A DNA stretch of 64,000 nucleotides from Xanthomonas arboricola pv. guizotiae (GTDB lineage Bacteria > Pseudomonadota > Gammaproteobacteria > Xanthomonadales > Xanthomonadaceae), in the NCBI RefSeq assembly GCF_002940205.1, contig NZ_MDSK01000019.1:1-64000 (forward strand), in the 5' to 3' direction. Positions 1 through 64,000 of the stretch are shown piece by piece. The notes below the pieces were generated by a model. The model ran no database searches. It was not told where the DNA came from and worked only from the letters and a program-made list of their open reading frames with translations. Position numbers and translations under genes: made by a program. Every line of letters begins with the position of its first letter. Positions within the stretch are counted from its first letter, which is position 1.

Positions 1-60
1 GGAAGTTGCCGCCGCTGCACTTCAATCCGCCGCAGCGTCTTTCCGTGTAGCTAGCCGCCC

Positions 61-88
61 ATCATAGCCGGCTTTTCCGTTTCGTCAA
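61..88 (-). promoter_or_regulatory. Strong sigma-70 promoter reading leftward off the window, rRNA-type
   Basis: On the minus strand the sequence reads TTGACG (83-88), a 16-bp spacer and TATGAT (61-66), close to the sigma-70 consensus. It lies downstream of tyrS and points out of the window. A GC-rich stretch follows the -10 box. I infer an rRNA operon promoter because of its strength and the lack of an ORF after it within the window, but the 16S gene itself is not visible. Confidence 0.5.
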
Positions 89-144
89 CACCTTAATTTC
101 AAGGAGTTTTCGAACCCTTTCCGCTCCGTTTCCGCGTTTGCGGG

Positions 145-186
145 CCGTTGCGTCGGGGGAGGCGAACTATATGCCCGACGCAACGG
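145..186. terminator. 13-bp perfect inverted repeat between tyrS and the leftward promoter
   Basis: The arms CCGTTGCGTCGGG (145-157) and CCCGACGCAACGG (174-186) are perfectly complementary around a 16-nt loop. It probably ends the leftward tyrS transcript before the promoter at 61-88, although no U-tract follows on the minus strand. A smaller 6-bp hairpin lies at 255-270. Confidence 0.45.
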
Positions 187-358
187 ATTTGGGAAGCGTT
201 TTGTGAAAAATTTTTCACGGATTTGCCAAAAACTTGCGCTGCGCCTCAATCGGCCGGGCTTTAGAGCCCGAGCGATCTAATAGAGCCAGTACTTCTATCT
301 GATGGGTGCAGCTTGCGTATCCATAGAGGCTACCGCCCTGCAGCAACCTCAAGGCAGG

Positions 359-1570
359 TCAGGCAGTAACGAGCGACACGCGAGCAAAATTACGTTTGCC
401 CACTTGTATGACGCCTTCGAAGCCGTGAGCGAAAACGCGGCTGGCATCTTCCACCACTTCGCCATCGATCTTGACCGCGCGCTCCTTGATCTTGCGGGTG
501 GCTTCGGAATTGCTCGGCGTCAGACCGGCGGCAGTCAGCAGACTGGCGAGGCGCAGCCCTTCGGCCGGAACCACCACTTCCTGTACCGGCAGCAGACTGG
601 TGTCGCCCTGACCTGTCACCACCGCGTGCCAGCCGGCGATGGCCTGCTCCGCGGTGGCAGCGTCATGGAAACGTGCGGCGAGTTCGCGCGCCAGCCGCAA
701 TTTGACCTCGCGCGGGTGCAGTTCGCCCGAGGCGACCTGCGCCTTCAGGCGTTCTGCTTCGACCATGCTGATGTCGAAGGACAGCAGATCGATCCAGCGC
801 CAGGTCAGCGCGTCGCCGATCTTCATGGTCTTGGTGACGATGTCGATGGCCGGCTCGTTGATGCCGATGTAGTTGCCCAGCGACTTGGACATCTTGGCCA
901 CGCCGTCCAGGCCTTCCAGCAGCGGCATGGTCAGCACGACCTGCGGGGCCTGGCCGTAGTGCTCCTGCAGGCCACGCCCCATCAACAGGTTGAACTTCTG
1001 GTCGGTACCGCCCAGTTCGACGTCCGCCTTCAGGGCGACCGAGTCGTAGCCCTGGACCAGCGGATACAGGAATTCGTGGATGGCGATCGGCTGCTGGCCA
1101 GTGAAGCGCTTGGCGAAGTCGTCGCGCTCGAGCATGCGCGCCACCGTGTGCTGTGCGGACAGCTTGATCATGTCGGCCGCGTTCATCTGGCCGAACCATT
1201 CGGAGTTGAAGCGCACTTCGGTGCGTTCGCGGTCCAGGATCTTGAAAACCTGCTCCTCATAGGTCCGGGCATTGGCCAGCACATCCTCGCGGCTGAGCGG
1301 TTTGCGGGTGGCGTTCTTGCCGCTCGGGTCGCCGATCATGCCGGTGAAGTCGCCGATCAGAAAGATCACCTGATGGCCGAGCTGCTGGAACTGCCGCATC
1401 TTGTTGAGAAGCACGGTGTGGCCCAGATGCAGATCCGGCGCAGTGGGATCGAAGCCGGCCTTTACCCGTAGCGGGGCACCGGTCTTGAGCCGTGCTTCGA
1501 GCTGATCGAGCTTGAGGATCTCTTCGGCGCCACGGCCAATGAGTGCGAGGGATTCTTCGATAGTGGCCAA
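359..1570 (-). CDS. tyrS: Tyrosyl-tRNA synthetase
   Basis: This cytoplasmic enzyme charges tRNA-Tyr with tyrosine. The 403-residue protein is a class I synthetase: the HIGH-type signature HLGH is at residues 48-51 and KMSKS at 226-230, with tyrosine and tRNA contacts expected between them. The last 65 residues (about 340-403) look like an S4 RNA-binding domain. The spacing of motifs and the length resemble the TyrZ-type subfamily rather than the E. coli TyrS type. The gene is divergent from the M23 peptidase gene and followed by a hairpin and a probable rRNA promoter. Start ATG at 1570 opens directly on the conserved MATIEESL N-terminus. Confidence 0.97.
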
Positions 1571-1666
1571 CCACAGACTCCAGCGGCGTTTGCCGTCAAC
1601 AACGTGAACGATGTTAAACGCGGGTTAATTCCGCGCCAAATGAAAATGTTGAACAGGCTCAATGGT

Positions 1667-1695
1667 TTGACGCGCTGTTACAGGCTGTCTATGGT
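1667..1695 (+). promoter_or_regulatory. Candidate sigma-70 promoter of the M23 peptidase gene
   Basis: TTGACG (1667-1672), a 17-bp spacer and TATGGT (1690-1695) lie 45 bp upstream of the start codon of the peptidase gene, in the 170-bp divergent region shared with tyrS. Confidence 0.5.
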
Positions 1696-1740
1696 AACGG
1701 CGATTGGGCTCGCACTTCGAGCCAGCGAGGAATTTGAACG

Positions 1741-3159
1741 ATGCAGAACTCAGAGCAGGGCCGTGCACGCAAGCGGCGCTTTCACGAACGCCTCCACGTC
1801 CTCCACGACACTGCCCTGCATCGCAAGCTCAAGGCGCATCTCCCGGCGGCGTTCAACGACCGGTGGACACGCCGTCACTGGATCCATGCCAGCCTGTTCG
1901 CGACCATCGGTGCGCTGGTGGCCACGATCGTGCCGGGCTTCTCCAACGCCATCGATACTCCGCTGTCCAGCCATTCCACGCTGGCATTGCCGTTGCCGCC
2001 GCTGGTGCCGAGCCGCAAGCAACTGGCGCCGAGCACCGATTGGGAAATTCTGCAGGTCAAGTCGGGCCAGACGCTGAGCACCTTGTTCGGCGAGCTGGGG
2101 ATTCCGACCACGGTGATGTACCAGGTGCTGGCGCATCCGGGCACCAAGGAGGCGCTGACCAAGCTGCGTCCGGGCGCGGAGATCGCGTTCGACATGCCGA
2201 CGCCGGGGCAGCTGCGCGCCCTGCGCTTTGATCGCGACGACAGTCATCGGGTGGAGCTGCGCCTGCTGGGAGATGCCGTGCGCGAGAACGTCACCGAACG
2301 CGCGACCACCACGCGCACGGTGGTGGCGAGCGGGGAAATCAGCAGCTCGCTGTACGCCTCGGCCGGCAAGTCGGGGTTGTCGCCGGCAGCGGTGGCGATC
2401 ATGACCGACGAGATCTTCAAGTACGACATCGACTTCGACAAGGATCTGCAGCCGGGCGATCGTTTCAGCGTGGTGATGGACGAAACCTGGCGCGAGGGCG
2501 AGCGGATCAATACCGGCGACATCCTGGCGGCGACCTTTACCACTGGCGGCAAGACCTACACCGGTTTCCGCTTCGAGCGTGCCGGCAAGCCGGCCGAGTA
2601 TTTCGACATCACCGGTCGGCCGTTGAAGAAGAGCTTCATCCGCATGCCGGTGGCCTACAGCCGCATCAGCTCGACCTTTGGCGCACGCAAGCACCCGGTG
2701 CTGGGCACCATGCGCATGCACAAGGGCGTGGACTACGCGGCAGCCTCGGGCACGCCGATCATGGCCGCCGGCGATGCGCGGGTGGTGTTCGTCGGCACCC
2801 AGCGCGGCTACGGCAATGTGGTGATCCTCGACCACGGCAAGAACTTCAGTACGCTGTACGGGCACATGTCGCGCTTCGGCAAGATCAAGGCCGGCCAGCG
2901 CATCAACCAGGGCACGGTGATCGGCTATGTCGGCATGACCGGCCTGGCGACCGGCCCGCATCTGCATTACGAATTCCGTGTCGCCGGGCAGCAGCGCAAT
3001 CCGATGTCGGTCACCATGCCGCCGCCCGAGCCGCTGCAGGGTGCCGAGCTGGCCGCCTTCCGCGCGCAGACGGCGCCGGCACTGGCGCGTATCGAAGGCA
3101 TGGAGAAGTTGATCTATGCCGACGCCGGCAAGCCTGCCAAGGACAAGCCGCGCGGTTGA
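1741..3159 (+). CDS. M23 family murein endopeptidase with N-terminal membrane anchor
   Basis: Predicted zinc endopeptidase that cuts peptide cross-links of peptidoglycan in the periplasm. The 472-residue protein has a basic N-terminal tail, one membrane segment around residues 50-66, an OapA/LysM-like segment near 95-155, and a C-terminal LytM domain. The zinc ligands are visible as H327/D331 (HKGVD) and H407/H409 (HLH), the standard M23 pattern. Overall it resembles the MepM/YebA type. It is divergent from tyrS and lies 283 bp before anmK; the gap holds no gene. Substrate specificity is inferred from the family. Together with anmK and the AmpG-like gene it forms a wall-turnover neighbourhood. 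Confidence 0.9.
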   Translation: MQNSEQGRARKRRFHERLHVLHDTALHRKLKAHLPAAFNDRWTRRHWIHASLFATIGALVATIVPGFSNAIDTPLSSHSTLALPLPPLVPSRKQLAPSTDWEILQVKSGQTLSTLFGELGIPTTVMYQVLAHPGTKEALTKLRPGAEIAFDMPTPGQLRALRFDRDDSHRVELRLLGDAVRENVTERATTTRTVVASGEISSSLYASAGKSGLSPAAVAIMTDEIFKYDIDFDKDLQPGDRFSVVMDETWREGERINTGDILAATFTTGGKTYTGFRFERAGKPAEYFDITGRPLKKSFIRMPVAYSRISSTFGARKHPVLGTMRMHKGVDYAAASGTPIMAAGDARVVFVGTQRGYGNVVILDHGKNFSTLYGHMSRFGKIKAGQRINQGTVIGYVGMTGLATGPHLHYEFRVAGQQRNPMSVTMPPPEPLQGAELAAFRAQTAPALARIEGMEKLIYADAGKPAKDKPRG

Positions 3160-3442
3160 GTGGCGGCGGCTGACTTCTCGGCCGCCGACATGGCCATCGC
3201 CGATCGGATGGCTGCATACCGTTCGCGCAGGGGCTTCTAGCTCCCGCAACACCGCGGCCGGCGCCGGATCGCTGCCAGCGGCCAGTGGACACCATGATGC
3301 CGACGCGGCCGTCGGCACTGCCGGTGCGGCGCCTGCCTGACGAACGTACAGCCCATTGGCCTCACCGCGATGCGTGCAGGGCCGGTTGACTCTCCAAGCC
3401 GGGCTGCACAAGCTGCACGACCACTGTGCAACTGGCCCTGGC

Positions 3443-4585
3443 ATGTCCGCTCCGGAACACCTGGAATCCCCGCTGTACCTGGGCCTGATGTCCGGCACCA
3501 GCGCCGACGGCATCGATGCCGCACTGGTGCGCTTTGCCGATGACAGCCATCGCCGCTGCGAACTGGTTGCCGGCACCACCGTGGCCTGGGAGCCGCAACT
3601 GCGCGACACGCTGGTGATGCTGGGCCAGGGCGCCGACGTGATCGCCATCGATGCGCTTGGACACCTGGATGCGCAGGTGGGGCTGGCGTTTGCGGCCGCG
3701 GCCAATCAACTGATCCGCGACAGCGGCATCGCGCGTGCGCGCGTTCGCGCGATCGGCTCGCATGGGCAGACCATTCGACATCGACCCAAGGCCGATCCGG
3801 CCTTCACCTGGCAGATCGGCGATGCCAGCCGGATTGCCGAGCACACCGGCATCACCACGGTGGCCGATTTCCGCCGTCGCGATGTGGCTGCCGGCGGCCA
3901 GGGCGCGCCGCTGATGCCGGCCTTCCATCTGGCCATGCTGGGCACGGGCGATGAAGACCGCGCGGTGCTCAATCTGGGCGGCATCGGCAACCTGACGCTG
4001 ATTCCGCGCGATGGCGCGGTGCTGGGCTTCGATACCGGGCCGGCCAACGCGTTGCTGGACAGCTGGTGCCAGCAGCATCGCGGCACGGCGTTCGATGCCG
4101 ACGGTGCGTTTGCCGCCAGCGGGCGCGTCGATACCGCACTGCTGCAGGCGTTGCTGGCCGACCCGTGGTTTGCGCTGGCGCCGCCCAAGAGCACCGGGCG
4201 CGAGCAGTTCCATCTGGACTGGGCGATGCAGGCGATGCGGTCACTGGGACACGTGGCGCTGTCTGCGGCCGATGTGCAGGCGACCCTGCTCGAACTGACC
4301 GCGGCCAGTGTCGCCGACGCGTTGCTGCGGCTGCAGCCTGATACTCGCCGCGTGCTGGTGTGCGGTGGCGGGGTACGCAATCCGGTGTTGATGGCACGAC
4401 TGGCAGCGCGACTGCCGGGCGTGGTGGTGGAATCCAGCGCGCGGCATGGACTGGATCCGGACTATCTGGAGGCGATGGGGTTTGCATGGTTGGCCGCCGA
4501 GCTGCTGGCGGGCCGTACAGCCAACCTGCCGTCGGTGACCGGGGCGGCCGGGCCGCGGTTGCTGGGAGCGATCCATCCGGCATGA
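3443..4585 (+). CDS. anmK: Anhydro-N-acetylmuramic acid kinase
   Basis: Phosphorylates and opens 1,6-anhydro-MurNAc to MurNAc-6-phosphate during peptidoglycan recycling in the cytoplasm. The 380-residue protein has the family signature [12 protein letters not shown] at residues 14-25, which forms part of the ATP site, and a C-terminal glycine-rich CGGGVRNP segment typical of the ASKHA fold. An upstream extension of the frame to 3356 exists, but the ATG at 3443 begins just before the conserved N-terminal strand and fits the family length. The gene follows a murein endopeptidase and is near an AmpG-like permease, consistent with its role. Confidence 0.96.
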
Positions 4586-4675
4586 CAGGCCTGGATCAGT
4601 GCGAGCGTCCGCAGCCGCAGCATCCTCGCGCCGAATGGATTCGCACGCGAGGCAGCGCTGGCTGACCGTTTGCAG

Positions 4676-4903
4676 CTACGGACTATTCCCCGCCGGCAGC
4701 GCCTTGAGCGCGGCAATCGCTTCGGCCAGGGCATCGACTTCCGGGTGTTGCAGGCCGCCGGTGACTTCGTATTCGCTGGCGAACAGGCCCTGTTCGAGCA
4801 GATGCATCACGGTCTGGTGCTGGGTCCAGCCGCGTGCGACGGAGATACGACGAATCCTGTCCACCAGCAATGGATCGATGTCCCGCAACAGCAGATCGGT
4901 CAT
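4676..4903 (-). CDS. Small ribbon-helix-helix-like protein of unknown function
   Basis: A 75-residue protein beginning MTDLLLRDIDPLLVDRIRRI. A short beta strand is followed by two helices around RGWTQHQTVMHLLEQGL, which resembles the Arc/MetJ ribbon-helix-helix fold; this is pattern recognition, not a proven match. The start at 4903 is chosen because GAGG stands 7 nt upstream on the minus strand; a longer reading to 4987 adds 28 low-complexity residues. It lies 58 bp downstream of the AmpG-like gene on the same strand and may share its transcript. No toxin partner is adjacent. It could be a small regulator. Confidence 0.6.
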   Translation of the reverse strand: MTDLLLRDIDPLLVDRIRRISVARGWTQHQTVMHLLEQGLFASEYEVTGGLQHPEVDALAEAIAALKALPAGNSP

Positions 4904-4961
4904 GCTTTGCCTCGTGCACTGCGCTGCCCCGCCTGCATCATCGGCAACCTTGGCGGCCGTT

Positions 4962-6257
4962 TCAATCCGGGCGCCCATCGCGGGCATCCAGCCGCGGCCA
5001 CAGCCAGGCGAGCAAGGCCAGCGTGGGAACCACGGTCAGGGCGCTGAGGATGAAGAAGGTGCTGTAGGAGGTGGCCTCGACCAGGAACCCGGATACACCG
5101 CCGGCGAACTTACCCGGCAAATTGGCCAGCGACACCAGCAAGGCGTACTGGGTGGCGGTGAAATTGCGATTTGTCAGCGATGACATGAAGGCCACCAGCA
5201 CGGTACCGGCGAACCCCTGGAACAGATTGTCGGCACTGAGTGCGGCGTAGAACGCCCACAATTTGCCAGGGTTCTGCGCCATCAGCAAAAACGCCAGGTT
5301 GGACAGCGCCACGCCCAGGGCGGCCACCAGCAGCATGCGACGGAAGCCGAACGCCGCCACCGCCGCACCGCCGGCGAATGCGCCGACGATGCCCATCCAT
5401 ACACCGAACAGCTTGGACACCGTGGCGATGTCGGCCTTGGTGTAGCCAGAATCCAGATAGAACGGCCCGGCCATCACGCCGATCACCTGATCCGGGAACT
5501 TGAACAGGCCGACAAATGCCAGCAGGACGATGCCCAGCGCCAGCCCATTGCTGGAGAAGAAACTGGAAATGGGCTGCCAGAATGCGTCGGCGACATCGAT
5601 GCGACGCACCACCGTAACCGCGGGGCGGTCCGGCTCGCGGCATACCAGGGTGGTGATGATCGGCAGCAGCATCAGCGCCGACATGGCCAGGTACGCCGAG
5701 GTCCAGTTGAGGTATTCGGCCAGGTATAGCGCCCCGGCGCCACCGAGGATCAGGCCGATGCGATAGCCCAGGGTGTAGGTCGCCGCCAAGGCCGCTTGCG
5801 CCGTGTCCGGGGCGACTTCGATGCGGTAGGCATCCACCACCGAATCCTGCGTGGCGCCCCAGAACGAGGCGAACAGCACCCAGGCGACCAGGCCGGTGAC
5901 ACTCATCTCCGGGCGCGAAAACGCCAGTGCGAACAGGCCGGCAGTGACGCCGAGTTGCGAGACCAGCAGCCAGGAACGCCGGCGGCCCAGAAACGCGGTG
6001 AGCGGGAACGCATAGCGGTCGATCAGCGGAGCCCACAGGAACTTGAGCAGGTAGAAGAAGCTGGCCAGGCTGATCAAGCCGATGCTGCCCAGATCCAGGC
6101 CGACATCGCGCAGCCGGGTGGACAGGGTCTGCGAGGCGATCAACAGGAACGGCAGACCGCTGCCGAAACCCAGCAGTGCCATGGTTGCCGCCGATGGCGT
6201 GGCGAAGGCCTGCCGGATGCCGCGCAGTCCTTTGTAGTTGGGTACAAGCTTAGTCAT
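4962..6257 (-). CDS. AmpG-like major facilitator transporter
   Basis: A 431-residue inner-membrane protein of the major facilitator superfamily with about 12-14 hydrophobic segments. The GFGSGLPFLLIA segment near residue 30 and the loop with FLGRRRSW resemble AmpG, the permease that imports GlcNAc-anhydroMurNAc muropeptides. AmpG imports the substrate pool that AnmK and other recycling enzymes process, and anmK is 380 bp away on the other strand. The start at 6257 gives a short cytoplasmic tail before the first membrane helix; the frame is open upstream to 6443 but has no membrane-protein character there. The substrate is inferred and this could be a paralogue. The 241 bp between its start and the end of xthA hold nothing I recognise. 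Confidence 0.8.
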   Translation of the reverse strand: MTKLVPNYKGLRGIRQAFATPSAATMALLGFGSGLPFLLIASQTLSTRLRDVGLDLGSIGLISLASFFYLLKFLWAPLIDRYAFPLTAFLGRRRSWLLVSQLGVTAGLFALAFSRPEMSVTGLVAWVLFASFWGATQDSVVDAYRIEVAPDTAQAALAATYTLGYRIGLILGGAGALYLAEYLNWTSAYLAMSALMLLPIITTLVCREPDRPAVTVVRRIDVADAFWQPISSFFSSNGLALGIVLLAFVGLFKFPDQVIGVMAGPFYLDSGYTKADIATVSKLFGVWMGIVGAFAGGAAVAAFGFRRMLLVAALGVALSNLAFLLMAQNPGKLWAFYAALSADNLFQGFAGTVLVAFMSSLTNRNFTATQYALLVSLANLPGKFAGGVSGFLVEATSYSTFFILSALTVVPTLALLAWLWPRLDARDGRPD

Positions 6258-6498
6258 GCGTATGGCCACTGGGAACGGGTGCTGATCATTGCCGGGCGGG
6301 CAGTATCGCTGGCCGCTGCGCGGATTGACCTGCCGGAAACGCATGATTGGCGCCATGAAGGATCCACCGCCATCAGGCTGCGGCCGGGCACAGCCTGCAC
6401 GCACTCGACGTTGATCTCCACGCAACGGCTGGAAGCACACCACTGGGGGGCCTGGCCAACCGGACCCATGCTCGTCACTGCCAGCTGCGCGCCCTCAC

Positions 6499-7299
6499 TC
6501 ACTCCGCGTAATCCACGCTGTACGGCGCGTGGTCGGAGAAGCGCTGCTCGCGGTAGATGGAGCAGGCCTTCACCTTGTCGCGCAGGCCGGGGGTGACCAG
6601 TTGGTAGTCGATGCGCCAACCGACGTTGTTGGTGCGCGCCGCGCCGCGGTTGCTCCACCAGGTGTAGTCCTGGCCCTGGGGATGCAGCACGCGGTAGGTA
6701 TCGACCCAGCCGCGGCCGCTGGCGGCGTTGGCGTCTTCCAGCGCATCGGCGCACAGGCCGTTGAGCCAGTCGCGCTCGGGCGGCAGGCAGCCGGAATTCT
6801 TCTGGTTGGATTTCCAGTTCTTGATGTCCAGCGCCGAGCGCACGATGTTCCAGTCGCCGCACAGCACGTACTGCCGGCCGCTGGCCAGCCACTGCTCCAG
6901 GATCGGCCGCAGCCATTCCATCACCTGGAACTTGTAGCCCTGACGCAACTCGCCCGACGAGCCGGACGGGATATAGAAGGACACCACGCTGAGGTTGCCG
7001 AAGCGCGCTTCGACATAGCGGCCTTCTTCGTCGAACTCGGGCCAGCCCAGCGCGGTGCGCACTTCGTCGGGCTCGTGCCTGCTGTAGATGGCCACACCGC
7101 TATAGCCCTTCTTGGTGCTGGCGTCGCGGAACCAGGCCTTGTAGCCGGTGGGCAGGAACTTGGGACCGGCCAGCTGATGCTCCTGGGCCTTGGTCTCCTG
7201 CACGCACAGCACGTCGGCGTCCTGGTCGGCGAACCACTCGAAGAAACCCTTGGTGACGGCCGAGCGCAGGCCGTTGGCGTTGAAACTGATGATGCGCAT
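6499..7299 (-). CDS. xthA: Exodeoxyribonuclease III
   Basis: AP endonuclease and 3'-5' exonuclease of base excision repair. The 266-residue protein carries the exonuclease-endonuclease-phosphatase fold: NANGLR at 8-13, the metal-binding QETK motif at residues 34-37, GDWNI in the middle and the catalytic FSDHAPY near the C-terminus. The true start is the ATG at 7299, opening on MRIISFNANG; upstream codons in frame run into a dispersed intergenic repeat. The gene is divergent from pyrE, and the repeat element fills the space between the two start codons. Confidence 0.95.
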   Translation of the reverse strand: MRIISFNANGLRSAVTKGFFEWFADQDADVLCVQETKAQEHQLAGPKFLPTGYKAWFRDASTKKGYSGVAIYSRHEPDEVRTALGWPEFDEEGRYVEARFGNLSVVSFYIPSGSSGELRQGYKFQVMEWLRPILEQWLASGRQYVLCGDWNIVRSALDIKNWKSNQKNSGCLPPERDWLNGLCADALEDANAASGRGWVDTYRVLHPQGQDYTWWSNRGAARTNNVGWRIDYQLVTPGLRDKVKACSIYREQRFSDHAPYSVDYAE

Positions 7300-7303
7300 A
7301 GGC

Positions 7304-7414
7304 CGGGAATAAGGAGTCGGGAATAGGGAATCGTAAAGCCTACCCCAGCGCAGCTGCGAAGGCTGCCGAGGCGCGATGCGTTTACCATTCGCGATTCTCC
7401 ATTCCCCATTCCTG
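7304..7414. repeat. Dispersed GGGAATCGGGAATCG-type inverted repeat, complete copy
   Basis: Left arm (7304-7338) is made of GGGAAT/AAGGAGTCGGGAAT units ending in TCGTAAA. The right arm (7381-7414) is its imperfect complement with TTTACCATTC and CCATTCCCCATTCC units. It fills the region between the xthA and pyrE start codons and ends 3 nt before the pyrE ATG. The same units occur at 13277-13300, 57206-57228 and 62784-62868. Confidence 0.75.
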
Positions 7415-7417
7415 TCA

Positions 7418-8077
7418 ATGACCGACCACCGCACCCGTTTCCTGCAGCTGGCCCTGGGCGCCGATGCCCTGCGCTTTGGCGAGTTCACGCTCAAGTCCGG
7501 GCGGCTCAGCCCGTATTTCTTCAATGCCGGGCGCTTCGATTCGGGCGCCAAGACGGCGCAGTTGGCGCAGTGCTATGCCGATGCGATCGACGCGGCCGGG
7601 GTGGAGTTCGATCTGTTGTTCGGGCCGGCCTACAAGGGCATCCCGCTGGCGACCGCACTGGCCTGCGCCTATGCCGGACGCGGGCGCGACCTGCCGCTGG
7701 CGTTCAACCGCAAGGAAGCCAAGGACCATGGCGAGGGCGGCAGCCTGATCGGTGCGCCGCTTGAGGGCCGCAAGGTGCTGATCGTCGACGACGTGATCAC
7801 CGCCGGCACCGCGATCCGCGAGGCGCTGGGCACCATCCGTGGCGCCGGCGGCATTCCGTCCGGGATCGTGGTGGCGCTGGACCGGCAGGAGATCGCTTCC
7901 GAGCAGGATCGCCGCTCGGCTGCGCAGGCGGTGGCGGCCGAGGCCGGCATCCCGGTGATCGCAGTGGCCAACCTGGTCGACCTGCTTGCTTTTGCGGCAG
8001 GAAACGCCGACCTTGTGGGCTTCCGGGAACCGCTGCTGGCCTATCGTGGCCGCTACGGCACCGACACCACAGGCTGA
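7418..8077 (+). CDS. pyrE: Orotate phosphoribosyltransferase
   Basis: Transfers phosphoribose from PRPP to orotate to make OMP in pyrimidine synthesis. The 219-residue protein contains the PRPP-binding signature VLIVDDVITAGTA and the conserved GPAYKGIPLA segment, with KEAKDHGEGG forming the flexible catalytic loop. The start at 7418 opens on MTDHRTRFLQLALG as in other PyrE proteins; no clear Shine-Dalgarno site is visible because the intergenic repeat reaches almost to the start codon. The next gene begins 25 bp downstream on the same strand. Confidence 0.96.
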   Translation: MTDHRTRFLQLALGADALRFGEFTLKSGRLSPYFFNAGRFDSGAKTAQLAQCYADAIDAAGVEFDLLFGPAYKGIPLATALACAYAGRGRDLPLAFNRKEAKDHGEGGSLIGAPLEGRKVLIVDDVITAGTAIREALGTIRGAGGIPSGIVVALDRQEIASEQDRRSAAQAVAAEAGIPVIAVANLVDLLAFAAGNADLVGFREPLLAYRGRYGTDTTG

Positions 8078-8102
8078 CGGCAGGCGACAGGGGGCTGCGA
8101 CG

Positions 8103-8765
8103 ATGCCGAAACACACCCGTTTGGCGTTACTCGCCGCCGTTGCGGCAGCCGTGGCCACCGCGCCTGCCATCGGCCAGGACAAGCCGGCCGCGAAGAAGCT
8201 GTATTGCTGGAACCAGAACGGCGCCCGGGTGTGCAGCGATACGCTGCCGCCGGAGGCGGTCAATCAGGCGCGCGACGAATTCAACGCCAGGAGCGGCATG
8301 CGCAGCGCCGAGGTGCAGCGCGCGATGAGCAGCGACGAGCGCGCTGCCGCCGCGGCCAGCGAGCAGCAACGCCAGGCCGACCTGGCCGCCGAGCAGATGC
8401 GCCAGCGCACCGACCAGGCGATGTTGATGTCCTACCAGAGCGAGGACGATCTGCGCCGGGTGTTCAACGAGCGCATCGCCATCGTCGACAACAACATCCA
8501 CACCGCGCGCTTCAATGTGACCAGCCTGCGCGAAGGGTTGGCCAGCATGCTGCGCAGCGCCGGCGACCGCGAACTGGCCGGCCAGGCGGTGGCCGACAAG
8601 CTGGCCGCCGACATCCAGCAACGCCATCGCGAGCTGATGGCGCAGCTGCGTCTGCAGACCAGCTTCGAGCAGCAACGGGTGGCGCTGGACAGCGAGATCG
8701 CCGACATCCTGCAGCGCTACCGGGCGATGAAGGAGCCGCCGGCCGGCGTGGCGCCCAGCGGCTGA
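8103..8765 (+). CDS. Exported DUF4124-like protein with coiled-coil body
   Basis: A 220-residue protein of unknown function. Residues 1-25 form a signal peptide (MPKHTRLALLAAVAAAVA and an Ala-rich cleavage region). The mature N-terminus, KKLYCWNQNGARVCSDTLPP, resembles the DUF4124 pattern of an aromatic residue, a glycine turn and SDTPP. The rest is helical, rich in Glu, Arg and Gln, and probably a periplasmic coiled coil. It follows pyrE by 25 bp and precedes parA by 115 bp. DUF4124 proteins are found in many envelopes of proteobacteria without an assigned activity, so none is given here. Confidence 0.8.
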   Translation: MPKHTRLALLAAVAAAVATAPAIGQDKPAAKKLYCWNQNGARVCSDTLPPEAVNQARDEFNARSGMRSAEVQRAMSSDERAAAAASEQQRQADLAAEQMRQRTDQAMLMSYQSEDDLRRVFNERIAIVDNNIHTARFNVTSLREGLASMLRSAGDRELAGQAVADKLAADIQQRHRELMAQLRLQTSFEQQRVALDSEIADILQRYRAMKEPPAGVAPSG

Positions 8766-8880
8766 CCGGCGCAGCCGTCATTCCCGCCCGTGCAGCGCAC
8801 TGCGGCGGGCGGCATTTCCCGATCCGACGCCCTGCCCGCATAATGGCCGGTCTTACTCCCTGCCCACGAGGCTCTCCCGC

Positions 8881-9678
8881 ATGGCCCGGATCATCGCCAT
8901 TGCCAACCAGAAAGGCGGCGTCGGCAAGACCACGACCGCAGTCAATCTGGCGGCCGGCCTGGCGCGCGCGCCCAAGCGTGTGTTGCTGGTGGATCTGGAC
9001 TCGCAGGGCAACGCGACCATGGGCAGCGGCATCGACAAGCGCGATGTGGCCGCCTCGACCTGCGACCTGTTGCTGGGCGAAAACACCGCCGCCGACATCC
9101 GCGTCACCGCGCCGGAAGGCTTCGACCTGCTGCCGGGCAACATCGACCTGACCGCGGCCGAGATCCAGCTGATGGATCAGGGCGAGCGCGAGCAGCGGCT
9201 CAAGCGCGCCCTGGCGCCGATCCGCGACGAGTACGACTTCATCCTGATCGACTGCCCGCCGGCGTTGTCGCTGCTGACGCTCAATGCCTTGACCGCGGCC
9301 GATTCGATCATCGTGCCGATGCAGTGCGAGTACTACGCGCTGGAAGGACTGACCGCGCTGCTGGAAACCATCGAGGCGTTGCGCGCCAACCTCAATCCGG
9401 CGCTGGAAATCGAAGGCGTGCTGCGCACGATGTTCGACATCCGCAACAACCTGGCCAATGCGGTGTCGGCCGAGCTGACCGAGCATTTCGGCGACAAGGT
9501 GTTCCGCACCATCGTGCCGCGCAACGTGCGCCTGGCCGAGGCGCCCAGCCATGGCCAGAGCATCGTCGGTTACGACCGCACCTCGCGCGGTGGCGTGGCC
9601 TACCTGGGGCTGGCCGGCGAAATCGTGCGCCGCCAGAACGACCGCAACAAGGCCTACCGGCCCGTGGAGACCGTCTGA
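8881..9678 (+). CDS. parA: Chromosome partitioning ATPase ParA (Soj)
   Basis: Walker-type ATPase that segregates the chromosome with ParB. The 265-residue protein starts MARIIAIANQ followed by the deviant Walker A box KGGVGKTT at residues 11-18. The Walker B segment FILIDCPPALS and the VDLDSQGN motif are also present. It lacks the N-terminal DNA-binding extension of plasmid P1-type ParA, which fits the chromosomal Soj class. The stop codon overlaps the parB start (TGATG), so the two are translationally coupled. A CATAAT -10-like box is at about 8838. The canonical parS palindrome was not found in the window. Confidence 0.96.
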   Translation: MARIIAIANQKGGVGKTTTAVNLAAGLARAPKRVLLVDLDSQGNATMGSGIDKRDVAASTCDLLLGENTAADIRVTAPEGFDLLPGNIDLTAAEIQLMDQGEREQRLKRALAPIRDEYDFILIDCPPALSLLTLNALTAADSIIVPMQCEYYALEGLTALLETIEALRANLNPALEIEGVLRTMFDIRNNLANAVSAELTEHFGDKVFRTIVPRNVRLAEAPSHGQSIVGYDRTSRGGVAYLGLAGEIVRRQNDRNKAYRPVETV

Positions 9679-10607
9679 TGAACAAGCCGATCCCCGCAAA
9701 GAAGCGCGGCCTGGGACGTGGCCTGGAAGCGCTGCTGGGGCCGAAGGGCGCGGCCGCCGCCGCGGCGCCGAGCGCGGCCAGCGAGGAGGCCTTGCAGCCG
9801 GGCGACAGCCTGCGCCGGTTGCCGGTCACCCAATTGCAGCCGGGCAAGTACCAGCCGCGCAGGGAGATGGACGAGGTCAAGCTGGCCGAGCTGGCGGAGT
9901 CGATCAAGGCGCAGGGAGTGATCCAGCCGATCGTGGCGCGCGAGCTGGCGCCGGGGCAGTTCGAGATCGTGGCCGGCGAACGTCGCTGGCGCGCCTCGCA
10001 GCTGGCCGGGCTGAGCGAAGTGCCGGTGGTGGTGCGCGAGCTGGACGACCGCACCGTCATCGCGATGGCGCTGATCGAGAACATCCAGCGCGAAGACCTC
10101 AACCCGCTGGAAGAAGCGCAGGCGCTGCAGCGACTGATCGACGAATTTTCGCTGACCCACGCCGAGGCCGCCGGTGCGGTGGGCCGCTCGCGTGCGTCGG
10201 TGTCCAACCTGCTGCGGCTGCTGGAATTGCCGGTGGCGATCCGCGTGCTGCTGGAAACCCGCCGCCTGGAAATGGGCCATGCGCGGGCGCTGCTGACCCT
10301 GGCGCCGGAGCTGGCCAGCAAGCTGGCGCAGGAAGCGGCCGACCAGGGCTGGTCGGTGCGCGAGGTCGAACACCGTGCGCAGCAGTTCGCCGCCGGCAAG
10401 CTGCCCGGCGCGCTGCGCAAGGGCAAGCCGGCGCCGGTGGCCCCGCAGGCCGATATCGCCTCGCTGGAGACCGAACTGTCCGAATCGCTGGGCACCAAGG
10501 TGGTGTTCAACCACGGCCGCGGCGGCAAGGGCAAGCTGGTGATCCACTACACCGACCTGGACACGCTGGACGGCGTGCTCGAACGCCTGCGCCTGCAGCG
10601 CGGCTGA
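9678..10607 (+). CDS. parB: Chromosome partitioning protein ParB
   Basis: CTP-dependent parS-binding clamp that partners ParA. The 309-residue protein opens with KKRGLGRGLEALLG, the ParA-interacting motif. It has the GERRWRA box II of the CTP-binding domain, ENIQREDLNPLEEA, and a helix-turn-helix around EAAGAVGRSRASVSNLLRLL. The C-terminal dimerisation segment ends in LDGVLERLRLQRG. It overlaps parA by one base. An alternative frame start at 9324 is a shadow inside parA. Confidence 0.96.
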   Translation: MNKPIPAKKRGLGRGLEALLGPKGAAAAAAPSAASEEALQPGDSLRRLPVTQLQPGKYQPRREMDEVKLAELAESIKAQGVIQPIVARELAPGQFEIVAGERRWRASQLAGLSEVPVVVRELDDRTVIAMALIENIQREDLNPLEEAQALQRLIDEFSLTHAEAAGAVGRSRASVSNLLRLLELPVAIRVLLETRRLEMGHARALLTLAPELASKLAQEAADQGWSVREVEHRAQQFAAGKLPGALRKGKPAPVAPQADIASLETELSESLGTKVVFNHGRGGKGKLVIHYTDLDTLDGVLERLRLQRG

Positions 10608-10642
10608 CCGCTATTGCGCATCCAACAGGATCCTCGCCGGCA

Positions 10643-10951
10643 ATGAATCCCGCCAAGGTGGACCGCCAGCATCTGCTGCAGCTGACCGACCTGCCCAACG
10701 TCGGGCCGGCCTGCGAAAAGGATCTGCGCCTGATCGGCATCCGCGTGCCTGCGCAACTGCGCGGTCGCGACGCCTACGACATGCATGCACAGCTGTGCCT
10801 GCGCACCGGCGTGCTGCACGACCCCTGCGTGATCGATGTGTTCCTGTCGATCGTGCGCTTCATGGACGGCGAGACGGCGCAGCCGTGGTGGAAGTTCAGC
10901 GCCGAACGCAAGGCCAAGCTCGCCAGCGAAGCACCGCTCGCCCTGCGGTGA
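10643..10951 (+). CDS. Helix-hairpin-helix protein of the Cdd1 / pathogenicity-locus family
   Basis: A 102-residue protein. The N-terminal DRQHLLQLTDLPNVGPACEK segment is a helix-hairpin-helix-like motif (LPNVGPA), followed by DLRLIGIRVPAQLRGRDAYDMH and a C-terminal FMDGETAQPWWKFS. These features match the small Cdd1 family (PF11731), whose members are annotated as HHH or mitomycin-resistance proteins without firm function. The gene is 35 bp downstream of parB and probably co-transcribed with it. DNA binding is plausible but untested. Confidence 0.7.
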   Translation: MNPAKVDRQHLLQLTDLPNVGPACEKDLRLIGIRVPAQLRGRDAYDMHAQLCLRTGVLHDPCVIDVFLSIVRFMDGETAQPWWKFSAERKAKLASEAPLALR

Positions 10952-11155
10952 ACGTACCCGCATGCCGCGTTGCAGCCCTTACCTGGAGCACCGCATGAGC
11001 CGCGACTGCCGTGAATCGAACTTGGCGCACTGCGCGCCGCAAGTACATCAACAGCATGAAAACGCCAGCACAGCGCGTGGCCGTGTCTGCGGCGCTTGGT
11101 GCGTGCGGATCAGTTGTGCTGGCCTTTTGTTTGCGTATTTCCCAGGATCACCGCC

Positions 11156-12121
11156 ATGACCATACTCGTCACCGGCGCCGCCGGTTTCATCGGGGCCTAC
11201 ACCTGCCGCGCGCTGGCTGCGCGCGGTGAATCGGTGGTGGGCCTGGACAACTACAACAGCTATTACGACCCGCAGCTCAAGCGCGACCGGGTGGCGGCGC
11301 TATGCCCCGGTATCGACATCCGCACGCTGGACCTGACCGACCGCGACGGCCTGGCCGCGTTGTTCGACGAGATCCGGCCCACCCGCGTGGTGCATCTGGC
11401 CGCGCAGGCGGGGGTGCGTTACTCGCTGGAAAATCCGTCCGCCTACGTCGACAGCAACCTGGTCGGCTTCGTCAACATGCTCGAGTTGTGCCGGCACCGC
11501 GGCGTGCAGCACCTGGTGTATGCCTCGAGCAGTTCGGTGTACGGCGATTCGGCCACCCCGCCGTTTTCCGAAGACCAGCGCGTGGACCAGCCGCGCTCGC
11601 TGTATGCGGCGACCAAGGCCGCCAACGAGCTGATGGGCTATACCTATGCGCAGCTGTACGGCCTGCGCGCGACCGGGCTGCGGTTCTTCACCGTGTACGG
11701 GCCATGGGGCCGGCCGGACATGGCGCCGCTGATCTTCAGCCGCGCGGTGCTGGCGGGGCGGCCGATCGAGGTGTTCAACCACGGCAGGATGCAGCGCGAC
11801 TTCACCTTCGTCGACGACATCGTGGCCGGCGTGCTGGGCGCGCTGGACACGCCCAGCGGCGAACCGGTGCCGCACCGGGTGTTCAACCTGGGCAACCACA
11901 CCCCGGTGGAGCTGGAATACTTCATCGACCTGATCGCCCAGGCTGCCGGACGCCCGGCCGAGAAGGTCTACCGGCCGATGCAGCCGGGCGACATGATCCG
12001 TACCATGGCCGATACGCAGCGCGCGCGCGCCGCCTTCGGCTTCGAGCCGGCCACCCCGGTCGAGCACGGCCTGCCGCAGGTGGTGGATTGGTGCCGCAGT
12101 TATTTCGGCGAGCGCGCCTAG
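11156..12121 (+). CDS. NAD-dependent nucleotide-sugar epimerase, UDP-glucuronate 4-epimerase type
   Basis: A 321-residue extended short-chain dehydrogenase. The Rossmann motif TGAAGFIG is near residues 6-13 and the catalytic YAATK is present. The segment LDNYNSYYDPQLKRDR after the first strand is typical of UDP-glucuronate 4-epimerases (UDP-GlcA to UDP-GalA). The ATG at 11156 opens directly on the first Rossmann strand. It heads a group with a polyprenyl-phosphate glycosyltransferase 89 bp downstream and a LAB_N protein, which suggests supply of an activated uronic acid for lipopolysaccharide. The exact sugar is inferred from the family signature. The 204 bp upstream hold no supported gene. 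Confidence 0.85.
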   Translation: MTILVTGAAGFIGAYTCRALAARGESVVGLDNYNSYYDPQLKRDRVAALCPGIDIRTLDLTDRDGLAALFDEIRPTRVVHLAAQAGVRYSLENPSAYVDSNLVGFVNMLELCRHRGVQHLVYASSSSVYGDSATPPFSEDQRVDQPRSLYAATKAANELMGYTYAQLYGLRATGLRFFTVYGPWGRPDMAPLIFSRAVLAGRPIEVFNHGRMQRDFTFVDDIVAGVLGALDTPSGEPVPHRVFNLGNHTPVELEYFIDLIAQAAGRPAEKVYRPMQPGDMIRTMADTQRARAAFGFEPATPVEHGLPQVVDWCRSYFGERA

Positions 12122-12210
12122 GGCGCGCGTTCGCTTCATGCCTGACTCAGACAGTCAGGGCACAATGCGCGATCTTTTTCGCTCAGCCTTCATCTGGCCA
12201 ACACGCATCC

Positions 12211-12933
12211 ATGAGCCAACCCCAGCTGTCCGTCGTCGTCCCGGTGTTCAACGAGCGCGACAACGTCGCCGCCCTGGTCGGCGAGATCGTCGCCGCCTTG
12301 CGCGGGCTGGTGGCGTTCGAGATCGTCTATGTCGACGACCACTCGCGCGACGACACCCTGGCGGTGCTGCAAGGCCTGAAGACCACCACGCCGGAACTGC
12401 GTGTGCTGCATCACCTGACCCAGAGCGGCCAGAGCACGGCGGTGCGCAACGGCGTCAAGGCCGCGCGTGCGAGCTGGATCGCCACGCTCGACGGCGACGG
12501 CCAGAACGACCCGGCCGACATCCCCAAGCTGCTCATCGCGCGCAGTCAAGCCGAGCCGCAGGTCAAGCTGTTCGCCGGCTGGCGGGTCAACCGCCAGGAT
12601 TCGGGGTCCAAGCGCTGGGCCAGCAAGTGGGCCAACGCGATCCGTTCGCGCATGCTGCACGACAACACACCCGATACCGGCTGCGGCATCAAGCTGTTCG
12701 AGCGCGAGGCGTTCCTGGACCTGCCCTACTTCGATCATATGCACCGCTATCTGCCGGCGTTGATGCAGCGCGCCGGCTGGCGCACGGTAAGCGTGCCGGT
12801 GCATCACCGCCATCGCACCGCCGGCGTGTCCAAGTACAACAACCTCAATCGCGCGCTGGTCGGCATCCGCGACCTGCGCGGCGTGGCCTGGTTGATCACC
12901 CGCAGCAAGCGCACCGTGGTGCAGGAGCGCTGA
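12211..12933 (+). CDS. Family 2 glycosyltransferase, polyprenyl-phosphate sugar synthase type
   Basis: A 240-residue GT-A enzyme related to dolichyl-phosphate mannose synthase, ArnC and RgtE. It has the SVVVPVFNERDNV N-terminus, YVDDHSRDDT and a nucleotide-metal motif in TLDGDGQNDP, followed by DTGCGIKLFERE and HHRHRTAGVSKYN. Unlike GtrB or ArnC, no C-terminal pair of membrane helices is visible, so it is a compact form. The stop overlaps the start of the LAB_N gene (TGATG), so the two are coupled; that small membrane protein could supply the membrane anchor. With the upstream epimerase it may transfer GalA or a related sugar to undecaprenyl phosphate; this is an inference. Confidence 0.85.
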   Translation: MSQPQLSVVVPVFNERDNVAALVGEIVAALRGLVAFEIVYVDDHSRDDTLAVLQGLKTTTPELRVLHHLTQSGQSTAVRNGVKAARASWIATLDGDGQNDPADIPKLLIARSQAEPQVKLFAGWRVNRQDSGSKRWASKWANAIRSRMLHDNTPDTGCGIKLFEREAFLDLPYFDHMHRYLPALMQRAGWRTVSVPVHHRHRTAGVSKYNNLNRALVGIRDLRGVAWLITRSKRTVVQER

Positions 12934-13274
12934 TGGAACTGCACTGGCTGGACCAACCGCTGACCTGGCTGTACTGGACCGGGCTGCACGTCACCGGCTG
13001 GAAGCTGATCGGCTATGTGGGCGCACTGATGTTCGGCGGCCGCTGGCTGGTGCAGTTCGTCGCCTCCAAGCGCGCCGGCAAGCCGGTGATCCCGCGCCTG
13101 TTCTGGTACATGAGCGTGGTCGGCAGCCTGATGACGCTGAGCTATTTCGTATTCTCGGCCAAGCAGGATTCGGTGGGCGTGCTGCAGAACCTGTTCCCGG
13201 CGTTTACCGCGTTCTACAGCCTGTATCTGGATGTGAAGCATCGCGGCTGGAGGCGGGATCGGGCGGTGCATTGA
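12933..13274 (+). CDS. LAB_N (lipid A biosynthesis N-terminal) small membrane protein
   Basis: A 113-residue inner-membrane protein with about three hydrophobic segments. GWKLIGYVGALMFGGRWLVQ and the RLFWYMSVVGSLMTLSYF segment are typical of the LAB_N family (PF07578), first seen at the N-terminus of some LpxB proteins and often encoded beside DPM1-like glycosyltransferases. It shares a TGATG overlap with the preceding glycosyltransferase gene. A partner or flippase role for a lipid-linked sugar is plausible but not proven. A GGGGATT repeat begins 2 nt after the stop. Confidence 0.85.
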   Translation: MELHWLDQPLTWLYWTGLHVTGWKLIGYVGALMFGGRWLVQFVASKRAGKPVIPRLFWYMSVVGSLMTLSYFVFSAKQDSVGVLQNLFPAFTAFYSLYLDVKHRGWRRDRAVH

Positions 13275-13276
13275 GC

Positions 13277-13300
13277 GGGGATTGGGGATTGGGGATTCGT
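13277..13300. repeat. GGGGATTGGGGATTGGGGATTCG repeat, single arm
   Basis: Three GGGGATT units ending in CGTAA, matching the left arm of the dispersed element at 7304-7414. No clear complementary arm follows within 100 bp. It lies 140 bp before an ORF that resembles a REP-associated tyrosine transposase. A short direct repeat GTGCTGCATTG also occurs twice around 13371-13393. Confidence 0.65.
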
Positions 13301-13439
13301 AAGTGCGGCACTCCCGCTCCACGTTTCCGGGCTTTGAGGCGATGCTGGCTGCGTAGCTGAGCTGATTGAGCGTGCTGCATTGGTGCTGCATTGGCTCTGC
13401 TTTCGCTGGATAACGTCAGGGGCTCGCTAATTGGGGTCA

Positions 13440-14069
13440 ATGCGTTTTTTCGTACGTCGCGATGCGATGGTTACCGACCTGGGACAAGGCGCGTGGCCGA
13501 TGCCGCGCCTGTTTGCCCATCGGCATGCTGTGCCCATGTCCAGCGCACTCCTCCATCGTCCATTGTCCGGGTCGGCGCCGATTGCGGCGCACTGGTACCT
13601 GCAGCTGTACACGCATCAGCAGGTGCCGTTGTTTGCCGACTGGCGTTGCGCGCGGGCGGCCGCGGCCAGCCTTGCGGCCACCGGTCATTGGCAGGGCGCG
13701 CAGTTGCTGTGCTGGGTGCTGCTGCCTGACAGTTGGTGTGCGCTGTTGCAGGCGCCTGGCAAGGCTGCGCTGCTGCAACTGGCCTCCCTCGCGCGACGGG
13801 CGGCTGCCGAGGCGGTCAATCGCGCGCGCGGCCGTGGCGGGACGGTGTGGCAGCCGCAGATGCAGGCGTCGGCGCTTGCGCCGAATGAGGATCATCGACA
13901 GTTCGCGCGTACGCTGGTGGCGTTGCCAGTACGCGCAGGGCTGGCCGCGCAGATCGGTGGGTATCCGTACTGGGATGCGGTCTGGCTGTTGCATGACCGC
14001 GCTGCACATGGCGCCGCGATTGCAGCACCGGATGATCGCGCACGTATGCCGGGTCCGGGAGGCAGGTGA
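13440..14069 (+). CDS. Degenerate RAYT-like (Y1 transposase family) ORF lacking catalytic residues
   Basis: A 209-residue intact ORF. Its middle and end line up with REP-associated tyrosine transposases: YLQLYTHQQVPLFADW, the PDxxx block, the NRxRGRGGxVWQP block, LPVRAGLAAQIG and YPYWDAVWLL. The residues needed for catalysis are changed. The family HxH after PD is replaced (PDSWC, residues 96-100), and the Tyr expected in PGYHDH is replaced by Met141 (PQMQAS). No stop codon or frameshift interrupts it. The ATG at 13440 was chosen over an upstream TTG. It may be an expressed non-catalytic derivative or a recently decayed gene. The 298 bp after it hold no recognisable feature. Confidence 0.6.
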   Translation: MRFFVRRDAMVTDLGQGAWPMPRLFAHRHAVPMSSALLHRPLSGSAPIAAHWYLQLYTHQQVPLFADWRCARAAAASLAATGHWQGAQLLCWVLLPDSWCALLQAPGKAALLQLASLARRAAAEAVNRARGRGGTVWQPQMQASALAPNEDHRQFARTLVALPVRAGLAAQIGGYPYWDAVWLLHDRAAHGAAIAAPDDRARMPGPGGR

Positions 14070-14367
14070 CCGTGATCGCTTGCATCCGTCCGGCGCGAGC
14101 CAGACATACTGTTGCGCGTCTTCGCCGGTCAGCATTGCGGGATATCTGTGCGAGCGACGCCTGCTCGATCAATGTCTGACGTCCAGCGGCGTCTGTTCGG
14201 GCGACGTCTGAGGTTGCTCGCCTACGCCTGCCGGAGCGGGCTGCGCGCTGCGGTGATCGCCTGCATCTGCCAGCGCCGAGCACGGTGTGATCGGCCCCTG
14301 CGGCGCGGCGCCGCGACCCGCCCTGCCGACACGCCGGCAGAGCAGTCGCCCGTGACGCACCGGCCGG

Positions 14368-16713
14368 TCAAAATTCCAGCGGATGGTCCGGCAGCAGGGC
14401 CTGCAACTGGCTGCGGAACAACCCGCGAATCCGCTGCAGTGCATCTTCGGTGTCGGCCTCGAAGCGCAGCACCAGGATCGGCGTGGTGTTGGAGGCGCGC
14501 ACCAGGCCCCAGCCGTCGGCGAAGTCCGCACGCAGCCCGTCGATCGTCGACAGCCGCGCCGATTCGAACGGCGATTCCTCGCCCGCCTGGGCACGCTCGA
14601 CAAAGCGCGCGACCAGTGCGTGCGCATCGCCGTCCACCGGCACCTTGATTTCCGGCGTGGACACGCTTTCGGGCAGGGCGTCCAGCACCTCGGACGGGGT
14701 TTCCTCGCGTTGGGCCAGGATTTCCAGCAGGCGCGCGGCCGCGTAGATACCGTCGTCGAAGCCGTACCAGCGCTCCTTGAAGAAAAAGTGCCCGCTCATC
14801 TCGCCGGCCAGTTCGGCGTCGGTCTCGCGCATCTTGGCCTTGATCAGCGAGTGGCCGGTCTTCCACATCAACGGGCTGCCGCCATTGCGCAGCACGTGAT
14901 CGGACAGCTTGCCGGTGCACTTGACGTCGTAGATGACCAGCGCGCCGGGATTGCGCTGCAGCACATCGGCGGCGAACAACATCAGCAGGCGGTCCGGGAA
15001 CACCATGGCGCCTTGCTGGGTGACCACGCCCAGACGATCGGCATCGCCATCGAATGCCACGCCGATATCGGCATCGAAGCGCTGCACCATCTTGACCAGG
15101 TCGTCGAGGTTGTGCGGCTCGCTCGGGTCGGGATGATGATTGGGAAAGGTGCCGTCGATCTCGCAATACAGCGGAATGACCTTGGCACCGATCGCTTCCA
15201 GCAGGCGCGGCGCAATCTCGCCGGCCGCGCCGTTGCCGGCATCCACCACCACCTTGATCGGACGGTCCAGCTGCACGTCGTCGGCGATGCGCTGGATGTA
15301 GGCGTCGCTGATGTCGCGCTGTTCCACATCGCCAGGCGTTGCCGCGGTGTGCAGGCGGCCTTCGTTGATGCGTTGGTGCAGTTCGGCGATCGCCGCCCCG
15401 GACAGGGTCTCGCCACCGATCACGATCTTGAAGCCGTTGTAGTCGGGCGGATTGTGGCTGCCGGTGACCGCCACGCAGCTGCCGGCGCGCAGTTCGTAGG
15501 CGCCGAAGTACACCACCGGCGTGGGCGCCAGGCCGATGTCGATCACCTGGCAGCCGGCGCGACGCAGGCCGTCGATCAGGCCATTGGCGAGCTCCGGGCC
15601 CGACAGCCGTCCATCGCGGCCGACCACCACCTCGCGCAGGCCCTGCGCCTGCATCACGCTGCCGATGGCCTGGCCGATCAACGCGGCGGCGCCGGGGTTG
15701 AGGTCCTTGCCGACCACGCCACGGATGTCGTAGGCGCGGAATATCTCGGTGGCGACCTGCACGGCCGGTACCAGCGCCGGCGGCGCGGGCGGCGCATCTG
15801 CCTCCAGCGCGCGCGCCTGGCTGGCGAGGCTGGCGTCGTGCTGCAGGCTCTGGCTGAGGGTGGGTTCGTCGGCGCTCGGCTCGCCGGACACGCGGCGACG
15901 CGGCAAGGCGACGCGGCCACGGCTGGCCAGCACCAACAGCACGGCGATGACGAGCAGCAGCGCGGCCACGATCGCGCAGCCAACGGCGCCCAGACCCAGC
16001 GGGCCGTCATCGCGTTGCGGCACCGCGGCGGCCACGCGCAGGCCGCTGTTACCCAATGGCCTGGCCAGGGTTTCGGCGGCATCGGCCAGCGCCAGATCGC
16101 CCTGCTGGGCGACGTTGTAGCTGCCCTGGCGCAAGGCCAGGTACGCGCTGCCGGGCACGGCGATCGCATCCAGCGAGCCGGTCAGGCGCAACAGCGGCAA
16201 CCGCGCATACGCCACCGCCGGCTGCGCGCCCAGGCGCACCGCGGCCGCCACGCCGAGCCGGACCTGCTTGGCATCGCGCACCACGTGCACCTGCGCACGC
16301 TCGGCCACCAGTGCCGACTCGAGCAGGCTCAGCCGCGCGTAACCGAAGTCCTTGGGATTGTCGTAGGCGGCGGTGAGGTCGCCGGACAGCACCTGCACAT
16401 CCTCGGCACCCTTGAAGCGCTCGCGGATGCTCGAGGCGGCCGCCAGCGCATCGCCATTGGCCAACGCGGCGATGACCTGCGGCTGCTTGAGCACGGCGTC
16501 GAGCTGGCTGGCCGGTTGGGCCATGGCCCGGCTGATGTCCTGCACGGCGCGGTCGCGCGCCTGTTCCAGCTCCTGCGCAATCGCATCCTGGCGCCATTGC
16601 GCGTAGCTGTTCCAGCCGAACCAGGCAGCCAGCAGCACCAACACCCCCCCCAACACCGGACCACTCGTACGCACGCTGGACATCGACTGCCTGCGCTCGC
16701 TCGCCTTGCTCAT
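14368..16713 (-). CDS. Phosphomannomutase/phosphoglucomutase with N-terminal membrane domain (AlgC-like)
   Basis: Interconverts hexose 6- and 1-phosphates for exopolysaccharide and LPS precursors. The C-terminal about 460 residues are a full alpha-D-phosphohexomutase: FRAYDIRGVVGK, the catalytic phosphoserine loop TGSHNPPDYNG (Ser419), the metal loop DGDADRLG, GEMSGHFFFKE and a C-terminal RASNTTP phosphate-binding loop. The N-terminal about 320 residues are an extension with membrane segments near 19-33 and 240-264 and a periplasmic-looking region between. Typical AlgC or XanA proteins are about 450-460 residues. The gene is 13 nt after dut and ends a coaBC-dut operon. The start at 16713 avoids overlap with dut. 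Confidence 0.92.
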   Translation of the reverse strand: MSKASERRQSMSSVRTSGPVLGGVLVLLAAWFGWNSYAQWRQDAIAQELEQARDRAVQDISRAMAQPASQLDAVLKQPQVIAALANGDALAAASSIRERFKGAEDVQVLSGDLTAAYDNPKDFGYARLSLLESALVAERAQVHVVRDAKQVRLGVAAAVRLGAQPAVAYARLPLLRLTGSLDAIAVPGSAYLALRQGSYNVAQQGDLALADAAETLARPLGNSGLRVAAAVPQRDDGPLGLGAVGCAIVAALLLVIAVLLVLASRGRVALPRRRVSGEPSADEPTLSQSLQHDASLASQARALEADAPPAPPALVPAVQVATEIFRAYDIRGVVGKDLNPGAAALIGQAIGSVMQAQGLREVVVGRDGRLSGPELANGLIDGLRRAGCQVIDIGLAPTPVVYFGAYELRAGSCVAVTGSHNPPDYNGFKIVIGGETLSGAAIAELHQRINEGRLHTAATPGDVEQRDISDAYIQRIADDVQLDRPIKVVVDAGNGAAGEIAPRLLEAIGAKVIPLYCEIDGTFPNHHPDPSEPHNLDDLVKMVQRFDADIGVAFDGDADRLGVVTQQGAMVFPDRLLMLFAADVLQRNPGALVIYDVKCTGKLSDHVLRNGGSPLMWKTGHSLIKAKMRETDAELAGEMSGHFFFKERWYGFDDGIYAAARLLEILAQREETPSEVLDALPESVSTPEIKVPVDGDAHALVARFVERAQAGEESPFESARLSTIDGLRADFADGWGLVRASNTTPILVLRFEADTEDALQRIRGLFRSQLQALLPDHPLEF

Positions 16714-16726
16714 GTGACGCCCCCCG

Positions 16727-17194
16727 TCAGCGCACGCCGGTGTGGCCGAATCCACCCGCTCCCCGCGCGCTGTCGACGAAAGTATCCACCACTTGCAAGC
16801 CCACGCGCACGATCGGCAGGACCACCAGCTGTGCGATGCGGTCGCCCGGCTCGATGGTGAAGGCCTCGCGGCCGCGATTCCAGGTGCTGATCAGCAGCGG
16901 CCCCTGGTAATCGGCATCGATGAGCCCGGTGCCGTTGCCGAGCACGATGCCGTGGCGATGACCCAGGCCCGAGCGCGGCAGGATCACCGCGCATAGCTGC
17001 GGGTCGGCCAGATGGATGGCGATGCCGCTGGGAATCAGCGCCGCATCGCCGGGCTCCAGCGTCATCGGCGCTTCCAGCGCGGCGCGCAGGTCCATGCCGG
17101 CGCTGGATTCGGTGGCATAGGCCGGCAGCGGCCACAGATCGCCAAAGCGCGGGTCGAGCAGCTTCACCTGCAAGGACTGGGTCGGGGCGCTCAT
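16727..17194 (-). CDS. dut: Deoxyuridine 5'-triphosphate nucleotidohydrolase
   Basis: Hydrolyses dUTP to dUMP and pyrophosphate, supplying dTMP synthesis and keeping uracil out of DNA. The 155-residue protein has the five dUTPase motifs: [40 protein letters not shown] and the C-terminal [11 protein letters not shown]-loop-like tail that closes over the substrate. It forms the usual trimeric cytoplasmic type. The start overlaps the coaBC stop by 4 nt (ATGA), a common gammaproteobacterial arrangement. Confidence 0.97.
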
Positions 17195-18459
17195 GCCTGC
17201 AATCTCTCCGCGATCAGGGCCAACAGCTGGTCGGCCAGCTCGGTCTTGCTGCTGCTGGGGAAGCCGCGCTCGCCGCCCTGCCAGTAGGCGGTGGCGGCAT
17301 TGTTGTCGCTTTCGAAGCCGCCGCCCTCGATCCCCACCTGGTTGGCGATGATCAGGTCCAGCCGCTTGGCGGCCAGCTTGCCACGCGCGTAATGCTCCAC
17401 GTCGTGCGTTTCGGCGGCAAAGCCGACCACCAGCTTCAGCGCGCCGGTCTGCGCGGCGACCTCGGCCAGGATGTCCGGGGTGCGCACCAGTTCCAGGGTC
17501 AGCGTCTCGCCGGTCTTCTTGATCTTCTGCGCGACCACCCGCTTGGGGGTGTAGTCAGCCACCGCGGCGGCGCCGATGTAGATGTCGGCCGGGAACGCGC
17601 CCAGCACCGCATCGCGCATCTGCGCAGCCGAGCGCACGTCGATCCGCCGCACCCCGGCCGGGGTGGTCTGGTGCACCGGGCCGCTGACCAGTACCACGTC
17701 GGCGCCCTGGCTGGCGGCGGCAGCGGCCAGGGCATAGCCCATCTTGCCGCTGCTGCGGTTGCCGACGTAGCGCACCGGGTCCAGGTCCTCGAAGGTGGGG
17801 CCGGCGCTGATCACGATGCGCAGGCCCTGCAGTTGCGCGCTGCTGGGCACGAACGCCGGGGCGGCAGCAACCTTGGAGGCGAGCGGTGCGGCGCTGCCGG
17901 CAGCGCCGGCCAGGGCGGCAATGATCGCCGCCGGCTCGGCCAGCCGGCCGGGGCCGGACTCGCCTTCGGCCAGCGGGCCGTCCTCGGGACCGACCACGCG
18001 CACGCCGCGCGCGGACAGGGTCGCCACGTTCGCCTGCGTGGCCGGGTGCAGCCACATGCGGTGGTTCATTGCCGGGGCCACGGTCAGCGGCGCGGTGGTG
18101 GCCAGGCACAGCGTGCTGACCAGATCGTCGGCCAGGCCATGCGCCAGCCGCGCCAGCAGGTCGGCGGTGGCCGGGGCGACGATCACCTGATCGGCCCAGC
18201 GCGCCAGTTCGATGTGTCCCATCGCCTGCTCGGCGGCGCTGTCCCACAACGTGGTGCGGGTGGGCTGCCCGGACAGCGCCTGGAAGCTGAGCGGGGTGAC
18301 GAATTGTTGCGCGCCGCTGGTCATGGCGACCTGCACCTGCGCACCGGCGTCGCGCAGGCGACGGACCAGTTCGAGCGATTTGTAAGCGGCAATGCCTCCG
18401 CCGACGCACAGCAGCAAGCGCTGTCCGTCCAGGGGGCGGGCCTGAGTGGAGCCGGTCAC
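17191..18459 (-). CDS. coaBC: Bifunctional phosphopantothenoylcysteine decarboxylase/synthetase
   Basis: Makes 4'-phosphopantetheine for coenzyme A. The 422-residue protein has an N-terminal FMN-dependent CoaC half (GGGIAAYKS at 20-28, catalytic His82 in [13 protein letters not shown] at 129-136) and a C-terminal CoaB half beginning around residue 215 ([22 protein letters not shown]). In E. coli the CoaC active-site Cys158 sits in ACG; the aligned segment here is [10 protein letters not shown], with Glu165 in that place. Several other bacteria also lack this Cys, so the enzyme may still be active. It heads the dut-phosphomannomutase operon and is divergent from radC. Confidence 0.95.
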
Positions 18460-18555
18460 GTCGGAGTCGTCCTACGGTTACAAGGACAACTAGATTAGCC
18501 GATGCCCCCGTCCGGCCTGATAGGCGTGAGCGATGAGCATCGGCAATCTCGCCAT

Positions 18556-19233
18556 ATGCACATTCACGACTGGCCCACCCACGAACGTCCGCGCGAGAAA
18601 CTGCTGGCGCGCGGGGCGCCTGCCCTGTCCGATGCCGAGCTGCTGGCGATCTTTGTCGGCTCCGGCCTGCGCGGCCAGGACGCCGTCCAGACCGGACGCG
18701 ACCTGCTGCTGCGCCACGGCCCGCTGCGCGTGTTGCTGGATCTCACCGCGCCCGCCCTGGCGCGCCTGCCCGGCCTGGGCCCGGCGTCGGCCTGCAAGCT
18801 CAGTGCGGCGCTGGAACTGGCGCACCGCCACCTGCTGAGCGCACTGGAACGCGGCGACGCGCTCAGCGACCCGCCCAGCGTCGGCCGTTACTTTTCGCAG
18901 CGGCTACGTGCGCGCGCCTACGAGGTGTTCGCGGTGCTGTACCTGGACACCCGCCATCACGCCATCGCCTTCGAGGAAGTGTTCACCGGCACCATCGACG
19001 GGGCCGACATCCACCCGCGCGAAGTGGTGCGGCGGGCGCTACTGCACAACGCGGCGGCGGTGATCGTCGGGCACAACCATCCCTCCGGCAATCCGGAGCC
19101 GTCCGAGGCCGACCGCGCGGTCACCCGGCGCCTGCTGGATGCGTTTGAGCTGGTGGATATCCGCCTGCTGGACCACTTCGTGATCGGCGACGGGCGTCCG
19201 GTCTCGCTGGCCGAGCGCGGCTGGCTGGGATGA
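18556..19233 (+). CDS. radC: RadC family JAMM/MPN-domain protein
   Basis: A 225-residue protein. A UPF0758 N-terminal helix-hairpin-helix-like region ([15 protein letters not shown] near 75-90) is followed by an MPN domain with the metal motif [14 protein letters not shown]. That is the JAMM zinc-binding pattern of a putative metallopeptidase or nuclease-like fold. RadC was once linked to DNA repair, but its biochemical role remains uncertain. The ATG at 18556 opens on [16 protein letters not shown]; the frame is open upstream to 18502 without family similarity. Divergent from coaBC. Confidence 0.93.
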
Positions 19234-19319
19234 GCGCGCGGCGGTGACCTGAACCATCGGCCCGACCCCGGGGCGCGCGGTCGGGTAAAATCGGTGGTTT
19301 CGTTCCAAGCAGATCCCAC

Positions 19320-21008
19320 GTGAAAGCCCTACTCCGCGCATTGATCGGCCAAGGCATCGAAGCCTTGCGCGCCAACGGCACCCTGCCTGCCGACACCCTG
19401 CCGCCGGATTTTGTGGTCGAGCGACCCAAGACCCGCGAGCATGGCGACTTCGCCACCAACGCCGCGATGCTGCTGGCCAAGGCCGCGCGCAGCAATCCGC
19501 GCGCGCTGGCGCAGGCGCTTGTGGCGGCGCTGCCGGCCAGCGACGACGTGGCCAAGGTGGAGATCGCCGGCCCGGGCTTCATCAATTTCCATCTCGCCCC
19601 CACCGCCTACCAGCGCGAAGTGGCGCATGTGCTCAAGCAGGGCCACGACTACGGTCGCGGGCTGGCCGGCAACGGCCGCTCGGTGGGCGTGGAATACGTC
19701 TCCGCCAACCCGACCGGCCCGCTGCACGTCGGCCACGGCCGCGCCGCGGCGATCGGCGACAGCCTGGCGCGCGTGCTCGATGCCAACGGCTGGAACGTCA
19801 AGCGCGAGTTCTACTACAACGATGCCGGCGTGCAGATCGAGAACCTGGCCTTGTCGGTGCAGGCGCGCGCGCGCGGACTCACCCCCGACAGCGAGGGCTG
19901 GCCGGAGAACGGCTACCGCGGCGACTACATCGCCGATGTGGCCAACGCCTACCTGGCCGGCGACACCGTCGACCTGGAAGGCCATCTGGTCACCGGCGGC
20001 AAGGACCCTGCCGATCTCGAATCGATCCGCCGCTTCGCGGTGGCGTACCTGCGTAACGAGCAGAACCACGACCTGGCCGCGTTCCGGGTGGATTTCGATA
20101 TCTATTTCCTCGAAAGCTCGCTGTACAAGGACGGCAAGGTCGAAGAGGCGGTGCAGAAGCTGATCGCCTCCGGCCATACCTACGAGGAAGGCGGCGCGTT
20201 GTGGTTGAAGTCCACCGACTTCGGCGACGACAAGGACCGGGTGATGCGCAAGTCCGACGGCACCTACACCTACTTCGTGCCGGACGTGGCCTATCACCTG
20301 ACCAAGTGGCAGCGCGGCTACGAGCGCGCGATCACCGAGCTGGGGGCGGACCACCACGGCTCGCTGACGCGCGTGCGCGCCGGCCTGCAGGCGCTGGAGC
20401 TGGGCATCCCGCAGGGCTGGCCGGAATACGTGCTGCACCAGATGGTCACGGTGATGCGCGGCGGCGAGGAAGTGAAGCTGTCCAAGCGTGCCGGCAGCTA
20501 CGTCACCCTGCGCGATCTGATCGAAGAAACCAGCGCCGATGCGGTGCGCTGGTTCCTGATCGCGCGCAAACCCGACTCGCAGCTCACCTTCGACATCGAC
20601 CTGGCCCGTCAGCAGAGCAACGACAACCCGGTGTTCTACGTGCAGTACGCGCATGCCCGCGTCTGCAGCGTGCTGCGGCAGGCGCAGGAGAAAGGTTACA
20701 AGTACGAGCAGGCGCATGGACTGGCCGAGCTGGCGCGCCTGGACGACGAGCATTCGCTCAACGTCATGGTCGAGCTGTCGCGCTATGCGGAGGTGGTGGA
20801 AATCGCCGGGCAGACGCTGGAGCCGTACCAGATCGCGCAATACCTGCGTGAATTGGCGCACGCCTTCCACACGTGGTATCACAACACCAAGTTGCTGGTG
20901 GACGATGCCGCAGAGCGCGACGCCAAGCTCACCCTCGCCGTCGCCACGCAACAGGTGCTCGCCAACGGCCTGGAACTGCTTGGCGTCAGCGCCCCAGAAA
21001 AGATGTGA
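19320..21008 (+). CDS. argS: Arginyl-tRNA synthetase
   Basis: Charges tRNA-Arg in the cytoplasm. The 562-residue class I enzyme has an N-terminal Add-1 domain, the HIGH-type motif [12 protein letters not shown] after SANPTGPL, and KLSKRAG in the KMSKS position. The C-terminal DALR anticodon-binding domain ends in [12 protein letters not shown]. The start codon is GTG at 19320. A TAAAAT -10-like box lies about 30 bp upstream. It precedes a SPOR-domain gene by 45 bp, and a 6-bp GC hairpin (21011-21026) sits in that gap. Confidence 0.96.
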
Positions 21009-21053
21009 GCCGGGCCGCATGGCCCGCGACGACGTGATTCGGAGAAGTGGTAG

Positions 21054-21935
21054 ATGGCAGCACGACGCGGTAAGAGTCAGGCGCGACGCAACAGCAGCAA
21101 TGGCACCCCCGGTTGGGTGTGGTTGGTGGCGGGCGCTGCGATTGCGGCAGTGATCTTTCTGGCCGCGCCCAACCTGTTCAAGAAGGACGGCGACGGCTTC
21201 CTGCGCGTCGGCCCGCGCGCCAACCCCGATGCGCAGCCCGAGCCGGTGGCCGATGCCGACGTGGATACGCCGGCCGAGCTGCCCAAGCCCAGCGCGCAAG
21301 CGCCCAAACCGCAAGCCAAGCCGGGCGATGCGCAGACCCAGTACGACTTCTACACCTTGCTGCCCGGCAAGGAAGTGCAGATGTCCGATGCCGAACTGGC
21401 AGCCAGTGCGCGCGCCGAGGAAGCCGCACGTGCGCGCGCGGCATTGGAAGGCAAGCCGGTCGCGCCTGCACCGGGTGCGAGCGTGGCGGCAGCCACGCCG
21501 GCCGCCAGCGTGCCGGTCCCGTTGACCGAAACTGCCGCCAGCGCGCCGAAGCCACTGGCCGAGACCGCCCCGGCCCGCCCGGCCGCCACGCCGGCCCAGG
21601 CCAGCACTGCGGCGCTGACCGCGCCGGCTGCAACCGCTGCGCCGAGGCCGGCAGCGACAGCAGCGGCTGCCACCCCGGCAGCTGCCTCTGCAGTGACCGA
21701 CAACACCCGCTACATCCTGCAGGCCGGCTCGTTCGGCGCCTCCGGCGATGCCGAATCGACCAAGGCCAAGCTGGCGATGATGGGCCTGGCCGCACGCGTG
21801 GAGTCGGCCGACATCAGCGGCAAGACCGTCTACCGCGTGCGCATGGGGCCATACGGCAGCGCCAGCGAGCTGGCCGAAGCCAAGCAGAAGCTGACCGGTA
21901 GCGGCTTGCCCGCCATTGCGATCAAGGCGCAGTAG
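21054..21935 (+). CDS. SPOR-domain cell division protein, FtsN-like
   Basis: A 293-residue bitopic inner-membrane protein. A basic cytoplasmic tail (MAARRGKSQARRN) is followed by one membrane helix at about residues 20-37, a long Ala/Pro-rich periplasmic linker, and a C-terminal SPOR domain (about 215-293; YILQAGSFGASGDAEST to the end). SPOR domains bind denuded glycan strands at the septum. The architecture matches FtsN-type division proteins, and the position after argS is usual in this group. The linker contains many Pro-Ala repeats. The symbol ftsN is not given because the essential short FtsN helix motif was not recognised. Confidence 0.88.
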   Translation: MAARRGKSQARRNSSNGTPGWVWLVAGAAIAAVIFLAAPNLFKKDGDGFLRVGPRANPDAQPEPVADADVDTPAELPKPSAQAPKPQAKPGDAQTQYDFYTLLPGKEVQMSDAELAASARAEEAARARAALEGKPVAPAPGASVAAATPAASVPVPLTETAASAPKPLAETAPARPAATPAQASTAALTAPAATAAPRPAATAAAATPAAASAVTDNTRYILQAGSFGASGDAESTKAKLAMMGLAARVESADISGKTVYRVRMGPYGSASELAEAKQKLTGSGLPAIAIKAQ

Positions 21936-21940
21936 CCGCA

Positions 21941-23285
<1,345 letters not shown>

Positions 23286-23415
23286 CGATGGCCGGCAGCG
23301 CCAGTGCCGCGGTCGCGCCGCGATCCGATGGTGTGGCGGCCGGCGCGTGAGCAGATCGCGCCGCATCCAAGCTGGGTGCGGGACTGCAACCGGCGCACCG
23401 CCAGGGATGACGAAG

Positions 23416-23438
23416 CGCCGCGCATTGCGCGGCGTTTT
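23416..23438 (+). terminator. Rho-independent terminator after the SDR gene
   Basis: Stem CGCCGCGC / GCGCGGCG (23416-23423 and 23427-23434) with an ATT loop followed by TTTT. It lies between the convergent SDR and acyltransferase genes. Confidence 0.85.
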
Positions 23439-23449
23439 GCTCTGCCTAG

Positions 23450-24577
23450 TCAGCCGCGATCGGCGGCAGCCAATGGCCGCGCGCCCGGCCGCAGCATCCT
23501 GTCGCGCAATTGCAGGAACGGGCGCTCCACCGCGTAGTGCAACAGCGCGCCACCCAGCACTGCCACCAGCCCATAAACCGCAAATGCCAGCACGCCCCGC
23601 CCCTCCAGCGCCGGGCCGAACCAGCCCTGGGTGAGATGGAATACGGCCTTGTGGGTCAGATACAGGCTGTAGGAGATGGTCGCCAGCCATGCCGCGCCCG
23701 GCACGCGCAAGCCGCCGAGCACACCGCTGCCGGCGGTGCCGGCGAGCACCAGCAAGGCCAGTCCCAGCGACAGCACCGGCCAGCCCACCGCATTGCCGAT
23801 CAGGCCGGTGCGCTCGCGGAACAGCCACAGTGCCAGCGCCAGAATCGCCACGCCGGCACACAGAATGGCGTTGCCGTGCTGCTGCAGCCGTTGCCACGTC
23901 ATGGGACGAAACACCTTCAGTACCGCCAGCACGACACCGGCCAGCAGACCGTCAAGACGATTCCAGGTCGGGTAGTAGATGTCTTCGATAAACCAGTTGC
24001 GCTGCAGCCCGGCGCCAGCGCTGTCCAGGGCAGTGTTGTGCAACCAGAAGCCGGCGCGCAGCGCGATGCCCGCGATTACCACCGCCACGCACAGCATCAC
24101 AAACCGCGCGGCCGAGGGTCGCCGCAGCAGCAACGTCGCCAGCAACGGAAACAGCAGATAGAAATGTTCTTCCACGCACAGCGACCAGGCGTGCGAGAAC
24201 GCGGCATCACGGCCGTAGTCGACGAACAGGTTCAGGGTGAAGGTGACGAACATCCACCACGGCGCCAGCCCAGGCGACTCGCGAAAGTCCGGCCACGCCA
24301 TGTAGATCACCAGCACCAGCAAGAACGCCGGCAGGATGCGAAACGCGCGGCGCAGATAGAACTCCTTGAAGTCCAGGCGTTGCCCGCGCGCCAGCGGCCT
24401 CAGCACCTGCGTGCCGATCAGGAAGCCGCTCAGGACGAAGAACAGGTCCACGCCCATCCAGCCGTAGCGCGACAACCACGCCCAGTCCGGCCCCAGGCCG
24501 CCGACCACAAAGGAATGGAACAGCATCACCCAGACAATAGCGATGCCACGCAGCAGATCGAGAGCGGGATAGCGCAT
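23450..24577 (-). CDS. Acyltransferase 3 family membrane protein
   Basis: A 375-residue inner-membrane protein with about ten hydrophobic segments. The N-terminal MRYPALDLLRGIAIVWVMLFH and the WMGVDLFFVLSGFLIG segment are signatures of the acyltransferase 3 (OafA/NodX) family, which O-acylates glycans or antibiotics using acyl-CoA. SLCVEEHFYLLFPL is a conserved loop. The start at 24577 places the first helix correctly; the longer frame to 24730 adds a non-membrane tail. It lies 296 bp downstream of the glycosyltransferase gene, on the same strand, with a hairpin between, so it may or may not belong with the NRPS locus. Confidence 0.9.
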   Translation of the reverse strand: MRYPALDLLRGIAIVWVMLFHSFVVGGLGPDWAWLSRYGWMGVDLFFVLSGFLIGTQVLRPLARGQRLDFKEFYLRRAFRILPAFLLVLVIYMAWPDFRESPGLAPWWMFVTFTLNLFVDYGRDAAFSHAWSLCVEEHFYLLFPLLATLLLRRPSAARFVMLCVAVVIAGIALRAGFWLHNTALDSAGAGLQRNWFIEDIYYPTWNRLDGLLAGVVLAVLKVFRPMTWQRLQQHGNAILCAGVAILALALWLFRERTGLIGNAVGWPVLSLGLALLVLAGTAGSGVLGGLRVPGAAWLATISYSLYLTHKAVFHLTQGWFGPALEGRGVLAFAVYGLVAVLGGALLHYAVERPFLQLRDRMLRPGARPLAAADRG

Positions 24578-24825
24578 GCGGGCGATGCAAAGCCGAGGGA
24601 GCCCGATTGTGCGGCATCCCGTCGATGCGACGATGCCGGCGCCGACGCTGGCGCATTCGCCAGCTCGGATCAGTAACGCAGACGCTGTTTCCACGTCACT
24701 CGATCGTGCAGGCCTGGTCCGGTCGACCACCTATCGGCGACAGCAACACGCCCCGGCGGCCCACCCGCGCAGCAGCCGAAGGTCTTCGGTGAGGCCAGCC
24801 GCATTGCCGCAGCCAATCCAATGTT

Positions 24826-24851
24826 GACGCTGTGGCTCCCCCCACAGCGTC
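24826..24851. terminator. 10-bp perfect hairpin between glycosyltransferase and acyltransferase genes
   Basis: Arms GACGCTGTGG (24826-24835) and CCACAGCGTC (24842-24851) around a 6-nt loop, 22 bp after the glycosyltransferase stop. No U-tract follows. It may end or weaken the NRPS-glycosyltransferase transcript before the acyltransferase gene. The rest of 24578-24873 holds no supported gene. Confidence 0.55.
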
Positions 24852-24873
24852 ATCCATCACGCATCGGCCTGTG

Positions 24874-26211
24874 TCATGCGACGGCCTGCTGCTCGATCCG
24901 CACGGCCGGCGCCACCGACACCGCCGGTTGCAGCAATCCCCAGGCTTCCAGCTGCTCCACCGCACGGCCGATTCCGTCCTCCGCGCGGATGCGCTGCCCC
25001 AGCGCGCGTGCCGCCGCGCGCATGCTCGGCGCGCTGGCCTGGACGATGGCATCGGCCAGGGTCTGCGGCTGCAAGCCGACCCGTGCGAGTGCTGGCGGGG
25101 CGACGCCGCGCTGGGCCAGGCAGTGCGCCCAGAACGGCTGGTCGTAACCGAACGGCAGCACCACCGACGGGATCCCCGCAGCCAGCGTCGCACCGGTGGT
25201 GCCGGCACCGCCGTGATGCACCGCCACCGCCACCCGCGGGAACAGCCAATCGTGCGGTGCCTGCTCCAGCTGGAAGAAGCGCTCGGCATCGTCGGATGCG
25301 TCTTCCTGGGCCGCCAGCCCACCCCAGCCGCTGGCCAGCAGCGCGCGTTGACCGGTCAGACGCACCGCCGCCTTGACGATGGCGGTGAGCTGCGCCGCAT
25401 CGCTGCTGATCATGCTGCCAAAGCCGATATACAGCGGTGGCGGGCCGGCCTGCAGGAACGCCTGCAGCGCGGCCGGCGGCTGCCATTGCGGCTGCGGCAA
25501 CTGCCAGAACCCGCTGACCTGGGCCCGGTCCGGCCAGTCCGGCGGACGTGGGCACAGATGCTCGCTATAGCCATACACCACGCGCTGCGCACTGCGATCG
25601 GGGCCACTCCACGGATACGCCGGCAGCCCCAAGGCCGGGCGCACGATGCCGTTGAGCGCCGGGCGCATCAGCTGCCAGCCGGCAAACCGCACCGCGTGAT
25701 GCAGCGCCACGCTCACCAGCCCGGGCAGGCGCACGGTGGGCATCACCATCAACGGCATATGCCGCGAGGCGGTCAGCGGCTGCAATTGCGTGAACACCAC
25801 CGGCACGCCATAGGCCTGGCCCAGGCTATGCGCCAGCAGGCTGGCGCTGCCGACGCCGAGAATCAGGCCGGCATCGGCACAGGCCGCGCGGCCCTGCTCG
25901 GCCCAGTCGCGCGCCCACTCCAGCAGCTGCGCACGCAAGGTGCCCCAGATGCCGCGCCAGCCACCGCGCATCTCGGCGACATCCGGATGGCCCTGCAGCA
26001 GTTTCTGGTGATCGCCGCTGAGCGGGAAGAAGTCCAGCCCATTGGCGCGGATCAGCGCTTCGAAGTTGGCACTGGTCAGCACCCGCACCGGATAACCGCG
26101 CTCCTGCAAGCCACGGCCCAGCGCGATGATCGGGCGCACATCGCCATGCGTGCCCAGGGTGGCGATCAGCACCGGGCGCTGGCGTCCCGCGTTGACGGAA
26201 GACTCAGGCAT
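24874..26211 (-). CDS. GT1 (UGT-like) glycosyltransferase coupled to the NRPS
   Basis: A 445-residue GT-B enzyme. The N-terminal half starts PVLIATLGTHGDVRPIIALG (residues 13-32), as in sterol glucosyltransferases and antibiotic Gtf enzymes. The C-terminal half has HHGGAGTTG (332-340) and PFGYDQPFWA, the nucleotide-sugar binding block of the UDP- or TDP-glycosyltransferase family. No membrane helix or signal is seen, so it is cytoplasmic. Its ATG lies inside the end of the NRPS gene (8-nt overlap ATGCCTGA), which implies that the two products act together. It could glycosylate the NRPS product or a lipid acceptor; the donor and acceptor are unknown. Confidence 0.9.
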   Translation of the reverse strand: MPESSVNAGRQRPVLIATLGTHGDVRPIIALGRGLQERGYPVRVLTSANFEALIRANGLDFFPLSGDHQKLLQGHPDVAEMRGGWRGIWGTLRAQLLEWARDWAEQGRAACADAGLILGVGSASLLAHSLGQAYGVPVVFTQLQPLTASRHMPLMVMPTVRLPGLVSVALHHAVRFAGWQLMRPALNGIVRPALGLPAYPWSGPDRSAQRVVYGYSEHLCPRPPDWPDRAQVSGFWQLPQPQWQPPAALQAFLQAGPPPLYIGFGSMISSDAAQLTAIVKAAVRLTGQRALLASGWGGLAAQEDASDDAERFFQLEQAPHDWLFPRVAVAVHHGGAGTTGATLAAGIPSVVLPFGYDQPFWAHCLAQRGVAPPALARVGLQPQTLADAIVQASAPSMRAAARALGQRIRAEDGIGRAVEQLEAWGLLQPAVSVAPAVRIEQQAVA

Positions 26212-29200
26212 ATTCGGCCACCCCGTCGCTGGCGGTAGCGATGCTGCCAGCGCGTTGCGCGGCTTTGGCAGTGGCCGCATGCAGCAGTGCACTGAGCGTA
26301 GCCGAATGCGTGGACGACAGCATCGAGTGGTGGTCGCTGTCCAGCACATGCAGCTGCAGGTTGCGCACGTAGGGGCGCCAGGCCTGCGGCCGGTAATCCA
26401 CCCACACCGTATCGTCGCCGCCGGAGGTCATGCGCACGCTCGCTTCGACGAACACCACATCCTGGTCCAGCGGCTTGGGACGATGCCGCCGCGCCAGATG
26501 CAGGTGGTGCTGGGTCATGCCGCCCATGTCGTCCAGCAGCGTGGGGCGTTGTTCGAGCAACTGGCGCACCGCGGGCAGTTCGTTCAACCCGTAGTGATCG
26601 CACAGCAGGCTGGCCAGTTCGGCCACCGTGGTCGGCATCGGCTGGCCATGTGCCGGATGCAGGCCCAGCGCATGCACCGAGGCACGCACGCTCTCCGATT
26701 CCGGCAGCGACGCGGCCTGCTCCAGGTGCGGATAGCTGTCGAGCATCGCCAGCAATTCGACTTCTTCGCCCAGTGCATGCAGTTCGGCGGTGATGGCATG
26801 GGCGATCAAGCCGCCCAGCGACCAGCCGATCAATCGATACGGCCCCTGCGGCTGCACCGTGCGCAGCCGCGCCAGATAGTCGCGCGCGATCGCCTCGATG
26901 CTTTCCGGGCGATGCTGGGGGTCGCTCAAGCCCGGCGACTGCAACGCATACACCGGCCACTGCGGATCCAGCTGACCGAGCAAGGTGAGATACGACCAGC
27001 CCAGGCCGACCATCGGGTGGATGCAGAACAGCGGCGGCGTCCCCGGGGAGCCTGCACGCAGCGGCAGCAGCACGCCGAGCGGATCGTTCGGGATCTGCGC
27101 GTTGCGCTTGATCACCTCGGCCAGGCCGGCGATGGTCGGCGCATGGAACAGGGTACCCAATGGCAGTTCGACACCGAACGTCTGCGGGAAGCGTGCGGCC
27201 ATTTCCGCCGCGCGCAGCGAGTCGCCGCCGAGCTCGAAGAAGTTGTCTTCCACACCCACCACTTCGATGCCCAGCACGTCCTGCAGCATCGCTGCCAGCT
27301 GCTGTTCGAGCGCATCGCGCGGCGCCACATGCGCGCGCTGCGGCAGCGCACCCGGCGAGGGCAAGGCGCGGCGATCCAGCTTGCCATTGGGTGTCAGCGG
27401 CAGTGCCTGCAACGGCACCCACAAGGAGGGAATCATCGACGCCGGCAGGCGCTGCTGCAGATGCGCACGCAACACCTCGGGCGTTGGCGTCGCACCGTGC
27501 TTGCCCACCACATACGCCAGCAACTGCAGCGCGTCGTGGTCGCCATCGCGATGACCGACCACCACCGCCTGCGCCACCTGCGAATGCAGCAGCAAGGCAT
27601 TTTCGATTTCGGCCGGCTCCACGCGGTGCCCGCGGATCTTCAATTGCGCGTCTGCGCGGCCGATGAACTCCAGCATGCCGTCGCGGCGCTGACGCACGCG
27701 GTCGCCGGTGCGGTACATGGTGCTGCCGTTGTCGGCGAACGGGTCGCGCATAAACCGCTCGCTGGTCAGCACACGCTTGCCGCGATAGCCCTTGGCCACG
27801 CCCGCGCCACCGATGTACAACTCGCCGATCGCGCCGGTCGGCAGCGGTTGCCGCTGCGCATCGAGCACGTAGACGCGCGTATTGAGCAGCGGCCTGCCGA
27901 TCGGCGGGGCGGCAGCGTCGGTGAGCTGCAACGGCATGATGGTCGACCAGATCGTGGTTTCGGTCGGCCCGTACAACTGGGTCAGGCGCCCGACCCGGCT
28001 CAGCAACTGGGTCGCCAGTTCCGGCACCAGGGCTTCGCCGCCGACCAGGGCGTGGATGCGGTCCAGCGCCAGATCCTGGTTGGCCAGCAGGATGCGCCAC
28101 AGCGACGGGGTCGCCTGCACCACGCTGATCTGCTCCTGCGCGATCAGCCGCGACAGGCTGCGTGGATCGTGGGTGATGCCGGCCGGTGCGATGACCACGC
28201 GCGCGCCCACCAACAACGGCAGATACAGCTCCAGCCCGGCGATATCGAAGGTGATGGTGGTGACCGCCAGCACGCGGTCGCGCGGGCGCAACGCAAGCTC
28301 ATGCTCCATCGCATGCAGGAAATTGAACAGGTTGCGATGGCTGATTTCCACGCCCTTGGGCGCGCCGGTCGAACCGGAGGTGTACAGCACATAGGCCGTA
28401 CCGTCCGGCGTGACCAGCGGCGCGATCGCCGCCGGCAACACCGCCGGACGCGGATCCAGCCAGACCATGCCGCCGAGCAGATAGCGCTCGCACAACGCCG
28501 GCTCGCAGACCAGCGCGATGGCACCGGAATCGTTGAGCATCTGCCGGTTGCGCGCGGCCGGGCTTTCCGGGTCCAGCGGCAGATACGCCGCCCCGCTCCA
28601 CATCACCGCCAGCAAGGCCACCAGCAATTGCTCGCCGCGCGGCAACGCGATGGCGACCACGTCGCCGGGGCGGACGCCATCGGCCGCCCATTGCGCGGCG
28701 ATGCGCGAGGCCAGCTCGCACAGCGTGGCGTAGTCCAGGGTGCGGTTGTCGTACTGCACCACCACTGCCGCCGGCATCAGCTCGGCACGCTGCAACATGC
28801 CGTGCAGCAGCGTGGCCGGCTCCGGCAGTGGCGCGGCGGTGGCGTTCCAGGTGTGCAACAGGCGGCGGCGTTCCGCATCGCCCAGCACATCAATCTGGCC
28901 CAGCGCGCATTCCGGATCGGCCAGTACCGCATCGGCCAGATGGGTCAGGCGGCGGCAGTGTTCGGCCAGCTCGTCGCTGTCGTAGAGCGCCGGATTGGCA
29001 TCCAGATCGAAGCGCAACGCGGCACCGTCGCCGCGCTCGTAGCAGAAGACGGTCAGATCGTCGGCCGGGCCGTTGGACAGGTTATGCGGCATCGAATAGG
29101 CTTGGCCAAATCGCATTGCGTAATCGAAGGCTTCGATGTTCACTGCCAAGCGTGCGAACTTCTGATCGATCCCGAACATGCCCAGATCGCGACGCACGTC

Positions 29201-30187
29201 CTCGAAACGGTATTGCTGGTGGCGCAGCGCATGCCTGACCACCGAGGACACCTGCGCGAACAGCGCATGCACCGGCTGCTGCGGATCCATTTTCAGGCGC
29301 AGCGAGATCACGTTGGCCACCAGGCCTGCGGTCTGCCGGTAACGCGCATTGATGCGGCCGGTCACCGGCATGGCCAGCACCAGATCCTCGGCGCCGGTGC
29401 AACGGTAGTAATACGCGGCGATCAGCGAAATCAGCATCTGCGGCAGGCTGGCGCCGTAGTCCTTGCCGAGCGCGCGCAGCCGTACCACCTGCTGCGGCGA
29501 GAACTGTCCGGTGCCACGCAACAACCCGGTCGACAGGTGATTGCCCGGACGCGCCAGGGTCGCCGGCGGCGGCAGATCGGCCAGCTGCTGCATCCAGTAG
29601 CTACGGTCGCGCTGAAAACGATCGGAGTCGCGATACTGCTGTTCCAGCTCGATCAACGACAGCGCGCTGCCGTACTGCGCAGGCTCCGGCTCGCGGTCTT
29701 CTGCGTAGGCGTTATACAGCACCGCCATGCGCTGCATCATGATCGACGCGCAATAGCCATCCATCACCAGATGGCTGACGCATTGCACCCACATGTGATG
29801 GTCTTCGCCGAGGCGGAACACCGCGCAATGCCATAACGGCCCGTTCTGCAGATCTTCCGGCTTGCGGATTTCCTCGTCCACCCAATGCTCGGCGGCGTTG
29901 CGCGGGGACGGATCCCCGCTGACGTTGAAATACGGAATCGTGGCGGTGTATTCGGGCAGGATCACCTGATGCGGCACGCCGTCGTGCTCGGCGATGCATA
30001 GCCGCAGCGTGTCGAATTCGCGCGTCAGCTGCATGCTGGCGCGGATCAGCAGCTGCGGATCCAGCGGGCCGAACAGTTCCAGGGCTTCGGACAACATCAA
30101 GGTGTTGTCGGTATGCAACTTGCTGGCCACCCACAGGCCGCGTTGCGCTTTGGTCAGGGGAAACACGGGAGAGGCGTCGGTGTGCAT
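26204..30187 (-). CDS. Single-module EntF-like non-ribosomal peptide synthetase (C-A-T-TE), predicted glycine-activating
   Basis: A 1327-residue cytoplasmic synthetase. Condensation domain (about 8-440): SHLVMDG at 138-144, with Ser in place of the first His of HHxxxDG but the catalytic second His kept. Adenylation domain (about 460-945): YTSGSTGAPKG at 602-612, YRTGD, PNGKLDRR. Carrier: LGGDS with Ser990. Thioesterase (about 1050-1320): GWSLGG with Ser1123, Asp1150 and a His near 1286. The layout and length match EntF (serine). The ten specificity residues by alignment to GrsA are D648, I649, L652, Q691, L714, G716, L738, I746, W747, K936. DILQLGLIWK is a known glycine code. The start at 30187 is preferred because AGAAGG is 9 nt upstream. 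No partner synthetase is nearby. Confidence 0.93.
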   Translation of the reverse strand: MHTDASPVFPLTKAQRGLWVASKLHTDNTLMLSEALELFGPLDPQLLIRASMQLTREFDTLRLCIAEHDGVPHQVILPEYTATIPYFNVSGDPSPRNAAEHWVDEEIRKPEDLQNGPLWHCAVFRLGEDHHMWVQCVSHLVMDGYCASIMMQRMAVLYNAYAEDREPEPAQYGSALSLIELEQQYRDSDRFQRDRSYWMQQLADLPPPATLARPGNHLSTGLLRGTGQFSPQQVVRLRALGKDYGASLPQMLISLIAAYYYRCTGAEDLVLAMPVTGRINARYRQTAGLVANVISLRLKMDPQQPVHALFAQVSSVVRHALRHQQYRFEDVRRDLGMFGIDQKFARLAVNIEAFDYAMRFGQAYSMPHNLSNGPADDLTVFCYERGDGAALRFDLDANPALYDSDELAEHCRRLTHLADAVLADPECALGQIDVLGDAERRRLLHTWNATAAPLPEPATLLHGMLQRAELMPAAVVVQYDNRTLDYATLCELASRIAAQWAADGVRPGDVVAIALPRGEQLLVALLAVMWSGAAYLPLDPESPAARNRQMLNDSGAIALVCEPALCERYLLGGMVWLDPRPAVLPAAIAPLVTPDGTAYVLYTSGSTGAPKGVEISHRNLFNFLHAMEHELALRPRDRVLAVTTITFDIAGLELYLPLLVGARVVIAPAGITHDPRSLSRLIAQEQISVVQATPSLWRILLANQDLALDRIHALVGGEALVPELATQLLSRVGRLTQLYGPTETTIWSTIMPLQLTDAAAPPIGRPLLNTRVYVLDAQRQPLPTGAIGELYIGGAGVAKGYRGKRVLTSERFMRDPFADNGSTMYRTGDRVRQRRDGMLEFIGRADAQLKIRGHRVEPAEIENALLLHSQVAQAVVVGHRDGDHDALQLLAYVVGKHGATPTPEVLRAHLQQRLPASMIPSLWVPLQALPLTPNGKLDRRALPSPGALPQRAHVAPRDALEQQLAAMLQDVLGIEVVGVEDNFFELGGDSLRAAEMAARFPQTFGVELPLGTLFHAPTIAGLAEVIKRNAQIPNDPLGVLLPLRAGSPGTPPLFCIHPMVGLGWSYLTLLGQLDPQWPVYALQSPGLSDPQHRPESIEAIARDYLARLRTVQPQGPYRLIGWSLGGLIAHAITAELHALGEEVELLAMLDSYPHLEQAASLPESESVRASVHALGLHPAHGQPMPTTVAELASLLCDHYGLNELPAVRQLLEQRPTLLDDMGGMTQHHLHLARRHRPKPLDQDVVFVEASVRMTSGGDDTVWVDYRPQAWRPYVRNLQLHVLDSDHHSMLSSTHSATLSALLHAATAKAAQRAGSIATASDGVAEYA

Positions 30188-30405
30188 TGCGTGCATCCTT
30201 CTTATGTGGCGCGCAGTCGCCCGGAGCGCCGTGTCCGCAACGCGGTCAACGGGACGCCGGATCAGCACCTGGCTAAACGTGAGGTAGGAGACACCGACGA
30301 CCGCCAGCGCATACCGGTGATAGACGATGGGAACGCACAAAGGGAACGCACCACGAAGCGACGTGCAGCGTCGACACAATGACGTGCAACGACTTTGCTA
30401 AAAGC

Positions 30406-30423
30406 ACTTGTTTACCGACAAGT
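30406..30423. promoter_or_regulatory. Operator-like dyad upstream of the NRPS gene
   Basis: ACTTGT-TTACCG-ACAAGT is a perfect 6-bp inverted repeat with a 6-bp spacer, 219 bp before the NRPS start. An overlapping TTGTTTA/TAAACAA pair (30408-30414, 30424-30430) makes the dyad longer but shifted. It lies in the AT-rich stretch and is a candidate regulator site. No matching regulator gene is next to it. Confidence 0.4.
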
Positions 30424-30664
30424 TAAACAAACACTAACAATTAGCCAGCGCGATAAACCGTGCAAAAATCACGAATTCCGCGTTGCCCGCAAAAAAAAAT
30501 TACCGAAGTGTGATTTCAACTAGTGTTCTTTATGCATACGTCCACAGACTGCATTTTCCCGCTTCTGCGCGCTCCGGAGCAGACCGCCGTGCATCGCAGC
30601 GCAACTGGCGAAGGCTTTTTTCCGGGAATTTTGCACGGTCTGCGGCGCCCAAGGCTGCATGCAC

Positions 30665-30690
30665 CAAGACCACTGCATGCAGCGGTCTTG
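30665..30690 (+). terminator. Terminator-like hairpin in the NRPS-speA gap
   Basis: CAAGACC (30665-30671) pairs with GGTCTTG (30684-30690), followed by ATTTTATT on the plus strand. The loop contains the palindrome CTGCATGCAG. No plus-strand gene is known to end here, so it could terminate an unannotated transcript or be a regulatory structure. Confidence 0.4.
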
Positions 30691-31068
30691 ATTTTATTGC
30701 GTTGCAGGCACAACCATTTGCAACTCAGTGATTCCCTCAAATCCCCGACTGCAACCGTGCGCTCATACGACGGTTAACTGATTGCCACTGCGACGCTGCG
30801 TCGATCACGCATGCACAGGCAGTGCTGCTTGCCTGGTCCTGGCGGAGCGCAGCGTGTTGGTCGTCGCACGCCGTCGCCGGGGGCAACACGTTACCGGGCT
30901 CGGCAGGGCGCGCAAAAGTCATGGCGTCCGCCAATGGCGCGGGGTTCGGATGCTGAGCCACGCCGCATTACGGCCGCACAGCGGTGCTGCGGGCCGTCTC
31001 GTCAATGCATTGCGCGCGAAGGTGAAACAGAATGGCGCGCCACGGCCCCGGCCGCAGCGCGCAGTGCC

Positions 31069-32955
31069 TCAGCCCAACGGTTCGTCGGACAGATAGGTGT
31101 AACCGGTCAACCCTGCTTCCAGCGCATCGCTCAGTTCCTGAGCGCGCTCGGGCGGTAGCTGCGCGGCGGCGATACGCTCGGCATAGGTGGCACGCAGCGT
31201 GTCCAGCTGATAGCCCACGTAGTCCAGCATCACATCGGTGGTATCGCCGCGGCGCTGCTGCGCGATGCGATAGCCATCGCCGTCCACGGCCACTTCCACC
31301 GCATCGGTATCGCCGAACAGGTTATGGATATCGCCCAGGATTTCCTGGTAGGCACCGACCAGGAAGAAACCGATGCGATAACTCTCACCCGGATTCAGCG
31401 TGTGCAGCGGCATCGAGCTGTCCAGGCTTTCGTTCTCGACGTAGGTCTTGACCATGCCGTCGGAGTCGCAGGTCATGTCGGCGATGATGCCGCGCCGCTG
31501 CGGCGCTTCGTTCAAGCGCTCGATCGGCACGATCGGGAACACCTGATCGATCGCCCATACATCCGGAATCGACTCGAACACGCTGAAGTTGACGAAGTAC
31601 TTGTCGACCAGCCGCTCGTTGAGCTCGTCCAGCACCGGGCGATGGCTCTTCTCGTCGAAGCTCAGGCGTGCACGCACGCCATGCGCGATCGCATAGAACA
31701 GGTCGTCGATGCGCGCGCGGTGGGTCAGGTCGATCTGGCCCAGTGCGTACGCACTCAAGCCTTCGGCATGGAAGTGCTGCGCCTCCTGGAACAGCTCCAC
31801 CGCCGGGCGCACGTCGAGCTCGTCATGGATCTCGCGCAGGTGGCGGATCGCTGCCGGCTCGTCGGCGTGCGCGTCCGGCACGCGGCCTTCCGGCGCCTGC
31901 TCCACTTCGGACACGTTGGCGATCAACACTGCGTGGTGGGCAGTCATCGCGCGGCCGCATTCGGTGACGATGCGCGGCGGGGTCAGTCCATGCTCTTCGC
32001 AGGCGCTGGCCAGCGGCTGCACGATGTTGCTGGCGTAGGAATGCAGGCCGTAGTTGATCGAGCAATAGCTGCGCGAGCGCGTGCCTTCGTAATCGATGCC
32101 CAGGCCGCCGCCGACATCCACATGGCTGATCCTGGCGCCCAGCCGCGACAGCTCCACGAAGTAGCGCGTGGCCTCGCGCATGCCGTTGGCGATGTCGCGC
32201 ACGTTGGAGATCTGCGAGCCCATGTGGAAATGCAGCAGCTGCAGGCTGTCGGCGTACTCGGTGTCGCGCAGGGTCTTCCACAGATCCAGCACCTGCCGTG
32301 GCGACAACCCGAACTTGGCCTTGTCGCCACCGCTGTTCTGCCACTTGCCCGCGCCCAGCGAGGCCAGGCGCATGCGCACGCCCAGGCCCGGCTTGACGTC
32401 CAGCGCGCGCGCCTCCTCCAGCACCAGCTTCAGCTCGGAGGGCTTTTCGATGACGATGAAGGTCTGCAGGCCGAGCTTGCGGCCGATCAGCGCCAGGCGG
32501 ATGTATTCGCGGTCCTTGTAGCCATTGCAGACGATCAGCCCGCCCGGACGCGACAGCGCCAGCACCGCCATCAGCTCCGGCTTGCTGCCCGCTTCCAGAC
32601 CGAAGCCGTCGCCGTGGTGGCTGGCCAGCGTGCCGGCCACGCCACGGTGCTGGTTGACCTTGATCGGGTACACGGCCGTGTAGCCGCCGGCGTAGTCCCA
32701 TTCGGACTGCGCCTGCGCGAACGCGGCCTGCAGCTTGCCCAGGCGCTGGCCCAGGATGTCCGGGAAACGCACCAGCAGCGGCAGCTTGGCGCCGGCTGCG
32801 CGCGCGGCATCCACCACCTCGGGCAACGACACCGACGGACCGTCGCTGGTCGGCGTGACCACCACATGTCCGGCGTCGTTCACATCGAAATACCCGTCGG
32901 CCCAATGCGGGATCGAATAGGTCTTGCGGGCTTGGTCGAGGGACCAATCGCTCAT
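31069..32955 (-). CDS. speA: Biosynthetic arginine decarboxylase
   Basis: PLP-dependent decarboxylase converting arginine to agmatine for polyamine synthesis. The 628-residue protein has a fold III alanine-racemase-like barrel with the PLP lysine in YPIKVNQ, the LHFHMGSQI and HVDVGGGLGIDYEG segments, and a C-terminal beta domain with MTCDSDG. The length matches the SpeA family. The start at 32955 opens on MSDWSLDQARKTY. It is divergent from speE; the 233 bp between them hold a structured intergenic repeat. Confidence 0.96.
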   Translation of the reverse strand: MSDWSLDQARKTYSIPHWADGYFDVNDAGHVVVTPTSDGPSVSLPEVVDAARAAGAKLPLLVRFPDILGQRLGKLQAAFAQAQSEWDYAGGYTAVYPIKVNQHRGVAGTLASHHGDGFGLEAGSKPELMAVLALSRPGGLIVCNGYKDREYIRLALIGRKLGLQTFIVIEKPSELKLVLEEARALDVKPGLGVRMRLASLGAGKWQNSGGDKAKFGLSPRQVLDLWKTLRDTEYADSLQLLHFHMGSQISNVRDIANGMREATRYFVELSRLGARISHVDVGGGLGIDYEGTRSRSYCSINYGLHSYASNIVQPLASACEEHGLTPPRIVTECGRAMTAHHAVLIANVSEVEQAPEGRVPDAHADEPAAIRHLREIHDELDVRPAVELFQEAQHFHAEGLSAYALGQIDLTHRARIDDLFYAIAHGVRARLSFDEKSHRPVLDELNERLVDKYFVNFSVFESIPDVWAIDQVFPIVPIERLNEAPQRRGIIADMTCDSDGMVKTYVENESLDSSMPLHTLNPGESYRIGFFLVGAYQEILGDIHNLFGDTDAVEVAVDGDGYRIAQQRRGDTTDVMLDYVGYQLDTLRATYAERIAAAQLPPERAQELSDALEAGLTGYTYLSDEPLG

Positions 32956-33107
32956 TTCGCTGACTCGGCTGGGGCAAAAAGGGCGTGAAGTGTAACGCCT
33001 GGCACGCGCAGGGTCCGTTACAATCCGCGCCGACTTCACGCCCTGCTCCGGTTGGAGCGGGGTGGAATGCGGGTTCGGCCGCCGCGCAGTTTGACTGCGC
33101 GCGACTG

Positions 33108-33158
33108 CGCCCGACCCTCATCCGGCGCTACGCGCCACCTTCTCCCGGTGGGAGAAGG
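33108..33158 (+). repeat. Double-hairpin intergenic repeat, copy 1
   Basis: Starts CGCCCGACCCTCATCCG, then hairpin GGCGC-TAC-GCGCC (33124-33136), then hairpin CCTTCTCCC-GGT-GGGAGAAGG (33138-33158). It lies 30 bp before the speE start codon. The same element in reverse is at 57256-57307. Confidence 0.8.
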
Positions 33159-33188
33159 GACAGCTTCCCCTTCTTTTTAGGACTTTGC

Positions 33189-34046
33189 ATGAGCGCCAAC
33201 GACAACTGGTACATCGAACACTTCCAGCCCACCGGCTCGGCGATCGGCTTCCGCATCAGCGGCAAGCTGGACGAGGTGCAGTCCCCGTTCCAGAAGATCG
33301 AGATCTACCAGACCACCGACTGGGGCAAGCTGATGCTGATCGACGGCGCGGTGATGCTGACCAGCCGCGACAATTTCTTCTACCACGAGATGATCAGCCA
33401 CCCGGCGCTGTTCACCCACGCCGCACCCAAGCGCGTGGTGATCATCGGCGGCGGCGACTGCGGCACCCTGCGCGAGGTGCTCAAGCACCCGGGCGTGGAA
33501 AGCGCCACCCAGTGCGACATCGACGAGCAGGTCACCCGCATGTCGGAGAAGTATTTCCCCGAGCTGTGCGATTCCAACCACGATGCGCGTGCCGAGTTGC
33601 TGTTCGACGACGGCGTGGCCTACATGGCCAACTGCCCGGCCGGCAGCGTGGACATCGTGATCGTCGATTCCACCGACCCGGTCGGTCCGGCCGAGGGCCT
33701 GTTCAACAAGGCCTTCTACGCGAGCTGCTTCAAGGCATTGAAGGACGACGGCATCCTGGTGCAGCAGTCCGAATCGCCGCTGGCGCTGCTGGAGCTGATC
33801 AAGGAAATGCGTACCGAAATGGGCAAGGCCGGCTTCCAGTCGTTCAAGACCCTGCCGTTCCCGCAGCCGTGCTACCCGACCGGCTGGTGGAGCGTGACCA
33901 TGGCCAGCAAGCAGGCCAACGCCGATTTCGCCTTCCGCCAGGACGCTGCGCAGGCCAAGGGCTTCGAGACGCAGTACTACACCGCGCACCTGCATACCGG
34001 CGTGCTGGTCGCACCGCCGTTCGTGGCCAAGGCGCTGGGCGAGTAA
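33189..34046 (+). CDS. speE: Spermidine synthase
   Basis: Transfers aminopropyl from decarboxylated S-adenosylmethionine to putrescine. The 285-residue protein has the family core: YQTTDWGKLMLIDGAVMLTSRDNFFYHEM, the nucleotide loop VVIIGGGDCGTLRE, and DSTDPVGPAEGLF for the active-site loop with catalytic aspartate. The ATG at 33189 opens on MSANDNWYIEHF; upstream codons in frame lie in the repeat element. Divergent from speA, so both polyamine genes share one control region. A GC hairpin follows the gene. Confidence 0.96.
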   Translation: MSANDNWYIEHFQPTGSAIGFRISGKLDEVQSPFQKIEIYQTTDWGKLMLIDGAVMLTSRDNFFYHEMISHPALFTHAAPKRVVIIGGGDCGTLREVLKHPGVESATQCDIDEQVTRMSEKYFPELCDSNHDARAELLFDDGVAYMANCPAGSVDIVIVDSTDPVGPAEGLFNKAFYASCFKALKDDGILVQQSESPLALLELIKEMRTEMGKAGFQSFKTLPFPQPCYPTGWWSVTMASKQANADFAFRQDAAQAKGFETQYYTAHLHTGVLVAPPFVAKALGE

Positions 34047-34065
34047 TCACGGCTCACGCACCGTA

Positions 34066-34095
34066 GCGCGCCGCCAGCGGATGCGGGCGGCGCGC
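34066..34095. terminator. 10-bp GC hairpin between speE and the PH-SHOCT gene
   Basis: GCGCGCCGCC (34066-34075) and GGCGGCGCGC (34086-34095) are perfect complements between convergent genes. There is no U-tract. Confidence 0.55.
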
Positions 34096-34134
34096 CAGTA
34101 ATCACGGCCAGGCCAGGCAACTGTGCCGAGCGCC

Positions 34135-34746
34135 CTACAACCGCGCCAGCACCTCGGCTTTCTTGGCGTCGAACTCTTCCTGGGTCACCAGTCCCGCATC
34201 CAGCAGCTGCCTGAGCTTGCTCAGCACCTGGATCGGATCGTCCGCGGCCGCTGCCGTGTTCGGCGGTGACGAGGACGCGCTGCCCTGCGCGGTGGGTGCG
34301 TGCACCACCACGCCACCTGCCGATGCGCGCAACTTGTCGAACTCCAGCTGCTGGCGCTTTTCGTAGGCCGATTCCTCCACCTGCTGCGCATAGGCGTAGA
34401 CCCGCCGCGCCTGCTTCTTGGGCAGGCTGTCGATGGACAGGTAGCCGCCTTGCGTGGTGCGGCACATGATCGTCGCTCCCAGCATCTGCTCGCTCATGTG
34501 CACGTCGAGCACCTCGCGCCAGGGGACATCGCGAAACGTCATCCCGAACAGCGTGGGGTGCACCACGATGAATCTGCGAGTGGTCAGCACCACCGCGGCC
34601 GGCGACAGGTTCACCACCATTTTCTTCTGCACTGCGATGTACTCGACCTGCTCGTCCCGCGTCAGCAGCTCGTTCACCTTGGGCAGGATCTTGCCCACGG
34701 CCACCGGATCCTGCTCATCGGTCGGGAATTGCGTAAAGACCTCCAT
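34135..34746 (-). CDS. PH-like domain protein with C-terminal SHOCT domain
   Basis: A 203-residue cytoplasmic protein. Residues about 25-130 look like a bacterial PH domain (LTRDEQVEYIAVQKKMVVNLSPAAVVLTTRRF, VPWREVLDVHM). A Ser/Ala-rich linker follows, and the C-terminal IQVLSKLRQLLDAGLVTQEEFDAKKAEVL is a clear SHOCT motif. Such proteins often sit at membranes or act as accessory factors, and the function is unknown. The start at 34746 is the first ATG that begins the compact fold (MEVFTQFPTDEQD). It converges on speE. Confidence 0.85.
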   Translation of the reverse strand: MEVFTQFPTDEQDPVAVGKILPKVNELLTRDEQVEYIAVQKKMVVNLSPAAVVLTTRRFIVVHPTLFGMTFRDVPWREVLDVHMSEQMLGATIMCRTTQGGYLSIDSLPKKQARRVYAYAQQVEESAYEKRQQLEFDKLRASAGGVVVHAPTAQGSASSSPPNTAAAADDPIQVLSKLRQLLDAGLVTQEEFDAKKAEVLARL

Positions 34747-34885
34747 ACCTTCCTCGTCGTGATTACTTGCGCCGCAGCGTTGTCTTGTATGACACCACAT
34801 CCGTGCCTTCGTGGTCCCGATCAGCGTTCCGACCAAGCGTGCGCAGTACCGGATCACTGAGCGCTTCATACAGCCCCAACGGCAA

Positions 34886-34911
34886 CAAGGCGGATGTCGC
34901 CATCCGCCTTG
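34886..34911 (-). terminator. Terminator hairpin after the outer-membrane protein gene
   Basis: CAAGGCGGATG (34886-34896) pairs with CATCCGCCTTG (34901-34911) with a 4-nt loop, 31 bp past the stop of the minus-strand barrel gene. On that strand the stem is followed by TTGCCGTT. Confidence 0.65.
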
Positions 34912-34942
34912 CTGTGTGCACAACGCTGGTTTTATCGCCGAC

Positions 34943-35752
34943 TCAGAAGCGGACTTCGGCGCCGACGCTCAGCACTTCGGCACGATTGATGGTGATGTCT
35001 TCGTAGTCGTCGTAGTACTCGTCGGCGTACAGGTAGTTGGTATAGAGGGCGCTCAGACTGAAATGCTTTCCGATATCCACACCGAGGCCCGCACCCAGAT
35101 ATGCGCCGTAGACACGCTCGGTGTAATCCTCGCCTTTTGCCTCGCCGCCCCAATAGCCCGCGCGTACCAAGGCGAACACGGGGGTATTGCCGAAGTTGAA
35201 GCGCGCCGTTGCGCCGATGCTGCCGAAGTCCACTGTCGGAATGACGACAAAGCCATCCGCATCCCTCGAACCGTCGACTTTTCCGGTGGCCACTTCAATG
35301 CCGACCAGCGTGACCGGACCAGCACGCCAGCGGTAACCGACGTTGAAACCTGCCATGTCCTGCTTGTTGCCCTCGAACACCTTGGCGTCGCCGCCCTGCA
35401 CGCCCAAGAACATGCCGCTCTTGAGGCGCGGCTCTTGTTCGCGTGGTGCAGGCGCAACGTAGGCAGGCGTCGGTGCGGGCGGTGCCGCCACTGCAGGCGT
35501 CTGCGCCGTCACCGTGGTGAATCCGCCGGTCTCGCCGGCTGCACTGGCTTGCACTGTCGTCTGTCCTGCGGCGGTACCGTCCTGCGACGGGCCGGACGGT
35601 GGCGCTGCCGGTGCGGTGGCCCCCCAGGTGCCAGCCTGCTGCTTTTGCTGTTGCCGATAGGTGTCCCAGCCACGCGACAACGACTGCGCGGCCGCATCGG
35701 AGACGCAGCCCAGTGCCGTGCAGGCCAACAGCCATGTTGCGGTCCTTTTCAT
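34943..35752 (-). CDS. Predicted outer-membrane beta-barrel protein
   Basis: A 269-residue exported protein. A signal peptide (MKRTATWLLACTALGCVSDAAAQ) is followed by a Gln/Ala/Pro-rich low-complexity stretch (residues about 25-115) and then an 8-strand-type barrel of about 150 residues with alternating hydrophobic residues. GYRWRAGPVTLVGIEVATGKVDG and YGAYLGAGLGVDI are typical strand-turn patterns. It ends VGAEVRF, with the terminal Phe needed for outer-membrane insertion. Function is unknown; small Opa/OmpA-like proteins are the nearest picture. Start at 35752 chosen for the signal peptide. Confidence 0.8.
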   Translation of the reverse strand: MKRTATWLLACTALGCVSDAAAQSLSRGWDTYRQQQKQQAGTWGATAPAAPPSGPSQDGTAAGQTTVQASAAGETGGFTTVTAQTPAVAAPPAPTPAYVAPAPREQEPRLKSGMFLGVQGGDAKVFEGNKQDMAGFNVGYRWRAGPVTLVGIEVATGKVDGSRDADGFVVIPTVDFGSIGATARFNFGNTPVFALVRAGYWGGEAKGEDYTERVYGAYLGAGLGVDIGKHFSLSALYTNYLYADEYYDDYEDITINRAEVLSVGAEVRF

Positions 35753-36310
35753 CGCATTCCCCAATGAGTCGTCCTCCATCCTCCCCGCATCCATGCGCAC
35801 GCAGGCATGACCTGGCAGCGTCCGGAAGTGGCGCAGTTGCTGTCCCATTCGGGGGCTTTCCCAGCATCACCGGATCGTGCGCGTACTCGGCTTCAGGCAT
35901 CGTCCGCGTGGACGTGCCCGTACTGATGTGTGATGCAGCCCCCTGACCGCAGCCAGCACAGTGAGTCGAGTCTCAGTAGCTGTCAAGAAGGGCTGTGATC
36001 GCTGACTATCGGCGTGCGTGCCGCGCGGCCGGCCGCCCGATGAGCACTCCTGTAGGTACGGCGTGCCTCGCGCCCCACGCACGCTCGCTGCAGGCAGCGC
36101 ATCGTCTAGACATATCGACAAGATTGACCGCGGCTGACGCGGCAACCTATTGATTCTTCGATCCGTTCCACTCCCGGAACATTTCATTTTATTAACAAAT
36201 GTAATTTCAATACTCGCAAGTTCTAAAATTACCCGGCCCGATCCCTCGCGATCATCGTGAACCTGCCAGACGCGTGATTCCTCCGCGCCGCCAAGGTCCG
36301 GAGACTTGCC
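35753..36310. other. Divergent intergenic region with AT-rich segment
   Basis: 558 bp between the barrel gene and the kinase gene. From about 36165 to 36235 the sequence is markedly AT-rich (CATTTTATTAACAAATG) in an otherwise GC-rich window. It has an inverted pair GTAATTT (36201-36207) and AAATTAC (36226-36232), about 80 bp before the kinase start. Likely promoter or regulator binding region; no PIP-box was found. Confidence 0.45.
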
Positions 36311-36985
36311 ATGCATCACCAGCCGCTGGACACCTCCAGCCTGCAAATCGTCACGCCCGTGCTGCTCAAGCAGGGCACCCGGCTGCTCGAGCCCAACGTC
36401 TATCGCACGCATCTGGATGGGCAGCTGGCGGTGGTCAAGGACTACAGCCGCTACCGCCGTACGCTGCTGGCGCCGATTGCGCGGCTGATGGTGCGCCACG
36501 AGGCCAGAATGCTGCGGCAGCTGCAGGGCTGGCGCCATGCACCGGCCCTGCTCGGCACGCTCGGCGGCCTCGCGCTGGGCATGGAATTCATTCCCGGCGA
36601 CACGCTCAGCGCCAGCGCGGTGGTGGGGCAGGAGGTCTTCCAGCAATTGCAGCAGGCGCTGCGCCGGCTGCATGCGTTCGGCATCACCCATAACGATCTG
36701 CATGGCACCAATGTGGTGGTCAGTGCCGGCGTGCCGGTGCTGATCGATTTCACCTCGGCGTGGCGCTTCCCGCGCTGGCTGCGGCGCGGCACGCTGGCGC
36801 GTCAGCTGCAGCGCAGCGATGTGGCCAACTTCCAGAAAATGCGCCAGCGCCTGGCCGGGATCGCGCCGACCGTCGACGAGGCCGCACGCAGCGCCGAGCC
36901 GCGCTGGGTACGCACCATCCGCAGCAGCTGGAAGCGGCTGTATCGGCACCTGAAGCGCGATGCGCAGCCAACCGGGGCGGACTGA
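36311..36985 (+). CDS. RIO/WaaP-like small protein kinase
   Basis: A 224-residue kinase-fold protein, smaller than most protein kinases. Lys43 in VVKD is the likely ATP-binding lysine, Glu64 its helix-C partner. The catalytic loop is HNDLHGTNV (127-135), with Asp129 and Asn134, and the metal-binding motif reads DFTSA at 146-150 in place of DFG. This resembles RIO kinases and the Kdo/heptose kinases of LPS (WaaP family). The C-terminal 60 residues are basic. The gene stands alone behind an AT-rich promoter region. The substrate is not predictable from the sequence; LPS core or a protein are both possible. Confidence 0.8.
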   Translation: MHHQPLDTSSLQIVTPVLLKQGTRLLEPNVYRTHLDGQLAVVKDYSRYRRTLLAPIARLMVRHEARMLRQLQGWRHAPALLGTLGGLALGMEFIPGDTLSASAVVGQEVFQQLQQALRRLHAFGITHNDLHGTNVVVSAGVPVLIDFTSAWRFPRWLRRGTLARQLQRSDVANFQKMRQRLAGIAPTVDEAARSAEPRWVRTIRSSWKRLYRHLKRDAQPTGAD

Positions 36986-37331
36986 CATCCGTTGACCGGC
37001 AGGCCGCAGGCCCGCCGCCAATGCAGCGCGCGCCGTACGCGGTGACTGGCCGGTGATGCGCAACCGCGCCATGCGTGCCGTACCAGCGCCAGGGGACAAC
37101 GCGCATCGGTCTGTATGCCGCAGCCGAGACGGCGACGCGCACCGCGCTTGACGGGCTGCAAGGCCGACCCTCCCGGTGCCACTCCAACGGCGTGCGATCC
37201 CCTGACGAGCAACCGCCCAGGTAGCGCGCAACGGCGCAGGGAAACGCGGTGGATTGGGGGACATGCCGATGCCACGCACCGGCAGCGCCTGCCCGGCGGC
37301 TAGCCGGTCGTCCGCTCGCCGCCCCAGGTCC
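36986..37331. other. Intergenic region without recognised features
   Basis: 346 bp between the kinase gene and the convergent hexosaminidase gene. I see no gene, strong hairpin or repeat that I can support. Confidence 0.5.
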
Positions 37332-39314
37332 TCATTGCGCGCCGGCCGCTTCGGCTGCCGATGGCGCGCGGTAGGCGATCAGGTGCGGTGCGTCGGCGAC
37401 GAAGCGGTCCAGCACGCCATCGGCGATCTTGACCGGGCCACCGAAGCGCGTGGCGCCAGGAATCGAGACAATCGCCGCGGCGTCGGCAGCGATCCGCCTG
37501 GCATCGGCAAACGCAACCGACGCCTGCGCGTCACCGCGATTGGCGGCATCCAGCCCGGCCGCGGTCTGCTGCAGCGCGCGGCCCCAGCCTTCCATCGCCT
37601 CCAGCCAGGGGCGCGATTGCTCCGCAAAGCCCTTGTCGGCCACGCCTGCGCGAATGCTCTGCGGCGCGGCCGCGAACGCGTCGGCCGTGCGCGCCAGCTC
37701 GGCGATGGCCTGGCTGCGCGCTGCCGCATCGCCGAGCGCAATCGTCTCGCGCACCTGGTCGAGCACGGCTTTCAGCCGCGGTGCCTGTTGCTGCCACGGC
37801 TGGCTGCCGAAGGTCGGCGCCAGATGCTGGGTGTCGAAGAAGGTCAGCAGCGCGGCGGTCACCTGCGCGTCGCCACCGGCCAGGTCGCGTGCGGCCGCAT
37901 GCCAGGTGCGCTGGGCGTCGTAGCCGGTGTCGTTCCAGGCGAAGGCGGTCAGCCCCATCACCGCCACCCGGCTGGGCACTTCCTGATTCATCGGGTTGGA
38001 GACGATGCCGGACAACTCCGCCGACAGGCCGGCCTCGCGGCGCGCATACGGCGCCATCAGCAGGCGCCCGGCCGAGGTTTCGAAATCGTTGACCGGGTAG
38101 TTGTCCCACAGCAGCGTCTTGCGGCCGAACGCCTTGGTGGCCGCGCGCGCATCCGGGATGGAAATGGCCGGCGGCACCACGTCGGTGCCGGTCCACTGCA
38201 CCACGATCTTCGGGTCCAGATGCTTGCGCAGCGCTTCCTTGTACGGGCTTTCCTTGGCGTCGTAATACTCGGTCGGCACCATGATCAATTCCGAGGCTGC
38301 ATCGTGGCGGGCGACCAGATCGGCCTGCACCAGGTTGAGCAGATGCGACTGCGCGATACCGGCCGCCTGCGCGTCGGATGCGCCGAAGGTGGTCTGGTCG
38401 CGCTCGCAGTTCCACTTGGTGTATTCGATATCGTCCAGCGCCACGTAGAAACTGCGCACGCCCAGCGCGCGGAACGCATCGAACTTGCGCAGCAGCGCCT
38501 TGGCATCGGCCGGATCGGAGAAGCACACCGTGGGGCCGGGCGAAATCGCATAGACGAAATCGACGTGGTTGCGCCTGGCGGTGGCGGCCAGTTGGCCCAG
38601 CGCCTTCAAGGTCGCCTTCGGGTACGGTTCGCGCCAGCGATCGCGCGCGTAGGGATCGTCCTTGGGGCTGTAGATGAAGGTGTTGGCCTTGGTGCGGGCG
38701 AGGAAGTCGATGTGCTTGCTGCGATCGCTCATCGACCACGGCGCGCCGTAGAAGCCCTCGATCGTGCCGCGGATCGGCATCGCCGGATGATCCTGGATCG
38801 CCAGGGTCGGAATGGCCGGGCGCTCGACCAGCTGGCGCAGCGTCTGCGCCGCGTGGAACAGCCCGTCGTTGTCATGACCGGCCAGCGTGATCAGGCTGCC
38901 GGTGCCGAGCGCCACGCTGGCGAGCGTATAGCCCTCCTTGTGGGTGTCCTGCACCGCCTTGCTGCGGGTCAGCGCATCGCGCACCACTGCCGCCTCGCCG
39001 GTGCCGAGCACGATGTGCGGGCGGTCGAGCTTGGCCGGCAGACGCGCCGCGGTGGCGATCTTGGTGACGCCGGCCGTACCGAGGATGCGGCGTACCAGCG
39101 CCACGGACTCCGGATCCGCACCCGGCGCCGCCACCAGCACCACTGACTGACCCAGCGCGACGGTGCCGCCCTCCAGCGTGATCGAGACCGGCGCGGGGAA
39201 GATCGCCGGCTGGGTGACCGGCTGGGCCAGCGCGGGGACTGTTGCCGCTGCCAGGCCCGCTGCCAGCCAGAGCGAGAGCGGGCGCAAGCCCGACTTCCTA
39301 TCGCGTCGCTTCAT
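37332..39314 (-). CDS. Exported GH84 beta-N-acetylglucosaminidase (O-GlcNAcase/NagJ type)
   Basis: A 660-residue secreted hydrolase. The signal peptide ends near residue 30 (AGLAAATVPALA). Residues about 38-175 are a GH20b-type N-terminal domain. The GH84 catalytic barrel begins around 180 (RGTIEGFYGAPWS) and has the double aspartate catalytic pair in VALDDIEY (Asp294-Asp295), with SPKDDPYARDRWREPYP before it. A helical C-terminal region follows. GH84 enzymes remove beta-linked GlcNAc with neighbouring-group help and include human O-GlcNAcase. In a plant-associated bacterium the substrate could be chitin fragments, N-glycans or peptidoglycan. The signal peptide implies the periplasm or outside. 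Confidence 0.92.
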   Translation of the reverse strand: MKRRDRKSGLRPLSLWLAAGLAAATVPALAQPVTQPAIFPAPVSITLEGGTVALGQSVVLVAAPGADPESVALVRRILGTAGVTKIATAARLPAKLDRPHIVLGTGEAAVVRDALTRSKAVQDTHKEGYTLASVALGTGSLITLAGHDNDGLFHAAQTLRQLVERPAIPTLAIQDHPAMPIRGTIEGFYGAPWSMSDRSKHIDFLARTKANTFIYSPKDDPYARDRWREPYPKATLKALGQLAATARRNHVDFVYAISPGPTVCFSDPADAKALLRKFDAFRALGVRSFYVALDDIEYTKWNCERDQTTFGASDAQAAGIAQSHLLNLVQADLVARHDAASELIMVPTEYYDAKESPYKEALRKHLDPKIVVQWTGTDVVPPAISIPDARAATKAFGRKTLLWDNYPVNDFETSAGRLLMAPYARREAGLSAELSGIVSNPMNQEVPSRVAVMGLTAFAWNDTGYDAQRTWHAAARDLAGGDAQVTAALLTFFDTQHLAPTFGSQPWQQQAPRLKAVLDQVRETIALGDAAARSQAIAELARTADAFAAAPQSIRAGVADKGFAEQSRPWLEAMEGWGRALQQTAAGLDAANRGDAQASVAFADARRIAADAAAIVSIPGATRFGGPVKIADGVLDRFVADAPHLIAYRAPSAAEAAGAQ

Positions 39315-39761
39315 TCCCGAACTCCGGTATTGAAATGGTATTAGGCCCTAGAGTAGGCAAGTCGTCGTGCGGCGACAAGCGCACCCTGCCTTGGGATATT
39401 TCGACTGACGACAGGGCCACAGGCCGAATCGCGGCACGGCGCTGGTGCCAATGCCGGCCTCAGGCCCCGGATCCGATCTGCGGTATTGAATATGAGCACG
39501 CGTGCGGCGCGGCACCGCTCGGGTCATGTCGCGGACCAGCTGCTCGGATGAAGTTGCGCCGGCGCGCCATCTCGCAGCTGCATCGGCCGTCGATGGCCAG
39601 ATGCCGCCTGCCTACGGCGAACAACGACCCACGACGCAATTATGGACGCCGCGGCGCTGGGTCGCGGCAATCGGGCGATGACGGGTGCGATATCCCAACA
39701 GCCGGCCAATCGCCTGGGCAGCAGCAGCGCAACGGCGCTGCAGGCGCTGCCCGCCGACGCC
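39315..39761. other. Intergenic region upstream of the GH84 gene
   Basis: 447 bp between the divergent-facing GH84 start and the glnB stop. Near the GH84 start, GGTATT-GAAAT-GGTATT forms a direct repeat around 39324-39340, and another GGTATTGAAT lies near 39481. Such TGGTATT half-sites resemble GntR-type operators, but I cannot name the regulator. No gene was supported here. Confidence 0.35.
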
Positions 39762-40190
<429 letters not shown>

Positions 40191-40277
40191 CTATCCTTAC
40201 CGCCTGCCGACTGCCTTGCCGATGTCCCGCGTGTCCCGGCCTGCACTAGGCTTCCTACGGACCTGCGGAGAACACCC

Positions 40278-40556
40278 ATGATCGATTTCAACCAGCTCGA
40301 CGACCTCGCCCGCCGCCTCAGCGATCTGGTGCCGCCGGGCCTGCGCCAATCGCGCGAAGAACTGCAGAGCACCTTCAAGGGCGCGCTGCAGGCCGGCCTG
40401 GGCAAGCTGGACCTGGTCACCCGCGAAGAGTTCGACGTGCAGCGCGCGGTGCTGCTGCGCACGCGCGAAAAACTCGATGCGCTGGAGCAGGCGGTGGCCG
40501 CGCTGGAAGCCCGCGCGCCTGCCACGCCGCCCCCGGCGCCAACTGCCGCTCCCTGA
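40278..40556 (+). CDS. ubiK: Ubiquinone biosynthesis accessory factor UbiK (YqiC/BMFP)
   Basis: A 92-residue coiled-coil protein that assists the Ubi metabolon in aerobic ubiquinone synthesis. It reads MIDFNQLDDLARRLSDLVPPG, then EELQSTFKGALQAGLGKLDLVTREEFDVQRAVLLRTREKLDALEQ. This is the BMFP/YqiC pattern of an amphipathic N-terminus followed by a trimeric coiled coil. The C-terminus is Pro/Ala-rich. It is 15 bp upstream of comM, the usual gammaproteobacterial pairing, and divergent from glnB. Confidence 0.88.
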   Translation: MIDFNQLDDLARRLSDLVPPGLRQSREELQSTFKGALQAGLGKLDLVTREEFDVQRAVLLRTREKLDALEQAVAALEARAPATPPPAPTAAP

Positions 40557-40571
40557 CCAAGGCCTTCCACC

Positions 40572-42092
40572 ATGAGTCTGGCGCTGGTGCACAGCCGTGC
40601 CCGCGTGGGGGTGCATGCGCCTGAGGTTCGGGTGGAGGTGCATCTCTCCGGCGGGCTTCCCTCCACCCAGATCGTGGGCCTGCCCGAGGCCGCGGTGCGC
40701 GAATCGCGCGAACGCGTGCGTGCGGCGCTGCTGTGCGCACAATTCGAGTTTCCTGCCCGGCGCATCACCATCAATCTGGCCCCGGCCGACTTGCCGAAGG
40801 AAGGCGGCCGCTTCGACCTGCCGATCGCCCTCGGCATCCTGGCCGCCAGCGGGCAGATCGATCGCCAGACCCTGGCCGACTACGAGTTTCTCGGCGAACT
40901 GGCGCTGACCGGCGAGTTGCGTGGCGTCGACGGCGTGCTGCCGGCAGCACTGGCTGCCGCGCAGGCCGGGCGACGGCTGATCGTGCCGCTGGTCAACGGT
41001 GCCGAAGCGGCTGTCGCCGGGCATGTCGAGGCCTTCACCGCACGCACGCTGCTGGAAGTCTGCGCCGCGCTCAACGGCAGCCAACCGGCGCCCGCTGCCG
41101 AAGTGGCGATCCTGGCGCTCGGCGCGCGTGCGCTGCCCGACATGGCCGATGTGCGCGGCCAGCCGCACGCGCGTCGCGCGCTGGAGATCGCCGCCGCCGG
41201 CGGTCACCATCTGCTGCTGGTCGGCAGCCCGGGCTGCGGCAAGACCTTGCTCGCCTCGCGCCTGCCCGGCCTGTTGCCGGAATCCAGCGAGGCCGAGGCA
41301 CTGGAAACCGCTGCCATCACCTCGGTCAGCGGCCGCGGTCTGGATCTTGCGCGCTGGCGGCAGCGGCCCTATCGGGCCCCGCATCACACTGCCAGCGCGG
41401 TCGCGTTGGTCGGTGGCGGCACCCATCCACGCCCGGGCGAGATCTCGCTGGCCCACAACGGCGTGCTGTTTCTGGACGAATTGCCCGAGTGGCAGCGGCA
41501 GACGCTGGAAGTATTGCGCGAGCCACTGGAATCGGGCCTGGTGACGATCTCGCGCGCAGCGCGCAGCGTGGATTTCCCGGCACGGTTCCAGTTGGTTGCT
41601 GCCATGAACCCCTGCCCATGCGGTTGGGCCGGCGATGGCAGCGGGCGTTGCCGCTGCAGCAGCGACAGCATCCGCCGCTATCGCAGCCGCATCTCCGGCC
41701 CGTTGCTGGACCGGATCGACCTGCATGTCGAAGTGCCGCGACTGCCCCCGCAGGCCTTGCGCAGCGGCGATCCCGGCGAGGGCAGCGCCAGCATGCGTGC
41801 CCGCGTGGTGGCCGCACGCCAACGGCAACTCGCGCGTGCCGGCGCACCCAACGCACACCTGGATCAGGCACAGACCGATCATCACTGCCGCCTGCAGGGC
41901 GACGATCAGCTGCTGCTGGAACGCGCCATCGAACACCTGCAGCTCTCCGCGCGCTCGATGCATCGCATCCTGCGCGTGGCTCGTACCATCGCCGATCTCG
42001 ACGACAGTGCGGCCATTGCCACCGGGCATCTGACCGAGGCCATCGGCTACCGCAAACTGGATCGCGCCATCGGCACGGCGAGCGCGGCGTAG
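40572..42092 (+). CDS. comM: ComM/YifB Mg-chelatase-like AAA+ ATPase
   Basis: A 506-residue protein. In natural transformation ComM is a hexameric branch-migration helicase that aids integration of foreign DNA. The N-terminal 170 residues are a ChlI-type domain (VHSRARVGVHAPEVRVEVHL). The AAA+ core has Walker A GSPGCGKT at 218-225 and Walker B VLFLDELPEW, with a cysteine-rich NPCPCGWAGDGSGRCRC insert typical of the family. The C-terminal Mg_chelatase domain ends with SARSMHRILRVARTIADL. Its presence is consistent with competence in this organism. Confidence 0.95.
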   Translation: MSLALVHSRARVGVHAPEVRVEVHLSGGLPSTQIVGLPEAAVRESRERVRAALLCAQFEFPARRITINLAPADLPKEGGRFDLPIALGILAASGQIDRQTLADYEFLGELALTGELRGVDGVLPAALAAAQAGRRLIVPLVNGAEAAVAGHVEAFTARTLLEVCAALNGSQPAPAAEVAILALGARALPDMADVRGQPHARRALEIAAAGGHHLLLVGSPGCGKTLLASRLPGLLPESSEAEALETAAITSVSGRGLDLARWRQRPYRAPHHTASAVALVGGGTHPRPGEISLAHNGVLFLDELPEWQRQTLEVLREPLESGLVTISRAARSVDFPARFQLVAAMNPCPCGWAGDGSGRCRCSSDSIRRYRSRISGPLLDRIDLHVEVPRLPPQALRSGDPGEGSASMRARVVAARQRQLARAGAPNAHLDQAQTDHHCRLQGDDQLLLERAIEHLQLSARSMHRILRVARTIADLDDSAAIATGHLTEAIGYRKLDRAIGTASAA

Positions 42093-42373
42093 CAGCGCCG
42101 ATCCAAACGCCTCAACGTGGTGGCCTTGGTCCACCGTACGACGATGCCGCGCGGCTTCGTTGTGACGCTCAGGAGTTCGAGACGGCAATGCGATCGATCG
42201 CTGCATCCATCGCAGCACTATCTGCTGCCGGTTCGTCTGCAGGGTGCGTGCACGTGCTCCATCGGGCAGCACAGCATTCGCCGGTACGTCCACACGCCCT
42301 CTCCAGCGCCCGCAACATCCATTTCATGGCCATGCACGTACAACGTCCGCCACACCACTGCGCAGAGGCCGCC

Positions 42374-42883
42374 ATGAGCCGACTTCCCGACCTAGTCACC
42401 GTCCCGTCCCTGGATCTGAATCGCTATCTGGGCACCTGGTACGAAATCGCACGGCTGCCGATTCGCTTCGAGGATGCCGATTGCACCGATGTGTCGGCGC
42501 ACTATTCGTTGCAGGACGATGGCAGGGTGCGGGTGCAGAACCGCTGCCTGAGCGCTGAGGGCGAGCTGGAAGAAGCGATCGGCGAAGCGCGCGCCATCGA
42601 CGACAGCAATGCACGACTGGAGGTCACCTTCCTGCCCGAGGGCCTGCGCTGGATTCCTTTCACCAAAGGCGACTACTGGGTGATGCGCATCGATGCGGAC
42701 TACACCGCTGCGCTGGTCGGTGGCCCCGACCGCAAGTATCTGTGGCTGCTGGCGAGGCTGCCGCAGCTGGACGAAAACATTACCCAGGCCTATCTGGCGC
42801 ACGCGCGCGAACAGGGCTTCGATCTGGCCCCGCTGATCCACACCCCGCACACCGGGCGGCTGACCGAGCAGCCACTTACCTGA
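42374..42883 (+). CDS. Bacterial lipocalin (Blc-like)
   Basis: A 169-residue lipocalin. The first strand has the diagnostic LGTWYEIARLPIRFE signature, and later TKGDYWVMRIDADYTAALVGGPDRKYLWLLAR carries the second and third lipocalin motifs. E. coli Blc is a lipoprotein that binds lysophospholipids. Here no signal peptide or lipobox was found at the ATG at 42374, and a start further upstream would only add a doubtful tail, so it may be cytoplasmic or the N-terminus may be misjudged. It follows comM by 281 bp, a stretch with no other supported gene. Confidence 0.85.
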   Translation: MSRLPDLVTVPSLDLNRYLGTWYEIARLPIRFEDADCTDVSAHYSLQDDGRVRVQNRCLSAEGELEEAIGEARAIDDSNARLEVTFLPEGLRWIPFTKGDYWVMRIDADYTAALVGGPDRKYLWLLARLPQLDENITQAYLAHAREQGFDLAPLIHTPHTGRLTEQPLT

Positions 42884-43502
42884 CTGCTGCGCCAAGCTCA
42901 CACAGCAGCCTTCGACATCCCTGGCGAAGGCGCGCACCCTGGACCAGCGAATGTCTGGTGTGTCTGGAGATTGGGGTTGCGGATAGCTCGACTGTCGAGC
43001 CAGACCCTAAAGCGGCTGAGCTGCGGCTTGGCTGCAGGGCCCTCGCCCGCCCACCATCGCAGGACACGCCGCAAGTACGTGCCTGTCGGCGCTGACGCGG
43101 CACCCATGCCGCGTAAGGTCCTGCGACGGTAGGCAGGCAAGGACCAGTGGAGATGGCCGGTGGGCGCGGGCAAGCAAGGCAAGACATGGGTTGTTCGGAT
43201 CACTGTGTATGCCACCGGCTGCCCCGCATAAGCCGCGCAGCAGAGAGGTTTTCAACGCGCAACCGACAGACGTCTCGTGTGCCCGCCGCAAGCTCAGGAA
43301 CAGGCTTTCGAGAAAGCAGCCGACCAACTCGCTAGTGCGCTGCCCCTGCCGCTTGCGGGGCCCCTGGCGGCATGGATGGCAGCCACGGGTCACTCAGGGA
43401 TTCACGGCGTGTCCCGCAAGCGGTGGGGGCACCGCGCCCCCTCGACCTGCCAGCTCCCACCTCTGTGGTGTTCGACGACTGGCGAGCGGATCGCAGCCCG
43501 AC
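42884..43502. other. Intergenic region of about 620 bp
   Basis: No supported gene. It contains a near-perfect palindrome GCTCGAC-T-GTCGAGC (42986-43000). The short ORFs across it lack ribosome sites and family signatures. Confidence 0.45.
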
Positions 43503-43679
43503 TCAACCGTTGAGCGTGCCCAGATCCTTGGCTGCAGCCTGCGCGCCTTCCAGGCTGTCGAAGGCGACGCCGGTGTCGCCGACCACGTACTTGGTCAGCT
43601 CGCCATCGCGGGTGGTTTCCTGCATCTTGAAGATCGGCACCGCATCGGTGCCGCCGACGCGCTCTTTCTGCGTTGTCAT
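43503..43679 (-). CDS. Small hypothetical protein
   Basis: A 58-residue protein, MTTQKERVGGTDAVPIFKMQ onward. The core ETTRDGELTKYVVGDTGVAFDSLEGAQAAAKDL resembles small beta-alpha proteins, but no named family was recognised. The start is well supported by GGAGGAAT 4-5 nt upstream. It is alone on its strand. A perfect hairpin GACAAGGC-CTGTT-GCCTTGTC sits about 115 bp upstream (43796-43816). Confidence 0.65.
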   Translation of the reverse strand: MTTQKERVGGTDAVPIFKMQETTRDGELTKYVVGDTGVAFDSLEGAQAAAKDLGTLNG

Positions 43680-44062
43680 GGTGATTCCTCCAGGGAGAGT
43701 GCCTTGCACGAGGCCGGATGGCGCCGCGGCTCCCGCTTGGGAGCACAGGCAACCCGACCCTAGCGCGCTGGCTGGTGCAGGCGCGTGAATCCATTGACAA
43801 GGCCTGTTGCCTTGTCGCCCGGCATCGTCGTCTGCAAAAAATCACGTCTGCTTCGCTCCGCGAACGCGCGCAACCCACGCGTCTGTCGTACATTCGCGAC
43901 GTGCCGCCTCAACAGTCCACCGTCTCTGTCTTCACCGTCCTCGCGCGGCATGTCCGCGTGCGGGGTTGCCACGCCGTGGCTTTCGTGGGGCGATGCGCGT
44001 CCGCGTCGCTGTGCACGGGCTGTCGTGCGTGAGCATCCCTCCACACAGATGTGGGTGGTGAG
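43680..44062. other. Divergent intergenic region
   Basis: 383 bp between a small minus-strand gene and the EAL gene. It holds the hairpin at 43796-43816 and no supported gene. Confidence 0.4.
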
Positions 44063-45622
44063 GTGAAGCGTCAACGCATCATCAGTCTGACCGTGTTGCT
44101 GGTAGTGCTGTGCGCAATGCTTCCGGTCAGCCTGTCCTACTACCTGGCCTGGCGGCTGGCGCTGGAGCGCGAGGAAAGCAAGCTCGCGCAGCTCGCGGCA
44201 CTGTCGATCCGGCGTACCGACACCGCCTTCAACGAGGCCCATGGCGCGCTTCTGAGCATGGGCGCATCGCAACTGCCGCCCTGCTCGCAGTCGCAGCTGG
44301 CGCAGATGCGCGCGCTGGTGCTGGCCAGTCACTACATCGTCGAACTGGGATACATGCAGCAAGGCCGGCTGCGCTGCACCTCGTGGGGGCCATCCCCGCA
44401 AACGGTTGCACACACCACTGCCGACTTCGTGGTCAAGCGCGGCATTGCGGTCACCACGCGGCTGCGCCCGCTGGCCAATCCGCAACACCCGCTGATGGCC
44501 CTGCAACTGGGGGACTACAACGTCCTGATCAATCCGACCACGCTGACCGACATCAATCTGCCGCCCGGCCTGCAGTTGGCGATCGGCACGCCGGACGGGC
44601 AGATACTGAGCAGTACCGGCACCGCTGCGGAGCGGCTGCTGATCGCACCGCCGACCGATGCCTCCGGCACCGGCGCAGATGCCCAGGTGTTGTCCGGCCG
44701 CGACCGCCGCGGCGACTGGGCCGCCGTCGTTACCGAGCCGGTGGCCTATTTACGCGGGCCGCTGGCGGCCGCACGGCTGCAGGTGGTGCCGGTCGGCATT
44801 GCGCTGGCATTGCTGTTGGTCAGCCTGGTGATCTGGATATCGCGGCGGCGGTTGTCGCCGTTGGCGCGGCTGGAAATCGCCGTCCAGCGCAACGAGTTCG
44901 TGGTGCACTACCAGCCGATCATCGCGCTCGATACCGGCGTCTGCGTCGGTGCCGAGGCGCTGGTGCGCTGGCAGCAATCCGATGGCGTGCTGATCCCGCC
45001 CGATGCCTTCATCCCGCTGGCCGAAGAAAGCGGCTTGATCCTGCCGATCACCGACCTGGTGGTGGCCGAAGTCATCCGCGACCTCGGCCCCACCCTGGCG
45101 AGCGACCCTTCCCTGCACGTGGCCATCAATGTCTCCGCCGAAGACATCAAGAGCGGCCGTGTGCAGACCGTGCTTGCCCAGGCGCTGCATGGCACCGGCG
45201 TGGAAAGCGGGCAGGTGTGGGTGGAAGCGACCGAACGCAGCCTGATGGACATCGAAGCGGCACGCACCACCATCACCCATCTGCGCGGTGCCGGCCACAC
45301 GGTGTCGATCGACGACTTCGGCACCGGGTACTCGAGCCTGCAATACCTGCAAGGGCTGCCGCTGGATGCGCTGAAGATCGACAAGTCGTTCGTGGATACC
45401 ATCGGCACCCACTCGGCCACCAGCGCGGTGACCTCGCACATCATCGACATGGCCAAGACGCTGCAGTTGCGCACCATTGCCGAAGGCGTGGAACGGCAGG
45501 AACAGCTGGACTACCTGCGCGCGCACGGCGTGGACCTGGCGCAGGGCTGGCTGTTCTCGCGCGCGCTGCCGGCCACCGGCTTCATCGCCTACCACGCGCT
45601 GATGCGCGGCGCTGCGCACTGA
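44063..45622 (+). CDS. CSS-motif periplasmic sensor fused to EAL domain c-di-GMP phosphodiesterase
   Basis: About 519 residues. An N-terminal membrane helix (MKRQRIISLTVLLVVLCAML) is followed by a periplasmic domain of about 210 residues with the cysteine motif PPCSQSQL (Cys78 in the longer numbering), which is the CSS-motif sensor class. A second membrane helix lies at about 245-263 before a cytoplasmic EAL domain. Catalytic residues are present: EALVRW, NVS, EATERS, DDFGTGYSS, KIDKSF, EGVE and QGWLFS. No GGDEF domain is present. CSS domains sense redox state through Cys in DsbA-linked regulation. Two GTG codons (44051, 44063) are possible starts; 44063 has GGTGAG just upstream. Confidence 0.9.
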   Translation: MKRQRIISLTVLLVVLCAMLPVSLSYYLAWRLALEREESKLAQLAALSIRRTDTAFNEAHGALLSMGASQLPPCSQSQLAQMRALVLASHYIVELGYMQQGRLRCTSWGPSPQTVAHTTADFVVKRGIAVTTRLRPLANPQHPLMALQLGDYNVLINPTTLTDINLPPGLQLAIGTPDGQILSSTGTAAERLLIAPPTDASGTGADAQVLSGRDRRGDWAAVVTEPVAYLRGPLAAARLQVVPVGIALALLLVSLVIWISRRRLSPLARLEIAVQRNEFVVHYQPIIALDTGVCVGAEALVRWQQSDGVLIPPDAFIPLAEESGLILPITDLVVAEVIRDLGPTLASDPSLHVAINVSAEDIKSGRVQTVLAQALHGTGVESGQVWVEATERSLMDIEAARTTITHLRGAGHTVSIDDFGTGYSSLQYLQGLPLDALKIDKSFVDTIGTHSATSAVTSHIIDMAKTLQLRTIAEGVERQEQLDYLRAHGVDLAQGWLFSRALPATGFIAYHALMRGAAH

Positions 45623-45835
45623 GCAGGACCGCTACGGCAGAGCGCACTGACCTGGGCCGTCACGACGCGCAGTGGACCAACGGCCACGGCGATCCAGGCA
45701 GGGCACTGGCCCATGCGCGCGCACGGCATGCGCGCACCGCAGCGAAGGTGTTCAGCACTGTCGCAACCACCGCTGCTGCGCGCCGGACGATACGCGAGCT
45801 GGCGTGGCGAGCAGGCCGAACTGGCCCCGAAAAAA

Positions 45836-45855
45836 GGCCGCCAATGATGGCGGCC
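45836..45855 (-). terminator. Rho-independent terminator of the desaturase operon
   Basis: On the minus strand GGCCGCCA-TCAT-TGGCGGCC is followed by TTTTTT, 8 bp after the desaturase stop. Confidence 0.9.
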
Positions 45856-45862
45856 CGTTCGA

Positions 45863-46987
45863 TCAGGCGCTTTGCAGGGCGCCTTCGCGTTGGCGGCGTA
45901 CCGGCTTGGGCCGGCTCGGGAACGCGTGCCGCACGATCCGCCACATCACCTGGCCGAACTGACGCGGCAGCGAGCCGGTGTTGTAGTGCTGGCCGTAGCG
46001 CGCACAGACCTGCTTCACCTCGACCGCGATCTGCGCGTAGCGATTGGCCGGCAGGTCCGGGTAGAAGTGATGCTCGATCTGGTGGCTCAGATTGCCCGAC
46101 AGCACGTTCATCAGCTTGCCGCCGGTGAGGTTCGAGGAACCCCGCAGCTGACGCAGATACCAGTGGCCGCGCGACTCGTTGCGGATCGACTCCTTCGGGA
46201 ACACTTCCGCATCGGCGGTGAAGTGGCCGCAGAAGATGATCACGAAGGTCCAGATGCTGCGCAGCACGTTGGCGGCAAGATTGCCCAGCAGCACGGTCAG
46301 GAAGAACGGGCCGGCCAGCAGCGGGAACACGATGTAGTCCTTGAGCATCTGGCGGCCCATCTTGCGGCCCACAGGAAGGAACGAGGCGCGCAATTCGGCC
46401 GCCTTCATCTTGCCGGCGAACCAGCGGCCCAGACGCAGGTCCTGGATCGCCACGCCCCATTCGAACAGCAGCGCGAACACCACCGCGATGAAGGGCTGCA
46501 GCAGGTAGAACGGGCGCCAGCGCTGTTCGGGGAAGATGCGCAGCAGGCCGTAGCCGATGTCGTCGTCCATGCCGCGCACATTGGTGTAGGTGTGGTGCTT
46601 GAAGTTGTGCGTCTTGCGCCAGTTGTCGCCGGTGGCAACGATGTCCCACTCGTAGGTGTTGCCGTTGAGCTGCGGGTCGCCCATCCAGTCGTACTGGCCG
46701 TGCATGACGTTGTGGCCCAGCTCCATGTTCTCCAGGATCTTGGACAGGGTCAGCAGCAGCACGCCGGCGATCCACGCCGGGATCAGCACGCTGTGCACGA
46801 ACGCGCCCAGGAACAGCAGCGCGCGACCGGCCACGCCGGTCCAGCGCACCGCCGCCACGATGCGGCGGATGTAACGCGCATCGGCGGCGCCGACCTGGCT
46901 CTGCACGCGGGCGCGGATGGCATCGAGCTCGTCGCCGAAGGACTGCAGTTCGGCAGCGGACAGGGCGCGGTTGTGGACTCGGCTCAT
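45863..46987 (-). CDS. Acyl-lipid/acyl-CoA desaturase, DesB-like
   Basis: Membrane di-iron fatty acid desaturase that introduces a double bond, likely Delta-9, to control membrane fluidity. The 374-residue protein has the three histidine boxes HNVMH (92-96), HNFKHH (127-132) and HQIEHH (302-307), with hydrophobic segments between. It lies 9 bp after a ferredoxin reductase gene on the same strand, and a TetR gene is divergent from that reductase. This matches the Pseudomonas aeruginosa desB-desC-desT set, in which DesT represses in response to acyl-CoA saturation. Substrate and regiochemistry are inferred. Confidence 0.92.
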   Translation of the reverse strand: MSRVHNRALSAAELQSFGDELDAIRARVQSQVGAADARYIRRIVAAVRWTGVAGRALLFLGAFVHSVLIPAWIAGVLLLTLSKILENMELGHNVMHGQYDWMGDPQLNGNTYEWDIVATGDNWRKTHNFKHHTYTNVRGMDDDIGYGLLRIFPEQRWRPFYLLQPFIAVVFALLFEWGVAIQDLRLGRWFAGKMKAAELRASFLPVGRKMGRQMLKDYIVFPLLAGPFFLTVLLGNLAANVLRSIWTFVIIFCGHFTADAEVFPKESIRNESRGHWYLRQLRGSSNLTGGKLMNVLSGNLSHQIEHHFYPDLPANRYAQIAVEVKQVCARYGQHYNTGSLPRQFGQVMWRIVRHAFPSRPKPVRRQREGALQSA

Positions 46988-46996
46988 GAAGATTCC

Positions 46997-48073
46997 TTAC
47001 AGATCCAGGATCAGGTCAGTGCTCGGGGCACTGATGCACAGGCGGACCTGTGCGGTGGGTTCGTTGCTGCGCTCGCCGGTCAACAGGTGGCGCGTGGTGC
47101 CGGACTGGCGCGCGCAGGCGCAGCTGTTGCAGATGCCCATGCGGCAGCCGTATTTCGGGCGCAGGCCTTGCGCTTCCAGTCCTTCCAGCAGCGACTGGCC
47201 GCGCGGCAGGCTGAGCGTACGGCCGCTGCGTGACAGCTGGACCTGCACGTCACCGGTTTCGCCGTCTTCCAGCGTCGGCACGCTGAAGGCTTCGGCCTGG
47301 AATGCGGCCACGCGGCCCTGCAGGCGCGCACGCGCCGCCTGCACGAAACCGCCCGGGCCGCAGACCATGACGTGGCGGCTGGAGAGATCGGCGATCTGCT
47401 CCAACGGATGGGTATCGATGCGCGCCGCCGGCGTGGCGCCTTCGCGGGTGGTCAGCAGCCGCACGCGCAAGCGCGGATGCGCGGCGGCCATCGCCTCGAA
47501 TTCGTCGACAAAGCAGGCTTCGTCGCGCTGGCGCACCCAATACAGCAGGTCCACGTCCATCGGCATGCCGGCCTGCGCGGCGGCCTGCAGCAGCGCGCGC
47601 ATCGGGGTGATGCCCGAGCCGGCCGCCAGCAGCAACAGCGGCGTCGGGGTGGTCGGCAGCAGCATGTCGCCGAAGGCCGGATCCAGCGACACCACCGTCC
47701 CGATCGGCGCAGCGCCGGCCAGGTAGCGGCTGACCAGCCCGCCCTCGATCGCCTTGACGGTGATCGCCAGGCGGCCATCGGCCAGCACGGTCGGGCTGTA
47801 GCTGCGCAGCAGGCGGCGGCCATCAATCTCCACACCCAGGCTCACATGCTGGCCGGCCTGCAGGCCCTGCCAGTGGCCATTGGGCCGCAGCACCAGGGTC
47901 ACCGCGTCCCGACTGGCGGCCGTGCGCGCGACCAGGCGGGCCATCGGCCGTTCCAGCGTCCACAGCGGGTTGAGCCGGGTTGCCCAGAAGTCGAACAACT
48001 GCGGCGACACCAGCCGGCGCGCCAGACGCGTCGGCAACGGGGACTTGGACTTGGGAGGAGATGCCGGGCTCAT
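46997..48073 (-). CDS. Ferredoxin-NAD(P) reductase with plant-type 2Fe-2S domain, DesC-like
   Basis: Electron donor of the adjacent desaturase. The 358-residue protein has an FAD-binding barrel with RSYSP at 90-94, an NAD-binding domain (GSGITP 152-157, CGPGGF 238-243) and a C-terminal 2Fe-2S domain with ligands Cys310, Cys315, Cys318 and Cys346. It is co-transcribed upstream of the desaturase gene (9 bp gap). The start at 48073 is chosen; the 6-codon longer frame reaches into the promoter region. The divergent TetR gene shares the control region. Confidence 0.92.
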   Translation of the reverse strand: MSPASPPKSKSPLPTRLARRLVSPQLFDFWATRLNPLWTLERPMARLVARTAASRDAVTLVLRPNGHWQGLQAGQHVSLGVEIDGRRLLRSYSPTVLADGRLAITVKAIEGGLVSRYLAGAAPIGTVVSLDPAFGDMLLPTTPTPLLLLAAGSGITPMRALLQAAAQAGMPMDVDLLYWVRQRDEACFVDEFEAMAAAHPRLRVRLLTTREGATPAARIDTHPLEQIADLSSRHVMVCGPGGFVQAARARLQGRVAAFQAEAFSVPTLEDGETGDVQVQLSRSGRTLSLPRGQSLLEGLEAQGLRPKYGCRMGICNSCACARQSGTTRHLLTGERSNEPTAQVRLCISAPSTDLILDL

Positions 48074-48106
48074 GGTTCGCACTATACGCATGCATGCACA
48101 GGCGTG

Positions 48107-48120
48107 TATACACTTGTATA
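48107..48120. promoter_or_regulatory. Palindromic operator of the des locus
   Basis: TATACA-CT-TGTATA is a perfect dyad in the 93-bp region between the divergent reductase and TetR genes. Its position and TetR context suggest the binding site of the regulator. The center ACTTGT resembles DesT/FabR-type sites as I recall them, but the full consensus is not matched. Confidence 0.55.
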
Positions 48121-48166
48121 TTGGCTGGAGGGGCTATGATTCAGACCCACGCCCGGCTGCCGCCCC

Positions 48167-48814
48167 ATGACATCCATCGCCCTGCCTTCCCACGACGCGC
48201 CGCCGTCACGCAAGCCGGCGATTTCACGCGAGGACCTGATCGCCGCGGCGCTGTCGCTGATCGGACCGCACCGCAGCCTGTCCACGCTGAGCCTGCGCGA
48301 GGTGGCACGCGAAGCCGGCATCGCGCCGAACAGCTTCTATCGCCAGTTCCGTGACATGGACGAGCTGGCGGTGGCCTTGATCGATCTGGCCGGGCGCTCG
48401 TTGCGCACCATCATCGGCCAGGCCCGCCAGCGCGCCACCTCCACCGACCGCAGCGTCATCCGCGTGTCGGTCGAAGCCTTCATGGAGCAGCTGCGCGCCG
48501 ACGACAAGTTGCTGCATGTGCTGCTGCGCGAGGGCGCAGTGGGCTCGGATGCATTCAAGCAGGCGGTGGAGCGCGAGCTCAGCTATTTCGAAGACGAGCT
48601 GCGGGTGGACCTGATCCGCCTGGCCGCCGCCGACAACGCCAAGCTGCATGTACCGGCGCTGGTGTCCAAGGCGATCACCCGGCTGGTGTTTGCGATGGGC
48701 GCGGTGGCGATGGACTCGCCGCCGGAAAAAGATCCCGAGCTGATCGAACAGATCTCGCAGATGCTGCGCATGATCCTGACAGGCGCGCGCACCTTGGGCA
48801 CGCACGGCGGGTGA
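48167..48814 (+). CDS. TetR family regulator, DesT/FabR-like
   Basis: A 215-residue TetR repressor. The helix-turn-helix is LSLREVAREAGIAPNSFYRQF at about residues 43-63. The C-terminal ligand domain includes FMEQLRADDKLLHVLLREG and LVSKAITRLVFAMGAVAMD. PNSFYRQF and the overall layout are close to FabR and DesT, which bind acyl-CoA or acyl-ACP and control unsaturated fatty acid genes. It is divergent from the reductase-desaturase operon, with a dyad in between. Autoregulation and repression of the des genes are inferred from context. Confidence 0.88.
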   Translation: MTSIALPSHDAPPSRKPAISREDLIAAALSLIGPHRSLSTLSLREVAREAGIAPNSFYRQFRDMDELAVALIDLAGRSLRTIIGQARQRATSTDRSVIRVSVEAFMEQLRADDKLLHVLLREGAVGSDAFKQAVERELSYFEDELRVDLIRLAAADNAKLHVPALVSKAITRLVFAMGAVAMDSPPEKDPELIEQISQMLRMILTGARTLGTHGG

Positions 48815-49456
48815 GCGTGGTTTGACCTTGGAAGCTGCGCGCCTGCTCCGCTTTCATCAATGACGCTTGATCGTTGATCGTTGATCGTTGATCGTTGAGC
48901 GCTGCAGCCTGGCTGGCTGCGGATGGATTGCATCGCACGTCTGCACTGTCAGTGCGTCAATGACCTTGTGGTCATGGTGGCGCAATACACCTGCGTTGCC
49001 GCCTGGAGCGTCGCTCGGGCGCCCGTGCAGCGACATCGTCGCAAGTGCTGCATTCCGCGCAACCAACCGGAATCAGCGATCGCTGCAACAGCTGCAGCGC
49101 CCGCTTGGGTAGGACGGCATTTCAACGACCTGCAGCGCGCTACGCTCGCACTTTCTACACACCACCGCTTTGCGGAAAGAAGCCTGGCGTTATCGGCTGA
49201 CGACGTGGTCGAGATTATCCGCCCACACCAATAAGCCGAGGTCACGCCGTCGTCCATGCCGCGCATGGGTGAACGTGCCTGAGCGCAGGGTCGCAACCTG
49301 GCGTCAGCAAGCTCATCCAGAGCGACAGATGCACAGTTCAGCCTTGTCGCGGTGGCACTCACGTCAAAGCACGCGCGTTTCACTCCTTTCTGGCCAAGGT
49401 GGCGCCACGTTCGCGATCTGCTCGACAGACGCACCTACAGCCGCCCCGGAGACGAC
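48815..49456. other. Intergenic region of 642 bp holding a heptanucleotide repeat
   Basis: Between the TetR gene and the glycine-zipper gene. It contains the TTGATCG tandem array; otherwise short ORFs have no family support. A plus-strand promoter for the downstream gene is expected but no strong consensus was identified. Confidence 0.4.
48867..48900. repeat. Heptanucleotide tandem repeat (TTGATCG)n
   Basis: Four perfect TTGATCG copies (48867-48894) followed by a partial TTGAGC. Located 53 bp after the TetR stop. A candidate VNTR locus. Confidence 0.9.
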
Positions 49457-50269
49457 ATGAGCAACCACGACACCCCTCTCGACAAGCAGGAACGCAAGGC
49501 CGAAGCGCAGGATCTGAATCGCGATCCGATCTCCGGTGCACCCGGGTCGCATCCGGTGGGTGTGGGTGTGGGTGGCGTTGCAGGCGGCGCTGCCGCCGGT
49601 GCGCTGGCCGGCACGGTGTTTGGCCCGCTGGGCACCTTGATCGGCGCTGCGGTGGGCGTGGTGGCCGGCGCTGCAGCTGGCAAGGGCGTGGCCGAGCGCC
49701 TGGATCCCACGGTGGAAACCGAGTACTGGCGCCAGGAACATCAGCACCGTCCCTACTACAAGCAAGGCACCGATTACGACCGCGATTACGCCACCGTCTA
49801 CGGCTTTGGCCTGCAGGCGCGCGAAACGCGGCCGACCAGCACCTGGGAAGAAACCGAAGCGACCCTGGCCGGCGAGTGGCCGCGCAATCGCGGCGAATCG
49901 CGGCTGGAGTGGGAAGAGGCGCGCCTTGCCGCGCGCGATGCCTGGGAGCGCGCCGATCGTACCCACAGCGTCTATCGCGCGGGCGACACGCATTACGAGG
50001 GCCGCTTCGACAGCGCCAGCTACCGCGATGCCGCGTATTCCTACGACGATTATCGTCCGGCTTATCGTTATGGCATGCAGGCGCGTCAACAACATGCAGG
50101 CCGCCAGTGGGACGACCATCTGGAACGCGACCTGGGCGATGGCTGGGACCGTTTCAAGTCCAACTCGCGCCTGAGCTGGGAAAAGGCCAAGCATGCAGTG
50201 CGCGAAGCCTTCGATTCCGAGCATCACGATGAGGCGGCACGTCGCAATCCGACCGACCCGCGCGTCTGA
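49457..50269 (+). CDS. Glycine-zipper protein with duplicated C-terminal module
   Basis: A 270-residue protein of unknown function. Residues about 33-80 are a Gly/Ala-rich glycine-zipper-like stretch with small residues every few positions. The rest contains two similar modules, roughly 107-167 and 197-252. Each has Y-x-x-x-Y-G-x-Q-A-R, then W(D/E)(D/E), a L-x-x-x-W segment, and SRLxWExA+xAxRxA. No signal peptide is seen. Similar proteins are annotated as general stress or hypothetical. A strong terminator follows. The start at 49457 is favored by ORF composition. Confidence 0.75.
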   Translation: MSNHDTPLDKQERKAEAQDLNRDPISGAPGSHPVGVGVGGVAGGAAAGALAGTVFGPLGTLIGAAVGVVAGAAAGKGVAERLDPTVETEYWRQEHQHRPYYKQGTDYDRDYATVYGFGLQARETRPTSTWEETEATLAGEWPRNRGESRLEWEEARLAARDAWERADRTHSVYRAGDTHYEGRFDSASYRDAAYSYDDYRPAYRYGMQARQQHAGRQWDDHLERDLGDGWDRFKSNSRLSWEKAKHAVREAFDSEHHDEAARRNPTDPRV

Positions 50270-50303
50270 GGTATTGCAGCCCGGCACCCAGCCAAGCTGA
50301 CAA

Positions 50304-50334
50304 AAAAGAACGGGCCCGTCGGGCCCGTTCTTTT
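50304..50334. terminator. Bidirectional terminator
   Basis: GAACGGGCCC (50308-50317) and GGGCCCGTTC (50321-50330) with loop GTC, followed by TTTT and preceded by AAAAAA. It separates convergent genes and works on either strand. Confidence 0.95.
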
Positions 50335-50380
50335 GTCGAAACTATTGCCGGGTACGAGGCGCCTTTGGCAAACGCGCACA

Positions 50381-51247
50381 TCAGCTGGAGCTGTTCTCCA
50401 CCGCACGGATATCGCCACGGAACTCGGGTGCGCCCTGCCCTGGCGAGGCCCCCGCATCGCTTTGCTGCTTGAGCCTGTGCTTGCGCGCGGCCACCACTTC
50501 CTTGGCCAGGGCGATACGCCGACCGACCACCATTTCGGTCAGCCAGTCGATCAGCATGCGTGTGTATTCCTGCTGGTGTTCCTTGACGCTCAATGCGTGA
50601 TCGGCACCGGCAATCATGCGCGCGCTCAGCGAGCGCGCGTTGACGAAGGCGTTGGCGTAGTTGCGCAACACCGGATGCGGCACGATCACATCGTGCTGCG
50701 CCTCCACCAGCAGCACATCGCCCCTGTAATCGGCACAGGCCGCCAGGGCGATATTGTCGTCAGGGGTCAGCACGCGTTGCCGGTAGTCCATCAACTCCGG
50801 ATCGGCGTTGAGGCTCACCTTGGGACGATCCCAGTGCTCGTCCTTGTAGAGCGCGGGCGAGCGCAACGCCAGCCATTCCACCGGACGTTCGCGCGTCAGC
50901 AATGCCGACAGGTAGCCGCCGTAACTGAGCCCGACCACCGCGATCGACTGCGGATCGACATACGGCAGGCCGGCAAGCTGATCGTAGGCGGCCTTGATGT
51001 CGTCCAGGTTTTGCGCGCGTGTCACGCTCTGGCGCATCGACGCATAGCCCTCGTGACCGCGCAGGTCGAAGGTCATGCAGATGCAGCCCAGGCCGACCGC
51101 TTCGCGCGCGCGCACCAGGCTGTGGTGCTGGCTGCCGCCCCAGCCATGGACGAACAACACGGCAGGAATGCCGGTGGGCGTCAGCAAGGTGCCGCTGAGT
51201 TCGTCCTGGTCGACCGGGATCTGGATGCTGGAAAGTTTCGCTTCCAT
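50381..51247 (-). CDS. Alpha/beta hydrolase
   Basis: A 288-residue cytoplasmic hydrolase. The oxyanion turn is HGWGGS (34-39); the nucleophile elbow is GLSYGG with Ser108. The acid is probably the Asp in EAQHDVIVP and the base His in GADHALS. The fold resembles dienelactone-hydrolase-like and peptidase S9-like enzymes. The C-terminal 50 residues ([18 protein letters not shown]) are basic and disordered. The start codon overlaps the DUF3182 stop by one base (TAATG), so the two are made together. The substrate is unknown. Confidence 0.85.
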
Positions 51248-52350
51248 TATGGGGTGGATACCCTCCTGTATTTGAAGCGCGGACCCGGCCCGGCGCGTTC
51301 TGCGCGGTAGTAGATCTGCGCATCCGCGGGCGGTTCGCCCTGATAGATCTCATGCGTGGATGCGTGCACCCACTGCAGGCTGGTGTCATCCTGAAAGCGG
51401 GAGATCGCGGCGAGCTCGGCCGGTGTCGCGCCACCGACGCGCCAGGATTGCTCCAGCACACCGCAAACCGCGCCGCCCTTGCCGTCGTTGCCGCTGACCA
51501 CGTCGTAGTTGCGCCGCGAGATGTGCAACCCAGGATAGGCGGCGGTGATGAATCGATCGTATCTGCAGGCCTGTTCGACCACGCGCTGTTGCAGGGGCGG
51601 TAGCGCGGCCGCGGCCAGGGCCTCGAGCGATCCGCGATATACATGCAGCGACGAGCCGCCGTAGACCTCTTCATCCTGCGCATTGCGCACGCTGCATTGC
51701 GTGCCGTAATAGGCGATCTGGACACCGGCAACGCAGAGCTCGCCCACGCTGTGCGTCACCGGCTGCAGGATATTGCGCTCCAGCACCGCGCCATGCGTGC
51801 CCAGATAGTGCTCCGGCAGGCTGTCCAGCACCTGCGCGAGGTGCGCTGCACCGGCGATGCGCCATTGGCCGGCGCCGCCCACGCCAGTCGGCAATTTGAG
51901 TCGCACGCCACCGTCCGGCAGCAGGATCTCCAAGGCATGCAGGGCATCGGTGCGCGAAAACACCGTATAGCCCGCCAATGTGGCCGGGATCAAGGCGGTG
52001 GCCAGCGCCTGGTTCCATCCGGCGATGCTGTCTGCGTGATCGGCAATCAGCGGATGGCCGATCACCTTGGTCGCCAGGAACGCATGCGGCACGATACCGC
52101 CCAGCAGGTCCGCCGCGTCATCGATACCGAGTCCATGCGCTTGTTCCCACGTCAAGGTCTCATCGGGCACATGGAAAACGGTCTCCGGGACACCATGCCT
52201 GAAGTCGCCGGCTTGCCCTGCGCTGCGCACGTCCAGCAACCGTGCGATTTCGCCGCACACCCAGGCGTGCGTGGCACGCTCATGGCCGTACTCGGGAACC
52301 GGCCGGGTGACATGCCCCACGACATGGCAATACTGCTTGCGCGCCATCAC
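51247..52350 (-). CDS. DUF3182 family protein
   Basis: A 367-residue cytoplasmic protein, recognised as DUF3182. The central segment [23 protein letters not shown] and the later [29 protein letters not shown] suggest an ATP-grasp-like fold (Gly-rich loop, Glu/Asn metal set), but that is my reading and not established. The protein has [26 protein letters not shown] in its N-terminal half. It is followed by a coupled hydrolase gene with a 1-nt overlap. A ligase-type reaction whose product is cleaved or deacylated by the hydrolase is a reasonable guess only. Confidence 0.75.
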
Positions 52351-52453
52351 GTCTCCCCTCGCAGCGTCGAGCCGCGTGCCGTTGTGGCTTGTTTAAACGG
52401 TCGAGACACGCGCAGGCGTGGATGCAACGCTACGCTGGTGCCGAAACGTGGAA

Positions 52454-52615
52454 TTATTTCAGCGTCAGGTAGAACGCAAACACGATCACGAGGACGACGA
52501 TCAAGCTGATGGCGATACGTCCCCCACGCAATTCCAATAAGGCATGCCACCACACGCGTGCTTCGGGGGTCCCGCTGGCGGGTTGCGGCTTGCGACTGCT
52601 TTCGCTGTCCTGCAT
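52454..52615 (-). CDS. Small single-span membrane protein
   Basis: A 53-residue protein, MQDSESSRKPQPASGTPE onward, with a basic mid-part and a C-terminal membrane helix (IAISLIVVLVIVFAFYL) ending LTLK. The start could be at 52630 or 52660, but CTCAGG precedes the ATG at 52615. No family recognised. Confidence 0.5.
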   Translation of the reverse strand: MQDSESSRKPQPASGTPEARVWWHALLELRGGRIAISLIVVLVIVFAFYLTLK

Positions 52616-53184
52616 CCTGAGTACTCTCATCTCCATTACGTCATTGCGCATCCTAAGCATCGGACGTTATACAAGTGTGGAACGATTCAGAATCTTCCGT
52701 AAATTGCGGCATTTCGCAACTGTTTTCTCGCGCTCAACGCAGCTACCAGCCGATGCGCGATGGCAAGCCTCACACCTCGATTGCCGACATTTCAGCCAAT
52801 GCAATCGATTGCTGGCTGTTGCTAAGGAAGCTCTGAACAACTCCTCGATAGACTTCTGATCGACGCCTGAGGTTGGAGCCATCACGCGTAAGTGATTGAT
52901 TTTCAGCAACGGAGATTGTCGTGATCAAGCGAAATCCCAAGTTCGCTCGCAACGCCAAGAGTTGTTCAGAGGTTCCCTAAGCACGACGCCATGGCCTTGA
53001 TCGCAACTGCACACGTCATGCGCGACATGGCCTGCATACGCAGCGTGTAGAGGCGCAAATGCAAGCTGACCAATTAAGCACACGCTGCTGAAGTGCGTGG
53101 AATAGTCGGGTTCGATGATCATTCGTTGACACAGCCGCAGTTACCCTGCATGTCAAGTTTGTTTAACCCGGACCACGCGAAGTC
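52616..53184. other. Intergenic region containing a MITE
   Basis: 569 bp with the IS5-type element at 52826-52976. The part before it is less GC-rich than the surroundings. No gene is supported. Confidence 0.45.
52826..52976. mobile_element. 151-bp IS5-type MITE with 18-bp terminal inverted repeats
   Basis: Left end GGAAGCTCTGAACAACTC (52826-52843); right end complements GGAACCTCTGAACAACTC (52959-52976), with one mismatch. The element is flanked by CTAA direct repeats at 52822-52825 and 52977-52980, which fit the YTAR target duplications of the IS5 group. It has no transposase ORF, so it is a non-autonomous derivative. Confidence 0.85.
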
Positions 53185-53466
53185 ATGAGCAGAGACCCAT
53201 CCGTCATCGATGTACAAGCCGAAATCGCGCATTGGCAGGCGCGGCATGCACAGGGCAACCTGGGTGCCGGCAAGTTCAGCGAATTGTCCCCGGTGGTGAA
53301 AATGGCCTGCGATATCTATCTGCAGGCGCCGCGCTCGAGCGATCAGGAACGTCTGCGCCTGTTTCGCGACCGCCTGGAGCATCACTTCATCTCATCCAGC
53401 ACCCAGTCCAACTACGAACAGTTGGCTACCGATTGCTGGCAGCGGCTGGGTGCACGCAATAGTTGA
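53185..53466 (+). CDS. Hypothetical protein
   Basis: A 93-residue acidic-basic helical protein, MSRDPSVIDVQAEIAHWQAR onward, with LRLFRDRLEHHFISSS and YEQLATDCWQRLG. Helical prediction throughout; no family recognised. It is 42 bp before another small hypothetical gene and may be co-transcribed. Confidence 0.6.
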   Translation: MSRDPSVIDVQAEIAHWQARHAQGNLGAGKFSELSPVVKMACDIYLQAPRSSDQERLRLFRDRLEHHFISSSTQSNYEQLATDCWQRLGARNS

Positions 53467-53508
53467 GCGGCACGTATTGAGCAGGACCGTTACTCATTGG
53501 AGAGCATC

Positions 53509-53775
53509 ATGAAAACCCCGTATCAAGTGCAGCAGGAGCTGGAGCGATTGGAGCGGCTGGTTCCGCACATCGTCAGCGACCAGGGCGACCGCGCGGAGGA
53601 CATCCTGGGCTTCCATGTCGCCAGCTTGTTGGGCAGTGCCCCGGCCAGCGAACACGCGCTGATTCGCGAGCGCACCGCACGCATGGCGCGCGTGTGCCGC
53701 ACCGCACAGGACAGCGTGCGTACGCCAGCCAGATCGTTGGGCCTTGGCGCAGCCGGTCAGGCGCAGCTGGCCTGA
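53509..53775 (+). CDS. Hypothetical protein
   Basis: An 88-residue protein, MKTPYQVQQELERLERLVPH onward, with an amphipathic N-terminal helix and a basic middle (RERTARMARVCRTAQ). No family recognised. GGAGAG precedes the ATG. A terminator with GGAGCCGC stem follows. Confidence 0.6.
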   Translation: MKTPYQVQQELERLERLVPHIVSDQGDRAEDILGFHVASLLGSAPASEHALIRERTARMARVCRTAQDSVRTPARSLGLGAAGQAQLA

Positions 53776-53803
53776 CCGGCGGGCGCCACTTCCGCATCTC
53801 ACC

Positions 53804-53825
53804 GGAGCCGCGTAGCGGCTCCTTT
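53804..53825 (+). terminator. Terminator after the small hypothetical gene
   Basis: GGAGCCGC (53804-53811), loop GTA, GCGGCTCC (53815-53822) followed by TTT. Confidence 0.75.
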
Positions 53826-53870
53826 GCATTTCACCGTCGGCAGTATTGGCCGCATTCTTTTAGGACCTCC

Positions 53871-54464
53871 ATGAAATCCCTACTTGTCGCGACATCGTTC
53901 CTTGCCGTGCTCTCCCTGACCGCCTGCGATCGCCCCGGCGGCGACGCCTCGCGGACTGCGCCGGCCGTATCGCCCGAGCCGACCGCCGCACCGGTCAGCG
54001 GCACCGGTGCTACCGAACTGGCAAAGGGCGATCCCGCCGTGCTCGGCGTGCTGGCGGCGCTGGATGAAAACGAAATCGCGCTGGCCAAGCAGGCCATCTC
54101 CCAGGATCTGGGTGGCGCCACCGACACCTTCGCCAAGCAGCTGCTGCACGACCACGAAGCCAACCTGGAAAAGAGCAAGGCACTGGGTGCCACCGACAGC
54201 CCGCGCGCCGACGCAATGCGCGCCAAGGGCAAGGCAGCGGTAGACGCACTGGCAAAGACAGCGACCCTGCCCGATGGCAAGGACGCCTACCGCAATGCCT
54301 TCCTGCGCACGATGGTCAGCGACCACGGCGACACCATCAAGATCATCGATGCCGAACTGCTGCCCGCCGCCGAAAGCGCGCCGGTCAAGCAGCATCTGGA
54401 AGAAAGCCGGCGCGTGGTGTCGGCGCACTTCGAGCGTGCCCACGCGGTGTCCTCTTCGCGCTGA
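53871..54464 (+). CDS. DUF4142 lipoprotein
   Basis: A 197-residue lipoprotein. The signal ends in the lipobox LTAC with Cys19. After a Pro/Ala-rich linker, residues about 55-190 are the DUF4142 helical bundle: LAALDENEIALAKQAISQDL, FAKQLLHDHEANLEKSKALG and AFLRTMVSDHGDTIKIIDAEL. DUF4142 resembles a ferritin-like four-helix fold; no metal site is obvious. The start at 53871 is preceded by AGGACC. Function unknown. Confidence 0.85.
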   Translation: MKSLLVATSFLAVLSLTACDRPGGDASRTAPAVSPEPTAAPVSGTGATELAKGDPAVLGVLAALDENEIALAKQAISQDLGGATDTFAKQLLHDHEANLEKSKALGATDSPRADAMRAKGKAAVDALAKTATLPDGKDAYRNAFLRTMVSDHGDTIKIIDAELLPAAESAPVKQHLEESRRVVSAHFERAHAVSSSR

Positions 54465-54488
54465 GCCTGTTACAGCGTCTGCAAGCAT

Positions 54489-54517
54489 CCAACGCGCCGG
54501 CCTGTCCGGCGCGTTGG
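54489..54517 (+). terminator. Terminator-like hairpin after the DUF4142 gene
   Basis: CCAACGCGCCGG (54489-54500) pairs with CCGGCGCGTTGG (54506-54517), loop CCTGT; a short CGTTT follows. Confidence 0.6.
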
Positions 54518-54664
54518 CGTTTGCGCCTTACACGTCTGACGCGTCCCGCCCGGCCGCCGTCCTGGTGCCGCATGCGGCCATCGCAGCGTGTGCAGCAGCG
54601 ACTTCACTTTGCAGCAGGCAGCGCTGGCCTATCGTGCCGCATCGATTCGGCGCAGGAATGTCCC

Positions 54665-55552
54665 ATGCAGGTGCTCATCACCGGCGGCACCGGGTTCATC
54701 GGCCAGGCCTTGTGTCCGGCACTGGTGCAGGCCGGGCACCAGGTCAGCGTGTTGACCCGCGACCTGCGGCGCGCAGCGCGTCGCCTGCCCGGCATGACCG
54801 TGGTGGACACGCTGGACGGGGTGCAGGCCGATGCGGTCATCAATCTGGCGGGCGAGCCGCTGGCGGCCGGCCGCTGGAGCGATGCGCGCAAGCAGCGCTT
54901 CCGCGCATCGCGCCTGGGCATCACCGGCCAGCTGCATGCCTGGATCGCGCAGCAGCCGGCCGAACGGCGCCCGGCGGTGCTGATTTCCGGCTCGGCGGTG
55001 GGCTATTACGGCGAGCGGGGCGACAGCGTCCTGACCGAGGCGGACCACGCCGGCGACGATTTCTCTGCACAGCTGTGCCGCAACTGGGAAGCCGAAGCGG
55101 CCAGGATCGCCGCGCTCGGCCCGCGCGTGAGCTGGGTGCGCACCGGCATCGTGCTCGACCGCGACGGCGGCGCCCTGGCGCGCATGCTGCCGGCGTTCCG
55201 CTTCGGTGGCGGTGGCCCGTTCGGCGATGGCCGCCACTGGATGAGCTGGATCCATCGCGCCGACATGGTGGCCTTGCTGCTGTGGTTGCTGGAACACGGC
55301 CGGGCCGGCGCCTACAACGCCACCGCGCCAACCCCGGTCACCAATGCCGAGTTCGCGCGCACCCTGGCCCACGTGCTGCATCGCCCGGCGCTGCTGGCGC
55401 TGCCGGCCAGCCTGCTGCGGCTGGGCTTCGGCGAGATGGCCGAGCTGCTGCTGGTCAGCCAGCGCGTGCTGCCGCAACGCGCCCTGGAGGCCGGCTTCCG
55501 CTTCCGGTACGTCCGCCTGGAAGCGGCACTGCGCGCCATCCTGCAGCGCTAG
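54665..55552 (+). CDS. TIGR01777-family SDR epimerase (YfcH/SDR39U1)
   Basis: A 295-residue extended SDR. It has the Rossmann motif TGGTGFIG near residues 6-13 and INLAGEPLA. SGSAVGYYGERGD is typical of the family, with Tyr in a YxxxK-like position changed. The C-terminal DUF1731 region includes ALPASLLRLGFGEMAELLL. The start at 54665 begins on the first strand; upstream codons belong to a spurious extension. The substrate of this family is unknown. Confidence 0.9.
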   Translation: MQVLITGGTGFIGQALCPALVQAGHQVSVLTRDLRRAARRLPGMTVVDTLDGVQADAVINLAGEPLAAGRWSDARKQRFRASRLGITGQLHAWIAQQPAERRPAVLISGSAVGYYGERGDSVLTEADHAGDDFSAQLCRNWEAEAARIAALGPRVSWVRTGIVLDRDGGALARMLPAFRFGGGGPFGDGRHWMSWIHRADMVALLLWLLEHGRAGAYNATAPTPVTNAEFARTLAHVLHRPALLALPASLLRLGFGEMAELLLVSQRVLPQRALEAGFRFRYVRLEAALRAILQR

Positions 55553-55702
55553 CGCCTGCGTGGTGGCCCTGGGGCCTTGCGCAACGGGCAAGGCTGCCGG
55601 CCGCCTGTAACGGCCCTGCGGGCCATGCACTAATCTTTGCCCAACGACCATCTCCGACAGTGCTGCCGATCTCGGACTGGCCCTGGGCCCGGCGGAACAC
55701 CT

Positions 55703-56366
55703 ATGCACCTGCGGCTTGTCGAAGACGACACCATGCTGGCCAACGCGATCTGCGATGGCGTGCGCCAGCGGTCCTGGACCATCGACCACGTCGGCAGCGC
55801 CAATGCCGCCAAGACCGTGCTGGTGGACCACCGCTACACCGCGGTGCTGCTGGAATCGGCCTGCCAGGCGACTCCGGGCTGACGGTGATCCGCTTCATGC
55901 GCGGCCATTACGACGCCACCCCGGTGATCGCACTGACCGCGCGCGGCCAGCTCACCGACCGCATCCGCGGCCTGGATGCCGGTGCCGACGACTACCTGGT
56001 CAAGCCGTTCCAGTTCGACGAGCTGATGGCGCGGCTGCGTGCGATCACCCGGCGCAGCCAGGGCCGCGTGGTGCCGCTGCTCACGCAGGGCGATGTCTGC
56101 GTGGACCCGAGCAGCCGCAAGGTCACCCGCAACGGCAAGTAGGTGGCGCTGAGCGCGCACGAATACCGCCTGCTGCTGGCGCTGATGGAACGCGCCGGGC
56201 GCGTGGTCACCAAGGATCAACTGGAAGAAGGCGTCTACGGCGCCCGTCCGAAGGCGGCAGCAACATGATTGCGGTGTACGTGCACCAGCTGCGCCGCAAG
56301 CTGGGCGATGAGCTGATCTCCACGGTGTATGGCCAGGGCTACATGGTCGGCAAGGCGCCGGAATGA
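55703..56366 (+). pseudogene. Response regulator pseudogene (OmpR family, QseB/PmrA-like)
   Basis: Reading across frames gives a receiver and winged-helix regulator, but three lesions break it. First, a 1-base deletion near 55854 interrupts LLE/IGLPGDSG exactly at the phosphoacceptor aspartate codon. Second, an in-frame TAG at 56140-56142 lies between RNGK and VALSAHEYRLL. Third, a frame slip near 56241-56252 lies before GGSNMIAVYVHQLRRK. The remaining pieces match LTARGQLTDRIRGLDAGADDYLVKPFQ and a C-terminal YGQGYMVG. The next gene, a histidine kinase, overlaps its end by ATGA. Confidence 0.88.
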
Positions 56367-57124
56367 GATCGCTGCAGGCACGCATGCTGGCGGCGCTGGC
56401 GGCAATCGTGTTGTTGAGCTGGTCCACTTCGTTGTGGATCCTGGTCGCCCTGGTCACCCAGGGCCATCACAGCGTGTTCGAGCAGGAGCTCAACATGTTC
56501 GGCGACCAGTTGATCAGCGCCCTGCCCGACGCGCTGGAGCACCGCTTCGATACGCAACCGGAGCCGCCGGCCGCGGTCGATGCGCCCCCCCCCCCGATCG
56601 GCAATGTGTCCTCGCGCATGAGCTTCAAGCAGACCTTGATTGCGATGGTGCTCAATACCTTGCAACTGGGCGTATTGGGCGTGCTGGTGTGGTGGGCGGT
56701 ACGCACTTCGCTCGCACCGCTGCGCGCCATTTCCAGCGCGATCGCGCAACGCACCGGGCTGGAAACCGAACCGGTGCCGCTGGCGCAGGTGCCGGACGAG
56801 ATTCGCCCGCTGATCGGCTCCTTCAATTCGCTGCTGGCCCGCGTGGAGAAGACCGTGCAGGCCGAGCGCGATTTCGTGGCCGACACCGCGCACGAACTGC
56901 GTACCCCGCTGTCTGCGCTGCATGCCTACGCCGAGGTCGCGCTGCGCGCACCCACGCTGGAGGCCAAGGACGCGGCGCTGCAGCAGCTGCTGGAAACCGC
57001 GCGCCGCAGCAATCGGCTGGCCGAGCAATTGCTGGATCTGGCGCGGCTGGAGGCAGGTATCAGTTCGGCGGCGTACCAGCAGGTGGACATGGGCGAGCTG
57101 ATCTCGCATGTGCTGGACGAATAA
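56363..57124 (+). pseudogene. Truncated sensor histidine kinase
   Basis: A 253-residue N-terminal part. Two membrane helices lie at about 9-31 and 92-112, with a HAMP-like linker. The H-box is DTAHELRTPLSALHAY with His177, followed by dimerisation helix 2. The frame stops at 57124 before any HATPase domain (no N, G1, F or G2 boxes), so autophosphorylation cannot occur. An 11-C homopolymer lies at 56585-56595 in the periplasmic loop. It overlaps the regulator pseudogene (ATGA), which is also broken. It was probably a QseC-type kinase. Confidence 0.85.
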
Positions 57125-57203
57125 GGCCAGCCTGGGCGCCTACGACGCGGCCAAGGCCGGTATCCGCAAGGGCGCCGAGCAGTTGGTCAAGGGAATGGAG
57201 TAG
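57123..57203 (+). pseudogene. C-terminal fragment of another gene fused to the truncated kinase
   Basis: In a frame different from the kinase, 26 codons follow the break: KASLGAYDAAKAGIRK, GAEQLVKGME, stop. This reads like a true C-terminus and would fit a deletion that joined the middle of the kinase to the end of a following gene. The source family was not recognised. Confidence 0.45.
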
Positions 57204-57205
57204 CT

Positions 57206-57228
57206 GGGATTCGGGATTCGGGATTCGG
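57206..57228. repeat. GGGATTCGGGATTCGGGATTCGG repeat, single arm
   Basis: Three GGGATTC units, matching the family at 7304, 13277 and 62784. It lies just after the kinase-associated fragment. Confidence 0.7.
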
Positions 57229-57255
57229 ATTAGCGGAAGCGATGGCTTCCAGTTT

Positions 57256-57307
57256 CCTTCTCCCACCGGGAGAAGGTGCCCCGCAGGGGCGGATGAGGGT
57301 ACGGGCG
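57256..57307 (-). repeat. Double-hairpin intergenic repeat, copy 2
   Basis: In reverse orientation to 33108-33158. It has the same CCTTCTCCC/GGGAGAAGG hairpin (57256-57276) and CCCTCATCCG block. Its first hairpin is GCCCC/GGGGC (57278-57290), where copy 1 has GGCGC/GCGCC, so both arms changed together. Confidence 0.8.
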
Positions 57308-57584
57308 AAGCCTCGCGAACTCGGAACGACATGCGGCTTCGTCGGCTTCACCCCAGCGCCGCTGCGCACCCAACCCGTGCTTGCGGCGCCGGCACTCCAA
57401 GGTACACGCGCCCATTGCATGCAAGCCGTACCTTCTCGCTCCGTGAGGAGAGTGGCTTGATGTCCCGCATCTGGCGAGCGGTGCGGACAGATGCCCATCC
57501 GGTTCAAATGTCAGATCCAGTCACTCGCCCGATCACATGAGCGCAGCAAGCAAGCGATCGCCTCGTTAAAGATCACACCACAGA

Positions 57585-57618
57585 AAAGGCCGGCGCTGTA
57601 CCAACAGCGCCGGCCTTT
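57585..57618. terminator. Bidirectional terminator
   Basis: AAAGGCCGGCGCTG (57585-57598) pairs with CAGCGCCGGCCTTT (57605-57618), loop TACCAA, between the kinase remnant and the convergent basic-protein gene. Confidence 0.9.
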
Positions 57619-57675
57619 GTCAGTCTGCACGGTCAACGCGTCGTCAGCGCGCAATACCATCTTGGTGCTGCAGGA

Positions 57676-58461
57676 TCAGCGCGTGACCCGCTTGGCCACT
57701 TTCTTGCCCACCGCCTTGCGGGCGGCGGTGGTCTTGGCCACGGTGCGCGTGGCCGGGGTCTTGGTGACTTTGGCGGCCTTCTTCAGGGTGGTCTTGGTCA
57801 CCGCCTTCTTGAGCGGGGCCTTTTTTACTGCGGCCTGTTTGGTGGCAGTCTGCTTGGCCACCGGTGCCTTCTTGGCGGCGGGCTTGACGATGGTCTTGGC
57901 GACCGGCTTCTTGACCGGGGCCGCCTTGGCCGCAGCCTTCTTCGCCGCCGCACGCACGCCCACCGTGGCCACTGCGCTCTTGCGCGCTGCGCTCTTGGCC
58001 GCGGTCTTGGCACTCAGTGCTGCGGCTTCGGCCTTGGCATTGGCCTTGGCGGTTTCCAGCTTCTGCTTGGCGCTGGCCTTGGTGTTGGCCAGTTTCTTCT
58101 TGGCAGCATCGGTGGTGCTGCTCAGCTTCTGCTTGGCGGCATCCTTGGTGGCGGTCAACTTGTCCTTGGCGGCCTCCTTGCCCGACACCAGCGAGCGCTT
58201 GGTCTTGGCCACGCTGCGCTTGACCGCGGTGGCTGCATCGCCGGCCTTTTCGACGACGCGCTGTTCGACCTTGACCACCGCCTTGCGGGCCTTGGCGACG
58301 CGGGTCTTGACCTCCGCCACCGCCGTGCCGGCCGCGTCCTGCACGCTGGCCACCGCGTCGCTGGTGGTGCTGGCGATGGTCTCACCCAGTTCGGTGGCAG
58401 TGCTCTTGACGCTATCGACAGCCTCGGACAGGGTTGCCGTCACACCATTGCCGTTGCTCAT
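57676..58461 (-). CDS. Histone H1/AlgP-like lysine-rich basic protein
   Basis: A 261-residue protein. Residues 1-100 are a helical region with many Ala-Lys-Thr-Val repeats (EAVDSVKSTATELGETIASTTSDAVAS). From about 110 on it becomes Lys/Ala-rich tandem repeats (KKAAAKAAPVKKPVAK), like AlgP of Pseudomonas or eukaryotic H1 tails. It probably binds DNA and nucleoid components. Homology-based function is weak because low complexity drives the match. Confidence 0.8.
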   Translation of the reverse strand: MSNGNGVTATLSEAVDSVKSTATELGETIASTTSDAVASVQDAAGTAVAEVKTRVAKARKAVVKVEQRVVEKAGDAATAVKRSVAKTKRSLVSGKEAAKDKLTATKDAAKQKLSSTTDAAKKKLANTKASAKQKLETAKANAKAEAAALSAKTAAKSAARKSAVATVGVRAAAKKAAAKAAPVKKPVAKTIVKPAAKKAPVAKQTATKQAAVKKAPLKKAVTKTTLKKAAKVTKTPATRTVAKTTAARKAVGKKVAKRVTR

Positions 58462-58702
58462 AGGACCCTCCTTAAGGCATCAGTGCTGAAAACGCGGGCG
58501 ATGCGCAGCGGCATGCGTATGCTGAACAGGCATCGGATCAAGCGGACGCTACGCCGGGCTCAAGCGACTGTCAACGCAGTGCCGGCAAGGGCTCGGCGGC
58601 GCTTTCACCAGGCGTTAAATTGCCCGCTGGCACTCTCGTTCAGCTTGATTTACGCAGTCAGACGCCCTATTCCTCTTCCACCGCGTAACCCGGACTCGTT
58701 GC

Positions 58703-60142
58703 ATGCGCCCGCTGCCCACCTTGCTGACCCTTTCCCTGGCCGCTGCCTTCGGCGGATTTGCCGCCACCGGCATCAATGCCTGGATGGATAACCGCGCCGA
58801 GGCCGCACCGGCCGGTGCCGCCACCACCTTTAGCCTGCCCGCGGCCGCCGCGTTGCCGGCCGCCGTCGCCGGGCAACCGGTGCCGTCGCTGGCACCGATG
58901 CTGCAACAGGCAATGCCGGCGGTGGTGAGTGTCAATACCAAGCAAGTGGTGCGCGTGCGCAACCCGTTCTTCGACGACCCGATCCTGCGCCGGCTGTTTC
59001 CGCAGGTGCCGCAGGACCGCATCAACGAGTCGCTGGGTTCGGGCGTGATCATCGATGCGCAAAAAGGCTATGTGCTGACCAACCACCACGTCATCGAAAA
59101 TGCCGACGATGTGCAGGTGACGCTTGGCGACGGGCGCACGCTCAAGGCCGATTTCATCGGCTCCGATGCCGATACCGATATCGCGCTGATCCGCATCAAG
59201 GCCGACAACCTCACCGACATCAAGCTGGCCGACAGCAATGCGCTGCGCGTGGGCGACTTCGTGGTGGCGATCGGCAACCCGTTCGGCTTCACCCAGACCG
59301 TCACCTCCGGCATCGTTTCGGCGGTGGGCCGCAGCGGGATCCGCGGGCTGGGCTACCAGAATTTCATCCAGACCGATGCCTCGATCAACCCGGGCAACTC
59401 CGGCGGTGCGCTGGTCAACCTGCAGGGCCAGCTGGTGGGCATCAATACCGCCAGCTTCAATCCCCAGGGCAGCATGGCCGGCAATATCGGCCTGGGCCTG
59501 GCGATTCCCTCCAACCTGGCGCGCAACGTGGTGGAGCAACTGGTCACCAAGGGCGTGGTGGTGCGCGGCACGCTTGGGCTGGAAACCCAGAACCTCACCC
59601 AGCAGATGCTGCAGGGCCTGGGCGTGGATTCGTTGCGCGGCGCGCTGGTGACGCGCGTGTTGCCAGGGTCCGCGGCGGCCGCAGCAGGCGTGCAGCCAGG
59701 CGATGTGGTGGTGGCAGCCAACGACCAGCGCGTGGACAGCGCCGAGGCGCTGCACAACTACGAAGGCCTGCAGGCAGTCGGTAGCGCGGTCAGGCTGGAG
59801 ATTCGCCGCGATGGCAAACCGCTCACCCTCACCGCCAAACTGAAGGAGCAGGACCGCGCGGTCACCGGCGACATGCTGGATCCACGCCTGGGCGGGGCCA
59901 CCTTCGTGGATCTGCCCGAATCGTTGCGCCAATCCGGCATCACCGGCGTCATGGTCAGCGAGGTCAAACGCAGCAGTCGTGCCGCAGCCAATGGTCTGGT
60001 CAACGGTGATGTGATCGTGGCCAGCAGCGTGGGCGAGTTTGCCGATCTGGCCAGCTGGCGCGCCAATTTCCAGCGCAAGCCGCAGCAATTGGTCGTGCGC
60101 ATCCTGCGTGGCAACGCGCAGTACGACGCGTTGATGCGTTGA
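58703..60142 (+). CDS. HtrA/DegQ-type periplasmic serine protease
   Basis: A 479-residue trypsin-like protease with two PDZ domains. Signal peptide 1-about 20 (MRPLPTLLTLSLAAAFGGFA). The catalytic triad is His129 (NHHV), Asp159 (TDTDI) and Ser233 (GNSGG). PDZ domains follow at about 285-375 and 395-475. HtrA proteins degrade misfolded envelope proteins and act as chaperones. Homologues in Xanthomonas are linked to virulence, though I cannot tell DegP from DegQ here. The start ATG at 58703 is preceded by GGACTCG. Confidence 0.93.
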   Translation: MRPLPTLLTLSLAAAFGGFAATGINAWMDNRAEAAPAGAATTFSLPAAAALPAAVAGQPVPSLAPMLQQAMPAVVSVNTKQVVRVRNPFFDDPILRRLFPQVPQDRINESLGSGVIIDAQKGYVLTNHHVIENADDVQVTLGDGRTLKADFIGSDADTDIALIRIKADNLTDIKLADSNALRVGDFVVAIGNPFGFTQTVTSGIVSAVGRSGIRGLGYQNFIQTDASINPGNSGGALVNLQGQLVGINTASFNPQGSMAGNIGLGLAIPSNLARNVVEQLVTKGVVVRGTLGLETQNLTQQMLQGLGVDSLRGALVTRVLPGSAAAAAGVQPGDVVVAANDQRVDSAEALHNYEGLQAVGSAVRLEIRRDGKPLTLTAKLKEQDRAVTGDMLDPRLGGATFVDLPESLRQSGITGVMVSEVKRSSRAAANGLVNGDVIVASSVGEFADLASWRANFQRKPQQLVVRILRGNAQYDALMR

Positions 60143-60257
60143 CGTGGCGTGCACTGCCATGGGCGTGCACTAACACCTCCTACACCGCGGCGATGCTATT
60201 GCTGCACTCCGCCCGCACGCTGTCGCGGCTGCCATCCATGACCGAAGGAGATATCGC

Positions 60258-60620
60258 ATGAGCCCCACCAATACCGACCAGCTGAAAGAAAATCTGAGCG
60301 AAGCCGGCACCCACCTGAAGTCTGCCGCCAGCGCCGCGGGCGAAGCCGTCAAGGGCGCCACCAGCGCCGCAGGCGATGAGCTCAAGCTTGGCCGCGCCAA
60401 CGTCAAGGCGGAGCTCTCCGACACCGCACTGGCCGGCATGGCGGCTGCCGAGTTCGGCGGTGCCGCTGCCAAGGAGCAGCTCGACGTGCTGGTCAGCAAG
60501 GGCAACGACCTGCTGGAAAGCGCCACCGATCTGATCCGCGAGCGTCCGCTGGCTGCATTCGGTGTCGCGTTTGCGACCGGCTGGATCATTGCCAAGCTGG
60601 CACGCAGCAACGACAACTAA
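60258..60620 (+). CDS. DUF883/YqjD/ElaB-like membrane protein
   Basis: A 120-residue protein. N-terminal amphipathic helix (NTDQLKENLSEAGTHLKSAASAAG) and Ala/Gly-rich central helices are followed by the conserved C-terminal SATDLIRERPLAAFGVAFATGWIIAKLA with a membrane helix. YqjD and ElaB anchor ribosomes in E. coli stationary phase. GAAGGAG 8 nt before the ATG is a good ribosome site. It starts a three-gene operon. Confidence 0.88.
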   Translation: MSPTNTDQLKENLSEAGTHLKSAASAAGEAVKGATSAAGDELKLGRANVKAELSDTALAGMAAAEFGGAAAKEQLDVLVSKGNDLLESATDLIRERPLAAFGVAFATGWIIAKLARSNDN

Positions 60621-60623
60621 GTC

Positions 60624-61112
60624 GTGAGCGATCAGGCCTCTACAGCTGCCGCCTCCGACGCGTCCGACGCGCGCCCGGAAACGCCAGGACTGGACGAAAG
60701 CGTACGTGCGGTCGGTGCAGCCGGCGGCGCCACGCTGGGCTCGGCCAAGGACACCAGCCGCGCGTTGCGCCGGCTGGTGTCGGCCGACCTGCAACTGGCA
60801 CGCAGTGCCTTCGGGCGTGGACTGGCCTGGGCCTGCGTTGCCGTGGTCTTCGGCGCGTCGTCGTGGTTGTTGCTGGCGGGTGCGATCATCGCGCTGCTGC
60901 AACGCGCCGGCCTGTCATGGTTCCAGGCGATGTTTTTTACCGCGTTGGCCAGCTTGTTGGTCACCGGTATTGCCGCGTGGCGGGTGTTCTTCTACTTCGA
61001 CCACACCGGCCTGAATGCAACACGTCGTCAGCTGGTCAAGCTGGGCATCTTCGATGACAGCAGCGACGACGACGATGCCCACGCATCGGCTGCCAATGGA
61101 GCACGCACATGA
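60624..61112 (+). CDS. YqjE-like membrane protein (phage holin 3_6 / DUF1469 superfamily)
   Basis: A 162-residue protein with GTG start 3 bp after the YqjD-like stop. Two membrane helices (AWACVAVVFGASSWLLLAGA and MFFTALASLLVTGIAAWRVF) form a hairpin; the C-terminal tail is acidic (DDSSDDDDAHAS). The central KDTSRALRRLVSADLQLARS helix matches the YqjE family. The end overlaps the following gene (ATGA). Confidence 0.88.
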   Translation: MSDQASTAAASDASDARPETPGLDESVRAVGAAGGATLGSAKDTSRALRRLVSADLQLARSAFGRGLAWACVAVVFGASSWLLLAGAIIALLQRAGLSWFQAMFFTALASLLVTGIAAWRVFFYFDHTGLNATRRQLVKLGIFDDSSDDDDAHASAANGART

Positions 61113-61492
61113 AGTTTGGCACCTTGCGTCAGCGCGTCGAACGCGCCGAATTCCTGGTGGAAGGGCGCGCCCAGGAAACGCGCGCGCATTGGGGACAATT
61201 GCGTGCCACCTGGCGTGCCGGGTGGTCACCGTTGCGGATCGTGGTGGTCGGTTTCGGCCTGGGCTTTGTCACCGGCCGCAACGAACCGCAGGCGGCATTG
61301 GGCAGCATCGCCAACAAGCTGGGCGGCATCCCGAAGATTCTGCAGATGATCAGCACGATCTCTGCGTTGTTCACCGCACACCGTGCGCAGGAAGCCTCCG
61401 AGCAGGCCGAACGCGCCGCAGACAGTGCCGAAGAAGTCGCCGCCGGTCCGCCGGTGACGGTGGTGCAGGCGCCGGTCGACCGCGCTGCATGA
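61109..61492 (+). CDS. YqjK-like protein of the YqjDEK operon
   Basis: A 127-residue protein. Amphipathic N-terminal helix (TLRQRVERAEFLVEGRAQETRAHWGQLRATW), one hydrophobic segment (IVVVGFGLGFVTG), then a helical Ala/Glu tail. Position after YqjE and 4-nt overlap suggest it is the YqjK counterpart, but the sequence similarity is modest. A hairpin GCTCGGGA follows. Confidence 0.65.
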   Translation: MKFGTLRQRVERAEFLVEGRAQETRAHWGQLRATWRAGWSPLRIVVVGFGLGFVTGRNEPQAALGSIANKLGGIPKILQMISTISALFTAHRAQEASEQAERAADSAEEVAAGPPVTVVQAPVDRAA

Positions 61493-61501
61493 TGGCGCGT
61501 T

Positions 61502-61520
61502 CCCGAGCATCGCTCGGGAC
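61502..61520 (+). terminator. Hairpin after the YqjK-like gene
   Basis: TCCCGAGC (61502-61509), loop ATC, GCTCGGGA (61513-61520). No U-tract follows; a stem only. Confidence 0.4.
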
Positions 61521-61676
61521 CACGCTGCGGGTACTCGCCGCCTGATGCGCGGCAGAGTCCGCCCTTGACGCTATCAAGGACTGACGCTGCGCGCACGCCC
61601 TCTGTGCGCGGCGTTGACGCGTTCGGCCGATAATGGCCCACCGCTGGCAGCACGCCAGTCTGTTGCCAGGGCGCGC

Positions 61677-62783
61677 ATGACTCTTCCCGTCGATTCAATG
61701 GATGCTGCCGTTGCGGCAGATTCGCTTCCGCCGCCACCGGCACCGCGCCCACGCGCACCGGTCTCGCTGGTGGTGCTGGCCACGCTTGCGGTGGGTTATA
61801 CGCTATGGGCTGCACAGACGATCATCCTACCGGTGATGCTGGCGGCCTTCTTCGCCTTGATCGGCAACCCCATCCTGCGCGGCCTGCGCAAGCTGTATAT
61901 CCCGCGCTTTCTTGGCGCCTTGATGGTGTTGTGCCTGGGCCTGGCCGGTACCGTGACACTGGCCGCGCAGCTGGCCGGACCGGCCGCCGAATGGGTACAG
62001 CAAGCGCCGCGGCAAATGCGCCAGATCGCGCGCGACGTGCGCGATTTCACCAAGCCGGTGATGCAGGCCAACCAGGCTGCGGAAAACTTTGCACGCGCGG
62101 CCGGCGGCGACGGCCAGCGCAGCGTGCAGATCGTGCGCACGCAGATGGACGACCCCTACAAGGCGCTGGTGCGTACGCCGAAGCTGGCCGCCTCGGTGCT
62201 TGCGGTGGTACTGCTGACGTTCTTCTTCATGGTCTACGGCGAAAGCCTGCAACGGCATGCGATCGCCTTGCTGCCTAACCGACAGCAGCAACGCTTCACC
62301 ACCGAAATCATGCTGGACATCGAGCGCGAGGTCTCGCGCTACGTGCTCACCATCAGCGTGATCAATACGCTGGTCGGGCTGGTCTTCGCCGGCATTCTGT
62401 ATGTGCTCGAGATTCCGCTGCCCGAAGCGCTGCTGTGGGGCACGGTGGTGGCGCTGCTCAACTTCGCGCCGTATGTGGGCCCGTTGATCGGCGTGATGCT
62501 GATGCTGCTGATGGGCTTTGTGGAATTCCGCACCACCTTGTCGGCGATGCTGCCGGCGATCCTGTACCTGGCGCTGCACACCATCGAAGGCCAGGTGGTC
62601 ACCCCGATCGTGCTCGGCCGCCGCATGGCCATCTCGCCGCTGATGCTGATCCTGGCGCTGATGCTGTTCGGCTGGCTATGGGGCATGGTCGGCCTGCTGC
62701 TGGCGGTCCCGCTGCTGGTCTGCATCAAGATGGTGCTGAGCCGGGTGGAGGGAATGCAGCGTTGGGCGCGGCTGTTGGAGTAG
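61677..62783 (+). CDS. AI-2E/PerM family transporter
   Basis: A 368-residue membrane protein with about eight helices. The core VAAFFALIGNPILRG-like segment, the amphipathic region with DIEREVSRYVLTISVINTLVGLVFAG, and the C-terminal LLAVPLLVCIKMVL mark the AI-2E (UPF0118/PerM/TqsA) family. Members export autoinducer-2, metabolites or ions; the substrate here is unknown. The start at 61677 gives a short Pro-rich cytoplasmic tail. It is followed directly by a repeat element. Confidence 0.9.
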   Translation: MTLPVDSMDAAVAADSLPPPPAPRPRAPVSLVVLATLAVGYTLWAAQTIILPVMLAAFFALIGNPILRGLRKLYIPRFLGALMVLCLGLAGTVTLAAQLAGPAAEWVQQAPRQMRQIARDVRDFTKPVMQANQAAENFARAAGGDGQRSVQIVRTQMDDPYKALVRTPKLAASVLAVVLLTFFFMVYGESLQRHAIALLPNRQQQRFTTEIMLDIEREVSRYVLTISVINTLVGLVFAGILYVLEIPLPEALLWGTVVALLNFAPYVGPLIGVMLMLLMGFVEFRTTLSAMLPAILYLALHTIEGQVVTPIVLGRRMAISPLMLILALMLFGWLWGMVGLLLAVPLLVCIKMVLSRVEGMQRWARLLE

Positions 62784-62868
62784 CAGGGAATCGGGAGTTG
62801 GGAATCGGGAATCGCAAGAGCAGTGGCTGCGCTCTACCCATTCTCGATTCCCGACTCCCCATTCCCGG
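62784..62868. repeat. GGGAATCGGGAATCG-type inverted repeat, second complete copy
   Basis: Left arm GGGAATCGGGAGTTGGGAAT starts right after the PerM stop; right arm CTCGATTCCCGACTCCCCAT ends 15 bp before the HAD start. A loop of about 20 nt lies between. It is like the copy between xthA and pyrE. Confidence 0.8.
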
Positions 62869-62883
62869 CATTACAATCTCGCG

Positions 62884-63621
62884 ATGAGCTTCCACATCAG
62901 CGCCATCACCCTCGACCTCGACGATACGTTGTGGCCCTTTGCGCCGATCGGGGCGCGGATCGACCAGGTGGTGCACAGCTGGATGCGCCAGCACAGCCCG
63001 GTCACCGCCGAGCGGTTTCCGGTGGAGGCGATGCGCGAACTGCGCGAGCGCAGCTTTGCCGACAACCCGCACCTGCACCACGATCTCAGCGCGCTGCGGC
63101 GGTTGACGCTGGAAATGGCGCTGCGCGAGAGCGGCGGCGATCTGGCCTTGCTGGAGCCTGCGTACGACGTATTCTACGCCGCGCGCAACCAGGTGGAGTG
63201 CTACCCGGATGCACTGGACGCGCTGGCGCGCATCGCCGCGCATGTGCCGGTGGCGGCGCTCAGCAACGGCAATGCCGATCTGCAACGCATCGGGCTGATG
63301 CATCACTTCGCGTTTCAGCTGGGTTCGCGCGAACACGGCAGCGCAAAGCCCGACCCGAGCATCTTCCTGGCCGCATGCGCGCGGCTGGATGCACCGCCGG
63401 CACAGGTGCTGCATGTGGGCGACCACGTGCACATGGACGTGCTGGGCGCGCTGGATGCCGGGCTGCGCGCCTGCTGGATCAACCGTGATGGAGCGCAGTG
63501 GTCGCACCCGACCCAGCAACCGGATCTGGAGTTCGACTCCATGACCGGGCTGGCCGACTGGCTGGACGCGCAGCAGCCGCACCCCGACCCCGCACACGCC
63601 GGCATCCGCCTTCCCGCCTGA
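62884..63621 (+). CDS. HAD-superfamily phosphatase (YigB-like)
   Basis: A 245-residue HAD hydrolase. Motif I LDLDDTLWP near residue 10 with the Asp nucleophile, motif II ALSNGNAD, motif III HGSAKPDPSIF and motif IV HVGDHVHMDVLGALDAG are all present. The C1 cap is helical. It resembles E. coli YigB, an FMN/phosphosugar phosphatase. The substrate cannot be predicted. The repeat element lies just upstream. Confidence 0.92.
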   Translation: MSFHISAITLDLDDTLWPFAPIGARIDQVVHSWMRQHSPVTAERFPVEAMRELRERSFADNPHLHHDLSALRRLTLEMALRESGGDLALLEPAYDVFYAARNQVECYPDALDALARIAAHVPVAALSNGNADLQRIGLMHHFAFQLGSREHGSAKPDPSIFLAACARLDAPPAQVLHVGDHVHMDVLGALDAGLRACWINRDGAQWSHPTQQPDLEFDSMTGLADWLDAQQPHPDPAHAGIRLPA

Positions 63622-63664
63622 GCCACTTTTTGCTCGGCGCATGGCGCCGCCTCCGAGGATTTCC

Positions 63665-64000
63665 ATGTCGCAGCTCACCGGTTTTATCGATCCCAACGCC
63701 GCAGCCTTGCCGCTGCATGTGCTCGACCGCGAAGGCTTTGCACGTTGGTGCGCCGAGCAGCCCACGCACGTGCTGTCGTGGGCACAGGCGCAACGGTTCG
63801 ATGCCGCGCCGGGCAGCGTGCTGTTGCTACCGGGCGAACAGGGGCTAGCCGGCGCGGTGCTGGGCATCGGCGACCGCGCCGATGCCTACGCCTACGCGCA
63901 TGCACCGATGGCGCTGCCGCCGGCCAGCCGCTGGATGCTGGCCAACACGCTGAGCGAGAGCGAACAGGCGCTGCTGCACCTGGGCTGGGGCCTGGGTGCG
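63665..64000 (+). CDS. M17-family leucyl aminopeptidase-like protein, 5' part
   Basis: The first 112 residues of a protein cut by the window edge. It starts MSQLTGFIDPNAAALPLHVL and has SRWMLANTLSESEQALLHLGWGLG, like the N-terminal non-catalytic domain of M17 aminopeptidases. The catalytic metal domain lies outside the window. It starts 43 bp after the HAD gene, with AGGATTTCC upstream of the ATG. Confidence 0.75.
   Translation, partial: MSQLTGFIDPNAAALPLHVLDREGFARWCAEQPTHVLSWAQAQRFDAAPGSVLLLPGEQGLAGAVLGIGDRADAYAYAHAPMALPPASRWMLANTLSESEQALLHLGWGLGA

Follow-up and report, generated by a model that had tools for sequence, protein, structure and literature searches.

Short NRPS genes with an overlapping glycosyltransferase

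The closest described systems to the locus analysed here, which lies in a window of 64,000 nucleotides (the whole stretch of DNA that was analysed) from Xanthomonas arboricola pv. guizotiae, are pairs of a short NRPS gene and an overlapping glycosyltransferase (GT) gene in Xanthomonas and in Alcanivorax borkumensis. An Alcanivorax NRPS mutant is said, from the work of Cui et al. 2022, to lose its glycine-glucolipid, and we know of no product of the pair from any Xanthomonas. The Xanthomonas genes were described by Royer et al. 2013, whose relevant sections report 'short NRPS' genes overlapping a GT gene, one of them with a glycine signature, and predict a product made of glycine, a beta-hydroxy acid and a sugar (PMC3849588). 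The pairs named there, XALc_0364/0365 and XALc_1145/1144, with similar ones in X. campestris and X. citri, share the C-A-PCP-TE layout and the GT overlap with the pair in the window; XALc_0364 has the glycine signature, as does the window NRPS, and the C domains of the X. albilineans copies fall in the starter clade. In A. borkumensis, according to the same sections, ABO_1784 (short NRPS), ABO_1783 (GT) and ABO_1782 (PPTase) are contiguous. The passage of PMC4584326 on the gene pair describes its precise function as still unattributed.

The glycine-glucolipid of A. borkumensis consists of glucose, four 3-hydroxy fatty acids and a terminal glycine amide; aglycones, including a trimeric aglycone 10:0(3)-Gly, and minor alanine forms have been detected, and its authors speculate, in the part of the paper that deals with assembly, that acylation of glycine is the first step and attachment of glucose the last (PMC10684412). 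ABO_1783 and ABO_2215 are listed as candidate GTs in a pathway that is described as not completely elucidated (PMC10710537, in the part concerned). No claim of a glycine-glucolipid for Xanthomonas was found in the open-licence PMC texts that were examined; PMC12299268 joins the words glucolipid, glycine and Xanthomonas, the last of these in a reference only as far as its indexed text goes. The gene pair is thus already known, and what is new here is its link to the glycine-glucolipid. An earlier note, made from the DNA letters alone, had proposed an undescribed small molecule; this has to be given up, as the pair, the glycine signature, the GT overlap and the predicted type of product are all in the cited sections of Royer et al. 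2013 (PMC3849588). The note's outline of a glycosylated, acylated glycine conjugate agrees with the glycine, beta-hydroxy acid and glycosyl components predicted there, and is right as far as an acyl-glycine glycoside.

The locus in the window

The pair in the window is apparently a member of the short NRPS and GT set of Royer et al. 2013, with no essential difference found. The genes and regions considered are as follows.

26204..30187, minus strand: single-module NRPS, C-A-T-TE, 1327 residues, code DILQLGLIWK (glycine); from ORF, Pfam, motif and alignment
24874..26211, minus strand: GT1-type glycosyltransferase, 445 residues, overlapping the NRPS by 8 nt; from ORF and Pfam
28850..30187, minus strand: N-terminal stretch of the NRPS with its condensation domain, probably of starter type, active-site motif SHLVMDG; from Pfam, motif and best solved relatives (the C-domain tree is weak)
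23450..24730 (true start uncertain), minus strand: open frame with an Acyl_transf_3 (OafA/OpgC-like) domain, adjoining the GT; from Pfam
31069..33039, minus strand: speA, arginine decarboxylase, upstream neighbour of the NRPS; from NCBIfam TIGR01273

The NRPS begins with ATG, and ATGCCTGA contains both the GT start and the NRPS stop, which overlap by 8 nt. Pfam places Condensation at residues 9–444, AMP-binding at 467–801, AMP-binding_C at 860–936, PP-binding at 962–1026 and Thioesterase at 1051–1297, and the motifs SHLVMDG in C, GGDSL in T and GWSLGG in TE are intact. The GT matches Glyco_transf_28 and EryCIII-like_C. The earlier description of a C-A-T-TE NRPS of 1327 residues with an 8-nt overlap to a glycosyltransferase is borne out by these ORF positions and Pfam matches, and the two genes are presumably translationally coupled. 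The window NRPS carries the sole condensation domain detected in the genome, which also has one match to the PPTase superfamily.

Compared by description rather than by sequence, A. borkumensis ABO_1784/1783 has in common with the window pair a short NRPS, an overlapping GT and glycine in the product (here the product and the sugar are predicted). Unlike in A. borkumensis, where the cited sections place a PPTase next to the pair, there is no PPTase adjacent to the window pair, and an acyltransferase gene adjoins it instead. Homologues of this Acyl_transf_3 protein lie near the pair in several relatives, although not in L033 or L035, and it is a possible candidate for a tailoring enzyme. speA serves as a synteny marker and is not thought to be part of the pathway.

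The adenylation code and the entF label

The ten code positions of the A domain read D, I, L, Q, L, G, L, I, W and K. They were set by motif and then transferred through an alignment of 65 rows, these being distinct NRPS frames of less than 1520 residues that scored above 900 bits with the A2 profile; the lower-scoring relatives L049–L052, L167 and L168 were excluded. DILQLGLIWK was read in 36 rows and DILQLGLVWK in six, while 13 rows have other non-serine-like codes, seven have DVWHFSLVDK or DVWHMSLVDK and three are partial. We take DILQLGLIWK to be a glycine signature and DVWHFSLVDK and DVWHMSLVDK to be the serine code, as in EntF. The seven rows with the latter codes are EntF-like and provide an internal check, since they were read from identical alignment columns. 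The remaining 55 rows, as counted below, are all those that are neither DVWH-coded nor partial, and include codes that are perhaps not glycine: DIFQLTLVWK (three), DVLQLALVYK (two) and DILELGMVWK (one) are among them, and DILQLVLIWK occurs in one row, from the broken NRPS copy of G092. Motif placement and the 65-row alignment with its seven serine-code rows support the earlier reading of a glycine code rather than the EntF serine code, and the glycine call for XALc_0364 by Royer et al. 2013, as given in the section on that gene, agrees with it (PMC3849588).

EntF shares the one-protein C-A-T-TE layout and differs by its serine code and its aryl-acid partners. In X. citri, XAC3922 has been published as entF, 'ATP-dependent serine activating enzyme', and is given there as regulated by DSF, with a log2 fold change of 1.42 (wild type over rpfF mutant) during infection (PMC6337780, in the entries for this gene). 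XAC3923 and XAC3924 are listed as polyamine proteins in the X. citri gene list concerned (PMC2996358). Because XAC3922 is next in number to these polyamine genes and the window NRPS adjoins speA, the window NRPS is most likely the orthologue of XAC3922 by synteny, sequences aside. The earlier warning that an EntF-type annotation would mislead is therefore apt: the entry labels XAC3922 a serine-activating entF, yet the code here is for glycine (PMC6337780).

Conservation of the pair and selection

The GT adjoins the NRPS in 52 of the 55 rows without a serine code, as against none of the seven with one. Five loci (L053, L055, L056, L057 and L062) were found through the GT itself, and adjacency is 47/50 when they are excluded; for the exact codes DILQLGLIWK or DILQLGLVWK only, it is 39/42. 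The glycine-code rows without an adjacent GT are L138 (Marinomonas spartinae), L157 and L158; M. spartinae has a full-length NRPS, and a GT of 44% identity (L058) lies on another of its contigs. Within the genus, NRPS and GT occur together in 33 of 35 genomes searched, on one contig and one strand in all 33, and G295 and G1058 match neither. These counts answer the gene-neighbour check proposed earlier in favour of a conserved NRPS–glycosyltransferase pairing. Of the 33 genomes, 28 have an NRPS match free of interruptions and five a broken or partial one (stops in G092 and G1072, a split in G1060, partial matches in G1067 and G1071), and outside these five the GT of G192 has two stops. The pair is thus widely kept, yet repeatedly broken.

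The overlap of GT start and NRPS stop is conserved across the genus and nearby genera, and ATG stands at the same 8-nt overlap in 15 of 15 genus loci inspected (L003–L018 without L011). In 18 locus comparisons, which represent 15 distinct genomes (L045, L046 and L047 are duplicate genomes of L016, L017 and L010; L009, L011, L015, L018 and L054 were excluded), dN/dS was 0.088–0.238 for the window NRPS and 0.135–0.311 for the GT. Since dN/dS is far below 1 for both genes and the ATG recurs at an identical overlap, the overlapping pair is confirmed as a real feature beyond chance. The constraint on both genes is real and weaker than that on speA, the control (0.025–0.061, five loci reached).

The GT is 87% identical to its relative in Xanthomonas pisi, 79% in X. 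euvesicatoria and X. prunicola, and 65% in X. maliensis. With the GT protein as query, nothing in a plasmid collection matched at 1e-60. In a class-wide draw of 369 genomes the GT was found at 1e-80 or better in the window's own genome only, so that either the GT family is patchy outside the groups in which pairs were found here, or this cut-off misses distant members. The pair is also present in Nitrospirillum amazonense and Spongiibacter pelagi.

The condensation domain and the GT

The best solved matches of the C domain are 7c1k/7c1h/7c1p (225–230 bits), which we take to be the rhizomide lipo-initiating starter C domain, and CDA synthetase I (181–182 bits), whose C domain is presumably also a lipo-initiating starter domain; ObiF1 (175 bits) and EntF (151.7 bits) score lower. 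In a tree of 52 C domains, which contains no labelled subtype references, the window domain groups with those of EntF-like proteins and with L142 and L169, the N-terminal C domains of longer frames. Another clade of 15 holds internal C domains and six from the first 71 residues of the respective frames, and because these six fall outside the window clade the tree alone is no proof of starter type. Some of the six sit in frames cut by the end of the locus. With the solved relatives, and with the X. albilineans copies placed in the starter clade by Royer et al. 2013 in the section on C domains (PMC3849588), the window C domain is probably of starter type.

The GT profile has its best solved match in sterol 3-beta-glucosyltransferase (PDB 5xvm and 5gl5, 250 bits), its nearest solved relative in sequence. 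That enzyme is eukaryotic and uses UDP-glucose as donor and a sterol as acceptor. The profile also matches GtfA, GtfB (149 bits) and GtfD, so that the sugar is not fixed by it; matches to solved rhamnosyltransferases are weak (32 bits or less).

A predicted product and its alternatives

The reading that we favour, and consider fairly probable, is that the product of the pair is a lipid of the glycine-glucolipid type, namely a glycosylated N-(3-hydroxyacyl)glycine. Beside the domain order, code, pairing, conservation and selection that we observed, we infer an acyl donor, a chain number, a sugar, an order of steps and a product, as follows. The PCP would have to be primed by the single PPTase detected in the genome. 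The A domain would activate glycine and load it onto the PCP, and the C domain would transfer a 3-hydroxyacyl group, carried by CoA or ACP, to the nitrogen of the PCP-bound glycine; additional 3-hydroxyacyl units may then be added, so that the lipid could have a single acyl unit or be oligomeric like that of Alcanivorax. Release of the acid by the TE would be followed by glycosylation of the free hydroxyl of the acyl chain by the GT1 enzyme, probably from UDP-glucose. A 3-hydroxyacyl group fits the GT partner, because the GT needs a hydroxyl and N-(3-hydroxyacyl)glycine has one. The glycine code, the adjacency and conservation of the pair, the solved relatives of the C domain and the GT, the structure of the A. 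borkumensis lipid and the NRPS-GT-PPTase order described below speak for this reading; the lack of a PPTase beside the genus pairs examined, the broken or partial copies and the three glycine-code rows with no GT next to them speak against it.

An EntF-type enzyme that makes an aryl-capped serine siderophore, as annotated, is extremely improbable. The layout is identical and no NCBIfam model gives a better partial match than MxcG and EntF, yet these reach 709.4 bits against a cut-off of 2300 and 622.8 against 2400, respectively, and the code is that of glycine. Searched at 1e-100 with TIGR02275, the DHB-AMP ligase model, the genome of the window gives no match, in keeping with the earlier remark that no aryl-acid partner is nearby, whereas in five EntF-like controls (G245, G286, G232, G819 and G737, with the serine code read for G819 and G737) the ligase lies within about 3 kb of the NRPS. 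The model matches seven of the 25 genomes searched: these controls and two of the 20 non-control carriers of this NRPS family. Of these two, G157 exceeds the cut-off and has the ligase match and the NRPS on different contigs; in G231 the match stays under the cut-off and lies about 2.3 Mb from the NRPS. The aryl siderophore reading was rejected on these model scores and the lack of a ligase match. The acyl group could instead be an aromatic acid such as 3-hydroxybenzoate, giving a glycosylated aroyl-glycine. 3-Hydroxybenzoate is used in Xanthomonas for xanthomonadin and would be in supply, EntF-like C domains take aryl groups, and such domains form the neighbouring clade in the tree. We nevertheless regard this as unlikely, as the C domain matches the 7c1k group and CDA synthetase I better than EntF, Nitrospirillum and the order of Spongiibacter have related pairs too, and Pfam finds no aryl ligase or carrier among the neighbouring genes of the window (eight proteins).

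Two other readings are, in our judgement, quite unlikely. Loss of function in Xanthomonas without the XaPPTase gene, proposed in the discussion of the matter by Royer et al. 2013 (PMC3849588), would agree with the one PPTase match, the weaker constraint than on speA, the five broken or partial NRPS copies and the two genomes that lack the pair; against it stand the low dN/dS of both genes, the 28 uninterrupted copies and the DSF regulation given for XAC3922 during infection (PMC6337780). Equally, the NRPS might release a free N-acylglycine signal or surfactant while the GT uses another acceptor, for which the separate GT of M. spartinae and the lack of an adjacent one in L157 and L158 can be cited; this sits poorly with the overlap kept across the genus and nearby genera and with adjacency in 52 of 55 rows. 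The glycosylated N-(3-hydroxyacyl)glycine lipid would replace a probably wrong label, that of a serine-activating siderophore enzyme, by a testable product class, for a pair present in 33 of the 35 genus genomes searched.

Distant relatives and tailoring

More tentatively, Xanthomonas on plants might make an oligomeric glycine-glucolipid under the control of the diffusible signal factor and use it at the plant surface, with tailoring that is specific to the lineage: through an O-acyltransferase in Xanthomonas itself, through an enzyme of the sulfotransferase family among the relatives in the order of Spongiibacter, and in Nitrospirillum through an RND exporter with a GT–HlyD fusion. This is possible, although we would not expect it. 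To our knowledge, the glycine-glucolipid has otherwise been described only from a marine bacterium that degrades oil, as a surfactant associated with its cells, and the relatives found here offer many comparison genomes for the Alcanivorax pathway.

In the order of Spongiibacter, the NRPS profile matches 59 of 390 genomes at 1e-200, many of the matches lying in far longer open frames; 17 genomes, that of S. pelagi included, have a member that scores 1467–1680 bits and carries a DILQLG-type code. No PPTase lies beside the pair in any of eight genus genomes examined, or directly after the GT in five (G974, G986, G791, G1010 and G898) of 16 genomes searched for one in the order of Spongiibacter. 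The other 11 have the arrangement NRPS-GT-PPTase, with the PPTase on the same strand and directly after the GT, which is the order of ABO_1784/1783/1782 in A. borkumensis as those genes are described in the relevant section of PMC3849588.

Neighbouring genes, possibly for tailoring and export

The glycosyltransferase of the pair is adjoined in the window by an acyltransferase frame. Several relatives, X. pisi, X. prunicola and X. maliensis among them, have homologues of this frame close to their own pair.

23450-24730 (window), Acyl_transf_3 acyltransferase frame

A BLAST cluster of another gene is represented near the NRPS in 14 of 20 relatives' loci (L173-L192); its L176 member (L176:7124-8227), the only one on which Pfam was run, is of the sulfotransferase family.

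Nitrospirillum amazonense carries two genes of another kind.

L192:4446-6941, single open frame comprising the glycosyltransferase and an HlyD-type membrane-fusion domain
L192:1291-4449, AcrB-type RND pump, next after the fused frame

Because the glycosyltransferase shares its frame with the HlyD-type domain and is followed by the pump, this gene arrangement suggests that the product of the pair is exported in this organism.

Variation in the pair and its specificity code

The NRPS is partial or broken in five of the 33 genomes of the genus that carry it. In X. euvesicatoria strain ATCC 11633 the NRPS is divided between two frames (L054:3735-7969). In Marinomonas spartinae, the NRPS (L191:6992-10981) and a glycosyltransferase of 44% identity (L058:3754-5034) are found on separate contigs.

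Some relatives in genus g16 (loci L025 and L029; the genomes of L039 and L043) have the variant A-domain codes DIFQLTLVWK and DVLQLALVYK, and on account of these codes the amino acid used there may be a different one. Genome G226 contains an additional pair (L037:8811-12854, code DILELGMVWK), which is perhaps the counterpart of XALc_1145, the short X. albilineans NRPS whose signature is termed unknown in a passage of Royer et al. 2013 (PMC3849588).
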